Assembly (NCBI GenBank): GCA_022843465.1
Contig: JALHNO010000011.1
Coordinates: forward strand, 111,722 to 175,721
DNA length: 64,000 bases
Source of the DNA: Pseudomonadota bacterium
GTDB lineage: Bacteria > Pseudomonadota > Gammaproteobacteria > Xanthomonadales > Ahniellaceae
Direction of reading: 5' to 3'
A program made the translations under genes and the position numbers. How positions within the stretch are numbered: position 1 is the stretch's first letter; every line of letters begins with the position of its first letter. Below the pieces are notes generated by a model that was not told the DNA's origin, did no database searches, and saw nothing but the letters and a program-made list of their open reading frames with translations. Below, in pieces: positions 1 to 64,000 of this stretch.

Positions 1-832
1 GGAGCGCCGAAGCGGCGCGACCGCGGAGGTCATCCTGCGACACCGCGGTCGGCCCGCATCGGGCCTCCCACACGAGCACCGAACCTGCGGTTGTGGGAGC
101 GCCAAAGCGGCGCGACCGCGGAGGTCATCCTGCGATACCGCGGTCGGCCCGCATCGGGCCTCCCACACGAGCACCGAACCCGCAGTTGTGGGAGCGCCGA
201 AGCGGCGCGACCGCGGAGGTCATCCTGCGACACCGCGGTCGGCCCGCATCGGGCCTCCCACACGAGCACCGAACCTGCGGTTGTGGGAGCGCCAAAGCGG
301 CGCGACCGCCGAGGTCATCCTGCGACACCGCGGTCGGCCCGCATCGGGCCTCCCACACGAGCACCGAACCTGCGGTTGTGGGAGCGCCGAAGCGGCGCGA
401 CCGCGGAGGCCATCCTGCGAAACAACAGTCGGCCCGCCTCGGGCCTCCCACACAAGCACCGAACTCGCAGTTGTGGGAGCGCCGAAGCGGCGCGACCGCG
501 GAGGTCATCCTGCGACACCGCGGTCGGCCCGCCTCGGGCCTCCCACACGAGCACCGAACCTGCGGTTGTGGGAGCGCCAAAGCGGCGCGACCGCCGAGGT
601 CATCCTGCGACACCGCGGTCGGCCCGCATCGGGCCTCCCACACGAGCACCGAACCTGCGGTTGTGGGAGCGCCGAAGCGGCGCGACCGCGGAGGTCATCC
701 TGCGATACCGCGGTCGGCCCGCATCGGGCCTCCCACACGAGCACCGAACCTGCGGTCGTGGGAGCGCCAAAGCGGCGCGACCGCCGAGGTCATCCTGCGA
801 CACCGCGGTCGGCCCGCATCGGGCCTCCCACA
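1..832. repeat. 95-bp tandem array of paired extragenic palindromes
   Basis: Nine units start at 1, 96, 191, 286, 381, 476, 571, 666 and 761, an exact 95-bp period, and the array runs off the left edge. Each unit holds one palindrome of the type GCGCCG-AA-GCGGCGC headed by GGAG/GGGAG, a short linker, and a second palindrome (GGCCCG-ATG-CGGGCC, minus strand) headed by GTGGGAG. This is the layout of a BIME, two REP elements facing each other. Units alternate between GCCGAAG and GCCAAAG in the first palindrome, which suggests growth by dimers. Reading frames stay open through it on both strands only because the period and composition allow it. Confidence 0.95.
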
Positions 833-882
833 GGGCCCGCCTCGGGCCTCAGATGCGACCCGCGCCCGACATCCCGGAACGA

Positions 883-1521
883 TCAATCCATCAACCCCTG
901 GCGCACCGCATAGCGGATCAGCTCGGCCGTATTGCGCACGTCAAGCTTGTCGAGTACGCGCGATCGGTGGTTCTCGGCGGTCTTGCTGCTGATATCCAGG
1001 CGTTTGGCGATCTCCTTGGTGGTCAGGCCTTCCACAATCAGATGAAATACCTCGCGCTCGCGCGGTGTCAGTCCGCGGTAGGGGTCCTCCAGCGGCTGCT
1101 GCGGTTGCTGCACCTGCATGGCCAATACGCCGGCCGCATGCGACCCGAAGTAGCCACGCCCGCTCGCCAGTGCGCGAATGGCGGCCAGCATCTCCGCCGT
1201 TGCGCTGTCTTTCAGCAGAAAGCCTGCGGCACCGGCACGCACCACGTGCAGGACATACTCTTCTTCGCTGTGCATGGTCAGCACCAGGATCCGCAGCGCA
1301 GGAATTTCCGCGGTCAGCCGGCGCACCACTTCAATGCCATTGAGGCGCGGCATGGAAATATCGAGCACGGCGACGTCGGGACGCGCCGCATGTGCGAGTT
1401 CCACCGCCGCCATGCCATCGGCTGCCTGGGCGACGACCTGACAGTCACCGCTGGCATTGATGATGGCGACCAGACCCTCGCGCAGGATCGTATGATCATC
1501 GGCGACCAGGACCCGGATCAT
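883..1521 (-). CDS. NarL/FixJ-family response regulator
   Basis: A 212-residue two-component response regulator, full length for the family. The receiver domain (about 1-118) has the acidic pair D8-D9, phosphoacceptor D54 in VLDISMP and K104 in LLKD. A LuxR-type helix-turn-helix follows at about 151-208 (LTPREREV ... TTKEIAKRL ... KTAENHRSRV). It should be phosphorylated by the histidine kinase encoded immediately upstream, whose stop overlaps this start by 4 nt (1518-1521), and then bind DNA. It is the last gene of a four-gene minus-strand operon. Target genes are not known; a shared motif near 7.66 and 7.82 kb is one candidate site. Confidence 0.95.
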   Translation of the reverse strand: MIRVLVADDHTILREGLVAIINASGDCQVVAQAADGMAAVELAHAARPDVAVLDISMPRLNGIEVVRRLTAEIPALRILVLTMHSEEEYVLHVVRAGAAGFLLKDSATAEMLAAIRALASGRGYFGSHAAGVLAMQVQQPQQPLEDPYRGLTPREREVFHLIVEGLTTKEIAKRLDISSKTAENHRSRVLDKLDVRNTAELIRYAVRQGLMD

Positions 1522-2303
1522 GCGCTTGCCTGCACGGGAACCGAGACGCGCAGTTGCGTGCCCTCACCCGGCGCCGAGCTGAACTGGAATTGCCCGCCAA
1601 ACAGCAGCACGCGTTCGCGCATGCTGGCCAGGCCGGTCGCCTGACCGTTGCTGGCCAGCGCCAGAGCTGCCTCCGGATCACAGCCGCGGCCATCATCGAC
1701 CAGCAGCAGGTGCAACAATCCTGCGCGCAGGCGCAGGCGCAGGACAGCACTTTGTGCGCCAGCGTGGCGCGTCATGTTGGTCATGGATTCCTGAGCCAAT
1801 CGGAACACCAGCGTGGCAACTTCACCATCGAGTTGCGCGGGAACTTCGGCGATGTCCAGTTCAATCTTCACGCCGCTGGACTCGCTCATCGAACGCGCCA
1901 GCCAACCGAGCGCCGCCACCAGCCCGAGATCATCAAGAATCTGCGGCCGCAGGAACCGCGACAGCGAGCGGGTTTCATCCAGTGCAGTCTGGCAAAGCTG
2001 GCTGGCGGTATCGAGCACGGAACGCAGTTCATCCGGATAATCCGGCGCAGTGGCAAGCGCTTCCAGACGGTGGCGCAAGGCGGTCAGATGCTGGCCGATG
2101 CCATCATGAAGTTCGCGCGCCAGCCGTCGCCGCTCGTCCTCCTGCACCCGCCAGACCGAGCGCGCAAGCTGACGGAAGTGTTGCTCGCCGCGATGCAGGT
2201 CGGCAAACAGACGTTCCTGCTCTGCACGCAAGCGGCTCAACTGGGCACGCAGGGCATCCTGGTCCGCGGGCAGGCCGTGCTGTCGATCCGAGCTGCTGCT
2301 CAT
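1518..2303 (-). CDS. Soluble NarX/DegS-type sensor histidine kinase
   Basis: A 261-residue histidine kinase without a membrane segment. An N-terminal helical stretch (about 12-60) leads to a HisKA_3 dimerisation and phosphoacceptor region with H66 in ELHDGIGQ. The ATPase domain shows an N box at about 171-180 (QESMTNMTRH), DDGRG at 203-207 and GLASMRERV at 224-232. With no sensor domain of its own it probably takes input from a partner, and the obvious candidate is the Ser/Thr kinase encoded just upstream (4-nt overlap at 2300-2303). It overlaps the response-regulator start downstream by 4 nt as well. Confidence 0.93.
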   Translation of the reverse strand: MSSSSDRQHGLPADQDALRAQLSRLRAEQERLFADLHRGEQHFRQLARSVWRVQEDERRRLARELHDGIGQHLTALRHRLEALATAPDYPDELRSVLDTASQLCQTALDETRSLSRFLRPQILDDLGLVAALGWLARSMSESSGVKIELDIAEVPAQLDGEVATLVFRLAQESMTNMTRHAGAQSAVLRLRLRAGLLHLLLVDDGRGCDPEAALALASNGQATGLASMRERVLLFGGQFQFSSAPGEGTQLRVSVPVQASA

Positions 2304-5300
2304 TGCGAGACCCCGCCGTCATCCAGCACCGCGGCATAGAGTGCGCGAATGCCGAGCTGTTGGCGCTCGCTGGCAGCAGCGAGCAACTTTTCTGCCGCCG
2401 CGCGCGCCGCCACCAGGGCACGATCGGCCTCGCCCGGCGAGATCGTCCGCAGTCGCGCAGCCGCCAGCAGATGCAACTGCGGCGCCTGTCCCCAGCCCGG
2501 CAATCGCAGCAGCAGCAGCTGTGCTTCCTGATACTGCGCGGCGGCGGATGTGTCGGCCACCAGCAGGGCAGTGGCGGCCAGGTCCAGCCGCAGGGGAACG
2601 CTGGCGTAGCGCAGCAGTTCGGCGCGCGCCCGCGCCAGTTCGCTCTGGGCCGCCGGCGACTGGTCAAGCGCGACCAGGATGCGTGCCTTGAGCAGACGCG
2701 CTGACAGTTCAGTACCCAGACTGTGCGCAGCGACCGCATCGGCAATCGCCTGGTCCGCATGCGCCAGCGCGGTTGTCGAATCGCCACTGCCGGCAGCCCA
2801 CTGGCCGCGGCGCCAGGCGTAGAGCGCCTGCTGCTCGCGGTTATCGATCTGCGCGCGATCCAGCCGATCCAGTTGCTGGCCAGCCTCCTGCCAGTCGCCG
2901 GCGTCCAATGCAACCGCTGCCAGGGTCAGGACAGCCTCGACCTTGCCGCGCGGATCCTCGCGCTGGGCAAACAGGTCGTACGCCTGCGCTGCGCGCTTGC
3001 TGGCGTCGGCAAAGCGGCCCTCAAGCCGATCGAGTTCGGCCAGGGCGAGCAGACTGACGGCGCGTTCCTCTGCCATCTGTGCCGACTCGGCTACCCGCAG
3101 ACTCTCGACCAGCGCTTCACGTGCGGCCGCAAAGCCGCCGCGCGCAGTCTGCGCCAGCCCGAGACTCTGCCGCGCCCGAACCTGGCCGCCGGGATCATTG
3201 AGTTCGGCATAGACCGTCTGGGCACGCTCCCAATGCACCTGGGCGTTATCAAACTCGCCCACCTGGTAGTAGCCAAAGCCGACATTGAGCAGGCTCTCAC
3301 CAATCGCGCGGGCATCGTTCAGCGGCTGGCGCAGCGCAAGCGATTTGCGGTAAGCCTCCAATGCCAGACGGTACTCGCCGCGCTCCTCCTGGAACACGCC
3401 ATTGTCGTTTTCCAGATCGGCCAGCGCTGCACTGTCACCAAGCGGTTGCAGCAATTCCCGCGCGTTCTGCAAATCGCGCTCTGCGCGCTCGAACTGGCCC
3501 AGGGTCGATCGCACCATCGCCAGATTCTGCAGGCTCGCCGCTTCCCCGCGCGGATTGCCGAGCGCATGCCGCAGGTTGGCGGCACGCTCAAAATATTCGA
3601 CCGCTGATTCGGGCTGGCCGAGGCTGCGGTAACCCAGACCGAGCAGGTTCTCGGTATCGGCCAGCAGGGGCTTGTTGCCGAGCCGGGTCGACAGCATCCA
3701 CGCCTGCGGCAGGTAATTCTCGATGGCGGCCCGGCTGTCGCTGCGCAAAAAGGCATACTTGCCCATCGCATACCAGGCCTCGGCATCGCTGTTGTCTTCT
3801 TCGATGACAGGGCGCAGCGCAGCGCCTGCTGCTTCGAATTGCCCGCTGTCGGCCAGTGCCCGTGCCCACAGTCTGCGCACGCTGTGGTCGGCCTCGTTTG
3901 CGGAAAGCTGCTCGAGTATCGGCAACTGTGCATCGGTGTCACCGACAATCACCGCGGCGAGCGCGCGCGCCCGAACGGCCTCGCGACCCTTGAACGGCGC
4001 CAGCGAGGTGATCGCTTCTTCCGCCTCGACCTGGGCCCCGGCAAGATCGCCACTGCGCTCGAGATGACTCAGGCGATTCCACCACAGCATGGCCAGGATG
4101 GGCTCCGGTGCCGTCAGCGAATCGGCATCCAGTCGCTCGCCGCCCGCTGCCGCGAGTTCACGAAATGCCTCGGCACTCGGCGCCGATGCCGCGCCTGCCG
4201 CCGGCTGCAGACGCAGATGCTGGCGCAATGAGGTCAGCACTTCCGGCATCGCCGCCGCCAGCGCGGTATCGTCCTTTGCCGACACCGCATACTGCCAGTC
4301 CGGAACATCCTGCCCGGGACGAAGTATCTGCAATTGCAGACGAAGCCCGTCAGGCGAAGCACTCAGTTCACCCTCGAGCAGGGAACGCACATTCAGCGCT
4401 GCGGCAACCTGGTCGCGATTGCGCGTGGCGGTGATGTTGTCGAAATTCAGCCGCACCAGTGCATTGCGGACACGCTCGAACTCGCTGACCCGCAGCCCGG
4501 GCGAGGCCACCAGATCGGCGTTGAGATAAAGCGCAACACCGTCGAGCAGCGCCCGCGTAGGCGTCTCCAGCGTATCGCCGCGAAATGGCATCAGCGCGAC
4601 ATCGAGCGGCTGCTGAGCGACCGCGACAATGGCCGTATCCGGCAGGCTGCGCCATTGCCAGACTCCGAATGCGAGCGCAAGCACCAGCAGCGGCAGACCA
4701 ATCCAGCCTGCGCGCGCAAGCCGGGACAGCGGCGCGCGCGGAACATGTTCGGCCTCGATCGCACGGACGATGTCCTCCGCCTTCTGAAAGCGACCGCCAA
4801 GTCGGACATCCAGCATCCGCGCCAGCAGACGGGCAACCCATTCGGGCACATCGGGCTTGAGTTTGCGTACAGAAACGGGGCTACGGACAATCCGCTGCAC
4901 CAGCATTTCGCTCGGCGTGCCTTCGGAAAACGGCAACTTGCCGGTCAGCATTTCATGCAGAATCAGACCCAGCGCGTAAAGATCACTGCGTCCGTCGGCC
5001 GGTAGCGCCTGCGCCTGCTCGGGAGAAAGATAGGCCGGGGTACCCACCACCACGCCGGTCGCGGTCAGTCCGGTAGCACCCATCGAGCGCGCTACGCCAA
5101 AGTCGGTGATCAAGGCCTGGCCCGCGCCATTGATCATGACATTGGCCGGCTTCAGATCTCGATGGACCACATCACGCGCGTGCGCAACCGCCAGTCCCTG
5201 CGCGAGTTCCCGGGTGATCTGCAGCGCACGCGAGACCGGCAGCACGCCCTCGCGCGCAAGCACCCGCTCGAGCGATTCCCCCGCGACGAAATCCATGCTG

Positions 5301-5638
5301 ATCAGCCAGGCCTCGCGATGCTGAACCAGATCGTGGATGCGCACGACATAGGGGCTCGACACCTGGCGCGCCAGCAGCAGTTCCTGCCGGAAGCGATCGA
5401 AGGAATCCGGCCTGGCGGCCATCTCGGGGCGCAGCAACTTGAGCGCGACATCGATCTGCAACTGCAGGTCGTGGGCCTGGAACACCACACCCATCGCCCC
5501 CATGCCGAGCACACGCTCGATCCGATAGCGACCGGCGACCACATCGCCCGGTACCAGTTCCGAGGCCGCAAGCATTCCGGTCACCGTGGCAAGACCCGAC
5601 GGTGTCCACGGTCGGGTATCGCGTCCCGGCGCGCTCAT
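2300..5638 (-). CDS. Membrane Ser/Thr protein kinase with C-terminal TPR array
   Basis: A 1112-residue Hanks-type kinase. The kinase domain (about 36-295) has the glycine loop LGMGAMGVV (44-52), catalytic lysine K67, HRDLKPAN (159-166) and DFG (179-181), so it looks active. A single membrane helix at about 311-329 separates it from a long C-terminal half, where tetratricopeptide repeats (from about residue 600 on) fit a protein-binding scaffold. The hydrophobic helix would put the TPR part across the inner membrane. Start and stop both overlap neighbours by 4 nt (FHA-GAF protein upstream, histidine kinase downstream), so all four proteins are probably made together. Confidence 0.93.
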   Translation of the reverse strand: MSAPGRDTRPWTPSGLATVTGMLAASELVPGDVVAGRYRIERVLGMGAMGVVFQAHDLQLQIDVALKLLRPEMAARPDSFDRFRQELLLARQVSSPYVVRIHDLVQHREAWLISMDFVAGESLERVLAREGVLPVSRALQITRELAQGLAVAHARDVVHRDLKPANVMINGAGQALITDFGVARSMGATGLTATGVVVGTPAYLSPEQAQALPADGRSDLYALGLILHEMLTGKLPFSEGTPSEMLVQRIVRSPVSVRKLKPDVPEWVARLLARMLDVRLGGRFQKAEDIVRAIEAEHVPRAPLSRLARAGWIGLPLLVLALAFGVWQWRSLPDTAIVAVAQQPLDVALMPFRGDTLETPTRALLDGVALYLNADLVASPGLRVSEFERVRNALVRLNFDNITATRNRDQVAAALNVRSLLEGELSASPDGLRLQLQILRPGQDVPDWQYAVSAKDDTALAAAMPEVLTSLRQHLRLQPAAGAASAPSAEAFRELAAAGGERLDADSLTAPEPILAMLWWNRLSHLERSGDLAGAQVEAEEAITSLAPFKGREAVRARALAAVIVGDTDAQLPILEQLSANEADHSVRRLWARALADSGQFEAAGAALRPVIEEDNSDAEAWYAMGKYAFLRSDSRAAIENYLPQAWMLSTRLGNKPLLADTENLLGLGYRSLGQPESAVEYFERAANLRHALGNPRGEAASLQNLAMVRSTLGQFERAERDLQNARELLQPLGDSAALADLENDNGVFQEERGEYRLALEAYRKSLALRQPLNDARAIGESLLNVGFGYYQVGEFDNAQVHWERAQTVYAELNDPGGQVRARQSLGLAQTARGGFAAAREALVESLRVAESAQMAEERAVSLLALAELDRLEGRFADASKRAAQAYDLFAQREDPRGKVEAVLTLAAVALDAGDWQEAGQQLDRLDRAQIDNREQQALYAWRRGQWAAGSGDSTTALAHADQAIADAVAAHSLGTELSARLLKARILVALDQSPAAQSELARARAELLRYASVPLRLDLAATALLVADTSAAAQYQEAQLLLLRLPGWGQAPQLHLLAAARLRTISPGEADRALVAARAAAEKLLAAASERQQLGIRALYAAVLDDGGVSQ

Positions 5639-6558
5639 GATCCGGCCTCGACCCCGGCAACGCGTGCAGCCTCTGCAATTCGATCCGCCAGACTGGGGGC
5701 ACCGGATTCCTCCAGGGCACGTTCGATCCGCTGCAGCTCGGCATCGAGATCTGCTGCCGCAAGCAGGGTGGCGGCACGTTCGGCAAAGGCCATCAGCAGG
5801 GCCCCGTCCAGCTCGGTAAACACCTTGGCAGCCTCGTCGCTGTCGACATAGACCACGCCTTGCAGGATACCGGCGTGCATCAGCGGCAAACAGGCCAGGG
5901 CGCGGATGCCCTGCCCGATCACGCTGGCCTTCTGGCGCAGAAAGCTGGCATCACGCGCATCCGACAGGTAAACCGCCCGGCGCTCCACGAGGGTACGCTC
6001 GATGGCGCTGCGGCTGCCGGCGAAACCATCCCCGGCGATCTCCTCGGGATCGAGCAGATGCGTGGCCATCACCCGCACGGCACCTGCCCTGCCGGTAAGC
6101 AGGACGAAGCCGCGCCGGCATTCGGTGAGGGTGACGATGGCCGCGAGAATCTCGCGCAGCAGGTGCTTGATGCCTGATGCGGATTCCAGCGCCGCACTCA
6201 GTTCCAGCGACGAGTCACGCAGGATTTGCGCCCGCGCTTCCAGACGCGCGACCTCATCGGGCTGTATCGTGATGTATTCGCAGAAGACATCGCCGATCGC
6301 AAACCACAGGGCGTTATCCAGCCTGGCCGACGCCACCCTCTGGCCATCCACCCAGATACCGTTCTTGGAGCCCAGGTCGTCGATTCGGCAGCTACCTTGA
6401 GGATCGCACCAGAGGCGCGCGTGCTGGCGGGAAACCGAGTGGTGATCGACCACCAGGTCGCATTCTTCGGCGCGTCCGACGGTCAGATCAGCGGTCGAAC
6501 TGATGACCCTCAGCAGACTCGGTCTGTTGGGCACATGGATGCAAAGTCGGCCGGGCAT
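5635..6558 (-). CDS. FHA-GAF domain protein
   Basis: A 307-residue cytoplasmic protein and first gene of the signalling operon. The forkhead-associated domain (about 18-95) carries the phosphothreonine-binding signature: GR at 28-29, SVSRQHARLW (41-50) and SKNGIWVDG (64-72). A GAF domain spans about 115-268. FHA domains read phosphothreonine, so it may bind the autophosphorylated kinase encoded next, while the GAF domain could bind a small ligand. No catalytic residues are visible. The stop overlaps the kinase start by 4 nt (ATGA). Confidence 0.9.
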   Translation of the reverse strand: MPGRLCIHVPNRPSLLRVISSTADLTVGRAEECDLVVDHHSVSRQHARLWCDPQGSCRIDDLGSKNGIWVDGQRVASARLDNALWFAIGDVFCEYITIQPDEVARLEARAQILRDSSLELSAALESASGIKHLLREILAAIVTLTECRRGFVLLTGRAGAVRVMATHLLDPEEIAGDGFAGSRSAIERTLVERRAVYLSDARDASFLRQKASVIGQGIRALACLPLMHAGILQGVVYVDSDEAAKVFTELDGALLMAFAERAATLLAAADLDAELQRIERALEESGAPSLADRIAEAARVAGVEAGS

Positions 6559-6666
6559 CTTGTTGGCAAAGCTCCGTCGCTGCGCAATCTACGGGTCTGC
6601 TACAAGATAGCGCAATCCGTCCCTTCGACAAGCCGCTCAACAATCTGTTGCCGAACGTGGACCGTG

Positions 6667-7548
6667 TCACGGCCCACCGTCCACGATACGCTGGATGCGG
6701 TGCCGAAGCGCCGCCGCCAGGCCCTGAATTTCTCCTTCGGCGTTGACCAGATCGCGCAACGAGCGCCATCGATTGGGAATGGCGGTGCCACCGAATCCCT
6801 CGTTGTCGGCCTCCAGGGCGAGGATGCCGGCAATGGCCGCCGGGTAGTCACCGTTGACGTAGGCGGCCCGCGCACGCCGGAAATGCACGCCCAGTACACT
6901 GCGCGCCATCAGCGAAAGATCTGCCTGGCTGATCCGCGCCTGCAGGTCGTTGAAAGCCAGCTCGGTCGCCACAGGGGTATTGATGATCAGCGCCTTGGCG
7001 ATCACGAATTCGGAAAAACGTCCGCCACTGCCGCGGGTACGCACACTGCCTGCCTGGACGTCACTGGTGATTTCCAGAAAGCCCAGCCCGATCGGCGCCT
7101 TCATCAACCGGTACGCCGAGGGCGCCGTGAACACCAGTTCGGGCGTGTCGATCTCGAAGTGCACCTCATTGGTAAATTCCAGACCGCAGTTCACCGGTGG
7201 CTCCACCGTGATCAGCACCGGAAAGTCCGGGTCGATCGTGAAGGCGCCGACGGGCAGAGGCAGTCGTGCAATAACGGCATCGAGTGCCGAACCTTGCAGC
7301 ACTTCCGCAGAAATGCCCAGGCAGGCTTCGGTCAGATTCTGCACGCCCTCGTGAAATTGCAGCTCCAGGTCGGCGTCATAGAAGCCTCCGCCGGGCCTGG
7401 GCAGATGGATGCTCGCCTCGGCCTTGAAGTTCTGCTGGTCAATGATCACGGTGACCTGGGCCAGCGCGGGAGTGCTGGCGGCGAACAGCAGGAGCAGGGG
7501 GAGCCGATGCCATCGACGCAACTGCTGCAGCGTTCGACTGATGTCCAT
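6667..7548 (-). CDS. Exported protein of unknown function
   Basis: I do not recognise this 293-residue protein. The start at 7548 (MDISRTL) is preferred over one eight codons upstream because it puts a Sec signal peptide directly at the N terminus (basic RRWHR, then LPLLLLFAA, cleavage near ALA-Q31). The body is beta-rich with a few cysteines. The C-terminal part (about 205-290) is helical and could hold one or two TPR-like repeats (VHFRRARAAYVNGDYPAAI). It sits downstream of the FHA operon on the same strand but with its own 108-bp gap, and is divergent from the gene at 7914. Confidence 0.75.
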   Translation of the reverse strand: MDISRTLQQLRRWHRLPLLLLFAASTPALAQVTVIIDQQNFKAEASIHLPRPGGGFYDADLELQFHEGVQNLTEACLGISAEVLQGSALDAVIARLPLPVGAFTIDPDFPVLITVEPPVNCGLEFTNEVHFEIDTPELVFTAPSAYRLMKAPIGLGFLEITSDVQAGSVRTRGSGGRFSEFVIAKALIINTPVATELAFNDLQARISQADLSLMARSVLGVHFRRARAAYVNGDYPAAIAGILALEADNEGFGGTAIPNRWRSLRDLVNAEGEIQGLAAALRHRIQRIVDGGP

Positions 7549-7913
7549 CTCTCGTACCCTCGCGCCCGCCATGTGGCAACTGCTGTGACGTTAGGCCAGC
7601 ACAGGGACGAAGTCGAGTACTTGAGGTCCCGGTGGGCGATCTCCCAGCCGTGTGCTGAGGGATTTCCCTCATTCCGGGACGACACGCGCCCTTCGCATCG
7701 TCGCTGCGGCAGCGCCCCTGCATTCGGACCTGCCGCACTGGAGGATCGTGATTGTCGGCCAAGGTAGAAGCGACTGGCAAACTGCCGGCGTCCGCACATC
7801 CAGCGCCACCGGCCCGTTGGGTGCTGAGGGATTCTCCCGATAGGACTGGGCGCGCATCGGCGCTAACTTGAACCCATCGCAATTTGCGACCCAGTCATTG
7901 CCGAGCAACCAAG
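7549..7913. promoter_or_regulatory. Divergent intergenic region with two copies of a short motif
   Basis: This 365-bp gap separates two divergent genes for exported proteins. The 13-base word GTGCTGAGGGATT occurs at 7652-7664 and 7821-7833. The first copy contains the inverted repeat GAGGGA-TT-TCCCTC (7657-7670). The second contains GGGA-TTC-TCCC. One copy faces each gene. A paired operator for a regulator, perhaps the NarL-type protein at 883, is possible but unproven. No clear -35/-10 pair could be fixed. Confidence 0.3.
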
Positions 7914-9461
7914 ATGAAATTCCCTCCCTACATGAGATTGAGCCTGCTGGCAGCCGTCTGCGCGAGCCTGTTTGCTGGCGCCACATCCGCGGTGTCAATC
8001 ACCCGTGAATTCACCGCTTCCTGGTACGACCCGGAGCACTCAGGCCATGGATTCAATTTTGAGGTCGTCGGCAGTGGCGACAGCAAGACCATGCTCGCCT
8101 ATTGGTACACCTACGACGCCGAGGGCCGGCCAAGCTGGATGTTTGCCACCGGCCCGGTGGTCGGCGATCAGGCACAGCTGACCGGTTACGCCACCGCCGG
8201 CGGCGCCTTCGGCAACGCCTTCGATCCGCGCAATGTACAAGTACAGCCCTGGGGCACCTTGAACGTCAGCTTTGATGACTGCAACCATGGCGTCGTGCAG
8301 TTCAATCCCAGCAACCCGGCGCTGGCGGCGGGCAGCATGCCGATCACCCGACTGACCAGCCTGTACAACAGCAGTTGTAGCGGTGGCGTTTCCGATGACA
8401 CCAACAGCAGCGCCCCTGCGGGCGAGATCATCCAGTACATGACGCGGACCGGCGCTGCGCCAGGAACGCGGGCCAAACTGAAGCATGAGGAACGCGCCGA
8501 CCGCACCGAGTTCAGCGCCGAACTCGAAGATGTGCCGGCCGGCAGCTACGCCCTTCGCGTGGACGGCGTCGAGCGCGGCACCATTCAGGTGCACGCCATG
8601 ACCGGAGGCACCAAGGGTGAGCTGGAATTTCGCAGTCCGGCAGAGACCGGCAAAATCCTGCTCGACTTCGATCCGCGCGGTAGCCAAGTCACGGTTCACA
8701 GCGGCAGCACCGAGTTCTTCACTGCCGTGCTTGGCAGCAGCAGCGCACCACCGCCGGATGCGGGCGGCGCCCCGCCGTTCGGCAACGCCGTGTATACCCT
8801 GAGCGTCGAGCCCGCCGGCAATGACGGACCGGAATTGTCTGCCGAGTTGGAGCAGCGCAGCGCCCGCGTCGACTTCAAGGTCGAGGTTGAAGACATCGCA
8901 GCGGGCAGCTACGACCTGCGCATCGGTGGCACGTCTCAGGGCACGCTGGCTGTCATCAGCGTTCCGGGCGGCAGCAATGGCGAGATCGAATTTCGCAATC
9001 CACCCGAGCCGGGGAAGCAGAACCTCGATTTCGATCCGCGCGGCCAGCTGATTGAAATTGTGTCCGGCAGCAGTGTCGTGATCTCCGGCATGTTCCCGAA
9101 TTCGGCGAACGGCTCCGTCGGTGGCGGTGGCAATCCCAGCGGCACGCCCGGCAACGCCCAGTTCACGGTCAACATGACACGCACCGCCGCAGATGCCGAT
9201 GCCAGCGGAGTGGTCGAATACACGGCCGAGTCTGGAGAAGTGGAGTTCGAGGTCGAGATTGAAGACCTTCCGGATGGCGCCTATCGGCTGGTGGTCGCGG
9301 GGGTCGAGCGGGGCAGCATTCAGTCGGATGAGGGGCGCGGCAAGATCCGCTTCCGTGATCCGCCGCGCGCCGACCGCCTGCCACTCGACTTCGATCCACG
9401 CGGCACGCATATCGAGGTCTTCGGCGGCAGCACGCTCTACCTGAGCGCAGATCTCCCCTGA
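7914..9461 (+). CDS. Exported three-repeat protein with WYDP-SGHG domain
   Basis: A 515-residue exported protein of unknown function. The start at 7914 (MKFPPYM) gives a signal peptide cleaved near residues 25-27. Residues about 34-150 form a domain with SWYDPEHSGHGF, LAYWYTYD, PWGTLNVSFDDC and a conserved C-terminal cysteine; the cupredoxin protein at 17652 has the same domain. Three repeats of about 100 residues follow, each with the order DVPAGSY / RVDGVERGT / LDFDPRG (second and third: DIAAGSYDLRI, LPDGAYRLVV). The repeats look like Ig-type beta folds joined by Gly/Pro-rich linkers. A GC-rich hairpin (9483-9505, arms GTCGGG/CCCGAC) follows the gene. Confidence 0.8.
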   Translation: MKFPPYMRLSLLAAVCASLFAGATSAVSITREFTASWYDPEHSGHGFNFEVVGSGDSKTMLAYWYTYDAEGRPSWMFATGPVVGDQAQLTGYATAGGAFGNAFDPRNVQVQPWGTLNVSFDDCNHGVVQFNPSNPALAAGSMPITRLTSLYNSSCSGGVSDDTNSSAPAGEIIQYMTRTGAAPGTRAKLKHEERADRTEFSAELEDVPAGSYALRVDGVERGTIQVHAMTGGTKGELEFRSPAETGKILLDFDPRGSQVTVHSGSTEFFTAVLGSSSAPPPDAGGAPPFGNAVYTLSVEPAGNDGPELSAELEQRSARVDFKVEVEDIAAGSYDLRIGGTSQGTLAVISVPGGSNGEIEFRNPPEPGKQNLDFDPRGQLIEIVSGSSVVISGMFPNSANGSVGGGGNPSGTPGNAQFTVNMTRTAADADASGVVEYTAESGEVEFEVEIEDLPDGAYRLVVAGVERGSIQSDEGRGKIRFRDPPRADRLPLDFDPRGTHIEVFGGSTLYLSADLP

Positions 9462-9538
9462 TCCGCGCACAACAACAGGACGGTCGGGACTTGCTAAGAC
9501 CCGACTGAGCGCGCATTAATGTGCAGGTGAGGAACGCA

Positions 9539-10813
9539 ATGAACACAGCCAGCACGCATCTGTACCTACACCGGGTCGGCAGCGGCTTGATGTTGTTCGT
9601 AATGGCGACCGGCGGCGAGGCAGCCGAGTTGTTCCAGATTGGCAGCAACACGACCCACGCGCGCGACGAACTCGGATTCGCCGTCTCTTCGGAAGCCGAT
9701 CGGGTCGCCGCGTCGGCCCCGGGAGAAAGCAGCGAGCGCGGCGCAGTCTATGTCTTCGATTGTTCCGTCGCTGGCTGCACTCAAGAGGCCCGCCTGGCTC
9801 CGGCTGATCTCCAGGTGGGAGATGCATTTGGCACCGCGCTCGCGCAGTCCGGCAATACGCTGGTGGTATCTGCGCCGGGGCAATCCGCTGGCGCCGTCTA
9901 CGTGTTCGTAAGCAGCGCACCGGGTCTGTGGTCGCAGCAGGCCAAACTGTCCGACCCCGGCGGGAAGACCGATCAGCGTTTCGGCGCGGCCCTGGCCTTG
10001 CTCGACGATACGCTGCTGGTGGGCGCTGCCGGCGAGGGTGGTGATCGCGGCGCGGTGTTCGCTTTCAATCGCACGGGCTCGCTCTGGTCGATTCCCACCT
10101 TGTTGCTGGCGCCCGATGGCGTCGCCGGCGATGGCTTCGGCAGCGCCCTCGCACTCAGCAACAGACACGCGCTGATCGGTGCTCCCTATGAAGGCAACAC
10201 CGGACCGGGACAAAGCTATGCGCGCGGCGCTGCCTATGCGTTCGAGCGCCTGAGCCCAACCTCGTGGTTCAGCACACCGGTCAAACTTCTGGCGAGCACG
10301 CCAGCCAACGCCGCGCTCTTTGGCTTTTCAGTAGCGCTTGAGGGCAATCGTGCTGCGATCGGTGCCCCGTTCGCGGCTGCCGGGGATGGTCGCATACAGA
10401 TCTTCGATTTTGCCAGCGGATTCGGCTGGTCCGCTGGCGCCGAGTTAGGCAGTGTGTGGACGCAGCCTGGCGCGCGTCTGGGCTGGTCGCTCACACTCGA
10501 TGGCGAGCAACTGGTGTCGGGGGCGCCGTTCGATGCCGCCGATCCAGGTGCCCAGTGTGGTGCGACCCTCCGCCATGCACACGCCGCTGGAATCTGGACC
10601 GAACTCGAACCGCTGCGCCTGCGCAGTCGCCAGCCGGGTGATCTCGCCGGCTGGATGCAGACCAGCAATGGCACCAGGCACGCCGCCGCCCTGCCCGCGT
10701 TGACGCGCTCGGGCCTTGAGCATGCCGGTGCCATCGCCTGGTTCGATGAACTCGAGCTGGTATTTGCCGAAGGCTACGAGATTCCGCATCCCGACTGCTT
10801 CGACGCGCCTTGA
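9539..10813 (+). CDS. Secreted FG-GAP repeat protein
   Basis: A 424-residue exported protein made of FG-GAP (integrin-like) repeats: recurring LGFAVSSEADRVAASAPG, FGTALAQSGNTLVVSAPG, FGSALALSNRHALIGAPY and similar, each about 55-60 residues, predicting a seven-bladed beta-propeller. ATG at 9539 follows the ribosome site AGGTGAGGAACG and starts a signal peptide; an ATG at 9521 is less likely. Near the C terminus ELVFAEGYE is a degenerate match to the GFE tail of other exported proteins here, followed by a cysteine-containing extension. Role unknown; probably surface or periplasmic binding. Confidence 0.85.
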   Translation: MNTASTHLYLHRVGSGLMLFVMATGGEAAELFQIGSNTTHARDELGFAVSSEADRVAASAPGESSERGAVYVFDCSVAGCTQEARLAPADLQVGDAFGTALAQSGNTLVVSAPGQSAGAVYVFVSSAPGLWSQQAKLSDPGGKTDQRFGAALALLDDTLLVGAAGEGGDRGAVFAFNRTGSLWSIPTLLLAPDGVAGDGFGSALALSNRHALIGAPYEGNTGPGQSYARGAAYAFERLSPTSWFSTPVKLLASTPANAALFGFSVALEGNRAAIGAPFAAAGDGRIQIFDFASGFGWSAGAELGSVWTQPGARLGWSLTLDGEQLVSGAPFDAADPGAQCGATLRHAHAAGIWTELEPLRLRSRQPGDLAGWMQTSNGTRHAAALPALTRSGLEHAGAIAWFDELELVFAEGYEIPHPDCFDAP

Positions 10814-10881
10814 GCGATGCGAGTTGACGGCTGCGCCCCGCACGTGGGCGCGGCGCGGCGGCGCGACCGCGATGTGCCCGC

Positions 10882-13608
10882 CTACTCGAAACCCTGCCGG
10901 AACACGAGGTCGAGATCGGGCAGCTGGATCTGCCAGAGCTCGCGTCCGCTGAAGCCATCATTGGCCTGGAAATAGACCACATCACCCGCCGCCAGCAGTC
11001 GCTGGGGGGCACTGCCCTCGGGTCCCGCCGCCACATCGGCACCGGGCACTGCCACCAGTGCGCCGTTGTAGAGCACGCGGATCTCCTCGCCATCATCTGG
11101 GCTGGACCGCGTTGCGGTGAACACCACCGCCCCATTCGCCGCAACGACGATCGATTGCACCGGGCCCAGGGTCACGCTCGCCGGGTTGTAGGCGCAGTGG
11201 GTACCCGCCGCCGTGCCATCGGTCTCGAACAATCGGCAGGCCGGCTCGATCGAACTGGTCGCGCGGAAATAGAGCCGACCGTTGCCCTCGGCGAACACCG
11301 GCACGTACTCCCCGAACGCACTGCCCACGCCGCTGACAAGGTCACTGATCCGCTGGGTGCCTGCGGCCGTTCCGTCGCTGGCGTAGAGTTCGTTGCCGTG
11401 TGTCGGGCTGATGGCCGTGAACACGATCCGGTCGCCCACCCGACGCAGATTGGTGATGCTGCTCGACAGCGGGCCGGGGCTGATATCGGTCAGCCGGCTG
11501 GTGCCCTGGGCGGTGCCGGTTGTTACCCAGAGTTCGGCGCCGAAGATGCCATCGTTGGCGACGAACAGCAGGCGATCATTCAGCGCAATCATGTTGAAGA
11601 TGTCGCTGTCGTCTGCGCCGGCGCGGATGTCGGCGACCAGGCCAAGCTGATCGCTGCCATCGAGGCTGCGCAGCTCCATCCCGGTCGCGGGTTCGAAGCC
11701 TATGAAATACAGGCGCCCAGCCGCGCCCGCGATGCCTACAAAGCCATCGAAGCAGAGATCCCAGACCGAGATGGAATCCGGCGTCGAAAGATCGGTGACA
11801 GGAAACGTATTGGGCGTCGTACCATCACTGCGGTAAATCTCGACATCATTGCTGCCATTGCCACTGGCAATGAAGTAGCGCGCCCCATTGCGCTCGATCA
11901 CGCACTGCGGCCCACGAATCTCGGGGCGCGCCGGACTCAGTGTCACGGTGCCGGCAGCTGTACCGTCGGTCGCCACCAGGCCATTGCTGCCTCGAAACCA
12001 CACCCGTCCGAAGTGCACCCCGCTGGCCGCGGCCGTGAAGCTGCCCAGGGCTTCCGGCACGCCGGTCCCGCTGGTGGGCAGACTGAAGTTGTTGCCGCTC
12101 TGGCCCGGCACGAATCCACTGAAGATCAGCCGGTTGTTGAATGCCGTGACCGGTACCGAAAAGCTGTCACCGATATCGCTCTGCAGATTGCCCAGTGCCA
12201 CCGTGCTGGCTGCCGTGCCCGTGGTGTAGAAAGGCTCACCGCTCGACTGACCATCAGCGCTGTAGCCGATGATCGCTTCGTTGGCCGTGGTCGGCACCAG
12301 TACCGTCATCGTCCCGCCGCCCTGGATCGCACTGCCGGAAATCAGCGTCGTGCCGGCATTGGTGCCATCGCTGATCCAGAGCTTGTCGTCAAATGCCAGC
12401 AAGGCACGGGTCTGGCTTACCGTGGGTCGGAGAAAAGTCGTCTCGGTGATGCCGGTCGCTCCGGCAACCACTTCCTTCAACAGCCCGGTGCCGGCCAGCG
12501 TGCCATCGCTGCTGAAGAGTTCGCGGCCACTGCCGGTGGCGACTCCGGTGAACAGCAGACGATTGCCCAGACTCACCAGGTTCTGCGGTGTGACACCGGC
12601 ACTGGTGATATTGCTGGTACCGGCCACGCTGCCATCGGTCACCGCAAGCACGCTCGACGCACCCGAGCCGCTGACGAAAAACACCCGGAACAAGGCAACG
12701 TTGAAGGTAAGACCGGATATCGAATTGGCCGTGCGCAACTTGATCGTCGAGGGCACGGTTCCCTGCGTCACCCAAAGCTCTGAGTTGAACGTTGTGAAAT
12801 CACGGATCACCACATAGGTGTTCGGTCCAAGCGTGATCATGGTCGGGTCTGCGAAGCGCTGCGTGTCCGTGCCGAATCCCGACAACTCACTGGTGCCGCT
12901 CGCTGGCGCCGTGGTGGAGGTGTACTGCAGCGCCAGAACCTCGCGCTCAAGCCCGATCGGCCTGCAGATCACCGCGATATCCAGGGTATTGAGCAGGGCG
13001 AAACTGGTCGGCTCCGATGAGCCTGGGCCCGGGTTGACGTCGCGCTCCAGTGCAACCGTTGGAGACGCGCCAGCATTGAGTCGCCAGATTTCGCGGCCAT
13101 GCTCGCCGGTGCGCGCAACGAAGAAGGTACGGGTCACCGTGCTCGCATTGATCCTGAAGCTCAGGCGGGTGAAGCTGGCCGGGGTCGAACTCGGTGCCCC
13201 CGGATTGATGTCGCTGACCAGTACCGGCACGTTCGATCCGGCGGCGAGACGCCACAACTCTGCTCCATGCTGGCCATCATCGGCCGAGAAGAACAGATTG
13301 CTGCCCTCGACATAGAAATTGCTTGGACTCGAAGCGCAGCTTCCAGGGCAGATGTCGGCGAAGATGCGTGTGTTGATCGCACTGCCATCCGTCACCCACA
13401 GCTCACTACCCAGCCGATCAGTGGTCGCAACAAAGAAGCGCCTGCCATCGAAGGAGATCGCCGAGCTGCCCAGGCTCCCATTGGCGCCGGGATTCAGACC
13501 GGTATTGAGATCAGCGAACTGGCTGACCTGGCCCTGAGCTTGCAGGCCCGTCGTGGTTGCCGCCAAGGCCAACAGGGCCAGGCGGAACATGCTTGCGATC
13601 GCGGTCAT
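10882..13608 (-). CDS. Secreted ELWxxDGT-repeat propeller protein
   Basis: A 908-residue exported protein built of hyperconserved repeats of the ELWxxDGT type (ELWVTDGSA, AELWRLAAG, ELFSSDGT, ELYASDGTAAGT and others). The repeats form beta-propeller blades. The frame stays open a further 112 codons upstream, through the palindrome array, but ATG 13608 (MTAIASMFRLALLAL) begins a proper signal peptide and is taken as the start. It ends in LVFRQGFE at the extreme C terminus, matching the tail of three other exported proteins here. Function beyond propeller structure is unknown. Confidence 0.88.
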   Translation of the reverse strand: MTAIASMFRLALLALAATTTGLQAQGQVSQFADLNTGLNPGANGSLGSSAISFDGRRFFVATTDRLGSELWVTDGSAINTRIFADICPGSCASSPSNFYVEGSNLFFSADDGQHGAELWRLAAGSNVPVLVSDINPGAPSSTPASFTRLSFRINASTVTRTFFVARTGEHGREIWRLNAGASPTVALERDVNPGPGSSEPTSFALLNTLDIAVICRPIGLEREVLALQYTSTTAPASGTSELSGFGTDTQRFADPTMITLGPNTYVVIRDFTTFNSELWVTQGTVPSTIKLRTANSISGLTFNVALFRVFFVSGSGASSVLAVTDGSVAGTSNITSAGVTPQNLVSLGNRLLFTGVATGSGRELFSSDGTLAGTGLLKEVVAGATGITETTFLRPTVSQTRALLAFDDKLWISDGTNAGTTLISGSAIQGGGTMTVLVPTTANEAIIGYSADGQSSGEPFYTTGTAASTVALGNLQSDIGDSFSVPVTAFNNRLIFSGFVPGQSGNNFSLPTSGTGVPEALGSFTAAASGVHFGRVWFRGSNGLVATDGTAAGTVTLSPARPEIRGPQCVIERNGARYFIASGNGSNDVEIYRSDGTTPNTFPVTDLSTPDSISVWDLCFDGFVGIAGAAGRLYFIGFEPATGMELRSLDGSDQLGLVADIRAGADDSDIFNMIALNDRLLFVANDGIFGAELWVTTGTAQGTSRLTDISPGPLSSSITNLRRVGDRIVFTAISPTHGNELYASDGTAAGTQRISDLVSGVGSAFGEYVPVFAEGNGRLYFRATSSIEPACRLFETDGTAAGTHCAYNPASVTLGPVQSIVVAANGAVVFTATRSSPDDGEEIRVLYNGALVAVPGADVAAGPEGSAPQRLLAAGDVVYFQANDGFSGRELWQIQLPDLDLVFRQGFE

Positions 13609-13733
13609 AGCCGAACTCCGTCGAGGTTGCCGGCCCGACATGAAGGGGCCCGCCTGCCCCTGTAAACCCCGCCAGCCGGAAAACCCCGCCAATCGCGGCA
13701 TCGCCAAAAGATCCCGGTTTGCGCTTTTCATTC

Positions 13734-14236
13734 GGCATCTCTGCGAGATGCCGGCTTGCGCTTTCCTGTAGGGCATCTCTGTGAGATGCCGCCTTGCACT
13801 TTCCTGTAGGGCATCTCTGTGAGATGCCGCCTTGCGCTTTCCTGTAGGGCATCTCTGTGAGATGCCGCCTTGCACTTTCCTGTAGGGCATCTCTGTGAGA
13901 TGCCGCCTTGCACTTTCCTGTAGGGCATCTCTGTGAGATGCCATCCGAACACCGCCGCGAGGTCAGATGGCAAGTCACAGACTTGCCCTACAAAAAACCC
14001 TGCAGGGCATCTCTGTGAGATGCCGCCTTGCGCTTTCCTGTAGGGCATCTCTGTGAGATGCCATCCGAACACCGCCGCGAGGTCAGATGGCAAGTCACAG
14101 ACTTGCCCTACAAAAAACCCTGCAGGGCATCTCTGTGAGATGCCGCCTTGCACTTTCCTGTAGGGCATCTCTGTGAGATGCCATCCGAACACCGCCGCGA
14201 GGTCAGATGGCAAGTCACAGACTTGCCCTGCAAGGG
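13734..14236. repeat. Nested palindrome array (38-bp and 120-bp periods)
   Basis: The palindrome GGCATCTC-TGT-GAGATGCC, headed by GTAG, recurs about ten times. From 13768 to 13917 copies follow every 38 bp with the spacer GCCTTGCACTTTCCT. From 13918 the period becomes 120 bp (starts near 13918, 14038, 14158), because a second element, containing the inverted pair GGTCAGATGGCAAGTC / GACTTGCC, is interposed. The array fills the space between the start of the ELWxxDGT gene and the propeller gene at 14315 and must contain or replace their promoters. Confidence 0.93.
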
Positions 14237-14314
14237 CACGCCGGCGCACTGCCGCACAACATCCTCCAGGCGCCGCAGTTAAACTACGCGATCCCCGAAC
14301 TGCCGAGCGTCACC

Positions 14315-15163
14315 ATGCCATCAAGCATCAAGTTGCTACTCGCGATCCTCTTGCTGGCCGCCGGCTCCTTGCATGCCCAAACCCTCAATGCCCCAGAAAG
14401 CCTGGACTACGACGCCGCCGCTGCGCGCTACCTGATCAGCAACCGCGGTGCCGGACAGATTCTGGCTCGATCAAGTGGCGGCGTGCTCACCCTCTTTACG
14501 GACGACCCCAGTTCGCCAGCAGGCATGGAAATCGTCGCCGGCGTCGTCTATGTCGCCGATGGCGGTTTCGTCCGTGGCTATCGCCTCAGCGATGCCGTGC
14601 GCGTGGTCAATCACCCGATCAGCGGCGCCACGTTTCTCAATGGCATCGCCAGCGATGGCGGCAGCCGACTCTGGGTCACGGATTTCAGCAGCCAACGTCT
14701 GCATCAGCTCGATATCGGCGATATCGGCAATGTCAGTCACACCACGCCGATCACGAGCACCGGCTTTCAACCCAACGGCCTCTGGTGGGATGCCGCCCAG
14801 CAACGCCTGCTGATGGTCAGCTGGGGAGCAAATGCCCGCGTGTTTTCCTGGCAGCCCGGTCAGACATCCGCCACTCTGGTCGTGCAGACCAGCTTCAGCA
14901 ATTTCGATGGCATCGTCCGCGACTGCGATGGCGCGGTGTACATCTCCAGCTGGGGTGCCTCGGCGGTACTGCGCACACCGGCACCCCTCACGGCGCAATC
15001 GGTATTCACGATCTTCGCACCAGGGCAATCCAGTCCCGCCGACCTTGCGTATGCCGCGGAGTTGGGCGAAGTGGCTGTGCCCAATGCCGGCAACAGCACC
15101 TTGAGCTTCCTGGCGACATCCTGTGTCGGCGTGCAGTACCGCGATGGTTTCGAATCGGGCTGA
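14315..15163 (+). CDS. Exported SMP-30/NHL-like propeller protein
   Basis: A 282-residue exported protein. ATG 14315 (MPSSIKLLLAILLLAAGSLHAQ) gives a textbook signal peptide; upstream codons in the same frame lie inside the palindrome array. The body (about 20-270) has the blade pattern of SMP-30/gluconolactonase-like six-bladed propellers (ESLDYDAAAARYLISNRG, VYVADGG, GIASDGGSRLWVTD, PNGLWWD, DGIVRDCDGAVYISSWG). It ends VQYRDGFESG, the tail motif shared with other exported proteins of this window. Substrate unknown. Confidence 0.82.
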   Translation: MPSSIKLLLAILLLAAGSLHAQTLNAPESLDYDAAAARYLISNRGAGQILARSSGGVLTLFTDDPSSPAGMEIVAGVVYVADGGFVRGYRLSDAVRVVNHPISGATFLNGIASDGGSRLWVTDFSSQRLHQLDIGDIGNVSHTTPITSTGFQPNGLWWDAAQQRLLMVSWGANARVFSWQPGQTSATLVVQTSFSNFDGIVRDCDGAVYISSWGASAVLRTPAPLTAQSVFTIFAPGQSSPADLAYAAELGEVAVPNAGNSTLSFLATSCVGVQYRDGFESG

Positions 15164-15191
15164 GCTCAAAACGTCGCCGAGAGAACTTCAT

Positions 15192-15304
15192 GGAGCGCGC
15201 CTGCCCCGCTGCCGTTGATCCTGATCTTGTAGAGCGCGGGCTTGCCCCGCTGCCGTTGATCTTGATCTTGTAGAGCGCGGGCTTGCCCCGCTGCTCCCGC
15301 TCCT
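15192..15304. repeat. Short GCCCCGCTG / TTGATCTTG repeat cluster
   Basis: Three imperfect copies of a 50-bp unit consisting of GAGCGCGGGCTTGCCCCGCTG and a CGTTGATCTTGATCTTGTA linker lie between two convergent genes. The GCGGG-CTTG-CCCGC palindrome is headed by GTAGA. The same unit occurs in the 47.7-48.0 kb array. Confidence 0.85.
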
Positions 15305-15437
15305 GATGCTTCGATCAACAGAAAATCCAAAGGCAGGACCGCGCACCTCAGGGCAGCCCGCCCCATGGCGCTCGACAGCGGAGCCGATCAATCTCCTCCA
15401 GCACCACAACTCCGAGGTAGCGACCCCGCCACCGCGC

Positions 15438-16376
15438 TCAGCTACTTGCGGTAATCGCGGCAATCAACTCATCACGCACCGGATCCGCGCGCTCATTGGC
15501 GATCTGGCAGGTGCCGGCATTGGCGTGACCACCGCCGCCATACTTGAGACAAAGCGCACCGATGTTCAGGCTTGAACTGCGATCGATGATCGACTTGCCG
15601 ATGGCGAACACCGTGTTCTGCTGCTTGACACCCCACATCACGTGGATGGACACCGTGCAGGCGGGATTCAGAGCGTAGATCATGAAGCGGTTGGTCGCAT
15701 GGATGACCTCCTCGTTGCGCAGGTCAAGCACGACCAGCTTTCCGTGCACCGTGGCGCAACGACGCAACTGCTGCTCGGCCAGTCGGGCCTGATCGAGGTA
15801 CAGGTCCGAGCGCTCGCGGACATCCGGCAATTCCAGGATCTCGTCGATCGTATGATCACGACAATAGTCGATCAGCTGCATCATCAACTGGTAATTGGAT
15901 ACCCGGAAATCGCGGAAGCGCCCGAGTCCGGTACGCGCATCCATGAGATAGTTCAGCAGCACCCAGCCGGTGGGATGCAGGATTTCATCCAGCGAAAATT
16001 GCGCCGAGTCGGCCTTGTCGACGGCGACCAGCATTTCCGGCGCGACCTTGGGAAACACCGAGGCGCCGCCAAAGTGCTGGTAGACCACACGCGCCGCCGA
16101 GGGTGCGTTGGCATCGATGATGTGATTGGCGGCGCGCTCGCCATCCAGACGCAGGGTTTCGCTCAGATGATGATCGAAGGCGAGATGACAACCCGCGACA
16201 TAGGGCAGATTGGTAATAATGTCCCTGGCACCAATTTCGATCTTGCCGTCCTGCATGTCCTTGGGATGGACGAAGGAAATCTCGTCCACCATGTCGAGTT
16301 CCTTGAGCAGGACGGCGCAGACCAGCCCGTCGAAATCGCTGCGGGTGACAAGACGATATCGCTTCGGATCGGACAT
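15438..16376 (-). CDS. DHH-family phosphoesterase
   Basis: A 312-residue cytoplasmic protein of the DHH/DHHA1 superfamily (exopolyphosphatase, nanoRNase and RecJ relatives). The N-terminal DHH domain shows TRSDFDGLVCAV (metal-binding Asp at 14 and 16), FDHHLSET, and a further acidic motif DKADSAQ. The C-terminal DHHA1 domain ends with the substrate-binding GGGGHANAGTC loop. The start at 16376 (MSDPKRY) is ten codons inside the longest frame and better fits the domain start. Whether the substrate is short RNA, pAp or polyphosphate cannot be told from sequence. Confidence 0.85.
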   Translation of the reverse strand: MSDPKRYRLVTRSDFDGLVCAVLLKELDMVDEISFVHPKDMQDGKIEIGARDIITNLPYVAGCHLAFDHHLSETLRLDGERAANHIIDANAPSAARVVYQHFGGASVFPKVAPEMLVAVDKADSAQFSLDEILHPTGWVLLNYLMDARTGLGRFRDFRVSNYQLMMQLIDYCRDHTIDEILELPDVRERSDLYLDQARLAEQQLRRCATVHGKLVVLDLRNEEVIHATNRFMIYALNPACTVSIHVMWGVKQQNTVFAIGKSIIDRSSSLNIGALCLKYGGGGHANAGTCQIANERADPVRDELIAAITASS

Positions 16377-16502
16377 GGCGCAGTACTCCCCTGGTTCCGG
16401 ATACACAGGATCGACCCGGCAATGCCGCAGCCGATCCGCCTCCGCCCGGCAATGCAGGCTGCCGGTTGGCTGGGGCTCAGTCTAGCGCAGCTGGACGGCT
16501 GG

Positions 16503-17411
16503 TTAGCGATCCGTCTCCCGCCTCAGAGTTCGCGCAAACAGCGCCAGCATCTGCGCCCAGGCGCGTGCGGCGGCATCCGGATCATGGCGTGGCGTCGTGT
16601 CATTGTTGAAGCCATGCTGGGTAGCGGGATGGATGACAGCGCTGTATCTCACCTCGGCTGCCTTGAGCGCTTCCTCATAGGCTGGCCAACCTGCGTTGAC
16701 GCGCTCATCGTGCTCGGCAAACACCAGCAGCAACTCCGCGCGGATCTGGCTCACCTGGTCGAGCGGCGCCCCGCCACCATAGAACGGCACGGCCGCTTTC
16801 AACTCGGGCACGCGCGTCGCCAGCAGGTTGACGATGCCACCGCCGTAACAGAATCCCACCGCGCCCAGACAGCCGTTGCCGCCCTCGATCTCCAGCAGCA
16901 GACGCGCGGCTGCGACAAAATCCTCCCGCGTCTTGCCCTGATCGAGCTTGGCAAATTCCGCCCGCGCTGCATCCTCATCGCCAGGATAGCCACCGAGCGG
17001 AAACAGCGCATCGGGCGCAAATGCGATATAGCCCGCAAGCGCGAGCCGGCGCGCAATGTCCTCGATATGCGGATTCAGGCCACGGTTCTCGTGGGCGACC
17101 AGCACCACCGGCAGCGCCGCCGATGCGTCTGCCGGACGCACAAGATATCCGCGCGCCCGGCCATGGCCCTGCGGCGAATCGAACTCCAGATATCGGGTCT
17201 GCAGACGCGCATCGTCGGGCTTGACCTGCTGGGCCGCGGCAAACTGCGGGCTCAATGCCGCCAGAATGCCCGCGGCACCGGCGACACCGACCAGACCCGC
17301 CGCGCCACGCAAAAAACCGCGGCGATCGATCAGGCCATGGACGTACTCATCAAACAATTTCCATACCGCGGGATCGAACTCTGGCTTGCTGCCACTGGAC
17401 GTCTGCGTCAT
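16503..17411 (-). CDS. Tat-exported dienelactone-hydrolase-family protein
   Basis: A 302-residue alpha/beta hydrolase of the dienelactone hydrolase family. Start at 17411 (MTQTSSG). A twin-arginine motif RRGFLRG followed by AAGLVGVAGAAGILAAL marks Tat export. Catalytic elements are visible: the nucleophile Cys in GFCYGGG, an Asp in FAEHDERV and the His in QHGFNND; ENRG of HENRGLN is also family-typical. Natural substrate unknown, since the family ranges from dienelactones to other esters. It is divergent from the cupredoxin operon at 17652 with a 240-bp gap. Confidence 0.87.
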   Translation of the reverse strand: MTQTSSGSKPEFDPAVWKLFDEYVHGLIDRRGFLRGAAGLVGVAGAAGILAALSPQFAAAQQVKPDDARLQTRYLEFDSPQGHGRARGYLVRPADASAALPVVLVAHENRGLNPHIEDIARRLALAGYIAFAPDALFPLGGYPGDEDAARAEFAKLDQGKTREDFVAAARLLLEIEGGNGCLGAVGFCYGGGIVNLLATRVPELKAAVPFYGGGAPLDQVSQIRAELLLVFAEHDERVNAGWPAYEEALKAAEVRYSAVIHPATQHGFNNDTTPRHDPDAAARAWAQMLALFARTLRRETDR

Positions 17412-17651
17412 CACCGCTCTCCTGGCCAGTCCCCGGGCAACCGCGCCGAACAGCTGAACGCCCCAGCGCGAGCGCACGCGCTGCGGCTGGTTGCCCAAGC
17501 ATCGAAAGATACCATGATGATCGGCAGCAGCCGGGAAGCATGCGGATGCAACCCCCCAATGGTCAGTGGCAGCGGCCACCGGACTGCGGGACAATCGACA
17601 GCAGCCGGCCCTCATTGCTGGCACCTTTGCGCTGTCCCCAGGAGAGCCGCC

Positions 17652-18455
17652 ATGCCGGATTTCAGACTGTTCCTCTTCCGAGCGTTTTCAGCTGCCGCGC
17701 TCATGTTCACGGCGCACACGCTCCCGGCCGCCAATCACAATGTGACCGTCGGTGGTAGCGGGCTGCGCTTCACACCCAACCAGTTGACGATTCAGATGGG
17801 CGACACCGTCACCTTCAGCAATGCCGGCGGTGTCCATAACGTCGCATCCCAGGCAGGCGCCTTTCGTTGCGCCAACACCTGTAGCGGCAATGGAGCGAAT
17901 GCCAGCAGTTCCAACTGGGTAGCCGTGATCACCTTCAACAATCCTGGCGCCTTCGACTTCTACTGCGATGTCCACGGCGCTCCAGGCGAGGGCATGTCGG
18001 GTTCGCTCACTGTGCAGGGCACGCCGACGCCGCCGCCGCTGAGCGCCGGCTACACCGGCACCTGGTACGACCCGGCCCAGAGTGGACACGGAATTTTTGT
18101 CGAAATCCTCCCTGGAAATCTGATGCTTGCGTACTGGTTCACCTTCACCCCGGATGGCCAGCAGGCCTGGTTCGGTGGCGTCGGCAACGTGGTCGGCAAT
18201 ACCGTGTCGATGCCAGTGGTACGCAGCACCGGTGGCCGCTTCATTCCGAACTTCAATCCAGCCGAGATCGTGCGCACCGACTGGGGTACCCTGAATTTCA
18301 TCTTCACCGATTGCAACAACGGCCGCGTCGATTTCAATTCGGTCATTGGATTCGGCACCGGCAGCATGTTGCTGCGACGCCTCACCCTGCCGGCTGGCCT
18401 GGAATGTCCGGTGCCTGCCACAACGGCCACGGCGCGTGTTGCCCACGACAGTTAG
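17652..18455 (+). CDS. Exported cupredoxin with C-terminal WYDP-SGHG domain
   Basis: A 267-residue exported copper protein, preceded by GGAGAGCCGCC. The signal peptide ends near A26-A27. The plastocyanin/azurin-like domain (about 28-123) has the type 1 copper ligands H62 (GGVHNV), C105 and H108 (FYCDVHG) and M115. After a proline hinge (TPTPPPL) residues about 134-245 match the domain of the protein at 7914: TWYDPAQSGHGIF, LAYWFTFT, DWGTLNFIFTDCNNG. First gene of a plus-strand operon ending in apbE; only 7 bp separate it from the thioredoxin gene. A periplasmic electron-transfer role is likely. Confidence 0.88.
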   Translation: MPDFRLFLFRAFSAAALMFTAHTLPAANHNVTVGGSGLRFTPNQLTIQMGDTVTFSNAGGVHNVASQAGAFRCANTCSGNGANASSSNWVAVITFNNPGAFDFYCDVHGAPGEGMSGSLTVQGTPTPPPLSAGYTGTWYDPAQSGHGIFVEILPGNLMLAYWFTFTPDGQQAWFGGVGNVVGNTVSMPVVRSTGGRFIPNFNPAEIVRTDWGTLNFIFTDCNNGRVDFNSVIGFGTGSMLLRRLTLPAGLECPVPATTATARVAHDS

Positions 18456-18462
18456 ATTCGAC

Positions 18463-19008
18463 ATGACTGCCACGCTAGCTTCGATGCGCCGGCCGTTGCT
18501 GCCGCTGACATGGATCATGGGGCTTGCCCTCGCCCTGCTGTCGGTCATCGCTTCGGCCGCCGTCAACCAGGGCACGGCGGCGCCGGATTTCGAACTGCCC
18601 CTGCTCGACAGCAGAGATAAATTGCGTCTGCGCGATTATCGCGGGCGGGTGGTGCTGCTCGATTTCTGGGCCTCCTGGTGCGGACCGTGCAGGCAATCGC
18701 TGCCGGAGTACCAGAAGCTGCGCGAGGAATTTCCCCGCAAGGACTTTGAAGTGATTGCGATCACGGTCGATGAGGATGCCGCCGACGCACTGAAATTTCT
18801 CGAGCGTCATGCGCTGCGTTTCCCGTTGCCACACGATCCGCAAGGCAAGGTAGCCGGCGCGTATCAACCGCTCGGCATGCCGACTTCCTACCTGATCGAC
18901 CGCAACGGCGTCGTGCGCTCGCGCCATAGTGGCTTCAACATGGAAGATGTCGCGCCACTGCGCGCTCATATCGAACAACTGGTCGCCGAGGTGCAGCATG
19001 GGGATTAG
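18463..19008 (+). CDS. TlpA/ResA-like periplasmic thioredoxin
   Basis: A 181-residue thioredoxin-fold protein. An N-terminal hydrophobic segment (about 13-32) serves as signal peptide or membrane anchor. The AhpC/TSA-Redoxin fold has the redox motif WCGPC (72-76), and MPTSYLID (139-146) contains the cis-proline. It should reduce periplasmic disulfides, plausibly the C-x-C tail of the lipoprotein encoded next. Its stop overlaps the DUF4266 start by 11 nt. Confidence 0.92.
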   Translation: MTATLASMRRPLLPLTWIMGLALALLSVIASAAVNQGTAAPDFELPLLDSRDKLRLRDYRGRVVLLDFWASWCGPCRQSLPEYQKLREEFPRKDFEVIAITVDEDAADALKFLERHALRFPLPHDPQGKVAGAYQPLGMPTSYLIDRNGVVRSRHSGFNMEDVAPLRAHIEQLVAEVQHGD

Positions 19009-19234
19009 GCCGCGCTGGATTGCTCTGCTCGCTGTGGGCCTGGTCGGCACGCTGATCAGCGGCTGCACCAGCCTGCCCACCGTGCAGCCCTGGGAACGCG
19101 GGCAACTCGCACGCTGGGACATGCAATGGGAACCCGACCCGCTCGAAGCCGCGATGGCCGAGCAGATCTTCTTCAGCAAGGAAGGCACGGCCGGAAAACT
19201 CGGCGCGGCCGGTGGAGGCTGCGGATGCAACTGA
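18998..19234 (+). CDS. DUF4266 lipoprotein with CGC tail
   Basis: A 78-residue lipoprotein of the DUF4266 family. The signal sequence ends in the lipobox ISGC (Cys 23). The short mature chain contains PWERGQLARWDM, then SKEGTAGKLGAAGGGCGCN, the conserved glycine-rich C-x-C C terminus. Function of the family is unknown; it regularly travels with DUF3570 proteins, as here, and with ApbE. The thioredoxin partner upstream and the terminal cysteines suggest redox or metal chemistry at the outer membrane (inference). Confidence 0.9.
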   Translation: MGIRPRWIALLAVGLVGTLISGCTSLPTVQPWERGQLARWDMQWEPDPLEAAMAEQIFFSKEGTAGKLGAAGGGCGCN

Positions 19235-19280
19235 AGCGGTTGCCACCAGGGACCAGGCATTCCCCCATCAGGACCAGCGC

Positions 19281-20522
19281 ATGAGAGATGATCGCAGTGT
19301 CGACCCGAGCGCGCGGCAGGCGCGCGCACCATCACTGCGGCTGATGCTGGGCGCAGCGGCGGCTCTGGGCATTGCCGACGCCGGCATCGCCGCCGAGTCC
19401 AGCGCGCAGGATCCGGCCTCGGCATCGGCGTCGCCATCGCGCGAGACGCGCCTGCGCTACCGTTATTCCGAGTACGACGAGGACGCCGTCGAGGGCCGGA
19501 TCATCGGCAGTGCCGAGCGCTACTTCGTGCGTGCGCATCAGTTCCAGCTCGAACGCGACGTCGGTGCGCAGGCGCGTTTGAATCTCAATGCCACCCAGGA
19601 AATCATGAGCGGCTCGTCGCCCTGGTATGTGCTGCCGGCGAGCAATGGCGAATCGATCCAGGTCATGAGCGGCGCGACCATACGTGATACGCGTCGTGAA
19701 CTGGTCGCCAGCCTCGTCAACGATCCGGATGCGCCGAGCCGGCATACCTGGTCGGCATCGATGTCGACCGAAGATGACTACCGCTCGATCGCGGCGGGCT
19801 ACGAACGCGCACAGGCAATTGGTCCTCAGCTGACCCTCGGCTACGGCTTCAGCTATTCGGACGACCGCATCGACCCCAGTGACGCGATCGAGAACGGGCG
19901 CATCGAACACGCCGACAAGCAGAGCCGCTCGTTGTTCACCAGTCTGTCCTGGGTACTCAGTCGCTCATCGGTGCTGCAGGCGGGCCTGCAGGTTACCGAT
20001 CAGGGCGGCTTCTTGTCCGACCCCTACAAGCTCGTCTTTGTCGACGGCGATATTCTCAGCGATGCCCGCCCCGATCAGCGCCTGCAGAGCGCAGCCCTGC
20101 TCCGCTTCCGTCATGCCCTGCCCGATCTCGACGCCGCCCTGCACCTGGATTATCGCTACGCCGATGACGACTGGTCGATCCAGTCGCACACGTTCGACCT
20201 CGCCTGGTATCAGAGCCTCGGCGATGACTGGCGCCTGGTGCCGAGCCTGCGCTATTACCGGCAGGACGCCGCCGATTTTTACGCACCGTACTTTGCAGAT
20301 GCGCCGGGTCGCTACAGGTCCAGCGACTTCCGACTGTCGGCCTTCGGCGCCTGGTCAGGACGGCTGAACCTGCGCAAGCGCTTCGGCGCCTGGGAGTTCA
20401 GCATCGCGGCCGAGCGCTATCGCAGCAGCGCCGACTACGGGCCAGGTTCCAGCCTGAGCGACGCGCCCGGCCTGGTCAGCTACACCCGCTACAGCGCCGG
20501 TCTCGACTTCGGCTTCGACTGA
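19281..20522 (+). CDS. DUF3570 outer-membrane beta-barrel protein
   Basis: A 413-residue protein of the DUF3570 family. ATG 19281 follows AGGACCAGCGC and precedes a signal peptide (LRLMLGAAAALGIADAGIAA); a GTG at 19212 inside the previous gene is possible but less likely. From about residue 55 the chain alternates aromatic strands typical of a beta-barrel and ends in LDFGFD. Two notable motifs are MSGSSPW (109-115) and MSGATI (129-134). The second resembles the S/T-G-A-T sites that ApbE flavinylates in RnfG/NqrC. Since apbE follows at once (TGA then GTG, no gap), this barrel may be a flavinylated protein; that is inference. Confidence 0.87.
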   Translation: MRDDRSVDPSARQARAPSLRLMLGAAAALGIADAGIAAESSAQDPASASASPSRETRLRYRYSEYDEDAVEGRIIGSAERYFVRAHQFQLERDVGAQARLNLNATQEIMSGSSPWYVLPASNGESIQVMSGATIRDTRRELVASLVNDPDAPSRHTWSASMSTEDDYRSIAAGYERAQAIGPQLTLGYGFSYSDDRIDPSDAIENGRIEHADKQSRSLFTSLSWVLSRSSVLQAGLQVTDQGGFLSDPYKLVFVDGDILSDARPDQRLQSAALLRFRHALPDLDAALHLDYRYADDDWSIQSHTFDLAWYQSLGDDWRLVPSLRYYRQDAADFYAPYFADAPGRYRSSDFRLSAFGAWSGRLNLRKRFGAWEFSIAAERYRSSADYGPGSSLSDAPGLVSYTRYSAGLDFGFD

Positions 20523-21395
20523 GTGCCGTGCTACCAGTACAGCTTCGCCGCCATGGGCTGTCCCTGCGCCCTGCACATTGAATGCACAGGAGTGGACGAG
20601 GCCGATGCCGCGATGGCGCTGAGCCAGGTCGAACTGCAGCGTCTCGACCGCAAGTACTCGCACTATCGCGACGACAGCATCGTCGCCGACATTGCAGCGC
20701 GCGCCGGCAGCACTGAGTGGACGACCATCGACGCGGAAACCGCCGGCCTGCTGGATTTTGCCGAGCTGATGCACGCGCAAAGCGAGGGCCTGTTCGATAT
20801 CAGCAGCGGCGCGCTGACCCGGTTATGGGATTTGCAGGGCGGCATCATTCCGGACAAGTCGGCAATCCAGCAGGCGCTCGCGATGTGCGGCTGGCATCGC
20901 ATCGAATGGGCGCGGCCGCGACTGCGACTGCCGGTGCCCGGCATGCGCCTGGATCTCGGCGGCATCGTCAAGGAATACGCCGCCGATCGCGTCGCCCAGC
21001 TCTGTCGCGACGCCGGCATCCGTCACGGCATGGTCGATCTCGGTGGCGACCTGGCGGTGATCGGGGCGCATGCCGACGCATCACCGTGGCGCATCGGCAT
21101 CCGTCTGCCGGACGATCCCGAGCGCCCGGCAGCGCATATTGATCTCGCCGAAGGCGGGCTGGCGACCAGCGGCGACTACGCACGCTGCATGATTGTCGAT
21201 GGCCGGCGCTACGGCCATATCATCGATCCGCGCACTGGCATGCCGGTAGACAGCTTTGCCAGCGTCAGCGTCAGCGCCGCCAACTGCCTGGTCGCCGGCG
21301 CTGCCGCTACCACCGCCATGCTGCTCGGCAAAGATGCCGGCAGCCAGTGGCTCGACGAACTCGGCCTGCCGCATGTCTGCCTGAGTCGCGATTGA
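20523..21395 (+). CDS. apbE: ApbE-family FAD:protein FMN transferase
   Basis: A 290-residue ApbE protein, which moves FMN from FAD onto Thr/Ser of target proteins. Family motifs are present in order: FAAMGCPC near the N terminus, FDISSGALTRLWDL, LDLGGIVKEYAADR, MVDLGGDL, ATSGDYAR and HIIDPRTGMP. GTG start directly after the DUF3570 stop. Unlike most ApbE proteins it has no signal peptide or lipobox, because the chain enters the fold at residue 6. Either flavin transfer happens in the cytoplasm or the protein is exported some other way. Confidence 0.92.
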   Translation: MPCYQYSFAAMGCPCALHIECTGVDEADAAMALSQVELQRLDRKYSHYRDDSIVADIAARAGSTEWTTIDAETAGLLDFAELMHAQSEGLFDISSGALTRLWDLQGGIIPDKSAIQQALAMCGWHRIEWARPRLRLPVPGMRLDLGGIVKEYAADRVAQLCRDAGIRHGMVDLGGDLAVIGAHADASPWRIGIRLPDDPERPAAHIDLAEGGLATSGDYARCMIVDGRRYGHIIDPRTGMPVDSFASVSVSAANCLVAGAAATTAMLLGKDAGSQWLDELGLPHVCLSRD

Positions 21396-21402
21396 ATCGA
21401 GT

Positions 21403-21605
21403 ATTTGTAGGAGCGCCGAAGCGGCGCGACCGCGCACTACGCCACCACCACGGTCGGCCCGCTTCGGGCCTCCCACGTAGGAGCGCCGAAGCGGCGCGAC
21501 CGCGGATTCAATCATCTCCACAGTCGGCCCGCCTCAGGCCTCCCACCAAAACCACACTGCGGATCTTCCCTGCAGGAGCGCCGAAGCGGCGCGACCGCGG
21601 ACTTG
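21403..21605. repeat. Three-copy cluster of GCGCCG-AA-GCGGCGC palindromes
   Basis: Palindromes at about 21408, 21478 and 21573 are headed by GTAGGA or CAGGA and share the sequence of the 0-0.83 kb array, including its minus-strand partner (CGGCCCGC..CGGGCCTCCCAC). They separate apbE from the convergent msrB gene. Confidence 0.9.
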
Positions 21606-21627
21606 ATTGTCAGCGCGGACTCGAAGC

Positions 21628-22023
21628 CTATTCCGCCACAAAATCCAGCGACGCGGAATTGATGCAATAGCGCAGACCGGTCGGCTTCGGGCCATCCTCG
21701 AACACATGACCCAGATGGGCATCGCAGCGACCACACTTCACCTCAACCCGACGCATGCCGTGGGTCTCGTCAAAATGTTCGGTGACCGCCTTCTTCTCGA
21801 TCGGCTGGAAATAACTCGGCCAGCCGCTGCCGGAATCGAACTTGGCATCCGATCCGAACAACTCGTTGCGACAACAGGCACAGACATAGCGCCCGGCCGC
21901 ATGATGATCCCAGTAGCGGCCGGTGAACGGTCGCTCGGTATCCGAGCAGCGGCACACCGCGTACTGCATCGGCGTCAACTCGGCACGCCATTCCTCATCC
22001 GTCTTGCAGACCTTCTCATTCAT
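21628..22023 (-). CDS. msrB: Peptide-methionine (R)-S-oxide reductase
   Basis: A 131-residue MsrB, which reduces methionine-R-sulfoxide in proteins. It has the structural zinc pairs C48-x2-C51 and C97-x2-C100, the WPSYFQPI substrate motif (68-75) and catalytic C120 in [11 protein letters not shown]. The start at 22023 ([12 protein letters not shown]) is the family start; five further codons upstream are less likely. No signal peptide, so cytosolic. Convergent with apbE. Confidence 0.95.
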
Positions 22024-22137
22024 CGAACCTGCTCCCATTCACGATCGCTCCCGCCGACCACATGAAGTGCCGACTCCGCGACGATCACAAGGACCGGGAC
22101 AAAAGGCAAACGCTTTCCGCCCCGTTCCAGCACCCCG

Positions 22138-22192
22138 TTCAGCCACCAACACTTGCAACCCACCACTTCGCCCCCGTACCGATGCCATCTGA
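22138..22192 (+). promoter_or_regulatory. Decayed duplicate of the ssrA promoter
   Basis: These 55 bases match 23258-23312 without gaps except for eight differences, all transitions. The -35 TTGTAA reads TTGCAA here and the -10 TATACT reads CGTACC, so it is probably inactive. Weaker similarity continues about 25 bases upstream (GCTTTCCG). No ssrA sequence follows. Confidence 0.8.
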
Positions 22193-22254
22193 GGACCTGA
22201 TTGGTAGCAAACCTCATCACGTCTCCGTTCCCTGCCTTTCCGAGCGTGCGATCG

Positions 22255-23125
22255 GGTCGTGCTGTGCTGACGCATGGAGGGCCGCGCTCCCGCGCGGCCG
22301 CTCTGGCTTCCTTTGCGACATTGCAGCGCCGCCCTGATCCCTCGCTTCTGATCAGACCCCGATGGATTCTCACCCATTGCCTGCCGGTAGCCCGCAGGCG
22401 TCGCAGGAGCGACGCCCTCCACTCGCCGTGTTCGATGCCGCAAGTCCAGCGGCTGCCTCGGCTCGTGCCGTGCTGACACATGGAGGGCCGCGCTCCCGCG
22501 CGGCCGCTCTGGCTGCTCTTGCTGACACATGGAGGGCCGCGCTCCCGCGCGGCCGCTCTGGCTTCTTCTGCGACATTGCAGCGCCGCCCCCATCCCTCGC
22601 TTCTGACCAGACCGCGATGGACGCTCGCTCATCGCCTGCCGGTAGCCCGCAGGCGTCGCAGGAGCGACGCCCTCCATTCGCCGTGTTCGATGCCGCAAGT
22701 CCGGCGGCTGCCTCGGCTCGTGCCGTGCTGACACATGGAGGGCCGCGCTCCCGCGCGGCCGCTCTGGCTGCTTTTACACGTTGCAGCGCCGCCCTGATCC
22801 CTCGCTTCTGATCAGACCCCGATGGATTCTCGCTCAATGCCTGCCGGTAGCCCGCAGGCGTCGCAGGAGCGACGCCCTCCATTCGCCGTGTTCGATGCCG
22901 CAAGTCCGGCGGCTACCTCGGCTCGTGCCGTGCTGACGCATGGAGGGCCGCGCTCCCGCGCGGCCGCTCTGGCTTCTTGTACAACTTTGCAGCGCCGCCC
23001 CGATCCCTCGCTTCTGACCAGACCGCGATGGACGCTCGCTCATCGCCTGCCGGTAGCCCGCAGGCGTCGCAGGAGCGACGCCCTCCATTCGCCGTGTTCG
23101 ATGCCGCAAGTTCGCCGGCTGCTGA
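22255..23125. repeat. Palindrome array between msrB and ssrA
   Basis: Units of about 200-240 bp alternate a GGAGGGCCGCGC-TCCC-GCGCGGCC palindrome (near 22275, 22484, 22531, 22736, 22941) with a second palindrome GGCGTCGC-AGGA-GCGACGCC on the other strand (near 22398, 22645, 22856, 23064). The linker CCCTCGCTTCTGA and the sequence CGTGTTCGATGCCGCAAGT repeat with each unit. No gene is supported from 22193 to 23257. Confidence 0.93.
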
Positions 23126-23272
23126 GGCTCGGTACAAATGATGGCCCTCGGCATCGCCGAGAGTGAGCGCCAGGCATGGCGCGAATCATTCCCGCCACCA
23201 CAATCGCGCGCACGCGCGGCTCCGCGCTTGCTTTCCGTCGACGCGCGATCGACGTCATTCAGCCACCAGCGC

Positions 23273-23300
23273 TTGTAACCCACCACTTCGCCCCTATACT
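23273..23300 (+). promoter_or_regulatory. ssrA sigma-70 promoter
   Basis: TTGTAA (23273-23278), a 16-bp spacer and TATACT (23295-23300). Transcription would start near 23307, about 20 bases ahead of the mature 5' end of tmRNA. Confidence 0.75.
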
Positions 23301-23328
23301 GGTGTCATCTAGCAGCAACAGTTCAACC

Positions 23329-23677
23329 GGGGGCGATCGGCTTCGACGGGGGACTCGAAATTGCTGGGTGCATGCCGAGGGGGCGACTTTCCTCGTTAAT
23401 CCAGTAGCAAAACTTTAGTTGCCAACGACGACAACTACGCACTGGCCGCTTAAGGCCTAAGCCCCGACCGAGCTTGTACTGGTGTTCGCGAAGGTTGGGT
23501 CATTATCACCAGGTAAGCGCTGCGTGTGTCTGGGTCGCAGCGACGAAAATCTACAGACTGGTGGCAGGGTAAGCGCGCGTCTCGGCATCCCCGTTACGAG
23601 AACAAAGAGACGATAAGCATGTAGTACCTGGGACGTAGAGCTTTCGGACGCGGGTTCGATTCCCGCCGCCTCCACCA
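23329..23677 (+). ncRNA. ssrA: tmRNA (transfer-messenger RNA)
   Basis: A complete one-piece tmRNA of about 349 nt. The 5' end GGGGGCG pairs with CGCCTCC ahead of the encoded CCA at 23675-23677, with one G-T pair. The 5' domain has the conserved CTTCGACGGG, and the T arm reads GGGTTCGATTCCC. The tag reading frame resumes at GCC 23421 and encodes ANDDNYALAA, stopping at TAA 23451-23453. It rescues stalled ribosomes with SmpB (not in this window). The minus strand has an open frame that is not a gene. Confidence 0.97.
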
Positions 23678-23683
23678 TCCGAA

Positions 23684-23716
23684 CAAAAAGGCCACCTCCG
23701 GGTGGTCTTTTTGTTG
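23684..23716 (+). terminator. Rho-independent terminator of ssrA
   Basis: AAAAAGGCCACC-TCCG-GGTGGTCTTTTT forms a stem with a run of T at the 3' side, seven bases after the CCA end. Confidence 0.9.
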
Positions 23717-23870
23717 GTGCCTGGTAGAGGCGACTGGGCTGAGGAGCAAAGCGTGCGCGTAGCACCGCGCGGCTGAGTCAGGCCAATCGGGCCTTCGCCG
23801 TTTGGTCCATTGAGCTTCGCTCACTGTTCGCTCCGGCATCCTGGCTCCGCAGACACTGACTGCTTCGGCC

Positions 23871-25019
23871 TCAGTCGCCGGCCGGAACCACCAGGCGCCA
23901 TTTTGCGGTGGATCCGGTGGCGGCGGCCGTGGTGCCCTGCAGCGGCTCCAGGCCGTCCTTGAAGATGTATCCGGCCGCGTCCTTCCACAGAAAGCCGAGA
24001 TCGAAGGGTCCGCCGTACGCGAACTCGGCCTTGCGGGTTCCGCCGATGCCGTAGCCGCCACCATCGCCATTGCTGGCATCGAGGATCAGTCTGACCGGGC
24101 GATTGCCGGCATCGAGATTCGCCGGCAGATCGGGATCGACGAAATCGACGCCGGGTACAAAGTTGGCCCGGGTGATGTTGGCGCTCGCCTGCAAGGGTTC
24201 GAACACATCCATGTAACCGAGGGCATAGATGTACTCGGGCTCGTCGATCTTGTAGGCCAGGGTGGAAAGCAGGATGGTGTCGCCCTGCTGGAAGGGCTGG
24301 ATCGGATCGGTGGGTGTTTCATCATTGAAGAGCACGGCCGCATCGATGGCGTCGCCGCTGCTGTCGGTGACGAAGGCCATCTGGATCTCGTCAAAACGGA
24401 TATCGTTCTCCTCTACCCCGCGCGTGGTGTAATCGGCACCGAACTCCTGATAGCGCAGGTAGGGCACCAGATTCAGCGTGCAACCGGCGCCGACGACGCA
24501 GGTGTCCCGCACATCGGGCGAATCGTAGAAGTAGTCCGCTGCGTCCGGCACGTAGTCTTCGGCCAACTCCAGTGCCTGCAGCAAGCGTGGCAGGCCATCA
24601 CCGACATCCAGCCAGTACACCGAACGATCCCATCCGGATACCGCATAGCGATTGCCGCCCAGTGGCTGGGTCGGAAAGCCGCGCAACAGGATGTTCATCT
24701 GACCCAGCACCGGCAGCGTATACGGAATCGAGAAGTAACCATCGACGTCCTCCCAGCTGCCCTCGATCTCGCCGACGAAGACGCTGGTACTGCTCAGTGT
24801 CGCAGCAGGCGTCCGCACGCGGGTGTGGCGATCATGGATCCTCTGGAAATGATCCAGCGCTGCCGAGGGCTGGCCACGGCCGGGCAATGCCAGCGGACGA
24901 GCGGGTCCACCCGAGCCACAGTTGTAGCAGCAGATCGGCTGGGCCAGGGTCGTTGGCGCAGCGGCGGCCAGGGTCAAGCCGAGGGCGCCCAGCAGAGGCA
25001 GAGGTTTCGGTAGCGACAT
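23871..25019 (-). CDS. Exported protein of unknown function
   Basis: I do not recognise this 382-residue protein. ATG 25019 follows a good ribosome site (AAAGGAGAACGTGAC) and starts a signal peptide (MSLPKPLPLLGALGLTLAAA), with mature chain beginning near QPICCYNCGSGG, a cysteine cluster. The middle is acidic and beta-rich with two further cysteines (DTCVVGAGC) that may pair. IFKDGLEP lies 35 residues from the C terminus and resembles the GFE tail of other exported proteins here. It lies 14 bp downstream of the Lnt-like gene and is probably co-transcribed with it. Confidence 0.75.
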   Translation of the reverse strand: MSLPKPLPLLGALGLTLAAAAPTTLAQPICCYNCGSGGPARPLALPGRGQPSAALDHFQRIHDRHTRVRTPAATLSSTSVFVGEIEGSWEDVDGYFSIPYTLPVLGQMNILLRGFPTQPLGGNRYAVSGWDRSVYWLDVGDGLPRLLQALELAEDYVPDAADYFYDSPDVRDTCVVGAGCTLNLVPYLRYQEFGADYTTRGVEENDIRFDEIQMAFVTDSSGDAIDAAVLFNDETPTDPIQPFQQGDTILLSTLAYKIDEPEYIYALGYMDVFEPLQASANITRANFVPGVDFVDPDLPANLDAGNRPVRLILDASNGDGGGYGIGGTRKAEFAYGGPFDLGFLWKDAAGYIFKDGLEPLQGTTAAATGSTAKWRLVVPAGD

Positions 25020-25033
25020 GTCACGTTCTCCTT

Positions 25034-26590
25034 TCAGTATCGTGTTGGGGCAGCTTGCGGCGATCCCGCAGTTCCGGTGACCGGGTCGCTGGCGCGCCGC
25101 CGGATGATCAGGGTGAGCAACAGCATCAGCGTCGCCGGCAATGCGGCGGCGACTGGCGACAGCCAGGCGTACACGGTCGGCGCAGCGGCCGGTGACCACA
25201 GATCCACGCACTCGGCGTGGCGCCCGAAGCGTGCGCTCACGGTGCGCTCGCGACCGCTGGCATCGATCCATCCCACCGGCGCCCGATTGGCGGCACGCAG
25301 GATCGGCATGCCGAACTCGACCGCGCGCAATCGCGCCATCGCCTGATCCCATACATCGATCGGATGGCGCGCGAATGGCGTGAAGCTGGCCATGTGGACG
25401 ATGATGTTGCCGCCCGCCAGCGCGGCCTTGCGCAGGTGCGCGCGCGCATGCAGTTCGTAGCACAGGGTCGGGATCAGCCGGCGCTGCGGATCGAGCACAA
25501 ACACCGTGCCGGCAGCGCCCGGAGCCGCCAGTCCCTCGCCGCTCAGCGGCTGTTCGTAATAGGGCACCAGGCTGGACTTGCCATGCCATTGCACGCGCGC
25601 ACTGCCCGGCCGCAGAAACTCGGCCGATACCTGGACCTGCGCGCCGGCCGGGCGAAAACACTGCATCAGCAAGGGCAGACCCAGCTGCTCGGCAATATCC
25701 GGACCGCGCGCGCAAGTGGGTCTGCTGTCGGCGATCGCCAGCGGCGTCTCCGGCCACACCACCAGTTCGCACTGCGGCGCGCGCGCCAGCGCATCACGAC
25801 TGAGCTCCAGCGCCGACATCGGCGGACCCGGGCGGTCGCGTGTCAGCGAAACCGGGGATACCATCATCGGCAGGTCCAGTTGCAGGGGCAGCGCCGACAG
25901 GCGCACGCCAGTCTCGGCCGCTTCTGCCCGATCCATCGCAGCCATCCGCCAGCTGCCGAACAGATGCACGACCAGCAGGGTCGCGCTGACTGCCAGCGCT
26001 GGCCGCAGGCGTTGTGACAAAGGCAAGCGCGTGTTCCAGATGCCGGCCAGCAGCGCGCTTGGCCACAGCAGCATCGTCAACAGCAAGGGCTCGCCGCCCC
26101 AGGCGGCCAGCTGCAGCATGCTCGGCCAGGTCACCAGGCCGACCGCCGGCGTATACGGAAATGGCGCCCAGCAAAGGCAAATCAGACTCGCCAGCAGCGC
26201 CGCCTGACGCAGCGCATTCAGGCTGGGACCCAGTGGCCAGCGTCGACGCAGCAGCACATCAATACCGGCGAACAAGGCGAACGGCACGGCATAGGTCAGA
26301 AAGAAAGCCAGCGTGGTCAGAAACTGCAGATGCTCGGCGGTGCCCGCAGCGACGACCGCGGCAGCGAACGTCGGCCACTGCAACGGAATCACCCAGGCCA
26401 GTCCCATCAGCAGTCCGCAAACCATCGCTGCGGGTGTGCGCAGAGCCGGCAAGGCCGCCAGCCAGGGCGCAAACGCCAGCCAGATCAGCCAGGGCAGCGC
26501 CGGCCCGCCCTGCGCCGCTGCGTAGACGGCCAGACCAGAGAGCGCGATGGCCGCGAAGGTGCGGCAGAGGGACAGCAGCAATGCAGGCAT
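25034..26590 (-). CDS. Apolipoprotein N-acyltransferase-like membrane protein
   Basis: A 518-residue member of the Lnt (nitrilase/CN-hydrolase) family. Five or six membrane helices fill residues 1-215. A periplasmic CN-hydrolase domain has the Glu-Lys-Cys triad: E in VVWPET, K in GKSSLVPYYE, C in TLCYELH. A last helix lies at about 470-490 (LPATLMLLLTLIIRRR). Typical Lnt has an NDAWF-type sequence after the active site; here it is VHMASFTPFARHP, so this is a divergent paralogue and may not be the housekeeping enzyme. Likely reaction: N-acylation of an alpha-amino group on a lipoprotein or similar acceptor. Confidence 0.82.
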   Translation of the reverse strand: MPALLLSLCRTFAAIALSGLAVYAAAQGGPALPWLIWLAFAPWLAALPALRTPAAMVCGLLMGLAWVIPLQWPTFAAAVVAAGTAEHLQFLTTLAFFLTYAVPFALFAGIDVLLRRRWPLGPSLNALRQAALLASLICLCWAPFPYTPAVGLVTWPSMLQLAAWGGEPLLLTMLLWPSALLAGIWNTRLPLSQRLRPALAVSATLLVVHLFGSWRMAAMDRAEAAETGVRLSALPLQLDLPMMVSPVSLTRDRPGPPMSALELSRDALARAPQCELVVWPETPLAIADSRPTCARGPDIAEQLGLPLLMQCFRPAGAQVQVSAEFLRPGSARVQWHGKSSLVPYYEQPLSGEGLAAPGAAGTVFVLDPQRRLIPTLCYELHARAHLRKAALAGGNIIVHMASFTPFARHPIDVWDQAMARLRAVEFGMPILRAANRAPVGWIDASGRERTVSARFGRHAECVDLWSPAAAPTVYAWLSPVAAALPATLMLLLTLIIRRRASDPVTGTAGSPQAAPTRY

Positions 26591-26607
26591 TCGAAGGGAA
26601 ACCGTGG

Positions 26608-26628
26608 CAACAGGAGGATCACCTGTTG
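26608..26628. other. Perfect 7-bp hairpin between kinase and Lnt-like genes
   Basis: CAACAGG-AGGATCA-CCTGTTG has seven-base arms and a seven-base loop, and lies 18 bp upstream of the Lnt-like start and 28 bp past the kinase stop. There is no T run, so a transcript-processing or translation-control hairpin is as likely as an attenuator. Confidence 0.45.
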
Positions 26629-26656
26629 AGGTTTACGGAATGCCGCGCATGTTTTA

Positions 26657-29410
26657 TCAGGATGCTGAAGCAACTCCGTCCGGGATCAGTGCCGCCACCC
26701 GCTGTGCCAGCGCACCGCCCGGCAGCATCGTCGATGCCGCATGCTGGTGAATCTGGCGGGCGAGATCGGCCGCCGCAGCACGCTGACCCTGGGCGGCCAG
26801 CCATTCGGCGCGCTCCAGTCGCTGGATCCAGACATCCGGATGCGTCTCACCCAGCCCGGCGATCAGTTGGGCCTCGGCCTTCAGCATCAGCGTCTGCGCC
26901 TGCTCCGGCTGGCCCTGTGCCCAGGCCAGTCTTGCGCGCTCGGCATCCAGGTCCGACTGGCCCAGCAACCAGCCTGTGAAGGCTTCGGGATCCACTTCAT
27001 CGAGCAACGTACTGGCTTCCTCCAAGCGCCCCTGGCTGCGGCGCACGGCGGCCAACTCGATCTGCGTCAGCGCCATTCGGAAGGGATGCGTGGAGGAATC
27101 TGCGCTACGGGCCCGCAGCACCTCGCTGGCGAGCGCGTTGGCGGTGTCCAGATCGCCAAGCATTCGATTCAAGCCGGCCATGTTGAGCTGGGAAGAGAGC
27201 AGATCGCGCTCGCCTTCCGGAAGCAAGCGGGTTCGTATATCGATGACTTGCTGAAAGATGGCCATGGCCTCAGGGTAGGCGCCCACATTCTTGTATACGG
27301 GCCCCAACACGGCGAGGATTGCGGCGGCCGCCAGCGAGCCCTCGCCATCGAGCTGAGCCTGAATCGACAGGCAGCGCTTCAGGACTTCGATTGCCTCCAG
27401 CCGCAAACCGGCATCGTTCAGAATGTTGGCGTAGCTGTGCAGACCATATCCACCCTGATAACTGACCTCACCATAGAAGCTCAGTCGCATCTCGCTGACC
27501 TCCCGCGCCAGCGGCAGCGCTTCGGCAAAGGCGCCGGTTCTCCTCAGTCCCAGTACCAGAGCCTCCAGAACATCGGCGTACAGAAAGTGCTGCTTGCCCA
27601 GGCGCTCCTCGATGATGCGCACCGCGGTGCGGCCGTGCACGACCACCGGGGTGGCATCGACAGACAAGTAGCCATGATGCCGTCCCATATCCAGATGCAC
27701 ACGCGCCGCCAGAACGCTGTCCTTGCCTGCCACCTGCTCGGCCATCGCCAGAGCGCGCTCGAGCAGCGCCAGCGATTCCGCCTGGTGATCACCCCCGAAC
27801 TGGTAGGTGAGGACGCTGCCCAGCAGGCGCAGACTCTCGACCAGCTCGGCCGAGTCGGGATTCAGGTTTTCCCGCAGCGCCAGCTCCTGGCGGGCGATCG
27901 GCTCGGCGGCCGGGAAGTCTTCCTGGTCGTACAGCGTATAGGCCTTCTTGTGCAGCAGATCGGCAAGAATGCGCGGGTTTGCTGCTGCCGCCTTGATCTC
28001 CAGTGCCTCATCAAACAGCTTCAACGCGCGCTCGCGCTGACCAATGTTCTGGTACACGCTACCGAGGATGCCGGTCACCTCGGCGCGCAGTTCAGGGCGA
28101 TCACTGAGTTTGCTGGCGAGTCCCTGGTAGCCGGCATCCAGCAGTTTCGACACCGGCAGATCGCGTTGCCCGGAGACTTCCGGATCGGCGCCCTGGAAGA
28201 CCGCCACCATGTAATCGGCCAGCGCGCGCGCCGAGCGCTCCGCGGACAGGGCGTTGTCGCGTTCGATGCGCATCTGCCAGGAGAATGCCGACACCACGAC
28301 CGCGAGCACGAGCACCGCGGCCGCCAGTGGCCAGCGCCGGCGCAGCCATTTGCGGCCGCGGTAGGCCAGCGTCGGCGCGCAGGCCAGAACCGGCAGATGC
28401 TCAAGATAGCGGCGCAGATCCTCGGCCAGCGCCTGCGCGCTGACATAGCGACGCTCGATCTCGACATCGGTGGCGCGCGCGATGATGGCGGCCAGTTCCA
28501 CTGGCAGGCTGCCCAGTGCCAGCGGGCCCGACTCGTCCAGGCTGACGCCCAGCAGTTCCGCCAGGGTCACGCCCAGACTGTAGATATCGGTCGCGGTGCC
28601 GACGCGCTCGCCGGCTCGCTGCTCGGGGCTGGCGTAGCGCGGCGTGTAGGCCTGCAGGGTACCCTTGCCCTGGCCCGCCGGGATTGCGGTGGACGGTGCC
28701 GCCTGATCGGCATCAGCCAGCAATCGGGAGACGCCAAAGTCGAGCAGGATCGGGCGACCTTCCGCGGTCACCAGGATATTCGACGGCTTCAGATCACAAT
28801 GCACCACCAGTTGCTGATGGGCGAAGGACACCGCCGCACAGATGTCGATCAGCAGTTGCAGTCGGGTGGCGATTGACGGCTGCTGTTGCCGGCAATACGC
28901 ATCGATGGCCTGCCCGCGCACGTACTCCATCACCAGATAGGGCTGCCCCTCGGCGGTGCTGCCGCCATCAAGCAGCCGGGCAATATGGGGATGTGCCAGT
29001 GAGGCCAGAATCTGGCGTTCGCGGGCGAGGAAGCGCAGCGCCTGTGCGCTCGGGTGTCCGGACAGCACCTTCACCGCGGCCAGTTGCTCGAAATGCCCGT
29101 CACTGCGGCGCGCCTGGAACACCCGGCCCATGCCGCCCTCGCCGATCTCGTCGAGCAGGGTCCAGGCACCGAGCACATCACCGCTGCGTACCGAAGCGCT
29201 CGCTGTCTGCTGCAGGGCAGTCAGCACCGGGCGCGCGAGTTGCTCGGTGGCATGGGCACCCTGCAGCAGCAGGGCACGCAGTTGCGCGAGCACCAGTGGA
29301 TCTTCATCGCTGGCTGCCAGCGCCGCCTGCTGCTCGGCGGCGCCGAGATCGACGAGTTGCTCGAAGCGTGCCTTGACGCGGGCAAACTGATCGGGGTTCA
29401 GTGCATTCAC
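26657..29410 (-). CDS. Ser/Thr protein kinase with TPR array, HCD type
   Basis: A 917-residue Hanks-type kinase. An N-terminal helical region (1-75) precedes the kinase domain (about 80-345): glycine loop GEGGMGRV (91-98), K114, HCDLKPSN (204-211) and DFG (224-226). The catalytic loop has Cys in place of Arg (HCD, not HRD), so activation-loop phosphorylation may not control it. A membrane helix at about 360-379 is followed by a long TPR region (about 400-880). The start overlaps the sigma-factor stop by 4 nt. ECF sigma plus kinase-TPR pairs are common in Lysobacterales and Planctomycetes; the kinase probably controls the sigma factor. Confidence 0.92.
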   Translation of the reverse strand: MNALNPDQFARVKARFEQLVDLGAAEQQAALAASDEDPLVLAQLRALLLQGAHATEQLARPVLTALQQTASASVRSGDVLGAWTLLDEIGEGGMGRVFQARRSDGHFEQLAAVKVLSGHPSAQALRFLARERQILASLAHPHIARLLDGGSTAEGQPYLVMEYVRGQAIDAYCRQQQPSIATRLQLLIDICAAVSFAHQQLVVHCDLKPSNILVTAEGRPILLDFGVSRLLADADQAAPSTAIPAGQGKGTLQAYTPRYASPEQRAGERVGTATDIYSLGVTLAELLGVSLDESGPLALGSLPVELAAIIARATDVEIERRYVSAQALAEDLRRYLEHLPVLACAPTLAYRGRKWLRRRWPLAAAVLVLAVVVSAFSWQMRIERDNALSAERSARALADYMVAVFQGADPEVSGQRDLPVSKLLDAGYQGLASKLSDRPELRAEVTGILGSVYQNIGQRERALKLFDEALEIKAAAANPRILADLLHKKAYTLYDQEDFPAAEPIARQELALRENLNPDSAELVESLRLLGSVLTYQFGGDHQAESLALLERALAMAEQVAGKDSVLAARVHLDMGRHHGYLSVDATPVVVHGRTAVRIIEERLGKQHFLYADVLEALVLGLRRTGAFAEALPLAREVSEMRLSFYGEVSYQGGYGLHSYANILNDAGLRLEAIEVLKRCLSIQAQLDGEGSLAAAAILAVLGPVYKNVGAYPEAMAIFQQVIDIRTRLLPEGERDLLSSQLNMAGLNRMLGDLDTANALASEVLRARSADSSTHPFRMALTQIELAAVRRSQGRLEEASTLLDEVDPEAFTGWLLGQSDLDAERARLAWAQGQPEQAQTLMLKAEAQLIAGLGETHPDVWIQRLERAEWLAAQGQRAAAADLARQIHQHAASTMLPGGALAQRVAALIPDGVASAS

Positions 29411-30000
29411 AAGCGTGACTCCAGTTGCGCACTGAGCCAGACCTTGGCAAAGCGCAGTTCCCGATCCACGATCTGCACCGAGACACCCAGTACGTCGGCG
29501 ATCTGGTGCCGATCCATGCCGGCGAAAATTTTGAGGTGCAGCACCGCACTGCTGCGCGGGTCGAGTGCTTCCAGCTGATTCAGGGCACCGTCAAGCGCCA
29601 GCAGTTCGGCCATGCCCGACTCCTCGCCCGCCTCGGCCTTGCCCAGGGTCACGTGCAGCAGGCCGCCGCCGCGCTTGTCACTCATGCGGGCGCGGGCGTG
29701 ATCGACCAGTACCGCGCGCATGTACAGCGACATCGACGCGAAGAAATGCGCCCGGTTCTCCCAGTTGAGGTCCTTGCCGATGACCCGCAGCAGGGCTTCG
29801 TGCACCAGTTCGGTAGGCGACAAGGTGGCATTGCCCGACACCTGCTGCACGCGCCCGGCGGCGATCCGCTTCAGTTCGGCATAGGCCTGCTCGAAGATCG
29901 ATCCGAATGCCAGGCCATCGCCATCGCGCCAGGCTTGCAGCAGCATAGTGAGCGACTGATTGGAAATAAGCCAAGTCCCCGGCTGCGTGGCGTCCAGCAC
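29407..30000 (-). CDS. ECF RNA polymerase sigma factor (TIGR02999-like)
   Basis: A 197-residue sigma-70 family protein of the extracytoplasmic-function group that pairs with Ser/Thr kinases. Region 2 lies around 25-95 (GDGLAFGSIFEQAYAELKRI; LSPTELVHEALLRV; ENRAHFFASMSLYMRAVLVDHARAR) and region 4 around 140-190 (LEALDPRSSAVLHLKIF ... HQIADVLGVSVQIVDREL). It should direct RNA polymerase to a specific regulon. The start (MLDATQPGTW) could be up to 17 codons too early. It heads the operon with the kinase at 26657. Confidence 0.92.
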   Translation of the reverse strand: MLDATQPGTWLISNQSLTMLLQAWRDGDGLAFGSIFEQAYAELKRIAAGRVQQVSGNATLSPTELVHEALLRVIGKDLNWENRAHFFASMSLYMRAVLVDHARARMSDKRGGGLLHVTLGKAEAGEESGMAELLALDGALNQLEALDPRSSAVLHLKIFAGMDRHQIADVLGVSVQIVDRELRFAKVWLSAQLESRL

Positions 30001-30326
30001 AAATTAGATCATGGTTGCAGCGGCGCTTGCCAGCCCGTGCGGGCACCAGGCTTGACTGGGCCATGGGCTCCTTCATAGGCTCCCGCAATCGCCTGCAAGC
30101 GTCCAGGCAAGCCCGGGCTGACCAGAAGTCCAAGCTTGTTGCCGCGCCTTCGGCGGTCGCTGAAACAGTCCGGAATCAGCTGGTCGCGCGCAGCTGAAAA
30201 ATTCCGGGACCGAATAATAAATTCCCTGGTGGACTACGTTAGTAGCCATGAAGCCGACCGTCGCTGCGCGCAGCGACCGCGGCACCCTTATGCCGGGCCT
30301 GCCCGGGACAAATCCTTGGAGGTGTC
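30001..30326. promoter_or_regulatory. Divergent intergenic region, sigma factor versus mosaic propeller
   Basis: A 326-bp gap between divergent genes that must hold both promoters. The palindromic GTCGCTGCGCGCAGCGAC lies at 30262-30279. The ribosome site CTTGGAGGTGTC precedes the ATG at 30327. No -35/-10 boxes could be placed with confidence. Confidence 0.35.
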
Positions 30327-33300
30327 ATGTTGCGTATGCGTTCGGGTCGGTCTGTGCATGCGGCCGCGGTTCTGATTCTTGTGTCGATCAGCTCTGCCGT
30401 CTGGGCTGCGCCGCGCGCCTACGTCGGTGGCAGCGCCGGCGGCGGCGCCGTCTCGGTCGTCGATCTGAACACCAACATGATCCAGTCGACTATCTACTTC
30501 CCCATTGCATCTGGCGTTCGAGGCCAGGACCTGGATTCCGGGAACAACCGCCTGTTTGTTGCCGACCCGGACTCGATCGACGTCATCGATCTGACCACCA
30601 ACTCGATCATCGACAGCTACCCGGGCAGCGGTGAGGAATTCAAATCCGTCCGGCTGAATCCGGCCGGCAATCGATTGTACGTGCCGGCGAAGTTTGGACC
30701 CTTTGGTCAGGTCTCGGTATTCAACGCCAGCACGGGCGCAGCGCTGACACCGATCAATACCGGCGGTGAGCCAGTCGAAATGGTGTTCCATCCCAATGGC
30801 AGCACCGCCTACGTGATCAACATCGGCACCAGCAGTCTGCAGGTGATTGACCTCGCCAGCAACGCCGTCACCACCAACGTGGCGCTCGGCGAACTGCCTG
30901 CAGCCATCGCCATCAATCCCAGTGGCAGCAATCTGGTGGTGTCCTTCAACGCGGCCAGCCAGATCCGGCTTTACGACACCCAGACCCTGAACCAGATCGG
31001 GGCCACGCCGATCAACCAGGCCGGTGACATCATTTTCAATGCCGATGGCAGTCAGATGTACATCCTGAGCGCCGATTTCTTTGTCGGCCTTCACGATATC
31101 AGGCTGATACGCCTGAACAGCACGCTCAACCTCACCGGCAACACCTCACTGGGCATAGTCAATATGCTCCCTTCGGCCGCTGCGTCGGTCGCGCTGGGCC
31201 GTTCCGAAACCCGCGCCTATGTGACGGACCCGCAACGCAACAAGCTGTTCATCGTCGACACGGCAGCCTTCTCGCTGCTCGGCGACCTCGACATTTCCGG
31301 CGCTCCAGGACCCATCGTGGTCACGCCCGATCTGCCGCAACTGGTCGCCACGCCGCCCTCTGGCTCCACGCTGAATTTTCCGAATTTTGCGGTCGGCGGT
31401 GCGCCAAGCAGCGTCCAGATCCAGTTCCAGAATCCCGCTTCGGCGCCCGGCGACCTCAGCTGCCAGCCGTTGTCGAACAGCAGGTTCAGCCTTGCCAGCA
31501 ATCCGCTTGTAGTACCGGCCGGCGGCAGCGCCCATCTGCAGATCCAGTTCAGCAGCGTTACCACCGGCAGCTTCAGCACCACGCTGAGCTGTCTCGATGG
31601 CAGCGGTCAGAGCTTCAGCTATACGCTGGAAGCGGTCGCACTCGGCGAACTGATCATCACCCCGGTCGCCGGTTCCACCATCAATCTCGGCGAGGTGCTG
31701 GTGGGTGGACCGCCCGCGCACGCCGAGATTGACCTGCGCAATGAATCCGAGCTCCCGATCAGCGCGAACTGCACTGCAACCGGCGATCCGCAATTCACTT
31801 TCGCGCCCTCGATGTTTTCCGTACCCGGCTTCGGCAATATGCGCCTGCGCCTGCAGTTCGAGAGTGCCGTTGCCGGCAGCTTCAACAGCAATCTGCAGTG
31901 CGCACTCGGCTCCGGCGCGCCGATAGCGTTCACCTTGACAGGAAAGGCGTTCGCGCCGCTGACCGCCAGTCCGGCCAGCGGCAGCGCAGTCACCCTGCCG
32001 ACCACGAGCCAGAATGCACCACCGGCTGGCGCAACGATCGTCTTCCACAACGCCAATGCGCTGGCAGCCACTGTCAGTTGCGCGGTCTCGCCGACATCAG
32101 CCTTTGACCTCTCACAGCCATCACTGCTCATACCTGCCAATGACAGCGCCGGCCTGAACGTCGAGCTGGGCACCGCCACCCAAGGCAGCTTTGTCGAAAG
32201 CCTGCGCTGCACAGGTCCCGGGTCGCAGCCTCTGGTGTTTCAGCTGACCGGCCGCGTTGCGCAGCCGATCTACGCCTACCTGACCGACAGCGTCGCCAAC
32301 GTGGTTCGCGTGCTCGACACCGCCGATGGACGGATCGCAGCCGTGATTCCGGTAGGTACAACGCCGATCGCTGTCGCCGTCGACGCCCAGGGGGCCCGTG
32401 CCTACATCGCCAATCGCGGCAGCGATTCGGTCAGCGTGATCGACAGCACCAGTCTGTCGGTGATCGCCACGATTCCGGTTCAGACCCGCCCGGTCGCCAT
32501 CGCAGTCAACGACGCCGGTACCCGCGCCTATGTTGCCAATCTGCAAGGCGCGTCGGTCTCTGTCATCGATACCAACAGCCTGTCGGTCATTGCAACCGTA
32601 CCGGGATTTTTCGGCCCGGTCGCCATCGAGGTCAACCATGCCGGGACGCATGTGCTGGTCGCCAGCCAGGGACCCGGCAGTTCTGCTGTCCATGCGATCG
32701 ACACCATGAGCAATGCGATCGTAGCAACCAGCCCCTCCACGCCGGGGACCTTCCGCAGTATCGCGGTTGCACCCGACGACAGCCGCTTCGTTGCCACCAT
32801 GTCTCCGGGCGATTTTCTTTCGGTCTATGGGCCCAACGCCAACCTGCTGGTGTCAACCAATACTGGTCCTGCCGACGGAATCGCCTGGCTTGCGGACGGC
32901 AGCAGCTTTCTGGTCGCCAGCCAGGAACAGAACCGGGTTTTCTTCCGGGAAGGTGCCTCCACTGCCCTTCAGGCCCAGTTGACGGTAAATCGTGCCAATG
33001 GTGTGGCGATCCATCCATCGGGTCGACGCGCCTACGTCGGCAGCGACACGGCGCCCTATCTCAGTGTCATCGATCCGATCGCCCGCAGCCTCCTGCCGTC
33101 ACCGGCACTGAATGCGCGGATCGACTCGATCGGGCGATTCGTCAATGGCCCGCAACTGCTGATCAGCTCGGCACCGGCGACTGCCAGCACGGTCCGGTTT
33201 CCGACTGTTCGTCCGGGCACTGCCGCGGTTACCGCCGTGAGCTTCCAGAATCCGGATCTGGACGCGGCCAGCGTGCAATGTTCAGCGCTCACTGTGCCCG

Positions 33301-35327
33301 AGTTCGCACGGCCAGCCGAAGTCCTTGCCCTACCCGCCCGCGGCAACACCCAGGCCTTGCTGAACTTCAGCGGCGGCGTCGCCGGCAGCTATACCGACAC
33401 CCTGATCTGCAGCGGCTCCGGTGGCGAGACCTTCCAGTTCAATCTGATTGCAGAAGTGCTGTCGCCGATGACCAGCACGCCGGGCACAGCCTCGGCTCTG
33501 GTGTTTTCCGAGCACCGGGTCGGCGCCGCGCCGACGACCCGCCAGATCGACTTCTTCAACGGCGGTCCGCTCAACCAGCAACTGGATTGCAGCCTTCCGG
33601 CGAACTCGCGCTTCAGTCTGCCGGCCGGTCCGTTCCCGGTGCCAGGCAATGCCAGCCACACCCTGCAGTTGATCTTCGAATCAGCGACTCCAGGAAGCTT
33701 CGAGGACACCCTCAGCTGCCTTGGGCCGGCGGGCCAATCGTGGCGGTTCGCGCTGCAGGCCAGCGCACGCGCGCCGCTGACTGCCGCGCTCGCAAGCGGC
33801 AGCACCATCAGCTGGGCGCCAGGCTTCCTGGGTTCGACACAGGCAGCGCGCACGCTGGAATTCGGCAATCCCAACCCAAGTGCGGAAACGATCAGCTGTA
33901 CCACCCCGAGCGCCGATTTCAGTGCCAGCCCATCGCCACTGAACCTGCCGGCAGTGGGCAACAACACACTGAACCTGACGTTCCTGGCCAATCAGCCGGG
34001 CAGCTACGCCGCAACCCTGAACTGTGTCGGCTCCGGCGGCGAACAGTTCAGCTATTCGCTGAGCGCCGTCCTGTACGAGGCACCGATTGCCTATGTCAGC
34101 AATCTGTTTGGTCAATCCGTGTCGCTGATCGATACCCAGACAGGAAACACTGTGGCCGAACTGGCGCTGGGCAGCGCACCGAAACGGATCGCGGTGCATC
34201 CGTCCGGCGTGCGTGCGCTGGTCACGATGCCGAATGCCGACACGGTCGCCGTGATTGACGCGCCTGGCGTGCTGCGGGCCACGATTGCGGTCGGTGACCA
34301 GCCCGATGCTGTGGTCATCACCCCGGATGGCCGGCGCGCATTGATCGGCAATATAGGCGACGGCACGCTGTCGGTGATTGACATGCTCAGTCTGCAGGTG
34401 AGCGCCACCATCGCGGTGCCCAATGGCGTCAGCAGCCTGGTGCTGACCGCCGACGGCACGACCGCCTATGCAGGTGCACCCGTGGCCGGCTCGGTAACCC
34501 GCATCGATCTGGCCAGTCTGACCGTTGCCGGCAGCTTCGCCTCCTGTGAGAACGGAGTTGACGCAGCCATCGATCCGGGCCAGAACCTGCTCTATCTGGC
34601 CTGTGCCGGCAACGATTCGGTGGGCGTCTACGACCTGCAGACGCAGACCCAGGTGGCGATGATCCTGATCGGCCCGAGCCTGTACCGTGTCATCGTGCAC
34701 CCGAGCCTGCCGATTGCCTACGCCTTGTTTGTCGACGGCCTGAACCCTGGCATACGTCGGATTGCTACCCAGGGATTCACCGCCGCAGCGACGGTAGGCA
34801 TGGGTGGCGCGATCCAGCTGGGAATGCGACTGCATCCGGATGGCGAACGGCTGCTGACCAGCGTGTATTCGGGTCCACAGGCCAACCGGCTGAGCATCCG
34901 CGATGCCCAGACGCTCGCCGAAATCGGCTCCGCAGCCACCGGTAACGGACCCTCGGATATCGCCCTGCAATCCGGTCCGCCCAGCGCAGCATTGAGCGCC
35001 ACCCCCGACGCCAGCAGTCTGATCGTGCTGCCCACTCGCGTACTCGGGGCAGCCGCGACCATGGCCTTCATCGACTTCCAGAATCTCAGCTCCGGCAGCG
35101 TCAGCCTGCAGTGCGAGGTGCAGCCCGGCAATGCGTTCAGTGTCCTGCCGGCGGCGATGACGATTGCGGCAATGCAGACCGAGACAGTGGCTATCAGCTA
35201 TGCCGCGACCAGCGCCGGCACGACCGGCGGGACACTCAGTTGCACTGCCGCCAATTCACAGGAGTTCCTGTTCAATCTCAGTGGCACCACGCTGGCGGAC
35301 GTATTGTTGCGGGATGGCTTCGAATAG
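30327..35327 (+). CDS. Giant secreted mosaic of YVTN propellers and Ig-like repeats
   Basis: A 1666-residue exported protein, start supported by GGAGGTGTC, signal peptide ending near VWA-AP. Three blocks of YVTN-type beta-propeller repeats (about 28-335, 650-950 and 1250-1530; repeating pattern AYVANxxxxSVSVIDxxSLSVIATI) are separated and closed by about 100-residue Ig-like repeats with the pattern SGSTxxF ... LSCQ ... SFSTTLSCLDGSGQSFSYTLEA, each with conserved cysteines. It ends LLRDGFE. Probably a cell-surface or periplasmic scaffold; no enzymatic motif was seen. The hairpin at 35359-35391 may end the transcript. Confidence 0.9.
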   Translation: MLRMRSGRSVHAAAVLILVSISSAVWAAPRAYVGGSAGGGAVSVVDLNTNMIQSTIYFPIASGVRGQDLDSGNNRLFVADPDSIDVIDLTTNSIIDSYPGSGEEFKSVRLNPAGNRLYVPAKFGPFGQVSVFNASTGAALTPINTGGEPVEMVFHPNGSTAYVINIGTSSLQVIDLASNAVTTNVALGELPAAIAINPSGSNLVVSFNAASQIRLYDTQTLNQIGATPINQAGDIIFNADGSQMYILSADFFVGLHDIRLIRLNSTLNLTGNTSLGIVNMLPSAAASVALGRSETRAYVTDPQRNKLFIVDTAAFSLLGDLDISGAPGPIVVTPDLPQLVATPPSGSTLNFPNFAVGGAPSSVQIQFQNPASAPGDLSCQPLSNSRFSLASNPLVVPAGGSAHLQIQFSSVTTGSFSTTLSCLDGSGQSFSYTLEAVALGELIITPVAGSTINLGEVLVGGPPAHAEIDLRNESELPISANCTATGDPQFTFAPSMFSVPGFGNMRLRLQFESAVAGSFNSNLQCALGSGAPIAFTLTGKAFAPLTASPASGSAVTLPTTSQNAPPAGATIVFHNANALAATVSCAVSPTSAFDLSQPSLLIPANDSAGLNVELGTATQGSFVESLRCTGPGSQPLVFQLTGRVAQPIYAYLTDSVANVVRVLDTADGRIAAVIPVGTTPIAVAVDAQGARAYIANRGSDSVSVIDSTSLSVIATIPVQTRPVAIAVNDAGTRAYVANLQGASVSVIDTNSLSVIATVPGFFGPVAIEVNHAGTHVLVASQGPGSSAVHAIDTMSNAIVATSPSTPGTFRSIAVAPDDSRFVATMSPGDFLSVYGPNANLLVSTNTGPADGIAWLADGSSFLVASQEQNRVFFREGASTALQAQLTVNRANGVAIHPSGRRAYVGSDTAPYLSVIDPIARSLLPSPALNARIDSIGRFVNGPQLLISSAPATASTVRFPTVRPGTAAVTAVSFQNPDLDAASVQCSALTVPEFARPAEVLALPARGNTQALLNFSGGVAGSYTDTLICSGSGGETFQFNLIAEVLSPMTSTPGTASALVFSEHRVGAAPTTRQIDFFNGGPLNQQLDCSLPANSRFSLPAGPFPVPGNASHTLQLIFESATPGSFEDTLSCLGPAGQSWRFALQASARAPLTAALASGSTISWAPGFLGSTQAARTLEFGNPNPSAETISCTTPSADFSASPSPLNLPAVGNNTLNLTFLANQPGSYAATLNCVGSGGEQFSYSLSAVLYEAPIAYVSNLFGQSVSLIDTQTGNTVAELALGSAPKRIAVHPSGVRALVTMPNADTVAVIDAPGVLRATIAVGDQPDAVVITPDGRRALIGNIGDGTLSVIDMLSLQVSATIAVPNGVSSLVLTADGTTAYAGAPVAGSVTRIDLASLTVAGSFASCENGVDAAIDPGQNLLYLACAGNDSVGVYDLQTQTQVAMILIGPSLYRVIVHPSLPIAYALFVDGLNPGIRRIATQGFTAAATVGMGGAIQLGMRLHPDGERLLTSVYSGPQANRLSIRDAQTLAEIGSAATGNGPSDIALQSGPPSAALSATPDASSLIVLPTRVLGAAATMAFIDFQNLSSGSVSLQCEVQPGNAFSVLPAAMTIAAMQTETVAISYAATSAGTTGGTLSCTAANSQEFLFNLSGTTLADVLLRDGFE

Positions 35328-35358
35328 CGACGCCGGTGAAACCTGCGCATCGAATAGC

Positions 35359-35391
35359 AAGAGCCCCCACACAGGGGGAGACCAGGCTCTT
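35359..35391 (+). terminator. Possible terminator hairpin
   Basis: AAGAGCC and GGCTCTT pair around an inner CCCC/GGGG stem, 32 bp after the mosaic-propeller stop. No T run follows. The rest of the 386-bp gap up to 35713 holds no gene that can be supported. Confidence 0.45.
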
Positions 35392-35713
35392 GGCGGAACG
35401 GCGTTTGCCATTGGGCTCTGTCGGAGCAGGATTCCAATGTGCAGGACGCGCCGCGCCGCCGCTGTCGCCTTCGCCGAGGCGACAGCCGCATCGTCGCCAT
35501 CCAGGTGAGCACCAGGATCCGCGGCCACAGCATGAGCATCCGCTCTGCGCGGCAGCATTGAAGCCACGCACGCGCTCACTCTGACAGCAGTGGCAGTGGC
35601 CGTGTCCGGTCATGTGCTCATTTGACGAACTTGGCCTGTGCAGGGGGATAACCGCGTGCCGGCGCTGGACCGGCGTGCATATCGGACCGTTGGGTCCGCT
35701 TGGGAGAGAACGC

Positions 35714-37006
35714 ATGATGTCGAGAATGTTGATGGGCTTGTGCCTGGCATGGGCGATGCTGCAGACGGCTGAAGCCGCACCGCTGCCGGTGGCCAATTCA
35801 CTGGCGATAGAAAAGGAATCCGCCATCGCCTTCGATCCGGATGGCGGTCGCGGGCTGGTGGTGTTTGTGCAGAACGGCTACGTCTACGGCCGCCATGTCG
35901 ATGCCATGGGACGTCCTACTTCAGCGCCGGTCTTCGGCATCTTCCCGGTGGTCCATCCGACCCGGGATCGCAGCTACTCCAAGCCCAGCGTGACCTTCAA
36001 GCGCGGCCAGAACCGCTTCGTGATCGCTGCCGAAGAAACCGAAACGCGCATCATCAACCTGCCCGACGGCCCACTCGCGCTGAGCTTCCCTTCGGGCATT
36101 GCGGTCACCGCGTTCAACAGCGATGGCTCGCGCGCCGGCAATCGCTTTCTGCGCACGCCGATCGCCTCGGCAGCGCGCACTGAAAAGCGGCCGTTCGTGG
36201 TCGCCGACGAGCTCAGTGATGATTGCTGCATCGCCGTCGCCTGGGAGGACGAGGCCTATGCGCACAAGCTCTACGTGCAACGACTGAAGGCCGACCTCTC
36301 GCCTCAGGGCGGCATCAGCGAACTGGCACCCACCGGCGCCAGCCGGATCGCCAATGTATCCGGAACCTACGAACTCAGCCGCGACCGTTTCACCTTCGTC
36401 TTCGACATGATCGACAGCAGCGGACGCCGCTGGATCGCGACCAGCAGCATGGGCGCCTTCACCGGCGCTTCGGTGCGCAGCCGCACGATCGCGGAACGCG
36501 TCGGACATGGTGAACGCAGCGGCGACCTGCTGCGCGGCACGCCTGCGGTGGTGCATTCCGAAGGCCTGGATACCTATGTGGTCGCATGGCGACTCGGCAC
36601 GGGTCTGCGCGCTGCCTTCCTGCCACCGGACATCACCGGCACGGTGAGTTCGAGCTTTGCGATTCCGACCTCGGCACCCTGCACCACGCCACCGTTCTGT
36701 TTCTTCCTGACGCCCGGCACCTCAGCACCACCGGCCCTGGTCAACGCGCCGGGCACACGTCGCGTCTACGTGGTCGCGGCAATGAACCCGCTGCTCGGCG
36801 ACGGCCCCGCGGTACTCGATGCCTATGCGATCGACTCCACCAGCACCACTGCCGTCACGCCCTATCTTGCCGCCATCTCGCGCGCCAGTGACGGCGCCGC
36901 ACTCAGCGCTGGCGCCGTCTGGTCCCCCGGAGGCAATCGCGTCATCGCCACCTGGGACAGCGCCGGACCCACCCGCGATGTTTACGTGGGTGATCTGCTG
37001 CCCTGA
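35714..37006 (+). CDS. Exported protein of unknown function
   Basis: A 430-residue exported protein. ATG 35714 follows GGGAGAGAACGC and begins a signal peptide (MMSRMLMGLCLAWAMLQTAEAA). The body has regular beta-strand repeats (ESAIAFDPDGGRGLVVFVQNG; KPSVTFKRGQNRFVIAAEE; GNRVIATWDSAG) that look like propeller blades, with paired cysteines DDCCI and PCTTPPFC. No family was recognised and no GFE tail is present. It is a separate unit from the upstream propeller gene. Confidence 0.75.
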   Translation: MMSRMLMGLCLAWAMLQTAEAAPLPVANSLAIEKESAIAFDPDGGRGLVVFVQNGYVYGRHVDAMGRPTSAPVFGIFPVVHPTRDRSYSKPSVTFKRGQNRFVIAAEETETRIINLPDGPLALSFPSGIAVTAFNSDGSRAGNRFLRTPIASAARTEKRPFVVADELSDDCCIAVAWEDEAYAHKLYVQRLKADLSPQGGISELAPTGASRIANVSGTYELSRDRFTFVFDMIDSSGRRWIATSSMGAFTGASVRSRTIAERVGHGERSGDLLRGTPAVVHSEGLDTYVVAWRLGTGLRAAFLPPDITGTVSSSFAIPTSAPCTTPPFCFFLTPGTSAPPALVNAPGTRRVYVVAAMNPLLGDGPAVLDAYAIDSTSTTAVTPYLAAISRASDGAALSAGAVWSPGGNRVIATWDSAGPTRDVYVGDLLP

Positions 37007-37079
37007 CCGCCCCGCCCGGCACCGCCACGGTGCCGGGCATTCCAGGCTCATGCCGCGAATCCATTTTGTCTCCAGGAGG

Positions 37080-37145
37080 ATTTACAACGGCAACGACAAC
37101 GACAACGGCAACGGCAAACACAACGACAACCGCAACCGCATCCAC
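37080..37145. repeat. ACRRCA-type microsatellite upstream of helicase
   Basis: About nine imperfect six-base steps of AACGGC/AACGAC. They read as a Thr/Ala run in the frame of the downstream helicase. A strong AGGAGG at 37074-37079 lies just before it without a close start codon. Confidence 0.7.
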
Positions 37146-37167
37146 CGTCCCGTCGTATGCTCGGAAC

Positions 37168-39678
37168 ATGAGCGAGCTACCCAACACCTTTCCCGAGCAT
37201 TTCCAATTCCGCCACGAATGGCGACCGTATCAACGCCGCGTGCTGGACGAACTCGATCGACATCTGGACGATCGCCATTTTCATGTGGCGGCTGCACCGG
37301 GCGCGGGCAAGACCGTGTTGGGAATCGAGGCGATGCGCAGACTGCGGCAACCTGCCCTGGTTCTGGCGCCGACCACGGCGATTCGTGATCAATGGCTGAG
37401 CCGGGCGCGCGAGTTGTTCTTGCCAGCAGGCGTCGACAGCAGTTGGCTATCGGATGATCTGACCGCGCCCGGCCTGATCACGGTCAGCACCTATCAGGCC
37501 CTGCATGCGGTGCAACGCAAGCAGGGCCTACCGCACCTGCTCGCGCGCCTGCACACCCGTGGGGTGCGCACCCTGGTGCTCGACGAGGCCCATCATCTGC
37601 GACAGGAATGGTGGCGTTGCCTGCTGGCCTTGAAGCAGGGACTCGCCCATGAAGAACAGGCGCCGTGGCTGGTTGCGCTGACCGCAACACCGCCCTATGA
37701 CGTGCCCCAGATCGAATGGAATCGCTATATCGAATTATGCGGGCCGCTCGATGCCGAGGTCGCCGTGCCGGAGCTGGTCAAGGTCGGCAATCTCTGCGCG
37801 CATCAGGACTATCTCTACTTCAGTCAACCGGCCGAATCCGAGCGTCTTGCGCTGCAGCGCTTCGATCAGGCGGTAGGCACATTGCGCAACGAACTGGCGC
37901 TCGACAGCGACTGGCTGCAGCTGTTGGCAAGCCATCCGCTGGCAAACAATCCGAAGGAGCACCTGCCCCTGCTCGGCAAGCACAGCGACTTCGCCATGAG
38001 TCTGGCGCTGGCCTTGAACGAGCTGGCTGCCGAACGCTGCCGCGCTCTGCTGCACTGTCTTGGGCTGGCCGAGATCAGCTTGCCGGCCATGCATCCCGGC
38101 TGGCTGGAGCTGCTGCTCAATGGCCTGCTCTTCGAGAAAGAATTACTGCCGCAGCCGGAACCGCCGCTGTTGTCCACACTGCGCCATCGCCTGCGCCAGA
38201 TCGGCGCGATCGAACGCCGCCAGGTCCATCTGCGGGCGCCGCCGCGATTGCTGCGCCTGCTCGAAGCCAGCAGCAGCAAATGCAAGTCGATCTCTGACAT
38301 CGTCGAACTGGAATCCAGTCAGTTGCGCTCGCAATTGCGCGCCGTGGTGCTCTGCGACCTGATCCGCGAACAGGCGTTCCCCCTGCCCGGCTCGCCGACC
38401 TCCAATGTGCAACAGATGGCGGTGGTGCCGGTGTTCGAACATCTGCGCCGGCTGCGTCTACCCGATGTGCGCCTCGGTATCCTCAGCGGCACGGTGCAGG
38501 TGATTCCGGGCGACGCGATGCCGACACTCCGCGACGTACTGAGCGCGCTCGGCGCTGACGCGCAGGGCATCCAGGCTGAGCCACTCTGGCATGCGCCCGA
38601 CCATCTGCGCCTGAGCGTGGCCTCGGCCGACAATGCCGTGGTGCTCGCGGCGATGACCGAACTGTTTCAGCGTGGCGAGATCAATGTGCTGATCGGCACT
38701 GCTGCCCTACTCGGCGAAGGCTGGGACGCGCCGGCAATCAACAGTCTGATTCTGGCGAGTTCGGTGCGCACCTCGATGCGCTCCAACCAGATGCGCGGAC
38801 GCGCCATTCGCGTGCAACCCGGCAATCCCGACAAAACCGCCAATATCTGGCATCCGGTCTGTCTGCTGCGCGCCAGCGACCCTGGCGATCCGCATGCGCT
38901 GCCGATCGGCGCCGACTGGCAGATGCTGGGCCAGCGCTTTCGCAGCTTCGCCGGCATCGGCATGAGCCAGCCGATCATCGAGAACGGCATCGAGCGGCTT
39001 GCCATTGATGCCACTGCGCTGCAAGAGGCCAACACCCAGGCGCTGAACGCCGCCATGTGCAAGGCCGCCGCCGATCGCCACGCGCTGCAACAACGCTGGC
39101 GCCTGGCACTCGAAGATCGCAGCACCACACCCAAACGCCTGGTGCTGGAAACCCGCGTGCCGCTCGCACGGATCGCCCTGGCCACACGCATCGGTCACGC
39201 GCTCGACTGGCAAAGCTTCGGCCTGCTGCGCTGGCTGCGCGAACGCCGTTTGGCCGGTCGACTGCGTCACCTCGCCAAGGCCCTGCTCTGCGCACTCCAG
39301 GATCAGCAACAGATTGCCCGCGGCGCGCACCGCATCGAGATCCGCATCGGTGCACAACACATCAGCGCCCGACTGCACGGCGCCAGCAGCCACGAAGAAT
39401 CCCTGTACGCCCTCTGCCTGCGCGAAATGTTTGAACGCCCGGACGCTCCGCGTTACCTGATCCAACGCCGCAAAGCCCGCTACCCCGTGCCCAGCTGCCT
39501 CGGTACGCGCAAGGAACACGCCGAACTTCTGCGCAAACACAGCGAAAGCTTCTTCACCATCTGCACCCTGATCTACACCCACCGCGACCCCGGCCGCCTC
39601 GCCCTGCTGCAAGCCCGCGAACAATGGCTGGCCGGCCGCTTCGACCCCGGCTGCGATAGTCGGACGATGTGGGAGTGA
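37168..39678 (+). CDS. SF2 DEAD/DEAH-type helicase
   Basis: An 836-residue superfamily 2 helicase resembling the helicase part of type III/I restriction subunits and of DISARM-like proteins. Motif Q/I region: HEWRPYQRRVLDELD and PGAGKT (44-49). Motif II is LVLDEAHH, motif III ALTATPP. Helicase C has LIGTAALLGEGWDAPAIN and the arginine-finger motif RSNQMRGRAIRVQPG. The C-terminal 250 residues are unassigned. ATG 37168 lacks a strong ribosome site; the frame is open back to 37030 through a Thr/Ala-rich microsatellite, so a longer protein is possible. No partner gene is adjacent. Confidence 0.85.
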   Translation: MSELPNTFPEHFQFRHEWRPYQRRVLDELDRHLDDRHFHVAAAPGAGKTVLGIEAMRRLRQPALVLAPTTAIRDQWLSRARELFLPAGVDSSWLSDDLTAPGLITVSTYQALHAVQRKQGLPHLLARLHTRGVRTLVLDEAHHLRQEWWRCLLALKQGLAHEEQAPWLVALTATPPYDVPQIEWNRYIELCGPLDAEVAVPELVKVGNLCAHQDYLYFSQPAESERLALQRFDQAVGTLRNELALDSDWLQLLASHPLANNPKEHLPLLGKHSDFAMSLALALNELAAERCRALLHCLGLAEISLPAMHPGWLELLLNGLLFEKELLPQPEPPLLSTLRHRLRQIGAIERRQVHLRAPPRLLRLLEASSSKCKSISDIVELESSQLRSQLRAVVLCDLIREQAFPLPGSPTSNVQQMAVVPVFEHLRRLRLPDVRLGILSGTVQVIPGDAMPTLRDVLSALGADAQGIQAEPLWHAPDHLRLSVASADNAVVLAAMTELFQRGEINVLIGTAALLGEGWDAPAINSLILASSVRTSMRSNQMRGRAIRVQPGNPDKTANIWHPVCLLRASDPGDPHALPIGADWQMLGQRFRSFAGIGMSQPIIENGIERLAIDATALQEANTQALNAAMCKAAADRHALQQRWRLALEDRSTTPKRLVLETRVPLARIALATRIGHALDWQSFGLLRWLRERRLAGRLRHLAKALLCALQDQQQIARGAHRIEIRIGAQHISARLHGASSHEESLYALCLREMFERPDAPRYLIQRRKARYPVPSCLGTRKEHAELLRKHSESFFTICTLIYTHRDPGRLALLQAREQWLAGRFDPGCDSRTMWE

Positions 39679-39749
39679 TGGCCGTGATGCGGGGTTGATG
39701 CGAGTAATGTCGTGGTAATGGACGTGCGGCACTGCCCATGCCGCCCGAT

Positions 39750-41345
39750 CCTGTAGGGCATCTCTGTGAGATGCCGTCTTGAATGCGCGGTGGTGTCGGG
39801 ATGGCATCTCACAGAGATGCCCTACAAAAAGAGCGCTGCTCTGCTCCTGTAGGGCGTCGCACCTGCAACGCCTGGTCACAACCGACAGGCCATCGGCACG
39901 CATTCATCGAATGATGCCCGTGGAGGGCGTCGCTCCTGCGACGCCTGGTCACAACCGACAGGCCATCGGCACGCATTCACCGAACGTTGCCCGTGGAGGG
40001 CGTCGCTCCTGCGACGCCTGGTCACAACCGACAGGCCATCGGCACGCATTCACCGAACGATGCCCGTGGAGGGCGTCGCTCCTGCGACGCCTGATCACGA
40101 CCGACAGGCCATCGACACGCATTCACCGAACGGTGCCCGTGGAGGGCGTCGCTCCTGCGACGCCTGGTCATAACCGACAGGCCATCGACACGCATTCACC
40201 GAACGATGCCCGTGGAGGGCGTCGCTCCTGCGACGCCTGGTCATAACCGACAGGCCATCGACACGCATTCACCGAACGGTGCCCGTGGAGGGCGTCGCTC
40301 CTGCGACGCCTGGTCACCACCGACAGGCCATCGACACGCATTCACCGAGTTGTGGATCGGAAACCAGAGCCAAAGCAGCCTCGCAGGAGCGCGGCCCTCC
40401 AAATCCAATCGGCAACAGCGGCCGCGCAGGAGCGCGGCCCTCCGGAACGGTGCCCGTGGAGGGCGTCGCTCCTGCGACGCCTGGTCACAACCGACAGGCC
40501 GTCGGCACGCATTCACCGAGTTGTGGATCGGAAACCAGAGCCAAAGCAGCCGCGCAGGAGCGCGGCCCTCCGGAACGGTGCCCGTGGAGGGCGTCGCTCC
40601 TGCGACGCCTGGTCACCACCGACAGGCCATCGACACGCATTCACCGAGTTGTGAATCGGAAGCCAGAGCCAAAACAGCCGCGCAGGAGCGCGGCCCTCCA
40701 AATCCAATCGGCAACAGCGGCCGCGCAGGAGCGCGGCCCTCCGGAACGGTGCCCGTGGAGGGCGTCGCTCCTGCGACGCCTGGTCACCACCGACAGGCCA
40801 TCGACACGCATTCACCGAACGTTGCCCGTGGAGGGCGTCGCTCCTGCGACGCCTGGTCATAACCGACAGGCCATCGACACGCATTCACCGAGTTGTGGAT
40901 CGGAAGCCAGAGCCAAAGCGGCCGCGCAGGAGCGCGGCCCTCCGGAACGGTGCCCGTGGAGGGCGTCGCTCCTGCGACGCCTGGTCACCACCGACAGGCC
41001 ATCGACAGGCATTCACCGAGTTGTGAATCGGAAGCCAGAGCCAAAACAGCTGCGCAGGAGCGCGGCCCTCCAAATCCAATCGGCAACAGCGGCCGCGCAG
41101 GAGCGCGGCCCTCCGGAACGATGCCCGTGGAGGGCGTCGCTCCTGCGACGCCTGGTCACAACCGACAGGCCATCGACACGCATTCACCGAGTTGTGGATC
41201 GGAAACCAGAGCCAAAGCGGCCGCGCAGGAGCGCGGCCCTCCGGATTGCTCCAACCGGAACGCTGCCCAGGGCATCTCTGTGAGACGCCATCCCGACACC
41301 ACCGCGCATTCAAGACGGCATCTCACCGAGATGCCCTACAGGGAA
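39750..41345. repeat. 1.6-kb array of three palindrome types
   Basis: GTAGGGCATCTC/GAGATGCC palindromes cap both ends (about 39752-39830 and 41266-41340). Between them a 73-bp unit starts at 39922 and continues at 39995, 40068 and so on: GGCGTCGC-TCCT-GCGACGCC headed by GGAG, then a linker with CAACCGACAGGCCATCG. From 40345 a third palindrome (GCGCAGG-AGC-GCGGCCCTCC) and a linker with AACCAGAGCCAAA are interposed. The symmetrical capping suggests growth from within. No gene is present between 39679 and 41355. Confidence 0.95.
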
Positions 41346-41355
41346 GCGCTCCCGT

Positions 41356-41766
41356 TCACACGGGCCATGGGTGCTCGAGATCGTAGAGCGCGCGCTCGGG
41401 AAGCACGGACAAATGAAAGTGATGCGTGTGCGGGTTCTTGCCGGTGTATGCGCGCAACTGCCAGGGCTTGTTGACCGCACTGATGATCTGGCTGTTCCAG
41501 ATGATGTACTTGATCCGCGGATCCCGACTTGCGATCAGCTGCTCGACCAGCTTGCCGGCGTCGCAGCCGTTGTGGGCATCGTGGGTGATATCGATCGCGG
41601 TCACCACGCCAACGGCACCATCCATCACCCAGGGATTGTGATCGGACTTCTGTGCCGCATGCGCTGCGTCACCGATCGTGCCATCACTCGCCCTGCTGCG
41701 ATGAGGTGCGAGCGCGTCGATCTGGGCGCGCAACAGAATCAGACTCTTTGCGGTGCGCCAGGCCAT
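41356..41766 (-). CDS. M15-like metallopeptidase / endolysin-type protein
   Basis: A 136-residue protein, the last of a four-gene minus-strand cassette. Conserved metal-site residues of M15-like peptidoglycan hydrolases are seen: SDHNPW (41-46), AIDITHD (57-63) and HTHHFHLSV (113-121). Similar short domains occur in phage lysins and actinobacterial cell-wall enzymes. There is no signal peptide, so it needs help to reach the wall; the membrane protein encoded 1 bp upstream could act as a holin-like exporter (inference). Confidence 0.7.
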   Translation of the reverse strand: MAWRTAKSLILLRAQIDALAPHRSRASDGTIGDAAHAAQKSDHNPWVMDGAVGVVTAIDITHDAHNGCDAGKLVEQLIASRDPRIKYIIWNSQIISAVNKPWQLRAYTGKNPHTHHFHLSVLPERALYDLEHPWPV

Positions 41767-41767
41767 G

Positions 41768-42193
41768 TCAGTTCACTCCCGGGTCATAGCATTCGTTCGA
41801 GGTCACGCGTTCATGCCCGAGTTGCAGATCGGGATGCGCGTCGACTCGTGCATTCAGCATCCTGACCTCGGCCGACTTGATGTCCTTGAGCTTGAGGAAG
41901 TAGGTCAGAAATGTGTTCCAAAGCCCGGAACCCCCGCTGGCAAGTACGCCGACCCCGATCACGATGATCGGGTCCGGCAGTCCTGCCATCGACGGCCGCA
42001 GCACGGGAAGCGCGAGCATCGCCGTGCATGCGCCCGCCAGCATCGCCAGCAGTTGAACGCACACATGACGCCGACGCTCAATGGCGGCGTCGGAGTGCTG
42101 CACGGACAACCAGGGCACCAGCCCCTTGACGATCTCAACCAGTCGCTCCGAGGCGAGGCTGACTGCCACCAACATGGCTACAATGGTTTCCAC
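41768..42193 (-). CDS. Small two-to-three-helix membrane protein, holin-like
   Basis: A 141-residue membrane protein. GTG 42193 is preferred because AGGAGG precedes it at the right distance and the chain then begins METIVAMLVAV; the frame is open 48 codons further upstream without a ribosome site. Hydrophobic stretches lie at about 2-28 (part amphipathic), 44-64 and 73-100; the C-terminal tail is soluble. Family not recognised. The stop is 1 bp from the M15-like gene start. The pair resembles a phage holin-endolysin unit, but no other phage gene is nearby. Confidence 0.7.
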   Translation of the reverse strand: METIVAMLVAVSLASERLVEIVKGLVPWLSVQHSDAAIERRRHVCVQLLAMLAGACTAMLALPVLRPSMAGLPDPIIVIGVGVLASGGSGLWNTFLTYFLKLKDIKSAEVRMLNARVDAHPDLQLGHERVTSNECYDPGVN

Positions 42194-42258
42194 GACGAAG
42201 TCCTCCTGGGTTGCGGGGTTGCTGGCAACTGCGTGCAGCGTGATGCGGGGATCCTGGT

Positions 42259-43692
42259 CTATTCGGGAAGATCCGGCGCGATGTCTTCGAAAGGAATCCC
42301 TGCCGGCCAGTTCAAGGTCGGATCCGGATCGGGACACTTGGGCACGCGCTCCAGCACAAATCCGATCACCTGCATGCCCTTGATCTCCAGGCCCTTGCCA
42401 TCGCTGACGAAGTCGTGCGTCTGCTTCTCCGATTTCCGGTAATAGTTTCCGCGCACCGAGAATGGCCCCCAGCCGGCACGCAACGAACCGCTGATTTCCT
42501 CCATCGCGTAGGTATTCACCTCGGAGGACATGTCAAAGCTCAGCTGGACATCGCGGGCCACCAGCAGCGCAACCGGAATCAACGGCATCGTGCCGCCACC
42601 GACACCGTCGCTGATGTTTTCGGCACGACTGGTGACATCGTAGTTGAGCGCCCAGTTGCGGCTTCGCAAAACGCCGCCGTCCATCCATGAGCGCCGGATC
42701 GGAATTTTCGCGAGCGAGAACGCGATGTTCACGCCACTGGTATCGCAGCGCGCATACTTGTCGTCCTTGTTGCGCTGCAGTGATCCACCGAACGACCACA
42801 GGCCGAATCCGACACTGGCGCCACCACCGATGCGCTCAATGGTGTGCTCGTCGACCTTGTGTACTTCGTTGTGCTTGAAGCTGACCCGGGTCCAGTTGTC
42901 CGCCGACTCCCAGAAGCGATCCGGGAAGTATTTCGTGAACGCATAGCCGGCGCCCTCGGCCCCGAGGCTGCGCACATGCTGCAGGTAGCGCTGGCGACGC
43001 TCGTCGAACATGCGCTCGGCACCGCGGCGTTCCAGGTTGTCGCGTGTCGAGATCGCGCTGTCGATATGCATCATGCCGGCCGCCTGCCACTGCTTGAACG
43101 CGGAGCGGACGCGCTTGCTGAGCGCCGGCTCGCGCTTGAGCCAGATCAGTTCCGCGTTCGGATCGGTTTCCTTGCGGCGCACATAGTCTTCGAACGAACT
43201 GTTGTAGCCGTCCAGAGCGGTCAGATAGGCGGCCTCTTTCTCGAGATAGCGCTGATAGAGCATCGACTCCGTGTTGGTCTTCCGAATCTCGCCGGTATTG
43301 TGATCGACGAACACGGTTTCCATTTCCAGCACGGCGCGTGCCTTCTCGAGCTGCCTGGATTCGGCCTCCGACAATGCGGTCACCGGCAGAATCGGCTGAT
43401 CGATGCAGCGCCAGTACTCTTCGAACACCCGGCGACTGCTGGGCTGCCAGAACGGCGCGTCCGCCGGCACGATATTGGCGAAGTCGGCGAATCCCGCAGC
43501 GGCATCCGCCTCCTTCAGCGAGGAAGCGAGAAAACTGAAGGTCAGCGATTCCGGCGTGATCGGAATCCCCGGCCGCGAGATCGACAGATAGGTGTCGCGT
43601 CCGTGGCGATTGTTGACGGGATCGCGCTCACCGACGACATCGTAGATCTTTTCCATCAGGGCATTCATTACATCGTTGTCATTGCTGGACAT
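42259..43692 (-). CDS. Unrecognised 477-residue protein of a four-gene cassette
   Basis: I do not recognise this protein. Start 43692 (MSSNDNDVMNALM) follows AAGGAGCACGAC. It has no signal peptide. The first 280 residues are helical with a long charged stretch (about 120-260), perhaps coiled coil (QYRYLEKEAAYLTALDGYNSSFEDYVRRKE-type region at about 140-175). The C-terminal half (about 280-460) is glycine- and beta-rich (IGGGASVGFGLWSFGGSLQ; DVQLSFDMSSEVNTYAM). It lies between a lipoprotein gene and the membrane protein, 10 bp after the lipoprotein stop. Function unknown. Confidence 0.75.
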   Translation of the reverse strand: MSSNDNDVMNALMEKIYDVVGERDPVNNRHGRDTYLSISRPGIPITPESLTFSFLASSLKEADAAAGFADFANIVPADAPFWQPSSRRVFEEYWRCIDQPILPVTALSEAESRQLEKARAVLEMETVFVDHNTGEIRKTNTESMLYQRYLEKEAAYLTALDGYNSSFEDYVRRKETDPNAELIWLKREPALSKRVRSAFKQWQAAGMMHIDSAISTRDNLERRGAERMFDERRQRYLQHVRSLGAEGAGYAFTKYFPDRFWESADNWTRVSFKHNEVHKVDEHTIERIGGGASVGFGLWSFGGSLQRNKDDKYARCDTSGVNIAFSLAKIPIRRSWMDGGVLRSRNWALNYDVTSRAENISDGVGGGTMPLIPVALLVARDVQLSFDMSSEVNTYAMEEISGSLRAGWGPFSVRGNYYRKSEKQTHDFVSDGKGLEIKGMQVIGFVLERVPKCPDPDPTLNWPAGIPFEDIAPDLPE

Positions 43693-43702
43693 GTCGTGCT
43701 CC

Positions 43703-44182
43703 TTACAGTTCGAGGGGAAGTGACTCAACCAGCCGGATACAGACCCGGCCCTTGCCATCCAGGGTGCGCACTGCGAGCCGCCAGCCGCTATCCACAATCA
43801 GGTTGCGCCGCGCACCCGGCGGGGAAAGATCGGCAATCGGCTCGTAGTCACCGTCCGGGTCGGAAACGTCGTCATCGTGCTCGGGCGGTTGCACCGGATC
43901 CTTGCGCGCCAGTACCAACTGCATCTCGCTGGCGGCGTCCGTGCCGGGACGCGTGCAGTTCTGCACAACCACCTTGTCGTAGCGCTGTGGCCAGTGGTTG
44001 CCATAGAGCACCTGCCAGGCACCCACCCGCACCACCGTGGACTTGAATCGCCAACGGTCCGGATTCATCGACGCACAAGCACCGAGCATCGTCAGGGCCA
44101 CAACAAGTGCAGCCGTTCGCACCGACCGCAGCCCGGCAACGGCTGCACAGCCAGCCTTTTCATTCAACGCATACTTGGACAT
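43703..44182 (-). CDS. Lipoprotein, first gene of the cassette
   Basis: A 159-residue lipoprotein. ATG 44182 is preceded by GGAGAGGAACC. The signal sequence ends in the lipobox LGAC (Cys 36); Ser and Met after Cys favour transport to the outer membrane. The mature chain has two cysteines (VQNCTRPG, GRVCIRLVE) and an acidic run HDDDVSDPDGDYEP. No family recognised. It heads the cassette with the 477-residue protein, membrane protein and M15-like protein. Confidence 0.8.
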   Translation of the reverse strand: MSKYALNEKAGCAAVAGLRSVRTAALVVALTMLGACASMNPDRWRFKSTVVRVGAWQVLYGNHWPQRYDKVVVQNCTRPGTDAASEMQLVLARKDPVQPPEHDDDVSDPDGDYEPIADLSPPGARRNLIVDSGWRLAVRTLDGKGRVCIRLVESLPLEL

Positions 44183-44354
44183 GGTTCCTCTCCGTGTGGC
44201 GCATCGGTCCACTCGCACACCAGGGAGTAGGCACGCCCGCAGATGTCTCAGCAGATCGCACCGAATGCCCGAGCGAGGCCGCGACCGCACGATGCCGACC
44301 CGGCGCGGCCATGCGGATGACCACCGATGGCACCTGGGCACCTAGGCGCATTCA

Positions 44355-44920
44355 AACCGGCATCTCGCAGAGATGCCCTACAAATTGCGCTGCTCCGCTC
44401 ATGGAGGGCGTCGCTCCTGCGACGCCTGGTCACGACCGACAGGCCATCGGTCTGCATTCATCGACATGTGGATCGGAAGCCAGAGCCAAAACAGCCGCAC
44501 AGGAGCGCGGCCCTCCGGAACGGTGCCCGTGGAGGGCGTCGCTCCTGCGACGCCTGGTCATAACCGACAGGCCATCGGTGCGCATTCATCGAGATGTGGA
44601 TCGGAAGCCAGAGCCAGAGCGGCCGCGCAGGAGCGCGGCCCTCCAAGTCCCATCGGCAACAGCGGCCACGCAGGAGCGCGGCCCTCCCGAACGGTGCCCG
44701 TGGAGGGCGTCGCTCCTGCGACGCCTGCTCACGACCGACAGGCCATCGGCACGCCCGCGTCGAGGTATTGACCGGAAGCCACAGCCAAAGCAGCCGCGCA
44801 GGAGCACGGCACTCCGGGTTGGTCCAACCAGAACGGTGCCCAGGGCATCTCTGTGAGATGCCACCCCAACACCTCGGCGCATTCAACACGGCATCTCGCA
44901 GAGATGCCCTACAGAAAACT
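44355..44920. repeat. Palindrome array downstream of the four-gene cassette
   Basis: The array has the same architecture and sequence as 39750-41345: GAGATGCC palindromes at both ends (about 44363-44385 and 44840-44912), GGAGGGCGTCGCTCC-type units at about 44403, 44530 and 44700, and CAGGAGCGCGGCCCTCC elements between. The rest of the gap to 45084 holds no gene. Confidence 0.93.
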
Positions 44921-45084
44921 GCAGGCCGAATCGGGCAACGCCGACGCGCATCGATGACCGCTCGGCAGGCCATCACCGCCGTCCGCTCCGCGCACGCAAC
45001 ACCGCGCGCTTGGGCCATTGGTAACATTCTGTGACACGAGCACAAGGTTGGCAGCGACGCCACCCGAACCGATAAGGATCCACG

Positions 45085-47538
45085 ATGCGATCGAGCTGGA
45101 TTGCCGCTGCGCTGCTGCTGATCTGCTGTACCGGACTGCCGGCGCAAGCGCCACCCGCGGATTTCGTCAGCGACATGGTGTACGCCTCACCCAATGGCGT
45201 CACCGCGCTCGAATTCGATCACCAGGGCCGTTTGCTCGTCGCCGAGAAGCAGGGCCGACTGATGCTGTTCCAGCCCAACGGCAGCGGCGGTTTCGTCACG
45301 CCGCCGACCGTGTTCGCCGATGTTGTGGCGCAGGTCGTTCCCACGTTCGAGTCCGGGCTATTGGGTCTGGCGCTCGACCCGGACTACGCCAACAATCGCT
45401 ACCTCTATCTCTTCTACACCAGCAGCAGCGATCAGCGACTGACCCGCATCACCGCCAACGTCGGCTTCACCGCCATGCAGGCCGGCTCCGAAGTGGTCCT
45501 GGTATCCGGACTGCCGCGCGCGACGTTCATCCACAAGGCCGGTGACATCCAGTTTTCGCCGGCCGATCCCACTGCGCTCTACGTCGCATTGGGCGACGAC
45601 GGGATGGCCAGCCGAGCGCAGAACCTCAGTTTCTACGAAGGCAAGCTGTTGCGTGTCGATGCCGCCACCGGTCTCGGCCTGCCCGACAACCCCTACTTCA
45701 ACGGCGACCCAAACTCGCTGCGCTCACGCATCTTCGCGATTGGCTTTCGCAATCCGTTCCGACTGAGCTTTCATCCCGATGCCGTCAGCAGCGACATCAT
45801 CTACTCATCGGAGAACGGTGATGGCACCGACCGCCTGTCCTGGGTACGCGCTGGATCCAATGGCGCATGGAGTGCCGCTGGCGATGGCGGCGGCTTTCTC
45901 AATCCACCCGACAGCAATCACCGCGTACTGTCGACCTGGGCACCCTCGGTCGTCGGCGTGGCCATCGCCAATGGCGGGCCATTCGGCAACAACGTGATCT
46001 ACTGGGGCCAATGGCAGGGCAATATCCGCCGCTGGCAACTCAGCGGCGCCGATCTGAACGTGGCCACGGCGCTTGATGGCGGTGGCAACTTCCGCACCGG
46101 TCACTCCACGATCGACTTCCAGTTCGGCCCCGATGGTCACCTCTATTCCAGCCATGCCGGCAACGACGCCGCGACCGGCGGTTTCTATCCGATCCGTCGC
46201 CTGCGCTACGTCGGCACCACTCCTCCTGTCGCCGCGTTCGCCACCAATCCCGATCCGGCTCAGGGCACGGCGCCGCTGCTGGTGCAGTTCAGCGACCAAT
46301 CCACGGCACCCGGCAGCAGCATCGCCTCGCGACTCTGGGAATTCGGCGATGGCAGCACATCAGTGGACACGAGCCCGAGTCACAACTACGCCGCGCCCGG
46401 CGTCTACGAGGCGCGGCTCACGGTGACCAATAGCGTCGGCCAACAGTCCAGCACCAGCCGCACGGTGCGCGCGACGCGCAATGTGCAGGTGAGTTATCAG
46501 GGCCTGATCCGCGATGCGCGGGCGCTGCCGGCGCCCGCGTTGGCGGTGGCCACCGAGTTGCGCTTCTATCAGGCCGACGGCAGCACGCCCGCGCCATTCG
46601 CGGGTGGCCTGGGTGCCGATGGCAACATCCTCGCCGTTGCCGCCGGTGGCAGCAATGCAACGATCGTCACGCTGAACCTCACCGGTAATGGACTGGTTAT
46701 CAGCGCCGGCGAAGCGCCGGGCGATGGCGTGCACAGCGCACGCCGTGGCTGGGTGTTGCCCGCGGGCACAGGCCCGCACACCTTGCTCGGCGATTTTCAT
46801 CTCGCCAACAGCATCTTCCGAGGTCAGTTGCGCGACACCCGCGACCAGCCGATCGCCGGCGATATCGGTCTGCGCCGCGGCAGTGGCGCGGGCGCGCTTC
46901 CGTATGCAGTGGCCGGCGGCCGCGACTATTTGCCGGCCTCCGGCTACGCCGCCACCGGTGTTGCCCACCGCATCGTCGCCGACGCGCTCGGCTGGTACCA
47001 CCTCGCCGTGCGCGACGCCGATGCCGGCGGCAATTTCCGAGTCGATGCGGTGGCCGATACCAGCAACAGCAGCCACGCCGCCATCACCGTCGATACCACA
47101 CTCAGCGTCGCGCAGGCGCGCGATCTGGCCCTGCTATCGGGCATCTGGAGCGGCGGGCAGACCTGCGATGATCTCAGCGCCATCGCCGTCACACCGGCCG
47201 TCGACTACGCCAGCCAGATCCAGCCCCTGTTCGATCAGGGCTGCATCGGCTGCCACACCGCCGTCGCCACCAACAGCGGCGGCCTGGATCTGACCGCAAG
47301 CGCCAGCCTGGCCGCGCTCGTGCAAACGCACAGCGTAGGCGCACCCGGCGTACCCCGCGCCAACCCAGGCCAGGTCAATCGCAGCTTCCTGTTCGAAAAG
47401 ATCAACTGCGCCACCCCACAAACCGGCACCCGCATGCGCCCCGCCAACCCGATGACCCTCGCCAACCAGGCCCTGATCCGCGACTGGATCGCGCAGTTGC
47501 CGTCGACGGATGCGGTGTTTGCAAACGGCTTTGAGTGA
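45085..47538 (+). CDS. Secreted sugar-dehydrogenase propeller with PKD and haem c motifs
   Basis: An 817-residue exported protein. After a signal peptide (1-21) the region 25-380 matches PQQ-dependent soluble glucose/sorbosone dehydrogenases (VTALEFDHQGRLLVAEKQG, GLLGLALDPDY, SENGDGTDRLSWVRAGSN-type motif). A PKD domain lies at about 384-465 (LWEFGDGSTS). A middle domain of unknown type runs to about 700. C720-IGCH-724 is a cytochrome c haem motif in the last 100 residues, and the chain ends DAVFANGFE. Possible reaction: PQQ-linked oxidation of a sugar or aldose with electrons passed to the haem. No distal Met ligand was assigned with certainty. Confidence 0.88.
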   Translation: MRSSWIAAALLLICCTGLPAQAPPADFVSDMVYASPNGVTALEFDHQGRLLVAEKQGRLMLFQPNGSGGFVTPPTVFADVVAQVVPTFESGLLGLALDPDYANNRYLYLFYTSSSDQRLTRITANVGFTAMQAGSEVVLVSGLPRATFIHKAGDIQFSPADPTALYVALGDDGMASRAQNLSFYEGKLLRVDAATGLGLPDNPYFNGDPNSLRSRIFAIGFRNPFRLSFHPDAVSSDIIYSSENGDGTDRLSWVRAGSNGAWSAAGDGGGFLNPPDSNHRVLSTWAPSVVGVAIANGGPFGNNVIYWGQWQGNIRRWQLSGADLNVATALDGGGNFRTGHSTIDFQFGPDGHLYSSHAGNDAATGGFYPIRRLRYVGTTPPVAAFATNPDPAQGTAPLLVQFSDQSTAPGSSIASRLWEFGDGSTSVDTSPSHNYAAPGVYEARLTVTNSVGQQSSTSRTVRATRNVQVSYQGLIRDARALPAPALAVATELRFYQADGSTPAPFAGGLGADGNILAVAAGGSNATIVTLNLTGNGLVISAGEAPGDGVHSARRGWVLPAGTGPHTLLGDFHLANSIFRGQLRDTRDQPIAGDIGLRRGSGAGALPYAVAGGRDYLPASGYAATGVAHRIVADALGWYHLAVRDADAGGNFRVDAVADTSNSSHAAITVDTTLSVAQARDLALLSGIWSGGQTCDDLSAIAVTPAVDYASQIQPLFDQGCIGCHTAVATNSGGLDLTASASLAALVQTHSVGAPGVPRANPGQVNRSFLFEKINCATPQTGTRMRPANPMTLANQALIRDWIAQLPSTDAVFANGFE

Positions 47539-47699
47539 GGCGTTGACAGTAACTTTCCCGCCTTCCGAGTGAAAGCTGTCGCGGCGTGTGTTGCACGAGC
47601 CGAATGCGCGTCGCCACCCTTTCGTGTTCTTGCGCACTCGATGCGAACACTTGCTGACAGCCGGCTGCTCCGCCCTCGCTCCGCGGTTGCCGTCGATGT

Positions 47700-48050
47700 T
47701 GTCCCCACCGGGATTGCGTAGAGCGTGGCCCGCCCCGCTGCCCTCGATCTTGCTCGCACCGTTGATCTTGCCCGTGCCCTTGATTTTGTAGCGTGGCTTG
47801 CCGCGCTGCCGTTGATCTCGCTCGCGCCCTTGATCTTGCTCGTGCCGTTGATCTTGCCCGTGCCGTTGATCTTGCTCGTGCCTTTGATTTTGTAGAGCGT
47901 GGCTTGCCGCGCTGCCCTTGATCTTGCTCGCGCCTTTGATCTTGCTCGCGCCTTTGATCTTGCTCGCGCCCTTGATCCTGCCCGTGCCCTTGATCCTGCT
48001 CGTGCCTTTGATCTTGCTCGTGCCGTTGATCTTGCTCCCGCCTTTGTGTG
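47700..48050. repeat. 18-bp minisatellite (CTTGATCTTGCTCGTGCC type)
   Basis: About 15 imperfect copies of an 18-bp unit, interrupted three times by a GTAGAGCGTGGCTTGCCGCGCTGCC palindrome. The same palindrome family occurs at 15192. It encodes alternating Arg/Ala/Lys hexapeptides on the minus strand, but that frame lacks other support. It abuts the DUF488 gene, whose promoter must lie within or beyond the array. No gene lies in 47539-48090. Confidence 0.9.
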
Positions 48051-48090
48051 TCCGCGCTCGATCGCTGCCGAAACGCTAGAATCCCTCTCC

Positions 48091-48588
48091 ATGCACACCA
48101 AACCCGCCACGATCTTCACCATCGGCTACGAAGGCCTGAGCCTCGACACCTTCATGGCCCTGCTCGCGGCACACCGCATCGACACCGTGATCGACATCCG
48201 CGAACTCCCGCTCTCACGCAAACCCGGCTTCTCCAAGACCGCGCTTGCGCTTGCTTCGACGGCTCACGGCCACAAATATGTGCACATCGCCAAGCTCGGC
48301 TGCCCGAAACCGGTTCGCGACCAGCACCGCGCCGACAATGACTGGACGCGCTACACCACAGGCTTCCTCAAACACCTCAGCACTCAAAGCCCAGCCATTG
48401 CAGAAGTTTCCGCCCTCGCCGCCAACAAGAATTGCGTGCTGCTCTGCTACGAAGCCGATTTCAACTTCTGCCATCGTTCGATGGTGGCCGATGCCGTTCA
48501 GCGCCAGAGTGGCGCCCGCGTCCATCACATTGTCAAGCCAGTAGCGAAAACAGAGCGCCCTGCAAAGTCTCAGCGGGCTTTTGCTTAG
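48091..48588 (+). CDS. DUF488 family protein
   Basis: A 165-residue DUF488 protein, normal length. Family motifs: TIGYEGLSLDTF near the N terminus, VIDIRELPLSRKPGFSK (about 34-50), and the cysteine-rich CVLLCYEADFNFCHRSMVAD (about 112-131). Biochemical role unknown; members often occur in defence or DNA-modification loci, which fits its position at the edge of this island. The frame is open upstream through the minisatellite, but 48091 is where the conserved sequence starts. Confidence 0.88.
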   Translation: MHTKPATIFTIGYEGLSLDTFMALLAAHRIDTVIDIRELPLSRKPGFSKTALALASTAHGHKYVHIAKLGCPKPVRDQHRADNDWTRYTTGFLKHLSTQSPAIAEVSALAANKNCVLLCYEADFNFCHRSMVADAVQRQSGARVHHIVKPVAKTERPAKSQRAFA

Positions 48589-48669
48589 GCAACTGTAGTG
48601 AAAGTAGAACGGTAATTTGCGTAGAGTCCTGATCTCCTCAGGCACCTGTGCCGCGTCGAACAAGTCCCA

Positions 48670-49437
48670 CTACCGCTCCGATTTTCCTTTGGATTCTTCA
48701 CGCCAATTCTCGCGAACCCAAATCCAACCCTCACGCGCGATGACCTCTTTGAACTCGTCGGGCGGCGCGAGGCACTCGCCATTTACAAAATCCAGCGCCG
48801 CCAACAGGCACAGGCAGGCATCAAACTCGTCAGCGTTGCCGTCACAGCGAGCATTCAAACCAGCCAAGCGCCAGTCAATCTTTGCTGCGATTTGCCGCCG
48901 CACTCCGATCTGCTCGGGCAGCTTGTAGCCCTTCGACGGCATACCATGAGCACGCAATGTTGCAGCGGGATACACCTCGATCACGCCGACGCCATTGCCG
49001 CCTGGCGTCCAAACGAGCGGCAGCGGTAGGCGAGTAACCGTGCGGAGTTCATTCAGTACGCTGAGCGCCTCGTGGGCCGCACGAGCGATGCGATCAGCGC
49101 CGACCTCCAGGGGGCTTGCTCTGTAGCGATCTGAGCGCAGTACGATTTCGGTCCGCCGTCGAAACGTCAATTCCTTGCCGACTTCGAAGTGCTGCCCCGC
49201 CGCGTGGCCATGCAATCCGAAGCGAAGACCATCTGGCCAACCCAGGGGCGCGTCTATCGCAAGCAATGCAGGGCCATCGGCTAGAGCGAGCGCCTCGACG
49301 ATGGCGTTGTTGCGCTTGATGGTTCCATTTTGCAGGCATCCCGACTCGATGATCTCTGCTCCCACACCGTTGGTCCGGCCGATTGCATAGCCAAACTTCC
49401 TTCGATCTGACGCCGCATCCAGCCCGATCAGAATCAT
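48670..49437 (-). CDS. DUF429 (predicted RNase H-like nuclease)
   Basis: A 255-residue DUF429 protein with RNase H-like fold features: LIGLDAASD (D7), LLAIDAPLGWP (D62), VIEVYPAA and a C-terminal acidic pair in DEFDACLCLLAAL. These are metal-ligand positions of a nuclease. It is convergent with DUF488. It may be the nuclease arm of the Nmad/NucS neighbourhood or simply a co-located gene. Confidence 0.85.
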   Translation of the reverse strand: MILIGLDAASDRRKFGYAIGRTNGVGAEIIESGCLQNGTIKRNNAIVEALALADGPALLAIDAPLGWPDGLRFGLHGHAAGQHFEVGKELTFRRRTEIVLRSDRYRASPLEVGADRIARAAHEALSVLNELRTVTRLPLPLVWTPGGNGVGVIEVYPAATLRAHGMPSKGYKLPEQIGVRRQIAAKIDWRLAGLNARCDGNADEFDACLCLLAALDFVNGECLAPPDEFKEVIAREGWIWVRENWREESKGKSER

Positions 49438-49461
49438 CCTAACCTACCCAAGGGCTGGAAC

Positions 49462-50529
49462 TCATTCGACAACTTCGCTCGGCACGCAGCGAACCTCGGA
49501 ATTCGGAAATCGACGCAGCAACGCGTTGATCACATCGCCGGTGTCAGAGCCCCACATCTTGGTCAATGAGTAGGTCTTGTCACCGTCATGTAGCAACTCA
49601 GAATCGTCCACGAACCATCTAAAGGCTTCTACCTTCTTTCCCTGAGACTCGCATCGCAAAACGTAGGCCGCCTTGAAGGACTCGCCGTCCAGAACACCAT
49701 CGAACGAAAGCAGGGCACCTGAACGTTTGCCAAGCCCCTCCTGAACTCCCGCCATGGACGCGCCGGCAAGGCGTAAGGATTGGATCACCTGAAGAATTGC
49801 ACGTCGCTTTGGAAGCTGCCGCCAAACCTGCTCGCCAGCAAACACGTCGTATTTCGTAAAATCCCTACCATCCGTCCGCGATGCGTTCTCCTTGATGCGC
49901 TTCTGGCGAAGGCTGACGGTGTACTCGGATGCCTCGGGCAACGGAATGATCTGCTGGATGTCCAACAAGATCTGCCCCGCATTCGAGTAGGGCTTCAGTC
50001 GCACACAGCGGATGTCCAATCCGCGGTCATTCAAGAACAGCACGGTGGTAGTGATCTCGCGGGAGAAGTCCGCCGCCACGAGTACTATGCGCACATCCTG
50101 ACCAAACTGGTCCTCGCGCGCTTCATCCCAATCAAGGAAGCCCAACAGGCGTTGCTCGGCGCTGCTGGCGTCTTCGCCGCGCTGTTCGAGGAAATGTGAG
50201 AACGCTTCTACTACATGAGCAAAGGTCATCGTTGAGATCATCGCGGCATAACGAAGCGCCTGCAGCTCCATATGCCCACCGTCTTCATCGCGCTTGAGTT
50301 CGATCACCACCAGGTTCGCGGCGCGATCGATGGCCAGCAAATCAATGCGCCGCCTGCTGTCTGCCCATGAGCCAAATTCTTCGGCGATTACCAGCAACCC
50401 GGGATCAATCGCGCTGATGCTGGTACAAAGCAGCCGCTGCAGGTCGTTGCGCTCGCGCATACCCAACCGCGAAAACGATGACGAGTCGATCGAATCCAGA
50501 GCGGAATCCTTGACTACATAGAGAGGCAT
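49462..50529 (-). CDS. NucS/DUF91-like PD-(D/E)xK endonuclease
   Basis: A 355-residue protein. Start 50529 (MPLYVVKDS) follows AGCGGAGAAACTTC. Catalytic core: E50, D63 in RRIDLLAIDRAANLVVIELKR and E77-x-K79, the PD-(D/E)xK signature as in NucS/DUF91 nucleases. The C-terminal part (about 190-355) is unassigned; VSLRQKRIKENASR and a later beta region could be a DNA- or partner-binding module. It lies 63 bp after Nmad3, same strand, and probably belongs to the same unit. Confidence 0.82.
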   Translation of the reverse strand: MPLYVVKDSALDSIDSSSFSRLGMRERNDLQRLLCTSISAIDPGLLVIAEEFGSWADSRRRIDLLAIDRAANLVVIELKRDEDGGHMELQALRYAAMISTMTFAHVVEAFSHFLEQRGEDASSAEQRLLGFLDWDEAREDQFGQDVRIVLVAADFSREITTTVLFLNDRGLDIRCVRLKPYSNAGQILLDIQQIIPLPEASEYTVSLRQKRIKENASRTDGRDFTKYDVFAGEQVWRQLPKRRAILQVIQSLRLAGASMAGVQEGLGKRSGALLSFDGVLDGESFKAAYVLRCESQGKKVEAFRWFVDDSELLHDGDKTYSLTKMWGSDTGDVINALLRRFPNSEVRCVPSEVVE

Positions 50530-50592
50530 GAAGTTTCTCCGCTGAACATCATGAAACGCGGGTTGGCTCGACATCCAACCGACCCAGCACTG

Positions 50593-51513
50593 CTAAGCAA
50601 CTTCGACATGCCGCACGTTACTCCGTAGCAAATCATCCAGCCACGGAGAAGCCTCGGGATAGTCCGAAGCCTGCAACACGAACTCCTGACCCTTCGCCGC
50701 AGACCGCAATCGGCAGCGTTCGTCCATCTGTGTCCAGCGCTTCAGGTCGCCGTGGTACGACAGTGGCTTTCGGCCATCGCGGGGCATCAACCAGCCGGGC
50801 AGATCCCATACGCTTCGGCTCGCGTCGGCCGCGGTGAGATTCAGTTCGGACGAGTAGTGGGAAAACCTGCCGCCGCCAGGAATGCCGCTGTGATTTCTGA
50901 ACCTGTCGGTCGCGACGTAGAGCGTGTTGAGAGCGCTCTTGTAGTTCTCTCTATTGAAGACGTGGGGATGATTCGCGATCCATGGATGGTCGCGCAGACA
51001 AGACTCGCGCTCGGTCACGATCGGCAAGAGTTCGTCGATTTGCAGCCACCCGAAGAATGCGTGGCGATCCGGTGCGCCCGGTGAGAAGCGCCACTTCCCA
51101 TCCTGTTGCATGACTTCGCGAAACCAGCCAAAAAACAGAAACACATCCCCGCTGCCGACACCCTGATTTGCCAGATGCCTCTGCGCCGCGTCCGTCTGTC
51201 CCAGCGCAGGACGCCAACCCGGCATCCGATGGCGTGGGGCTCGATCCAGATCAGGGTCGATGTGGACCACGGACCGCAGCGTATGCCGGTCCTCTGCGTT
51301 CTTCCTATGTCCGCTCAGGTCGACCAGCAACTGACCAAAGTCCACGCCTGGCACGTCCATATCCGCCATGCAGAATTTATCGTGCGAATTGGGGATCGGC
51401 AGGTGCAGCAGCCGCCCATCCGGAAGTATCGGACTGGCCATACCGCCATAGGATGAATCAAACCCCTTCCGCGAAAGAACCAGGCGCCAATCGCGATCAC
51501 CGGTCGCAGCCAT
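50593..51513 (-). CDS. Nucleotide modification associated domain 3 (Nmad3) protein
   Basis: A 306-residue member of the Nmad3 family, described from computational analysis of DNA base-modification neighbourhoods (Iyer, Aravind and colleagues). The diagnostic N terminus is VLSRKGFDSSYGG, then PILPDGRLLHLPIPNSHD and, later, DVFLFFGWFRE and HAFFGWLQI. The start at 51513 shares one base with the Nmad2 stop (TGATG), so the two are translationally coupled. Its reaction is unknown. Confidence 0.85.
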   Translation of the reverse strand: MAATGDRDWRLVLSRKGFDSSYGGMASPILPDGRLLHLPIPNSHDKFCMADMDVPGVDFGQLLVDLSGHRKNAEDRHTLRSVVHIDPDLDRAPRHRMPGWRPALGQTDAAQRHLANQGVGSGDVFLFFGWFREVMQQDGKWRFSPGAPDRHAFFGWLQIDELLPIVTERESCLRDHPWIANHPHVFNRENYKSALNTLYVATDRFRNHSGIPGGGRFSHYSSELNLTAADASRSVWDLPGWLMPRDGRKPLSYHGDLKRWTQMDERCRLRSAAKGQEFVLQASDYPEASPWLDDLLRSNVRHVEVA

Positions 51514-52169
51514 CAAGCGCACCCTTTTCCGACCTTGTTCGACTTCGCCCAAGTTTCCGCCGACCCGATCGTCAGTGCCTGATCAGCAGGCGCACCGTGC
51601 ACACCCGGCGGCCATGAACGCAGCCATTGTTCGATCAGCACAGCATTCTTCGGCCCGTGGCCCTTGTTGACCGCAAAGCCGACGGCGCTGTGCACCAGAT
51701 GGATCAATTCGTTGGGAATCGGCACGCTATTGACACCGAAGTACCAGAAGCGATCGCTGAGCAGCACATTGCGACCACTGGTGTCCTGCCCGAGTGATTT
51801 CTCGCCATGCACGTGATTGGGTACATAGAGCAACTCACCCTTCCCATCCGGCCGATAGATATTGTCCGGGAACGGCGATGCCCCCGGCCGTCGATTGCGA
51901 AAGCGCTTGTCTTCCCAATACTGGCCGAGTGTCAGCACCTCGGTCACCTGCATCACATAGGTCACCTCGCCGGCCTTGCGGCTGCGAAACCCGATCACCC
52001 AATCGCCGCGCTCGGCGGAGGCGCGAATCCTGGGCTTGCAGATCGCGAGCGAGCACACGCCATCAAACGGCCTGGGCGCGGTGCCTGCGTCGTAGCGCAC
52101 GACATAGCGAAACACGCGAGGAACAACAGCGGTCTGCTTCGGAATGGCATCCGTCAACGGCTGGGTCAT
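51513..52169 (-). CDS. Nucleotide modification associated domain 2 (Nmad2) protein
   Basis: A 218-residue member of the Nmad2 family. Typical features are YVVRYDAGTAPRPF at about 22-35, CSLAICKPRIR (39-49), GDWVIGFRS (55-63) and the later sequence VLLSDRFWYFG. Pairing with Nmad3 is the expected arrangement. Together with the NucS-like nuclease downstream it may form a module that makes, reads or cuts DNA with a modified base; no sugar transferase, TET/JBP or 7-deazaguanine gene is in the window to say which base. Confidence 0.85.
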   Translation of the reverse strand: MTQPLTDAIPKQTAVVPRVFRYVVRYDAGTAPRPFDGVCSLAICKPRIRASAERGDWVIGFRSRKAGEVTYVMQVTEVLTLGQYWEDKRFRNRRPGASPFPDNIYRPDGKGELLYVPNHVHGEKSLGQDTSGRNVLLSDRFWYFGVNSVPIPNELIHLVHSAVGFAVNKGHGPKNAVLIEQWLRSWPPGVHGAPADQALTIGSAETWAKSNKVGKGCA

Positions 52170-52427
52170 GTTGGTTCCCTGTTTCGAGACCGCTGCCAGG
52201 CTGCTTCGAATTCGGCCGCAGAGCTACGGTGCCCGACTATCCCCAATATTTCCCCCTAAATCAATGGATGGCAATATTCAGTAGTCGGTGAACAACTGCA
52301 ACGAAAATTTCCACAACTCACCAGAGATATCTGTTGCTACGGCGGTCAAGCCACGGCAGCGCACAGTTGCCGAAAAAGTTCATCGTCGTACATTGCCAAG
52401 CCGCGCTGTAGCCAGTAGCGTCCCGGC

Positions 52428-52570
52428 ATGAGCAAGACCAAACCCACCCGCAAGCCCAAACCAAAGAGTCCACCGCCACGATTGGCTTCGAAGCCAAGCT
52501 CTGGCTCACCGCCGACAAGCTGCGCAACAACATGGACGCCGCCGAGTACAAGCACGTCGTGCTCGGCCTG
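52428..52570 (+). pseudogene. 5' remnant of an hsdM (type I methyltransferase) gene
   Basis: ATG 52428 reads MSKTKPTRKPKPKSP, then a one-base shift near 52470 brings in TIGFEAKLWLTADKLRNNMD and AAEYKHVVLGL, the N terminus of a type I methyltransferase (HsdM). The normal FLKYISD that should follow is lost. It is on the plus strand. The intact hsdM at 55595 is a different, unrelated N-terminal type, so this is a relic of another system. Confidence 0.85.
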
Positions 52571-52918
52571 AACTTGTCCAATTGCCGCTCCGCCTGCTTC
52601 GCGGAACATCGCGTAAGACCCGCTGCGGCGCACGGCTTGTCTGCGCACTAGGCGTTGCAAGGCGAAGACAAGCTGGTCGTACCCGCGCCTCAGAGCCAAG
52701 CAACCGGCCCTCGCCGCCACCGACAGTTGCGCGTATCGCAGCGGTCAAGAGGACCGCGGTCACCTAGCGCAGCTTGGTGTCCCGGAGCGACCAAGAGGCA
52801 AGTCATCCTGTGGCCAAGCCGAGCTATAGTGGCCGCTTGCGGTGGCAGCTGATAGATTCGGACGAATCTGATTGAATACGACTTCCTTCTGCGGGCACGT
52901 TCGCCGCTGGAGCGACTG
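52571..52918. promoter_or_regulatory. Gap ahead of the hsd operon with an operator-like palindrome
   Basis: No intact gene. AGATTCG-GA-CGAATCT (52854-52869) is a near-perfect inverted repeat with 7-base arms, 50 bp before the small HTH frame and about 240 bp before hsdR. It could be the binding site of that HTH protein or of another regulator. Confidence 0.3.
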
Positions 52919-53134
52919 ATGACTGAGCCCTGGGTGTACGTGGAAAAATTCACCGAGCATTTGGACGTCACTCTCGATTCCACGTACCGCTGGATCGACG
53001 GCAAGCGCCTGCCCGTGCGTTGCAGGGGAAGGTTGCAGGGATTAAAATTCTCAGGCAGGAATACGAGGGTGCGTCACGTTGCTGTCGACGAAGAGCAGGG
53101 CCGCTCGACCGATGAACCCGTCGGACATGGATAA
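52919..53134 (+). CDS. HTH_17/excisionase-like small protein, probably damaged
   Basis: A 71-residue frame. WVYVEKFTEHLDVTLDSTYRWIDGKRLPV matches, over about 30 residues, the helix-turn-helix of excisionase-type (MerR-like) DNA-binding proteins, often found ahead of type I restriction genes. After LPV the usual HRVGRLWKF is replaced by CRGRLQGLKF and similarity fades, so a frameshift or decay is likely. It overlaps the hsdR start. Confidence 0.5.
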   Translation: MTEPWVYVEKFTEHLDVTLDSTYRWIDGKRLPVRCRGRLQGLKFSGRNTRVRHVAVDEEQGRSTDEPVGHG

Positions 53135-55559
53135 GTACCAGCTCAGCGAGCGCGACATCTGCACCAAGTTCATCACGCCGGCCATCGTGCGCGCGGGCTG
53201 GCAGCAGCATCAGTTCCGCGAGGAAGTGAATCTCACTGATGGCCGCGTCATGGTGCGTGGCAAACTTGCGGCCCGCATCAAGAATCCCGATGCCAAAGGT
53301 GGCCCGAAGCGTGCCGACTTCGTTCTGTACGCTCGGCCAAACGTACCGATTGCGGTGGTCGAGGCGAAGCAGGCGCGTTTCTCGGCCGGCCATGGTATGC
53401 AGCAGGCACTGGCCTATGCCGAAATGCTGGATGCGCCCTTTGCCATCAGTAGCAATGGCGATGGTTTCCTGATCCACGACCGCACCGGCATCAGCCAGCC
53501 GGTTGAACGTGAGGTCAAACTCGGCGAATTTCCTTCCCTTGATGATCTTTGGCCGCTTTACCAGCAGTGGAAAGGCTTGGCAGCGCCCGAAGCGGTCCAG
53601 CTCATCGAACAACCGTTCTACACCGATGGCAGCGGCCGCGAACCGCGCTACTACCAGCGCGTGGCCATCAACCGCGCCGTCGAGGCCATCGCCAAGGGCC
53701 AGCAACGCGTGCTGTTGGTCATGGCCACCGGCACCGGCAAGACGTACACCGCATTCCAGATCATCTGGCGTATGTGGAAGGCCAAGGCCAAGAAACGCAT
53801 CTTGTTCCTGGCGGACCGCAACATCCTCGTCGATCAGACCATGCAGCAAGACTTCGCCCCCTTTGGCGAGGTCATGCACAAGGTCACCAATCGCGAAGTC
53901 AAGAAGAACTACGAAATCTACCTTGCCCTTTATCAGGCGGTCACCGGCAAGGAGGAATGGAAGCAGATCTACAGGCAGTTCCCGGCCGATTTTTTCGATC
54001 TGGTCGTTGTCGACGAATGCCACCGCGGCAGTGCGGCGGACGACTCGGCCTGGCGCGAGGTGCTCGACTATTTCAGCAGCGCCACCCATCTGGGTCTGAC
54101 CGCCACGCCCAAGGAAACCAAGGAAGCCAACAACATCACCTACTTTGGCGACCCGGTCTACACCTACTCGCTCAAGCAAGGCATCGAAGACGGATTCCTC
54201 GCACCATACAAGGTGATCCGCATCGCCACCGATGTCGACGCGGTCGGCTATACGCCCGAGCAGGGCAAGGTCGACAAGCTCGGCCAGGCGGTCGAGCAGC
54301 GCCAATACAACACCAAGGATTTCGACAGAACACTCGTTCTGGAAAAGCGCACCAGACTCGTCGCCAGCAAGGTCTGGGAATACCTCAAGGCCACCGACCC
54401 GATGGCCAAGACCATTGTTTTTTGCGACGACCAGGACCACGCCGAACGGATGCGGCAAGAGCTGGTCAAGCTGATCCCGGCCGCAGCCAGCAACCGCCGC
54501 TATGTCATGCGTATCACTGGCGACGACAACGAAGGCAAAGCCCAGCTCTCGTACTTCATCGACAACGACGAGCCGTATCCCGTCATCGCCACAACCTCCA
54601 AGCTGCTGACCACTGGCGTCGATGCCAAGACCTGCAAGCTGATCGTGCTGGACCAGACCATCAACTCGATGACCGAGTTCAAGCAGATCATCGGTCGCGG
54701 CACCCGGCTGCGCGAGGACTACCAGAAGCTCTACTTCACCATCATGGACTTCAAGGGTGCGACACGCCTGTTCGCCGACCCGGATTTCGACGGTGAGCCG
54801 GTGGTGATCTACGAACCCAAGCCCGACGACCCGGTGGTGCCGCCAAACGAGCCAAATCCACCCGGCATTGGCGAGCCCGAACCGCCACCGTACGGACCCG
54901 GCGCAACGGGCGGTGATGACACCGGCGGAGATACCGGCGGCGGCAGTGGTGGTGAAGGCCGCACCAAGTACGTGATCGACGACGTGAACGTGCGCGTGGC
55001 CGTTGAGCGATCGCAATACCTGGATGCCAACGGCAAGCTCATCACCGAAGACCTCCGAGTACTGCTGAAGGATGACATTCGAAAGGCGTTGCAGGCGGAA
55101 TTCGGAACGCTGACTGACTTCCTGCGTCGCTGGAACAGTGCAGAGCGCAAGCAAGCCGTACTGGAGGAGCTGGCCGAGCACGGCGTGCCGCTCGAAATCC
55201 TGCAACAGGCAGTAGCCAACGGCAGCGAGCTGGATGCGTTCGATCTGGTCGCTCACGTGGCCTTCGATCAGAAGCCGCTCACTCGCCGCGAGCGCGCGAA
55301 CAGCGTCAAGAAGGGCGATGTGTTCGGCAAGTACGGCGAGCAGGCGCGTGCCGTGCTTGAAGCCCTGCTCGACAAGTTTGCCGATCACGGTGTGCAAGAC
55401 ATCGAAGACGCCAAGGTGCTCGAACTACCGCCGTTCGACCAATTCGGCAGCAAGACCCAGATTCGACGCGGCATCTTCGGCGGCGTCGAGCAATACACCC
55501 AAGCCGTGCACGAACTCGAACGTGCGCTCTATGACGTAGCCGAACAAAAGCAGGCCTGA
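53112..55559 (+). CDS. hsdR: Type I restriction enzyme R subunit
   Basis: An 815-residue HsdR, the translocating and cutting subunit. N-terminal nuclease PD-(D/E)xK: D69 and E84-x-K86 in ADFVLYARPNVPIAVVEAK. Helicase motifs follow: ATGTGKT (205-211), DECHRG (301-306), GLTATP, and TINSMTEFKQIIGRGTRLRED. A proline/glycine-rich linker (about 570-620) leads to a C-terminal assembly domain. ATG 53112 (MNPSD) is chosen because the family sequence YQLSERDICTKFI starts soon after; ATG 53127 is an alternative. First gene of hsdRMS; 35 bp to hsdM. Confidence 0.95.
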   Translation: MNPSDMDKYQLSERDICTKFITPAIVRAGWQQHQFREEVNLTDGRVMVRGKLAARIKNPDAKGGPKRADFVLYARPNVPIAVVEAKQARFSAGHGMQQALAYAEMLDAPFAISSNGDGFLIHDRTGISQPVEREVKLGEFPSLDDLWPLYQQWKGLAAPEAVQLIEQPFYTDGSGREPRYYQRVAINRAVEAIAKGQQRVLLVMATGTGKTYTAFQIIWRMWKAKAKKRILFLADRNILVDQTMQQDFAPFGEVMHKVTNREVKKNYEIYLALYQAVTGKEEWKQIYRQFPADFFDLVVVDECHRGSAADDSAWREVLDYFSSATHLGLTATPKETKEANNITYFGDPVYTYSLKQGIEDGFLAPYKVIRIATDVDAVGYTPEQGKVDKLGQAVEQRQYNTKDFDRTLVLEKRTRLVASKVWEYLKATDPMAKTIVFCDDQDHAERMRQELVKLIPAAASNRRYVMRITGDDNEGKAQLSYFIDNDEPYPVIATTSKLLTTGVDAKTCKLIVLDQTINSMTEFKQIIGRGTRLREDYQKLYFTIMDFKGATRLFADPDFDGEPVVIYEPKPDDPVVPPNEPNPPGIGEPEPPPYGPGATGGDDTGGDTGGGSGGEGRTKYVIDDVNVRVAVERSQYLDANGKLITEDLRVLLKDDIRKALQAEFGTLTDFLRRWNSAERKQAVLEELAEHGVPLEILQQAVANGSELDAFDLVAHVAFDQKPLTRRERANSVKKGDVFGKYGEQARAVLEALLDKFADHGVQDIEDAKVLELPPFDQFGSKTQIRRGIFGGVEQYTQAVHELERALYDVAEQKQA

Positions 55560-55594
55560 GCACCGCTCGGGCCGAACGATAAGAGAAGGAATCG

Positions 55595-57373
55595 ATGAAT
55601 CTCAGCAGCACCATCAAGTCCATTCAGGACATCATGCGCAAAGACGACGGCGTCGACGGTGATGCCCAACGCCTCGGCCAGCTCACGTGGATGCTGTTCC
55701 TCAAAGTGTTCGACCAGCGCGAGGAAGAGTGGGAGGACGACAACGCCACCTATCAATCGCCCCTGCCCGAGCGCTACCGCTGGCGCAATTGGGCGGCCTA
55801 CAAAGCCGACGCCGAGGGCAAGAAAAAGCCGCAGATCGCCGGTAGTGAACTGATCGGCTTCGTCAACAACGAGTTGTTCCCGGCGCTGAAGGACCAGATC
55901 GACGCCGACCGCAGCCCGCAACACAAGGTCATCCGCGAAATCTTCCGCGACGCCAACAACTACATGAAGTCCGGCCCGCAGATGCTGGCGGTGATCGAGA
56001 AGCTGGAAGAGGCCATCAACTTCCACGACTTCAAAACTCGCGCCAGCCTGGGCGATGTCTACGAGCAAATGCTCAACGACCTGCGCGGAGCAGGCAACGC
56101 GGGCGAGTTCTACACCCCCCGAGCCATCACCGCCTTTATGGTGGACCGGGTGAATCCGCGTCTGGACAGGCGCGAAACCGTGCTGGACCCGGCCTGCGGC
56201 ACCGGCGGCTTCTTGACCGCCGCCATTGACCACTTCCGCAACCAGCTCAGCACCAAGTCCAGCGCCGACGACAAGCGCGCCATCGAAGAATTGATTCACG
56301 GCATCGAGAAGAAGCAGCTTCCGCACCTGCTGTGCACCACCAACATGCTGCTGCACGGCATCGACGTGCCCAGCCAGATCGAGCACAAGAACACGCTGGG
56401 CGTCGGCTGGAACGAGTGGAACGCCAATGACAAGGTCGATTGCCTGATCACCAATCCACCCTTCGGCGGCTATGAAGACGACACCGTCGGCGGCGACTAC
56501 CCAGCCGACCTGCGCACCCGTGAAACCGCCGATATGTTCATGGCGCTGATCATCAAGAAGTTACTGAAGGAAAACGGCCGCGCCGCCGTGGTACTGCCCG
56601 ATGGCTTTCTATTTGGCGACGGCATCAAGGGCACGCTGAAAAAGCTGCTGCTGCGCGACTGCAAGCTGCATACCATCATCCGCCTGCCCAAGGGCGTGTT
56701 TGCGCCCTACACCACCATCAAGACCAATCTGCTGTTCTTCACCAAGGGCACACTGGTGGACGATGGCACAGAACATTTCCACACCGACACCATCTGGTTC
56801 TACGAACACCCCTACCCGGTGGGCTACAAGAGCTATTCCAAAACCAAACCAATCCGTTTGGAAGAATTCAAGCCCGAGCAGGAATGGTGGGGCGACGAGG
56901 CCAACGACTTCGCCGACCGCGTGGAGAACGAATTCGCCTGGAGGGTTGATTTCAAATCCAGGCACGAACAGGCCGAAACCGCCGCAAAGCCGCACTGGCA
57001 ACACGCCGAAGACCTGAACAACCAGGCCGCCGCGCTGGAAGGCGAAGCCAGCGAGTTGCGCAAGAGCCTGGTCGGCACCACCGACGCAGCCTACCGCGAA
57101 AAAATCGACGCCCAGATCGCCGAGCTGCGCGCCAAGGCCGAACCGCTGCGCCTGCAAGCACGTGACGCACAGGCGGCGGGCGATCGCCTCTATTGGCCGA
57201 TCTTCAACCTCGACATCAAGAACCCCAACGCACCGGAGGAAGAAACCCACGACCCCGACCTGCTGCTGGAGAAATTCAAGAATTTGTTGGGCCAGATTGA
57301 AGAAACCGAGAACCAGCTCAAGAGCGAACTGGCCGCCGCACTGGCGCATCACTTCGTCGGCGAGGAGGCCTGA
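55595..57373 (+). CDS. hsdM: Type I restriction enzyme M subunit (N6-adenine methyltransferase)
   Basis: A 592-residue HsdM. HsdM_N helical domain (about 1-130); the methyltransferase domain has SAM-binding motif I VLDPACGTGGF (196-206) and catalytic NPPFGG (287-292), which methylates adenine N6. C-terminal coiled-coil-rich region (about 450-590). It works with HsdS and HsdR. The stop overlaps the hsdS start as TGATG at 57371. Confidence 0.96.
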   Translation: MNLSSTIKSIQDIMRKDDGVDGDAQRLGQLTWMLFLKVFDQREEEWEDDNATYQSPLPERYRWRNWAAYKADAEGKKKPQIAGSELIGFVNNELFPALKDQIDADRSPQHKVIREIFRDANNYMKSGPQMLAVIEKLEEAINFHDFKTRASLGDVYEQMLNDLRGAGNAGEFYTPRAITAFMVDRVNPRLDRRETVLDPACGTGGFLTAAIDHFRNQLSTKSSADDKRAIEELIHGIEKKQLPHLLCTTNMLLHGIDVPSQIEHKNTLGVGWNEWNANDKVDCLITNPPFGGYEDDTVGGDYPADLRTRETADMFMALIIKKLLKENGRAAVVLPDGFLFGDGIKGTLKKLLLRDCKLHTIIRLPKGVFAPYTTIKTNLLFFTKGTLVDDGTEHFHTDTIWFYEHPYPVGYKSYSKTKPIRLEEFKPEQEWWGDEANDFADRVENEFAWRVDFKSRHEQAETAAKPHWQHAEDLNNQAAALEGEASELRKSLVGTTDAAYREKIDAQIAELRAKAEPLRLQARDAQAAGDRLYWPIFNLDIKNPNAPEEETHDPDLLLEKFKNLLGQIEETENQLKSELAAALAHHFVGEEA

Positions 57374-59370
57374 TGGATGCGCAGCAATTCATCGCGGAGT
57401 TTGGGTACATCGCGCAAGCGCCGAACGGCATCAAGAAGCTGCGAGAGCTGGTTCTCGCGCTAGCCGTGCAAGGCCGCCTCCTCCAACAGCTGCCTGGCGA
57501 GCAGGCTGCAGCAATACTGGAGACGACGCGCAGAGAGCGAGAGTACCTAATCGCCTCCGGCGCGCTGCGTTCTCCGAAGCCTCTCCCGGCAATCACCGAT
57601 AAAGATCGCGCGCACGCAGTACCTGCGAACTGGTCCTGGATTCGTTTCGGTGAGATTGCGCTGCACAACTCCGGGAAGACACTGGACTCGGTTCGAAACA
57701 GTGGTCATCCCCGTCGATACATCACGACGTCGAATCTCTATTGGGGCCGCTTCGACCTGAGCAGCATCCGGCAAATGCTCATCCGTGATGAGGAGCTAGA
57801 GAAGTGCACCGCACGGAAAGGTGATCTCCTTATCTGCGAAGGAGGAGAGGCCGGCAGGGCCGCCGTGTGGACCTCCGATGAAGAGGTCTGTTTTCAGAAC
57901 CATGTTCATCGAGCGAGGTTCCTTGGCAAGATCAATCCGATCTACGCCTATCGCTTCTTTGAGAAGCTGAACATGACCGGAGAGATCAACCAGCATCGCA
58001 AGGGCATTGGCATATCAAACATGTCGAGCAAGGCGCTTGCGATGATTCCGTTCCCGCTGCCGCCATTAGCGGAGCAGGATCGCATCGTTGCCAAAGTCGA
58101 CGAGCTGATGGCCCTTTGCGACACGCTGGAAGCACAGCAGCAGGCCCGACGCAAACTGCAAAACAATCTGCGCCAGTCCACCCTGCAAGCCGTCGCCAGC
58201 GCCACCAGCCCGCACGAACTGCAGAGCACATGGATGCGCCTGGCGGACAACTTCGGGCAGCTGTTTCACGCACCGGAGGATGTCGCTGCTTTCAAGGGCT
58301 TGGTTCTCGACTTGGCTGTGTCTGGCGAGTTGCTTGACATTGAACATCGACATGCTGCTACTGGCGCCGACTTGCTCGATGCGATTGCGGCGAAACGTAT
58401 TGAATGGTCTATGACATCTGAGGAGCAAGAGCAAAAAGAAGCGTTGGCGATGCTAAGAAAGCTCCGTACTCAGCAAGTGAACACTCCCGAGAATCAATTG
58501 CCCGAACACTGGGCATGGGCATCACTGCTTGAAGTTTCGCAAGTAATTATTGATTGCGACCACAAGACGCCAGCCTACTCGGTTAGCGGAATTCACCTGA
58601 TTCGTACCACCGACATTCGCAATGGTGAAATGCGGCTTGATGCCACCAAAAAAGTTTCCGAGGAGAGCTACCTCGCTCGCTCAAGACGATTGACCCCCAG
58701 GTCCGGCGACATATTTTTCACGCGTGAAGCACCGATGGGAGAAGCCGCCGTAGTTCCCGCCGGCCAGGTCGTTTGCCTTGGTCAGCGGCTTATGCTAATC
58801 AGGCTTTTCAGTCAGCTGTTTAGCAACAGATTTCTTGTCTACGCAATTCAAAGTCCGGGCTTTCAAAAGCGACTGCAGGCATCTGCCGTCGGCATGACGG
58901 TGAAGCACATAAATGTTGGCGATGTCGAGAATCTTGCGCTTCCGACACCGCCAAAGGCTGAGCAAGATCGAATTGTAGCCATCGTTGATGAGCTATTTCG
59001 CATGTGCGACCAGTACTCGGACCTGCTCTCTCGAAAGCAGCGAATTGCAACCAATCTTGCTGCGAGCGCCGTGGCCACGCTCACTGGCATTGCCATCGAA
59101 CAAGAAGAGGAACCCATGAAGGCCCCACAAACCGAATTGATCGCCCCGCTCCGCTTAGGCACCGCTCCGGATATCAAGGCCCAGGCGCCGCTGGCAACCA
59201 TTCTGGCCCGCCACAACGGTGAAGTCGGTGCCAAGGACTTGTGGCAGCGCTTCGGTGGGGAGATTGACGCGTTCTATGCGCAGCTCAAAACCGAGGTGGC
59301 GCACGGCTGGATTCTGGAGCCTGCAACGGCCGAAGTGCGCGAAAAGCCGGCCGACGCGGTAGGCGCCTGA
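57373..59370 (+). CDS. hsdS: Type I restriction enzyme specificity subunit with C-terminal extension
   Basis: A 665-residue HsdS, longer than the usual 400-450. Two target-recognition domains (about 60-225 and 365-530) are each followed by a conserved helix: LPPLAEQDRIVAKVDELMAL (about 230-250) and AEQDRIVAIVDELFRMCDQ (about 533-552). Residues from about 580 (IEQEEEPMKAPQTEL to the end) form an extra domain with ILARHNGEVGAKDLWQRFGG. Recognised DNA sequence cannot be read out by eye. Two bases after its stop the ATPase gene starts. Confidence 0.94.
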   Translation: MDAQQFIAEFGYIAQAPNGIKKLRELVLALAVQGRLLQQLPGEQAAAILETTRREREYLIASGALRSPKPLPAITDKDRAHAVPANWSWIRFGEIALHNSGKTLDSVRNSGHPRRYITTSNLYWGRFDLSSIRQMLIRDEELEKCTARKGDLLICEGGEAGRAAVWTSDEEVCFQNHVHRARFLGKINPIYAYRFFEKLNMTGEINQHRKGIGISNMSSKALAMIPFPLPPLAEQDRIVAKVDELMALCDTLEAQQQARRKLQNNLRQSTLQAVASATSPHELQSTWMRLADNFGQLFHAPEDVAAFKGLVLDLAVSGELLDIEHRHAATGADLLDAIAAKRIEWSMTSEEQEQKEALAMLRKLRTQQVNTPENQLPEHWAWASLLEVSQVIIDCDHKTPAYSVSGIHLIRTTDIRNGEMRLDATKKVSEESYLARSRRLTPRSGDIFFTREAPMGEAAVVPAGQVVCLGQRLMLIRLFSQLFSNRFLVYAIQSPGFQKRLQASAVGMTVKHINVGDVENLALPTPPKAEQDRIVAIVDELFRMCDQYSDLLSRKQRIATNLAASAVATLTGIAIEQEEEPMKAPQTELIAPLRLGTAPDIKAQAPLATILARHNGEVGAKDLWQRFGGEIDAFYAQLKTEVAHGWILEPATAEVREKPADAVGA

Positions 59371-59371
59371 C

Positions 59372-61201
59372 ATGCAGCTGCAGCGCATCCGCATCCCAGC
59401 CTTCCGCAATCTGCGCGAGCTGGACATCACCTTCGATACGCACTTGCAGCCTGCTGCGGGCGCGCCAAATGATGCCCAGCCAAAGCCCATCCGCAGCCAC
59501 GCGCTGATCGGCCAGAACGGCACCGGCAAGTCGAACCTGATCGAAGCGCTGATCACGATCTTCCGCGACATCGATCTGGACCGCGAAGCAGCCTTCGATT
59601 ACACGCTGGAATACAGCATTCGCGGCCACACGGTGCTCATCGAAGCAGATACCGCCAATCAGAAACGCCCGTATGTATGGGTGGATGGCGACCGCGTCAG
59701 CCAGGAGTACCTGACCAAAAACGACCCGCCCGGCAAAGTGGACCCCGACCAGCGTCGGGGGCCGCGCTTACTGCCGACACACATCTTTGCGTACTACTCG
59801 GGGCGCAACGAACGCATCGAGGTTTTGTTTCAGGAGCACCAGCGCCGCTTCAACCAACGGCAGGAGATCACTACGGACGAAGTACTGCCTGAGCATTTGC
59901 TGGAAAACTTTACCGGCTCGGATGCCGATATTCGCGCAATCGAAGAAGCCAAACGCCGTCGCGAATCGCGGCTGAAACAGGCGGGCGACGACCGACTGCG
60001 CCGACTGTTCTATTGCCGCGGCGGCCATAGTCAACTGGTCCTGCTGGCCTGCCTGCTTTCCGACGACCCCGTATTCCAGAAGGTGCTCAAGAACCTGCAC
60101 ATAGAATCGCTGGAATCGGCGTTGTTCGTACTGAAGGAGCCACACCGCCTGCGCGAGAAGCGCCGTGGCGGCAAGTTTGACGAGCAGGAACTCAACGTTG
60201 GTGACCCGCGCTTTTGGTACGCCCGCGGCAATGTGGTCAGTGAATTCCTCGACAAGCTCTGGCAAGTAGCCTGGGCGCCCATCGAGCAGGAGGCGACCAA
60301 GCAGATAGACTTTCGTGGGCGCACTGAAAAGCAGAAGCAGCTGTACTTGTATGTGCCCAGCCACGACAAGCTGAAGCGTTTGGGTGAACTGGTCGGCGGC
60401 ACCGACAGCTTCTTCCGCTACGCCGAAGGCGCGTACATCGGCGACCTGATCGACGAAGTTCGCATTACCGTCAAGAAGCGAGACGAACACGGCGGCAAAG
60501 TGAGTTTTACCCAGCTATCCGAAGGCGAGCTGCAAATGCTGACCGTGCTGGGCCTGATGCGCATTACTCGCGAAGACCACTGCCTGTTCCTGCTCGACGA
60601 GCCAGACACCCACCTGAACCCGATTTGGAAACTGCGCTACTTCGATGACATCGAAGGCGTGCTCGGAGACACCCAAACCGGAGAATTCGGCGTCGGCGCG
60701 CACGGGTCCGGGTCCTACGGCGCGTCCTCAGGCCAGTCCCAGATCCTGATCACCACGCACGACCCCATGATGGTAGGCAGCCTGAAGCGCGAGCAGGTTC
60801 GCATCCTGCGCCGAGATGGCGAACGCACCGAGGTGGATGTGCCCGATGAACACCCGCAGGGCATGGGCGTGACGGGCTTGCTCAAGAGCGAGCTCTTCGG
60901 CTTGTCGTCCACGCTGGACAGTGAAACCGAGCGCCGCTTGTTCCGGCGCAACGAGTTGTTCGTGAAGCAGCCACGAACGGCGGAGGAAGAAACCGAATTG
61001 AGCCGCCTGTCTGCCGAGTTGGCCGACCTGGGTTTCTCCACCGCAGACTTTCGTGACCCGGATTACGCATTGTTCGTGCGAAAGATGGCGCAGCACCGTC
61101 GTTTCCGCAGACCATCGCTCACGCCAGCGGAGCAGGCCGAGCAGGACGCCATTGCCGATTCCATCATTGGTGAAATCCTGCGCGAGGAGGACGGCGAGTG
61201 A
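59372..61201 (+). CDS. PtuA-like AAA/ABC ATPase (Septu-type)
   Basis: A 609-residue ABC-fold ATPase of the OLD/RecF/PtuA type. Walker A GQNGTGKS (47-54), ABC signature LSEGE (382-386), Walker B LFLLDEPDTH (405-414) and switch H463 in ITTHDP. An HNH nuclease gene follows with a 4-nt overlap (GTGA), the Septu arrangement in which PtuA senses infection and PtuB cuts nucleic acid. It lies 1 base after hsdS, so it is expressed with the type I system. Assignment to Septu, as opposed to another ATPase-HNH family (for example a retron-type pair), is by arrangement. Confidence 0.87.
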   Translation: MQLQRIRIPAFRNLRELDITFDTHLQPAAGAPNDAQPKPIRSHALIGQNGTGKSNLIEALITIFRDIDLDREAAFDYTLEYSIRGHTVLIEADTANQKRPYVWVDGDRVSQEYLTKNDPPGKVDPDQRRGPRLLPTHIFAYYSGRNERIEVLFQEHQRRFNQRQEITTDEVLPEHLLENFTGSDADIRAIEEAKRRRESRLKQAGDDRLRRLFYCRGGHSQLVLLACLLSDDPVFQKVLKNLHIESLESALFVLKEPHRLREKRRGGKFDEQELNVGDPRFWYARGNVVSEFLDKLWQVAWAPIEQEATKQIDFRGRTEKQKQLYLYVPSHDKLKRLGELVGGTDSFFRYAEGAYIGDLIDEVRITVKKRDEHGGKVSFTQLSEGELQMLTVLGLMRITREDHCLFLLDEPDTHLNPIWKLRYFDDIEGVLGDTQTGEFGVGAHGSGSYGASSGQSQILITTHDPMMVGSLKREQVRILRRDGERTEVDVPDEHPQGMGVTGLLKSELFGLSSTLDSETERRLFRRNELFVKQPRTAEEETELSRLSAELADLGFSTADFRDPDYALFVRKMAQHRRFRRPSLTPAEQAEQDAIADSIIGEILREEDGE

Positions 61202-62055
61202 TCTGGATCGACCTTGAACACAAGCGGCCCACCGATTCCGATATCCCAAACTGGGTGCCATGGACACAAGCCCAGTGGGATGCATGGTTGGCGAGGTCCA
61301 CCCAACTGGTTGCCGATTTGGCCGCCTTGGATGCGGCGGGGAAGCGCGATGATCGCAATGCCCTGATTGATGCCAATAGCGACCATTGGGGCGCCTTGAA
61401 GGAATGGCTTTTGGCCTTGTCGGCAGGAAAATGCTGGTTCTCAGAAGTGCGCGAGCTGTACTCGCACTATGACGTCGAGCATTTCCGTCCAAAGAAAGAG
61501 GCCAAGTCTTTGGATGCCAGCCTGCGCGACGGCTACTGGTGGCTCGCATTCGATTACATGAATTTCCGGGTGTGCGGCAATGTCGGCAACCGCAAGAAGG
61601 GCGGCTGGTTTCCTCTGAAGGATGGCTCGCTGTGCTCATCCCATGCACAGCCCTGCGAGGAATCCGAAACACGCTACTTGCTTGACCCGATCGATGACGA
61701 TGACGTCGCTCTGATTGCCTTCGACGAGGAAGGCAAGGTCATTCCTATGCCTGGCTCTTCTGCATGGGAGCAAGAACGCGTCAACGAGACCGTGAAGCGA
61801 CTCAAGCTCAATGAGCATGCGCCGTTGGCAGAGGCCCGCCGCAAGGTGTGGCAGAAGGTGGACAGGTTGATCGATGATTTCGCCAATGCCAAAGCCCGCT
61901 GTGGCGCAGGCAACAACCCGGGAGCCAAAGCGAAACTGACTGAGGTTCGTGCGCGCGCACGCGAGATGACCAGCCCAGCGGCCGAACTGTCGGCGGTCGC
62001 CCGATGGTGCCTGCTAGTTCGCAATGATCCACGGCTTTCCAGATTGGTAGGGTGA
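61198..62055 (+). CDS. PtuB-like HNH nuclease (Septu-type)
   Basis: A 285-residue HNH protein with GTG start overlapping the ATPase stop. Core: GKCWFSEVRE (77-86), DVEHFRPKK (92-100) and FDYMNFRVCGN (118-128), the pattern of PtuB-type HNH nucleases. The usual CxxC is CxxS here (C79, S82), so the structural zinc pair may be altered. The C-terminal half (about 150-285) is helical and probably binds the ATPase. Confidence 0.85.
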   Translation: MIWIDLEHKRPTDSDIPNWVPWTQAQWDAWLARSTQLVADLAALDAAGKRDDRNALIDANSDHWGALKEWLLALSAGKCWFSEVRELYSHYDVEHFRPKKEAKSLDASLRDGYWWLAFDYMNFRVCGNVGNRKKGGWFPLKDGSLCSSHAQPCEESETRYLLDPIDDDDVALIAFDEEGKVIPMPGSSAWEQERVNETVKRLKLNEHAPLAEARRKVWQKVDRLIDDFANAKARCGAGNNPGAKAKLTEVRARAREMTSPAAELSAVARWCLLVRNDPRLSRLVG

Positions 62056-62340
62056 TGGCCTGCTGAAATGAACGAAGCCGATCTCCTGCAAATCCTAGGA
62101 AGTCCGGGACACCCAAGAGACTCACCCGCTTCTGACGCAGCAAGAAGCCTGGATGAAGCGCAGCGGAATCCGGGTAGGACTTCGGCGCACGTCAATCGAT
62201 GCACGGAATCGGGACACCCACAATTTCGCGAGCTTTCCGCGTGTGGAATGCCGAGTAGATTGCGCAAGACCTTCCCCGACATTGGCTCAGTTGACGCTAC
62301 GAAATATCGCGGTCTTGGGTGTCCAGGATTTTGGGAGGAA
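62056..62340. repeat. Junction sequence with GGGACACCCA-type repeats
   Basis: Between the HNH gene and the rhuM remnant there is no intact gene. The sequence has GGGACACCCA at 62102 and 62211 and the inverse TGGGTGTCC near 62318, and GAAGCGCAGCGGAATCCGGG at 62155-62174. A 24-base segment (62210-62233) recurs with three changes at 63051-63074, so it flanks the remnant on both sides. Confidence 0.6.
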
Positions 62341-62887
62341 AATTCAGTTATCCAATTTTTTCGGATAACTGCCGCCGACGGCAAGAGCTACGACACCCAG
62401 CACTACAACCTCCCAGCCATCATTGCGGTCGGCTACAAGGTGAATTCCGAGCGTGCGGTGCAGTTTCGCAAGTGGGCCACCAGCATCATCGAGTCCTTCA
62501 CCATCAAGGGCTTTGCGATGGATGACGAGCGGCTAAAAAGTGACGGCTCCGTGCTCGGCAAGCAATACTTCGAGGAACAGCTGCAGCGCATCCGCGAAAT
62601 CCGCCTGAGCGAGCGAACGGCTCGTCTCCGCCTATCTCGATGTGGCTGAAGACATGGCGCTGCGGAAGATCCCCATGACCATGCAGGATTGGGAAACCCG
62701 CCTCAACCGCTTCATCGCCGCGACCGACCGGGACATTCTGCAGGATGCCGGCAAAGTGACGGCCGAAATCGCCCAAGCCCACGCCGTAAGCGAGTTCGAG
62801 AAATACCGCATTGCGCAGGATCGGCTGTTCGAGTCGGACTTTGACCGGATGATCAAGGCTTTGCCGGAGAGCGGCGAATCGCCATGA
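62341..62887 (+). pseudogene. Decayed rhuM-family gene
   Basis: Two frames of one gene. FFRITAADGKSYDTQHYNL and IIAVGYKVNSERAVQFRKWA (62340-62625) match the central part of RhuM-family proteins, and DVAEDMALRKIPMTMQDWE through FDRMIKALP (about 62640-62860) matches the C terminus. The N-terminal portion is missing, the sequence between SERT and YLDVAED lacks the middle of the family, and the reading frame shifts near 62620. RhuM genes commonly sit between hsdS and hsdR in type I operons. Confidence 0.85.
62345..62371. other. Perfect 9-bp inverted repeat at the rhuM truncation point
   Basis: CAGTTATCC (62345-62353) and GGATAACTG (62363-62371) flank AATTTTTTC. This lies exactly where similarity to RhuM begins, so it may be a recombination or element end, or part of the original coding sequence. 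Confidence 0.5.
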
Positions 62888-62946
62888 GCCGCAACGAATC
62901 CATCGTCGAGTGCGCCGCCCTTGAATGGTTCGGCACGCTGGGCTAA
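62884..62946 (+). pseudogene. 20-codon 5' remnant of a second hsdR
   Basis: ATG 62884 overlaps the rhuM stop (ATGA) and reads MSRNESIVECAALEWFGTLG then TAA. This is the conserved N terminus of a type I R subunit (typically SFNE-S-x-VEDAALxWFxxLGY). Nothing follows, so the gene has been truncated. Confidence 0.8.
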
Positions 62947-63159
62947 TCGGTTGGGCATCGGCCATCGCTTGTGTTCTCAAATGGGCTACACCTGTTCTCA
63001 ATATGAGATCACCCGCTCGATCCCCTACCCCCGACTGGTCACGGCAAGACCGGGACATCCACAATTCCCGAGCCATCTGGGCCTGTGGGGCGGAGGAAAT
63101 CTGGTCAGACTTCGGGCATCGTTGCGAAGGTCACGGAGTCAGGTAACGGGGATCTCGCG

Positions 63160-64000
63160 TCGCGCGGGGTCTGCGGTCGCGCCGCTTCGGCGCTCCTACG
63201 AAAGCGTGTGAGTCGGGCATGCGGGCACCGCGTCGTAGGTGCCCTTCGTAGGATGTGGTGAGCGCAGCGAGCCGCATCAATCGGGCGCGCCACGACGCCG
63301 GTAGTTGGTGGATTGCCAAAGACGATGCGCATCGCTGCGCTCAGCGCATCCTACGGTGTATCGCGCATGTGTAGCGTGCGGTTTGGGTCGGGTCTGCGGT
63401 CGCGCCGCTTCGGCGCTCCCACAAGAGCGTGCGCATCGGCCATACGCGCGGGGTGTCGCAGGCGGCTTTTGTAGGATGTGTTGAGCGCAGCGAAACGCAT
63501 CGATCCGGTGTGCCACGATGCCAGCAGATCGGTGGATTGCCAAAGACGATGCGCATCGCTGCGCTCAGCGCATCCTACGGAGACCGCTCATGCGCAGCGT
63601 GCGGTTTGGGTCGCGTGTGCGGTCGCGCCGCTTCGGCGCTCCCACAAGAGCGTGCGCATGGGCCATACGCGCAGGGCGTCGCAGGCTGCTTTCGTAGCCA
63701 GCCTTTGTAGGATGTGTTGAGCGCAGCGAAACGCATCGATCCGACGCGCCACGACGCCGATGGATCGGTGGATTGCAAGAGACGATGCGCATCGCTGCGC
63801 TCAGCGCATCCTACGGTGTATCGCGCATGCGCAGCGTACGGTGTGGATTAAGTCTGCGGTCGCGCCGCTTCGGCGCTCCCACAAGAGCGTGCCCATCGGC
63901 CATACGCGCAGGGCGTCGAAGCCGGTTTTTGTAGGATGTGTTGAGCGCAGCGAAACGCATCAATCCGGTGTGCCACGATGCCAGCAGATCCGGGGGTTGC
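63160..64000. repeat. Palindrome array of about 230-bp units, right edge
   Basis: Units repeat at about 63160, 63390, 63610 and 63850. Each has GCGCCGAAGCGGCGC palindromes (minus strand), a GTAGGATG-headed element with GAGCGCAGCG, and GATGCGCATCGCTGCGCTCAGCGCATCCTAC palindromes. The array continues off the window. Upstream (62947-63159) no gene can be supported. Confidence 0.93.

Follow-up and report, generated by a model that had tools for sequence, protein, structure and literature searches.

The domains Nmad2 and Nmad3 ('nucleotide modification associated domains') were named after neighbouring genes, and no role was assigned to them in the literature found. In the window, the 64,000-nucleotide stretch of an Ahniellaceae genome analyzed here, genes for both domains are followed by genes for two predicted nucleases. 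The locus raises the question which of these genes belong together, and whether they read modified bases, cut modified DNA, or do both. An earlier note on this DNA suggested an autonomous modification-reading or modification-cutting defence module. The features concerned are the following:

51513–52169, minus strand: Nmad2, 218 aa, first gene of the conserved pair; Pfam PF18753, 7.8e-49
50593–51513, minus strand: Nmad3, 306 aa, second gene of the conserved pair; Pfam PF18754, 1.4e-71
49462–50529, minus strand: DUF91/NucS_C-like PD-(D/E)xK nuclease, 355 aa; PADLOC PDC-S11, 3.7e-131
48670–49437, minus strand: DUF429 RNase H-like protein, 255 aa, last gene of the row; PF04250, 2.1e-17; PADLOC PDC-S44, 6.7e-14
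about 48094–48588, plus strand: DUF488 protein; PF04343, 4.5e-26; PADLOC PDC-M19A, 2.3e-34
52245–52274, minus strand: promoter-like match upstream of Nmad2, 9/12, weak and no more than expected by chance

Nmad2 and Nmad3 are clear members of their families, scoring 166.4 bits against a Pfam gathering cut-off of 26.1 and 241.4 bits against a cut-off of 27, respectively. The matches of the nuclease, the DUF429 protein and the DUF488 protein to PADLOC profiles are direct, and these profiles are candidates only in PADLOC. The arrangement described in the earlier note was confirmed by the coordinates. Nmad2 (52169–51513) and Nmad3 (51513–50593) have one base in common, within a TGATG in which the Nmad3 ATG lies, and in the reading favoured below the two are coupled in translation. 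The PD-(D/E)xK gene follows on the same strand after 63 bp, its start most likely being at position 50529 (MPLYVV), as in its homologues, and the DUF429 gene follows after another 24 bp. A promoter scan before Nmad2 yielded the single weak match listed above. Terminator-like sites in the row are fewer than expected by chance, with none above chance between the genes, and one transcript across the row is plausible as judged from the sequence. The DUF488 gene is convergent with the four-gene row. It was considered as a fifth member and rejected, as L039 is the only other locus in which it adjoins Nmad3, lying directly before it and overlapping it; it is an adjacent gene and not part of the unit.

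Conservation of the row was analyzed in the best 80 of at least 472 Nmad3 loci obtained by an alignment search of GTDB genomes; this sample contains the most similar loci and is rich in Halomonadaceae, so that its percentages are not unbiased. An Nmad2 gene was found within 500 bp of Nmad3 in 20 of these 80 loci, on the same strand in all 20. Nmad2 comes first in 15 pairs and Nmad3 in five (three from Burkholderiaceae, two from other proteobacteria). The pairs occur in Pseudomonadota, Actinomycetota, Planctomycetota, Nitrospirota and Acidobacteriota, among others. Nmad3 is rare (7 of 369 genomes of the class), and because Nmad2 was found in only 6 of 398 genomes of the phylum, chance adjacency of the two genes is negligible. 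The remaining 60 of the best 80 loci have no detectable Nmad2, and many of these are in housekeeping-like surroundings. A profile comparison gave no support for one Nmad3 partner, partner X, being a divergent Nmad2.

The neighbours of the pairs are scattered over helix-turn-helix, toxin-antitoxin, AbiEii-like, transposon and housekeeping genes, and no third gene or effector recurs among them. A search for Nmad2-Nmad3-DUF91 neighbours, asked for in the earlier note, found the DUF91 nuclease in none of the best 80 Nmad3 loci; DUF429 was found in one (L062), at a distance of 2.2 kb. Pairs occurring mostly without the nucleases had been named beforehand as the outcome that would speak against a module, and this is what the loci display. 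Of the coupling claimed for the four genes, the part concerning Nmad2 and Nmad3 thus stands, far beyond chance, while the link to the nucleases is not conserved. The Nmad2-Nmad3 pair is the only conserved unit of the row. No relevant paper on Nmad2 or Nmad3, and no mention of them as a paired unit, was found in the literature searched, nor is the fold or likely reader role of these domains stated there; a 2020 survey of EVE and DCD domains does not mention Nmad. No close relative of either protein was found in phage records.

A clue to the function of the pair comes from predicted folds. A sequence and profile search of solved structures gave no relevant relative for Nmad2, Nmad3, the DUF91 protein or the DUF429 protein. 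AlphaFold2 models were obtained with a mean pLDDT of 91.6 for Nmad3 (84 sequences) and 86.0 for Nmad2 (26 sequences). The Nmad3 model was aligned to 468 chains, and all 34 listed matches with a Z score of at least 2 are PUA-like, including EVE domains, McrB N-terminal domains (one with m5C DNA), THYN1 with 5mC DNA, and ASCH proteins. Also among them are an ATP sulfurylase N-terminal domain and DrmA, which we take to belong to the PUA-like class. The best match is MJECL36 (Z 7.4 over 139 of 145 residues), and TgMcrB-N reaches Z 6.6. The likeness of Nmad3 extends over the whole PUA-like domain, at the level of fold only and with middling scores, and Nmad3 is predicted to be an EVE/PUA-like protein with a large insertion. 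The top matches of the Nmad2 model are ASCH, EVE and YTH domains, with a best Foldseek E-value of 0.06, a VIA Z of at most 7.8 (below 8) and an rmsd near 4, and Nmad2 is more tentatively predicted to be a PUA-like protein of the ASCH/EVE/YTH type. As Z scores of 7–8 can arise from a common arrangement of structural elements, the case rests on the coherence of the match lists. Together the models suggest that both proteins are PUA-like, a fold class that reads modified bases. Near-invariant aromatic residues are present in both (Y22, Y71, Y84 and Y143 in Nmad2; F127, W236 and F278 in Nmad3). Nmad2 and Nmad3 were also compared as possible homologues of each other, and this was rejected, since the profile comparison yielded one short strand match with a probability of 6 %. 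Among viral models, Foldseek found one fair match, an unnamed protein, as well as some ASCH proteins.

The PD-(D/E)xK protein scores 21.8 bits with Pfam NucS_C, below the cut-off of 24, and 27.6 bits with NCBIfam NucS, where the cut-off is 216; identity as a NucS orthologue was therefore rejected. Residues E51, D63, E77, K79 and Q90 are invariant in 13 aligned nuclease sequences, D63, E77 and K79 making up the catalytic D...ExK motif, and because of these invariant residues the enzyme is probably active. Homologues were found in 18 of 299 genomes of the phylum. Their neighbours are type I restriction-modification (RM) genes (L127, L131, L132), type III RM genes (L129), BREX genes (L167, L169) and DarT-DarG (L124), and none of the DUF91 neighbourhoods examined holds an Nmad gene. 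We regard the DUF91 nuclease as an accessory that roams among type I, type III, BREX and DarTG loci; it possibly is a local effector here but does not belong to the conserved pair. Proteins of the RNase H-like DUF429 family are predicted active nucleases and usually not mobile (PMC3985635). The DUF429 protein of this row might be a second nuclease or a passenger.

The surroundings of the row are those of a defence island. Upstream of Nmad2, PADLOC recognized the following genes:

53079–62055, plus strand: neighbouring defence operon(s), context only
53079–55559, plus strand: HsdR
55595–57373, plus strand: HsdM
57373–59370, plus strand: HsdS
59372–61201, plus strand: PtuA (Septu)
61198–62055, plus strand: PtuB (Septu)

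The type I RM operon HsdR-HsdM-HsdS is divergent from the row and begins 0.9 kb upstream of it, with the Septu genes next. The observation in the earlier note that no recognised modifying enzyme is present holds inside the row but not nearby, HsdM of the divergent operon being an N6-adenine methylase. The GC content is 0.57–0.61 over the row, the RM operon and the Septu genes, against 0.65 further left in the window. Between the row and hsdR lies a piece of an HsdM N-terminus (57% identical over 37 residues), and this gap has a stretch that relatives of the same family share at 81–86% DNA identity. An apparent helix-turn-helix remnant was noticed by eye in the same gap. These remnants point to turnover within the island. 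When the DNA of 10 genomes of the family, this one included, was compared, no second copy of the row was found. A functional link between the pair and the nucleases may have been assembled here recently, as a local feature of this genome.

PUA-superfamily domains flip or bind modified bases, and in combination with PD-(D/E)xK or HNH nucleases they bring about modification-dependent restriction (PMC7897488). By analogy with these restriction sensors, Nmad2 and Nmad3 would act jointly as a two-part sensor of non-standard bases. Each protein would offer a pocket as in EVE, YTH and ASCH domains, taking up a flipped or a free modified nucleobase, and the pair would mark nucleic acid or nucleotides as foreign or altered, for an effector to act on. 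The effector in this genome would most likely be the PD-(D/E)xK nuclease 63 bp downstream, whose gene apparently shares the transcript, and its task would be to cut the DNA that the pair has recognised. The order of the genes, the conserved pair, the intact nuclease residues, the island setting and the fold likeness of the models are observed; that the two proteins form a complex, bind bases, pass their target on to the nuclease and act against phages is inferred. We tentatively favour a two-protein modified-base sensor that here is probably served by a locally acquired nuclease, giving this reading slightly less than an even chance.

A real possibility, though some way short of even, is that the pair senses or regulates on its own, or processes bases or nucleotides, and that the nuclease genes are unrelated island neighbours. 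The absence of DUF91 from the best 80 Nmad3 loci, its occurrence in type I, type III, BREX and DarTG loci and the lack of a recurrent third gene near the pairs all agree with this, as does the HsdM remnant, a sign of turnover in the gap before hsdR. It is harder to reconcile with the nuclease genes lying on the same strand at gaps of 63 and 24 bp without a terminator above chance in between, and with another pair (L007) that also has a PD-(D/E)xK gene (YhcG_C), just upstream and on the same strand. The autonomous four-gene module for modification-dependent restriction put forward in the earlier note would account for the compact same-strand row with readers upstream of two predicted nucleases. 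However, this row is conserved neither in any of the best 80 Nmad3 loci nor in the DUF91 loci examined, which makes the module very improbable, and as a general unit it is unlikely. What stands of the proposal is modification reading, to which the PUA-like model folds, the recurring pair and the association of Nmad2 with TIR genes (see below) all point, and not autonomous cutting, the nucleases not being conserved.

Nmad2 and Nmad3 could also be housekeeping proteins, for instance for reading or repair of modified or damaged bases or free nucleotides, with no primary role in defence. Solo Nmad3 genes adjoin metA/HAD/thioesterase genes or epmA (named by eye) in several gammaproteobacteria, and in six Granulosicoccaceae-type loci Nmad3 directly follows a predicted base-excision glycosylase (identified by eye). 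The ASCH protein YqfB, moreover, is an amidohydrolase acting on N4-acetylcytidine (PMC6972931). Such a role is nevertheless improbable in view of the patchy distribution of Nmad3 over the class, the transposase, integrase or toxin-antitoxin genes near some pairs, and the occurrence of TIR-Nmad2 pairs on plasmids.

These plasmid loci reveal a second partner of Nmad2. Relatives of Nmad2 were found in 18 plasmid records, 13 of which were examined, and a TIR gene lies directly upstream of Nmad2 in 11 of the 13 (L143, L144, L145, L147 and L159–L165); the TIR assignment in L162 is weakly supported (23% identity, no Pfam hit). The other two loci, L142 and L146, have neither TIR nor Nmad3. All four TIR proteins scanned, three from plasmids and one from a genome (L133), matched ThsB_TIR. 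In several of the TIR-Nmad2 plasmid loci the next genes encode MazG_C and UDG proteins, or else thymidylate synthase and 5-hmdU kinase-type enzymes. A tree of 41 Nmad2 sequences shows the partner going with the clade (5 changes against 16.4 in shuffles), and Nmad2 of the window stands next to that of an Nmad3-linked locus (L013). The presence of Nmad2 beside either TIR or Nmad3 suggests that one and the same sensor is connected to different responses in bacteria, a point that matters for the detection of phages with hypermodified DNA by immune systems. Nmad2 might be an exchangeable immune sensor of modified bases or nucleotides, combined with a ThsB-type TIR in one branch and with Nmad3 in another, and served by locally recruited effectors such as DUF91; in this full form the idea is rather doubtful. 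If true, the Nmad2-Nmad3 pair would be a class of two-pocket reader not described before. The interesting core of the locus is the PUA-like reader pair and the exchange of the Nmad2 partner, not the four-gene row. Assignment as PUA-like readers would turn Nmad2 and Nmad3 into a testable class of modified-base sensors.

Among known systems, Thoeris combines a ThsB TIR protein with ThsA, and it is a ThsB-type TIR that is the second partner of Nmad2 on plasmids. The row differs from Thoeris and does not belong to it, since the genes of the window that were scanned gave no TIR or ThsA hits. DefensePredictor (PMC13092281) includes NMAD among its predicted defence domains, with the NMAD family unspecified in the text, and a figure legend on its validated systems names thymidylate synthase, 5-hmdU kinase and NMAD domains. 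This resembles the present findings in that NMAD is placed in defence, the TIR-Nmad2 plasmid loci carrying thymidylate synthase, 5-hmdU kinase, MazG and UDG genes; an Nmad3 or DUF91 partner is not described there. The restriction enzymes with PUA-type sensors, such as the EVE-HNH enzyme VcaM4I and the McrBC of T. gammatolerans with its YTH-type McrB, differ from the row in several respects. Here reader and nuclease are encoded by separate genes, there are two readers, an NTPase motor is absent, and the association with the nuclease is not a conserved one: the fusion or conserved complex of sensor and nuclease typical of type IV-like systems is not seen, with 0 of the best 80 loci having the nuclease and no recurrent nuclease neighbour. 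The row is like these enzymes in that a predicted PUA-like reader adjoins a PD-(D/E)xK nuclease within a defence island.

An unnamed protein family, here called family X, was found to adjoin Nmad3 in four loci from other genomes or contigs, overlapping it in two, and is possibly another Nmad3 partner. No Pfam match was obtained for the two members scanned. The members are:

L014:8861-9493
L157:5602-6219
L156:2778-3350
L068:7245-7823

In Granulosicoccaceae-type genomes, solo Nmad3 genes (without detectable Nmad2) have a DNA glycosylase-like gene, assigned by eye, immediately 5' (L064 and five similar loci). A DUF488 gene lies immediately ahead of Nmad3 and overlaps it in a halomonad (L039:7585-8019), and DUF488 also adjoins the row in the window. 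Short stretches related to the tandem repeat at the window's DUF488 frame occur at other places in the genome. Remnants lie in the window between nmad2 and hsdR, the first gene of the divergent type I restriction operon:

47739-48046, tandem repeat array, periods 18 and 106 bp, which overlaps the DUF488 frame at the frame's 5' end
52490-52600 and about 52900-53078, + strand, HsdM N-terminus remnant and helix-turn-helix remnant (the latter by eye)

The row's nuclease family, PADLOC candidate PDC-S11, was also encountered immediately 3' of a DarT and DarG-like macrodomain gene pair (L124:6429-9194).

Nmad2-Nmad3 pairs are present on the predicted viral contigs L155 and L158. Prophages may carry the pair, since that of L158 adjoins portal- and protease-like genes.

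Two-gene TIR-Nmad2 pairs, with a ThsB-like TIR immediately 5' of Nmad2, occur on plasmids (L143, L144, L145, L147, L159-L165; the L162 TIR is a weak assignment) and in genome L133. These are often followed downstream by MazG_C and UDG genes, or by thymidylate synthase and 5-hmdU kinase-type genes.
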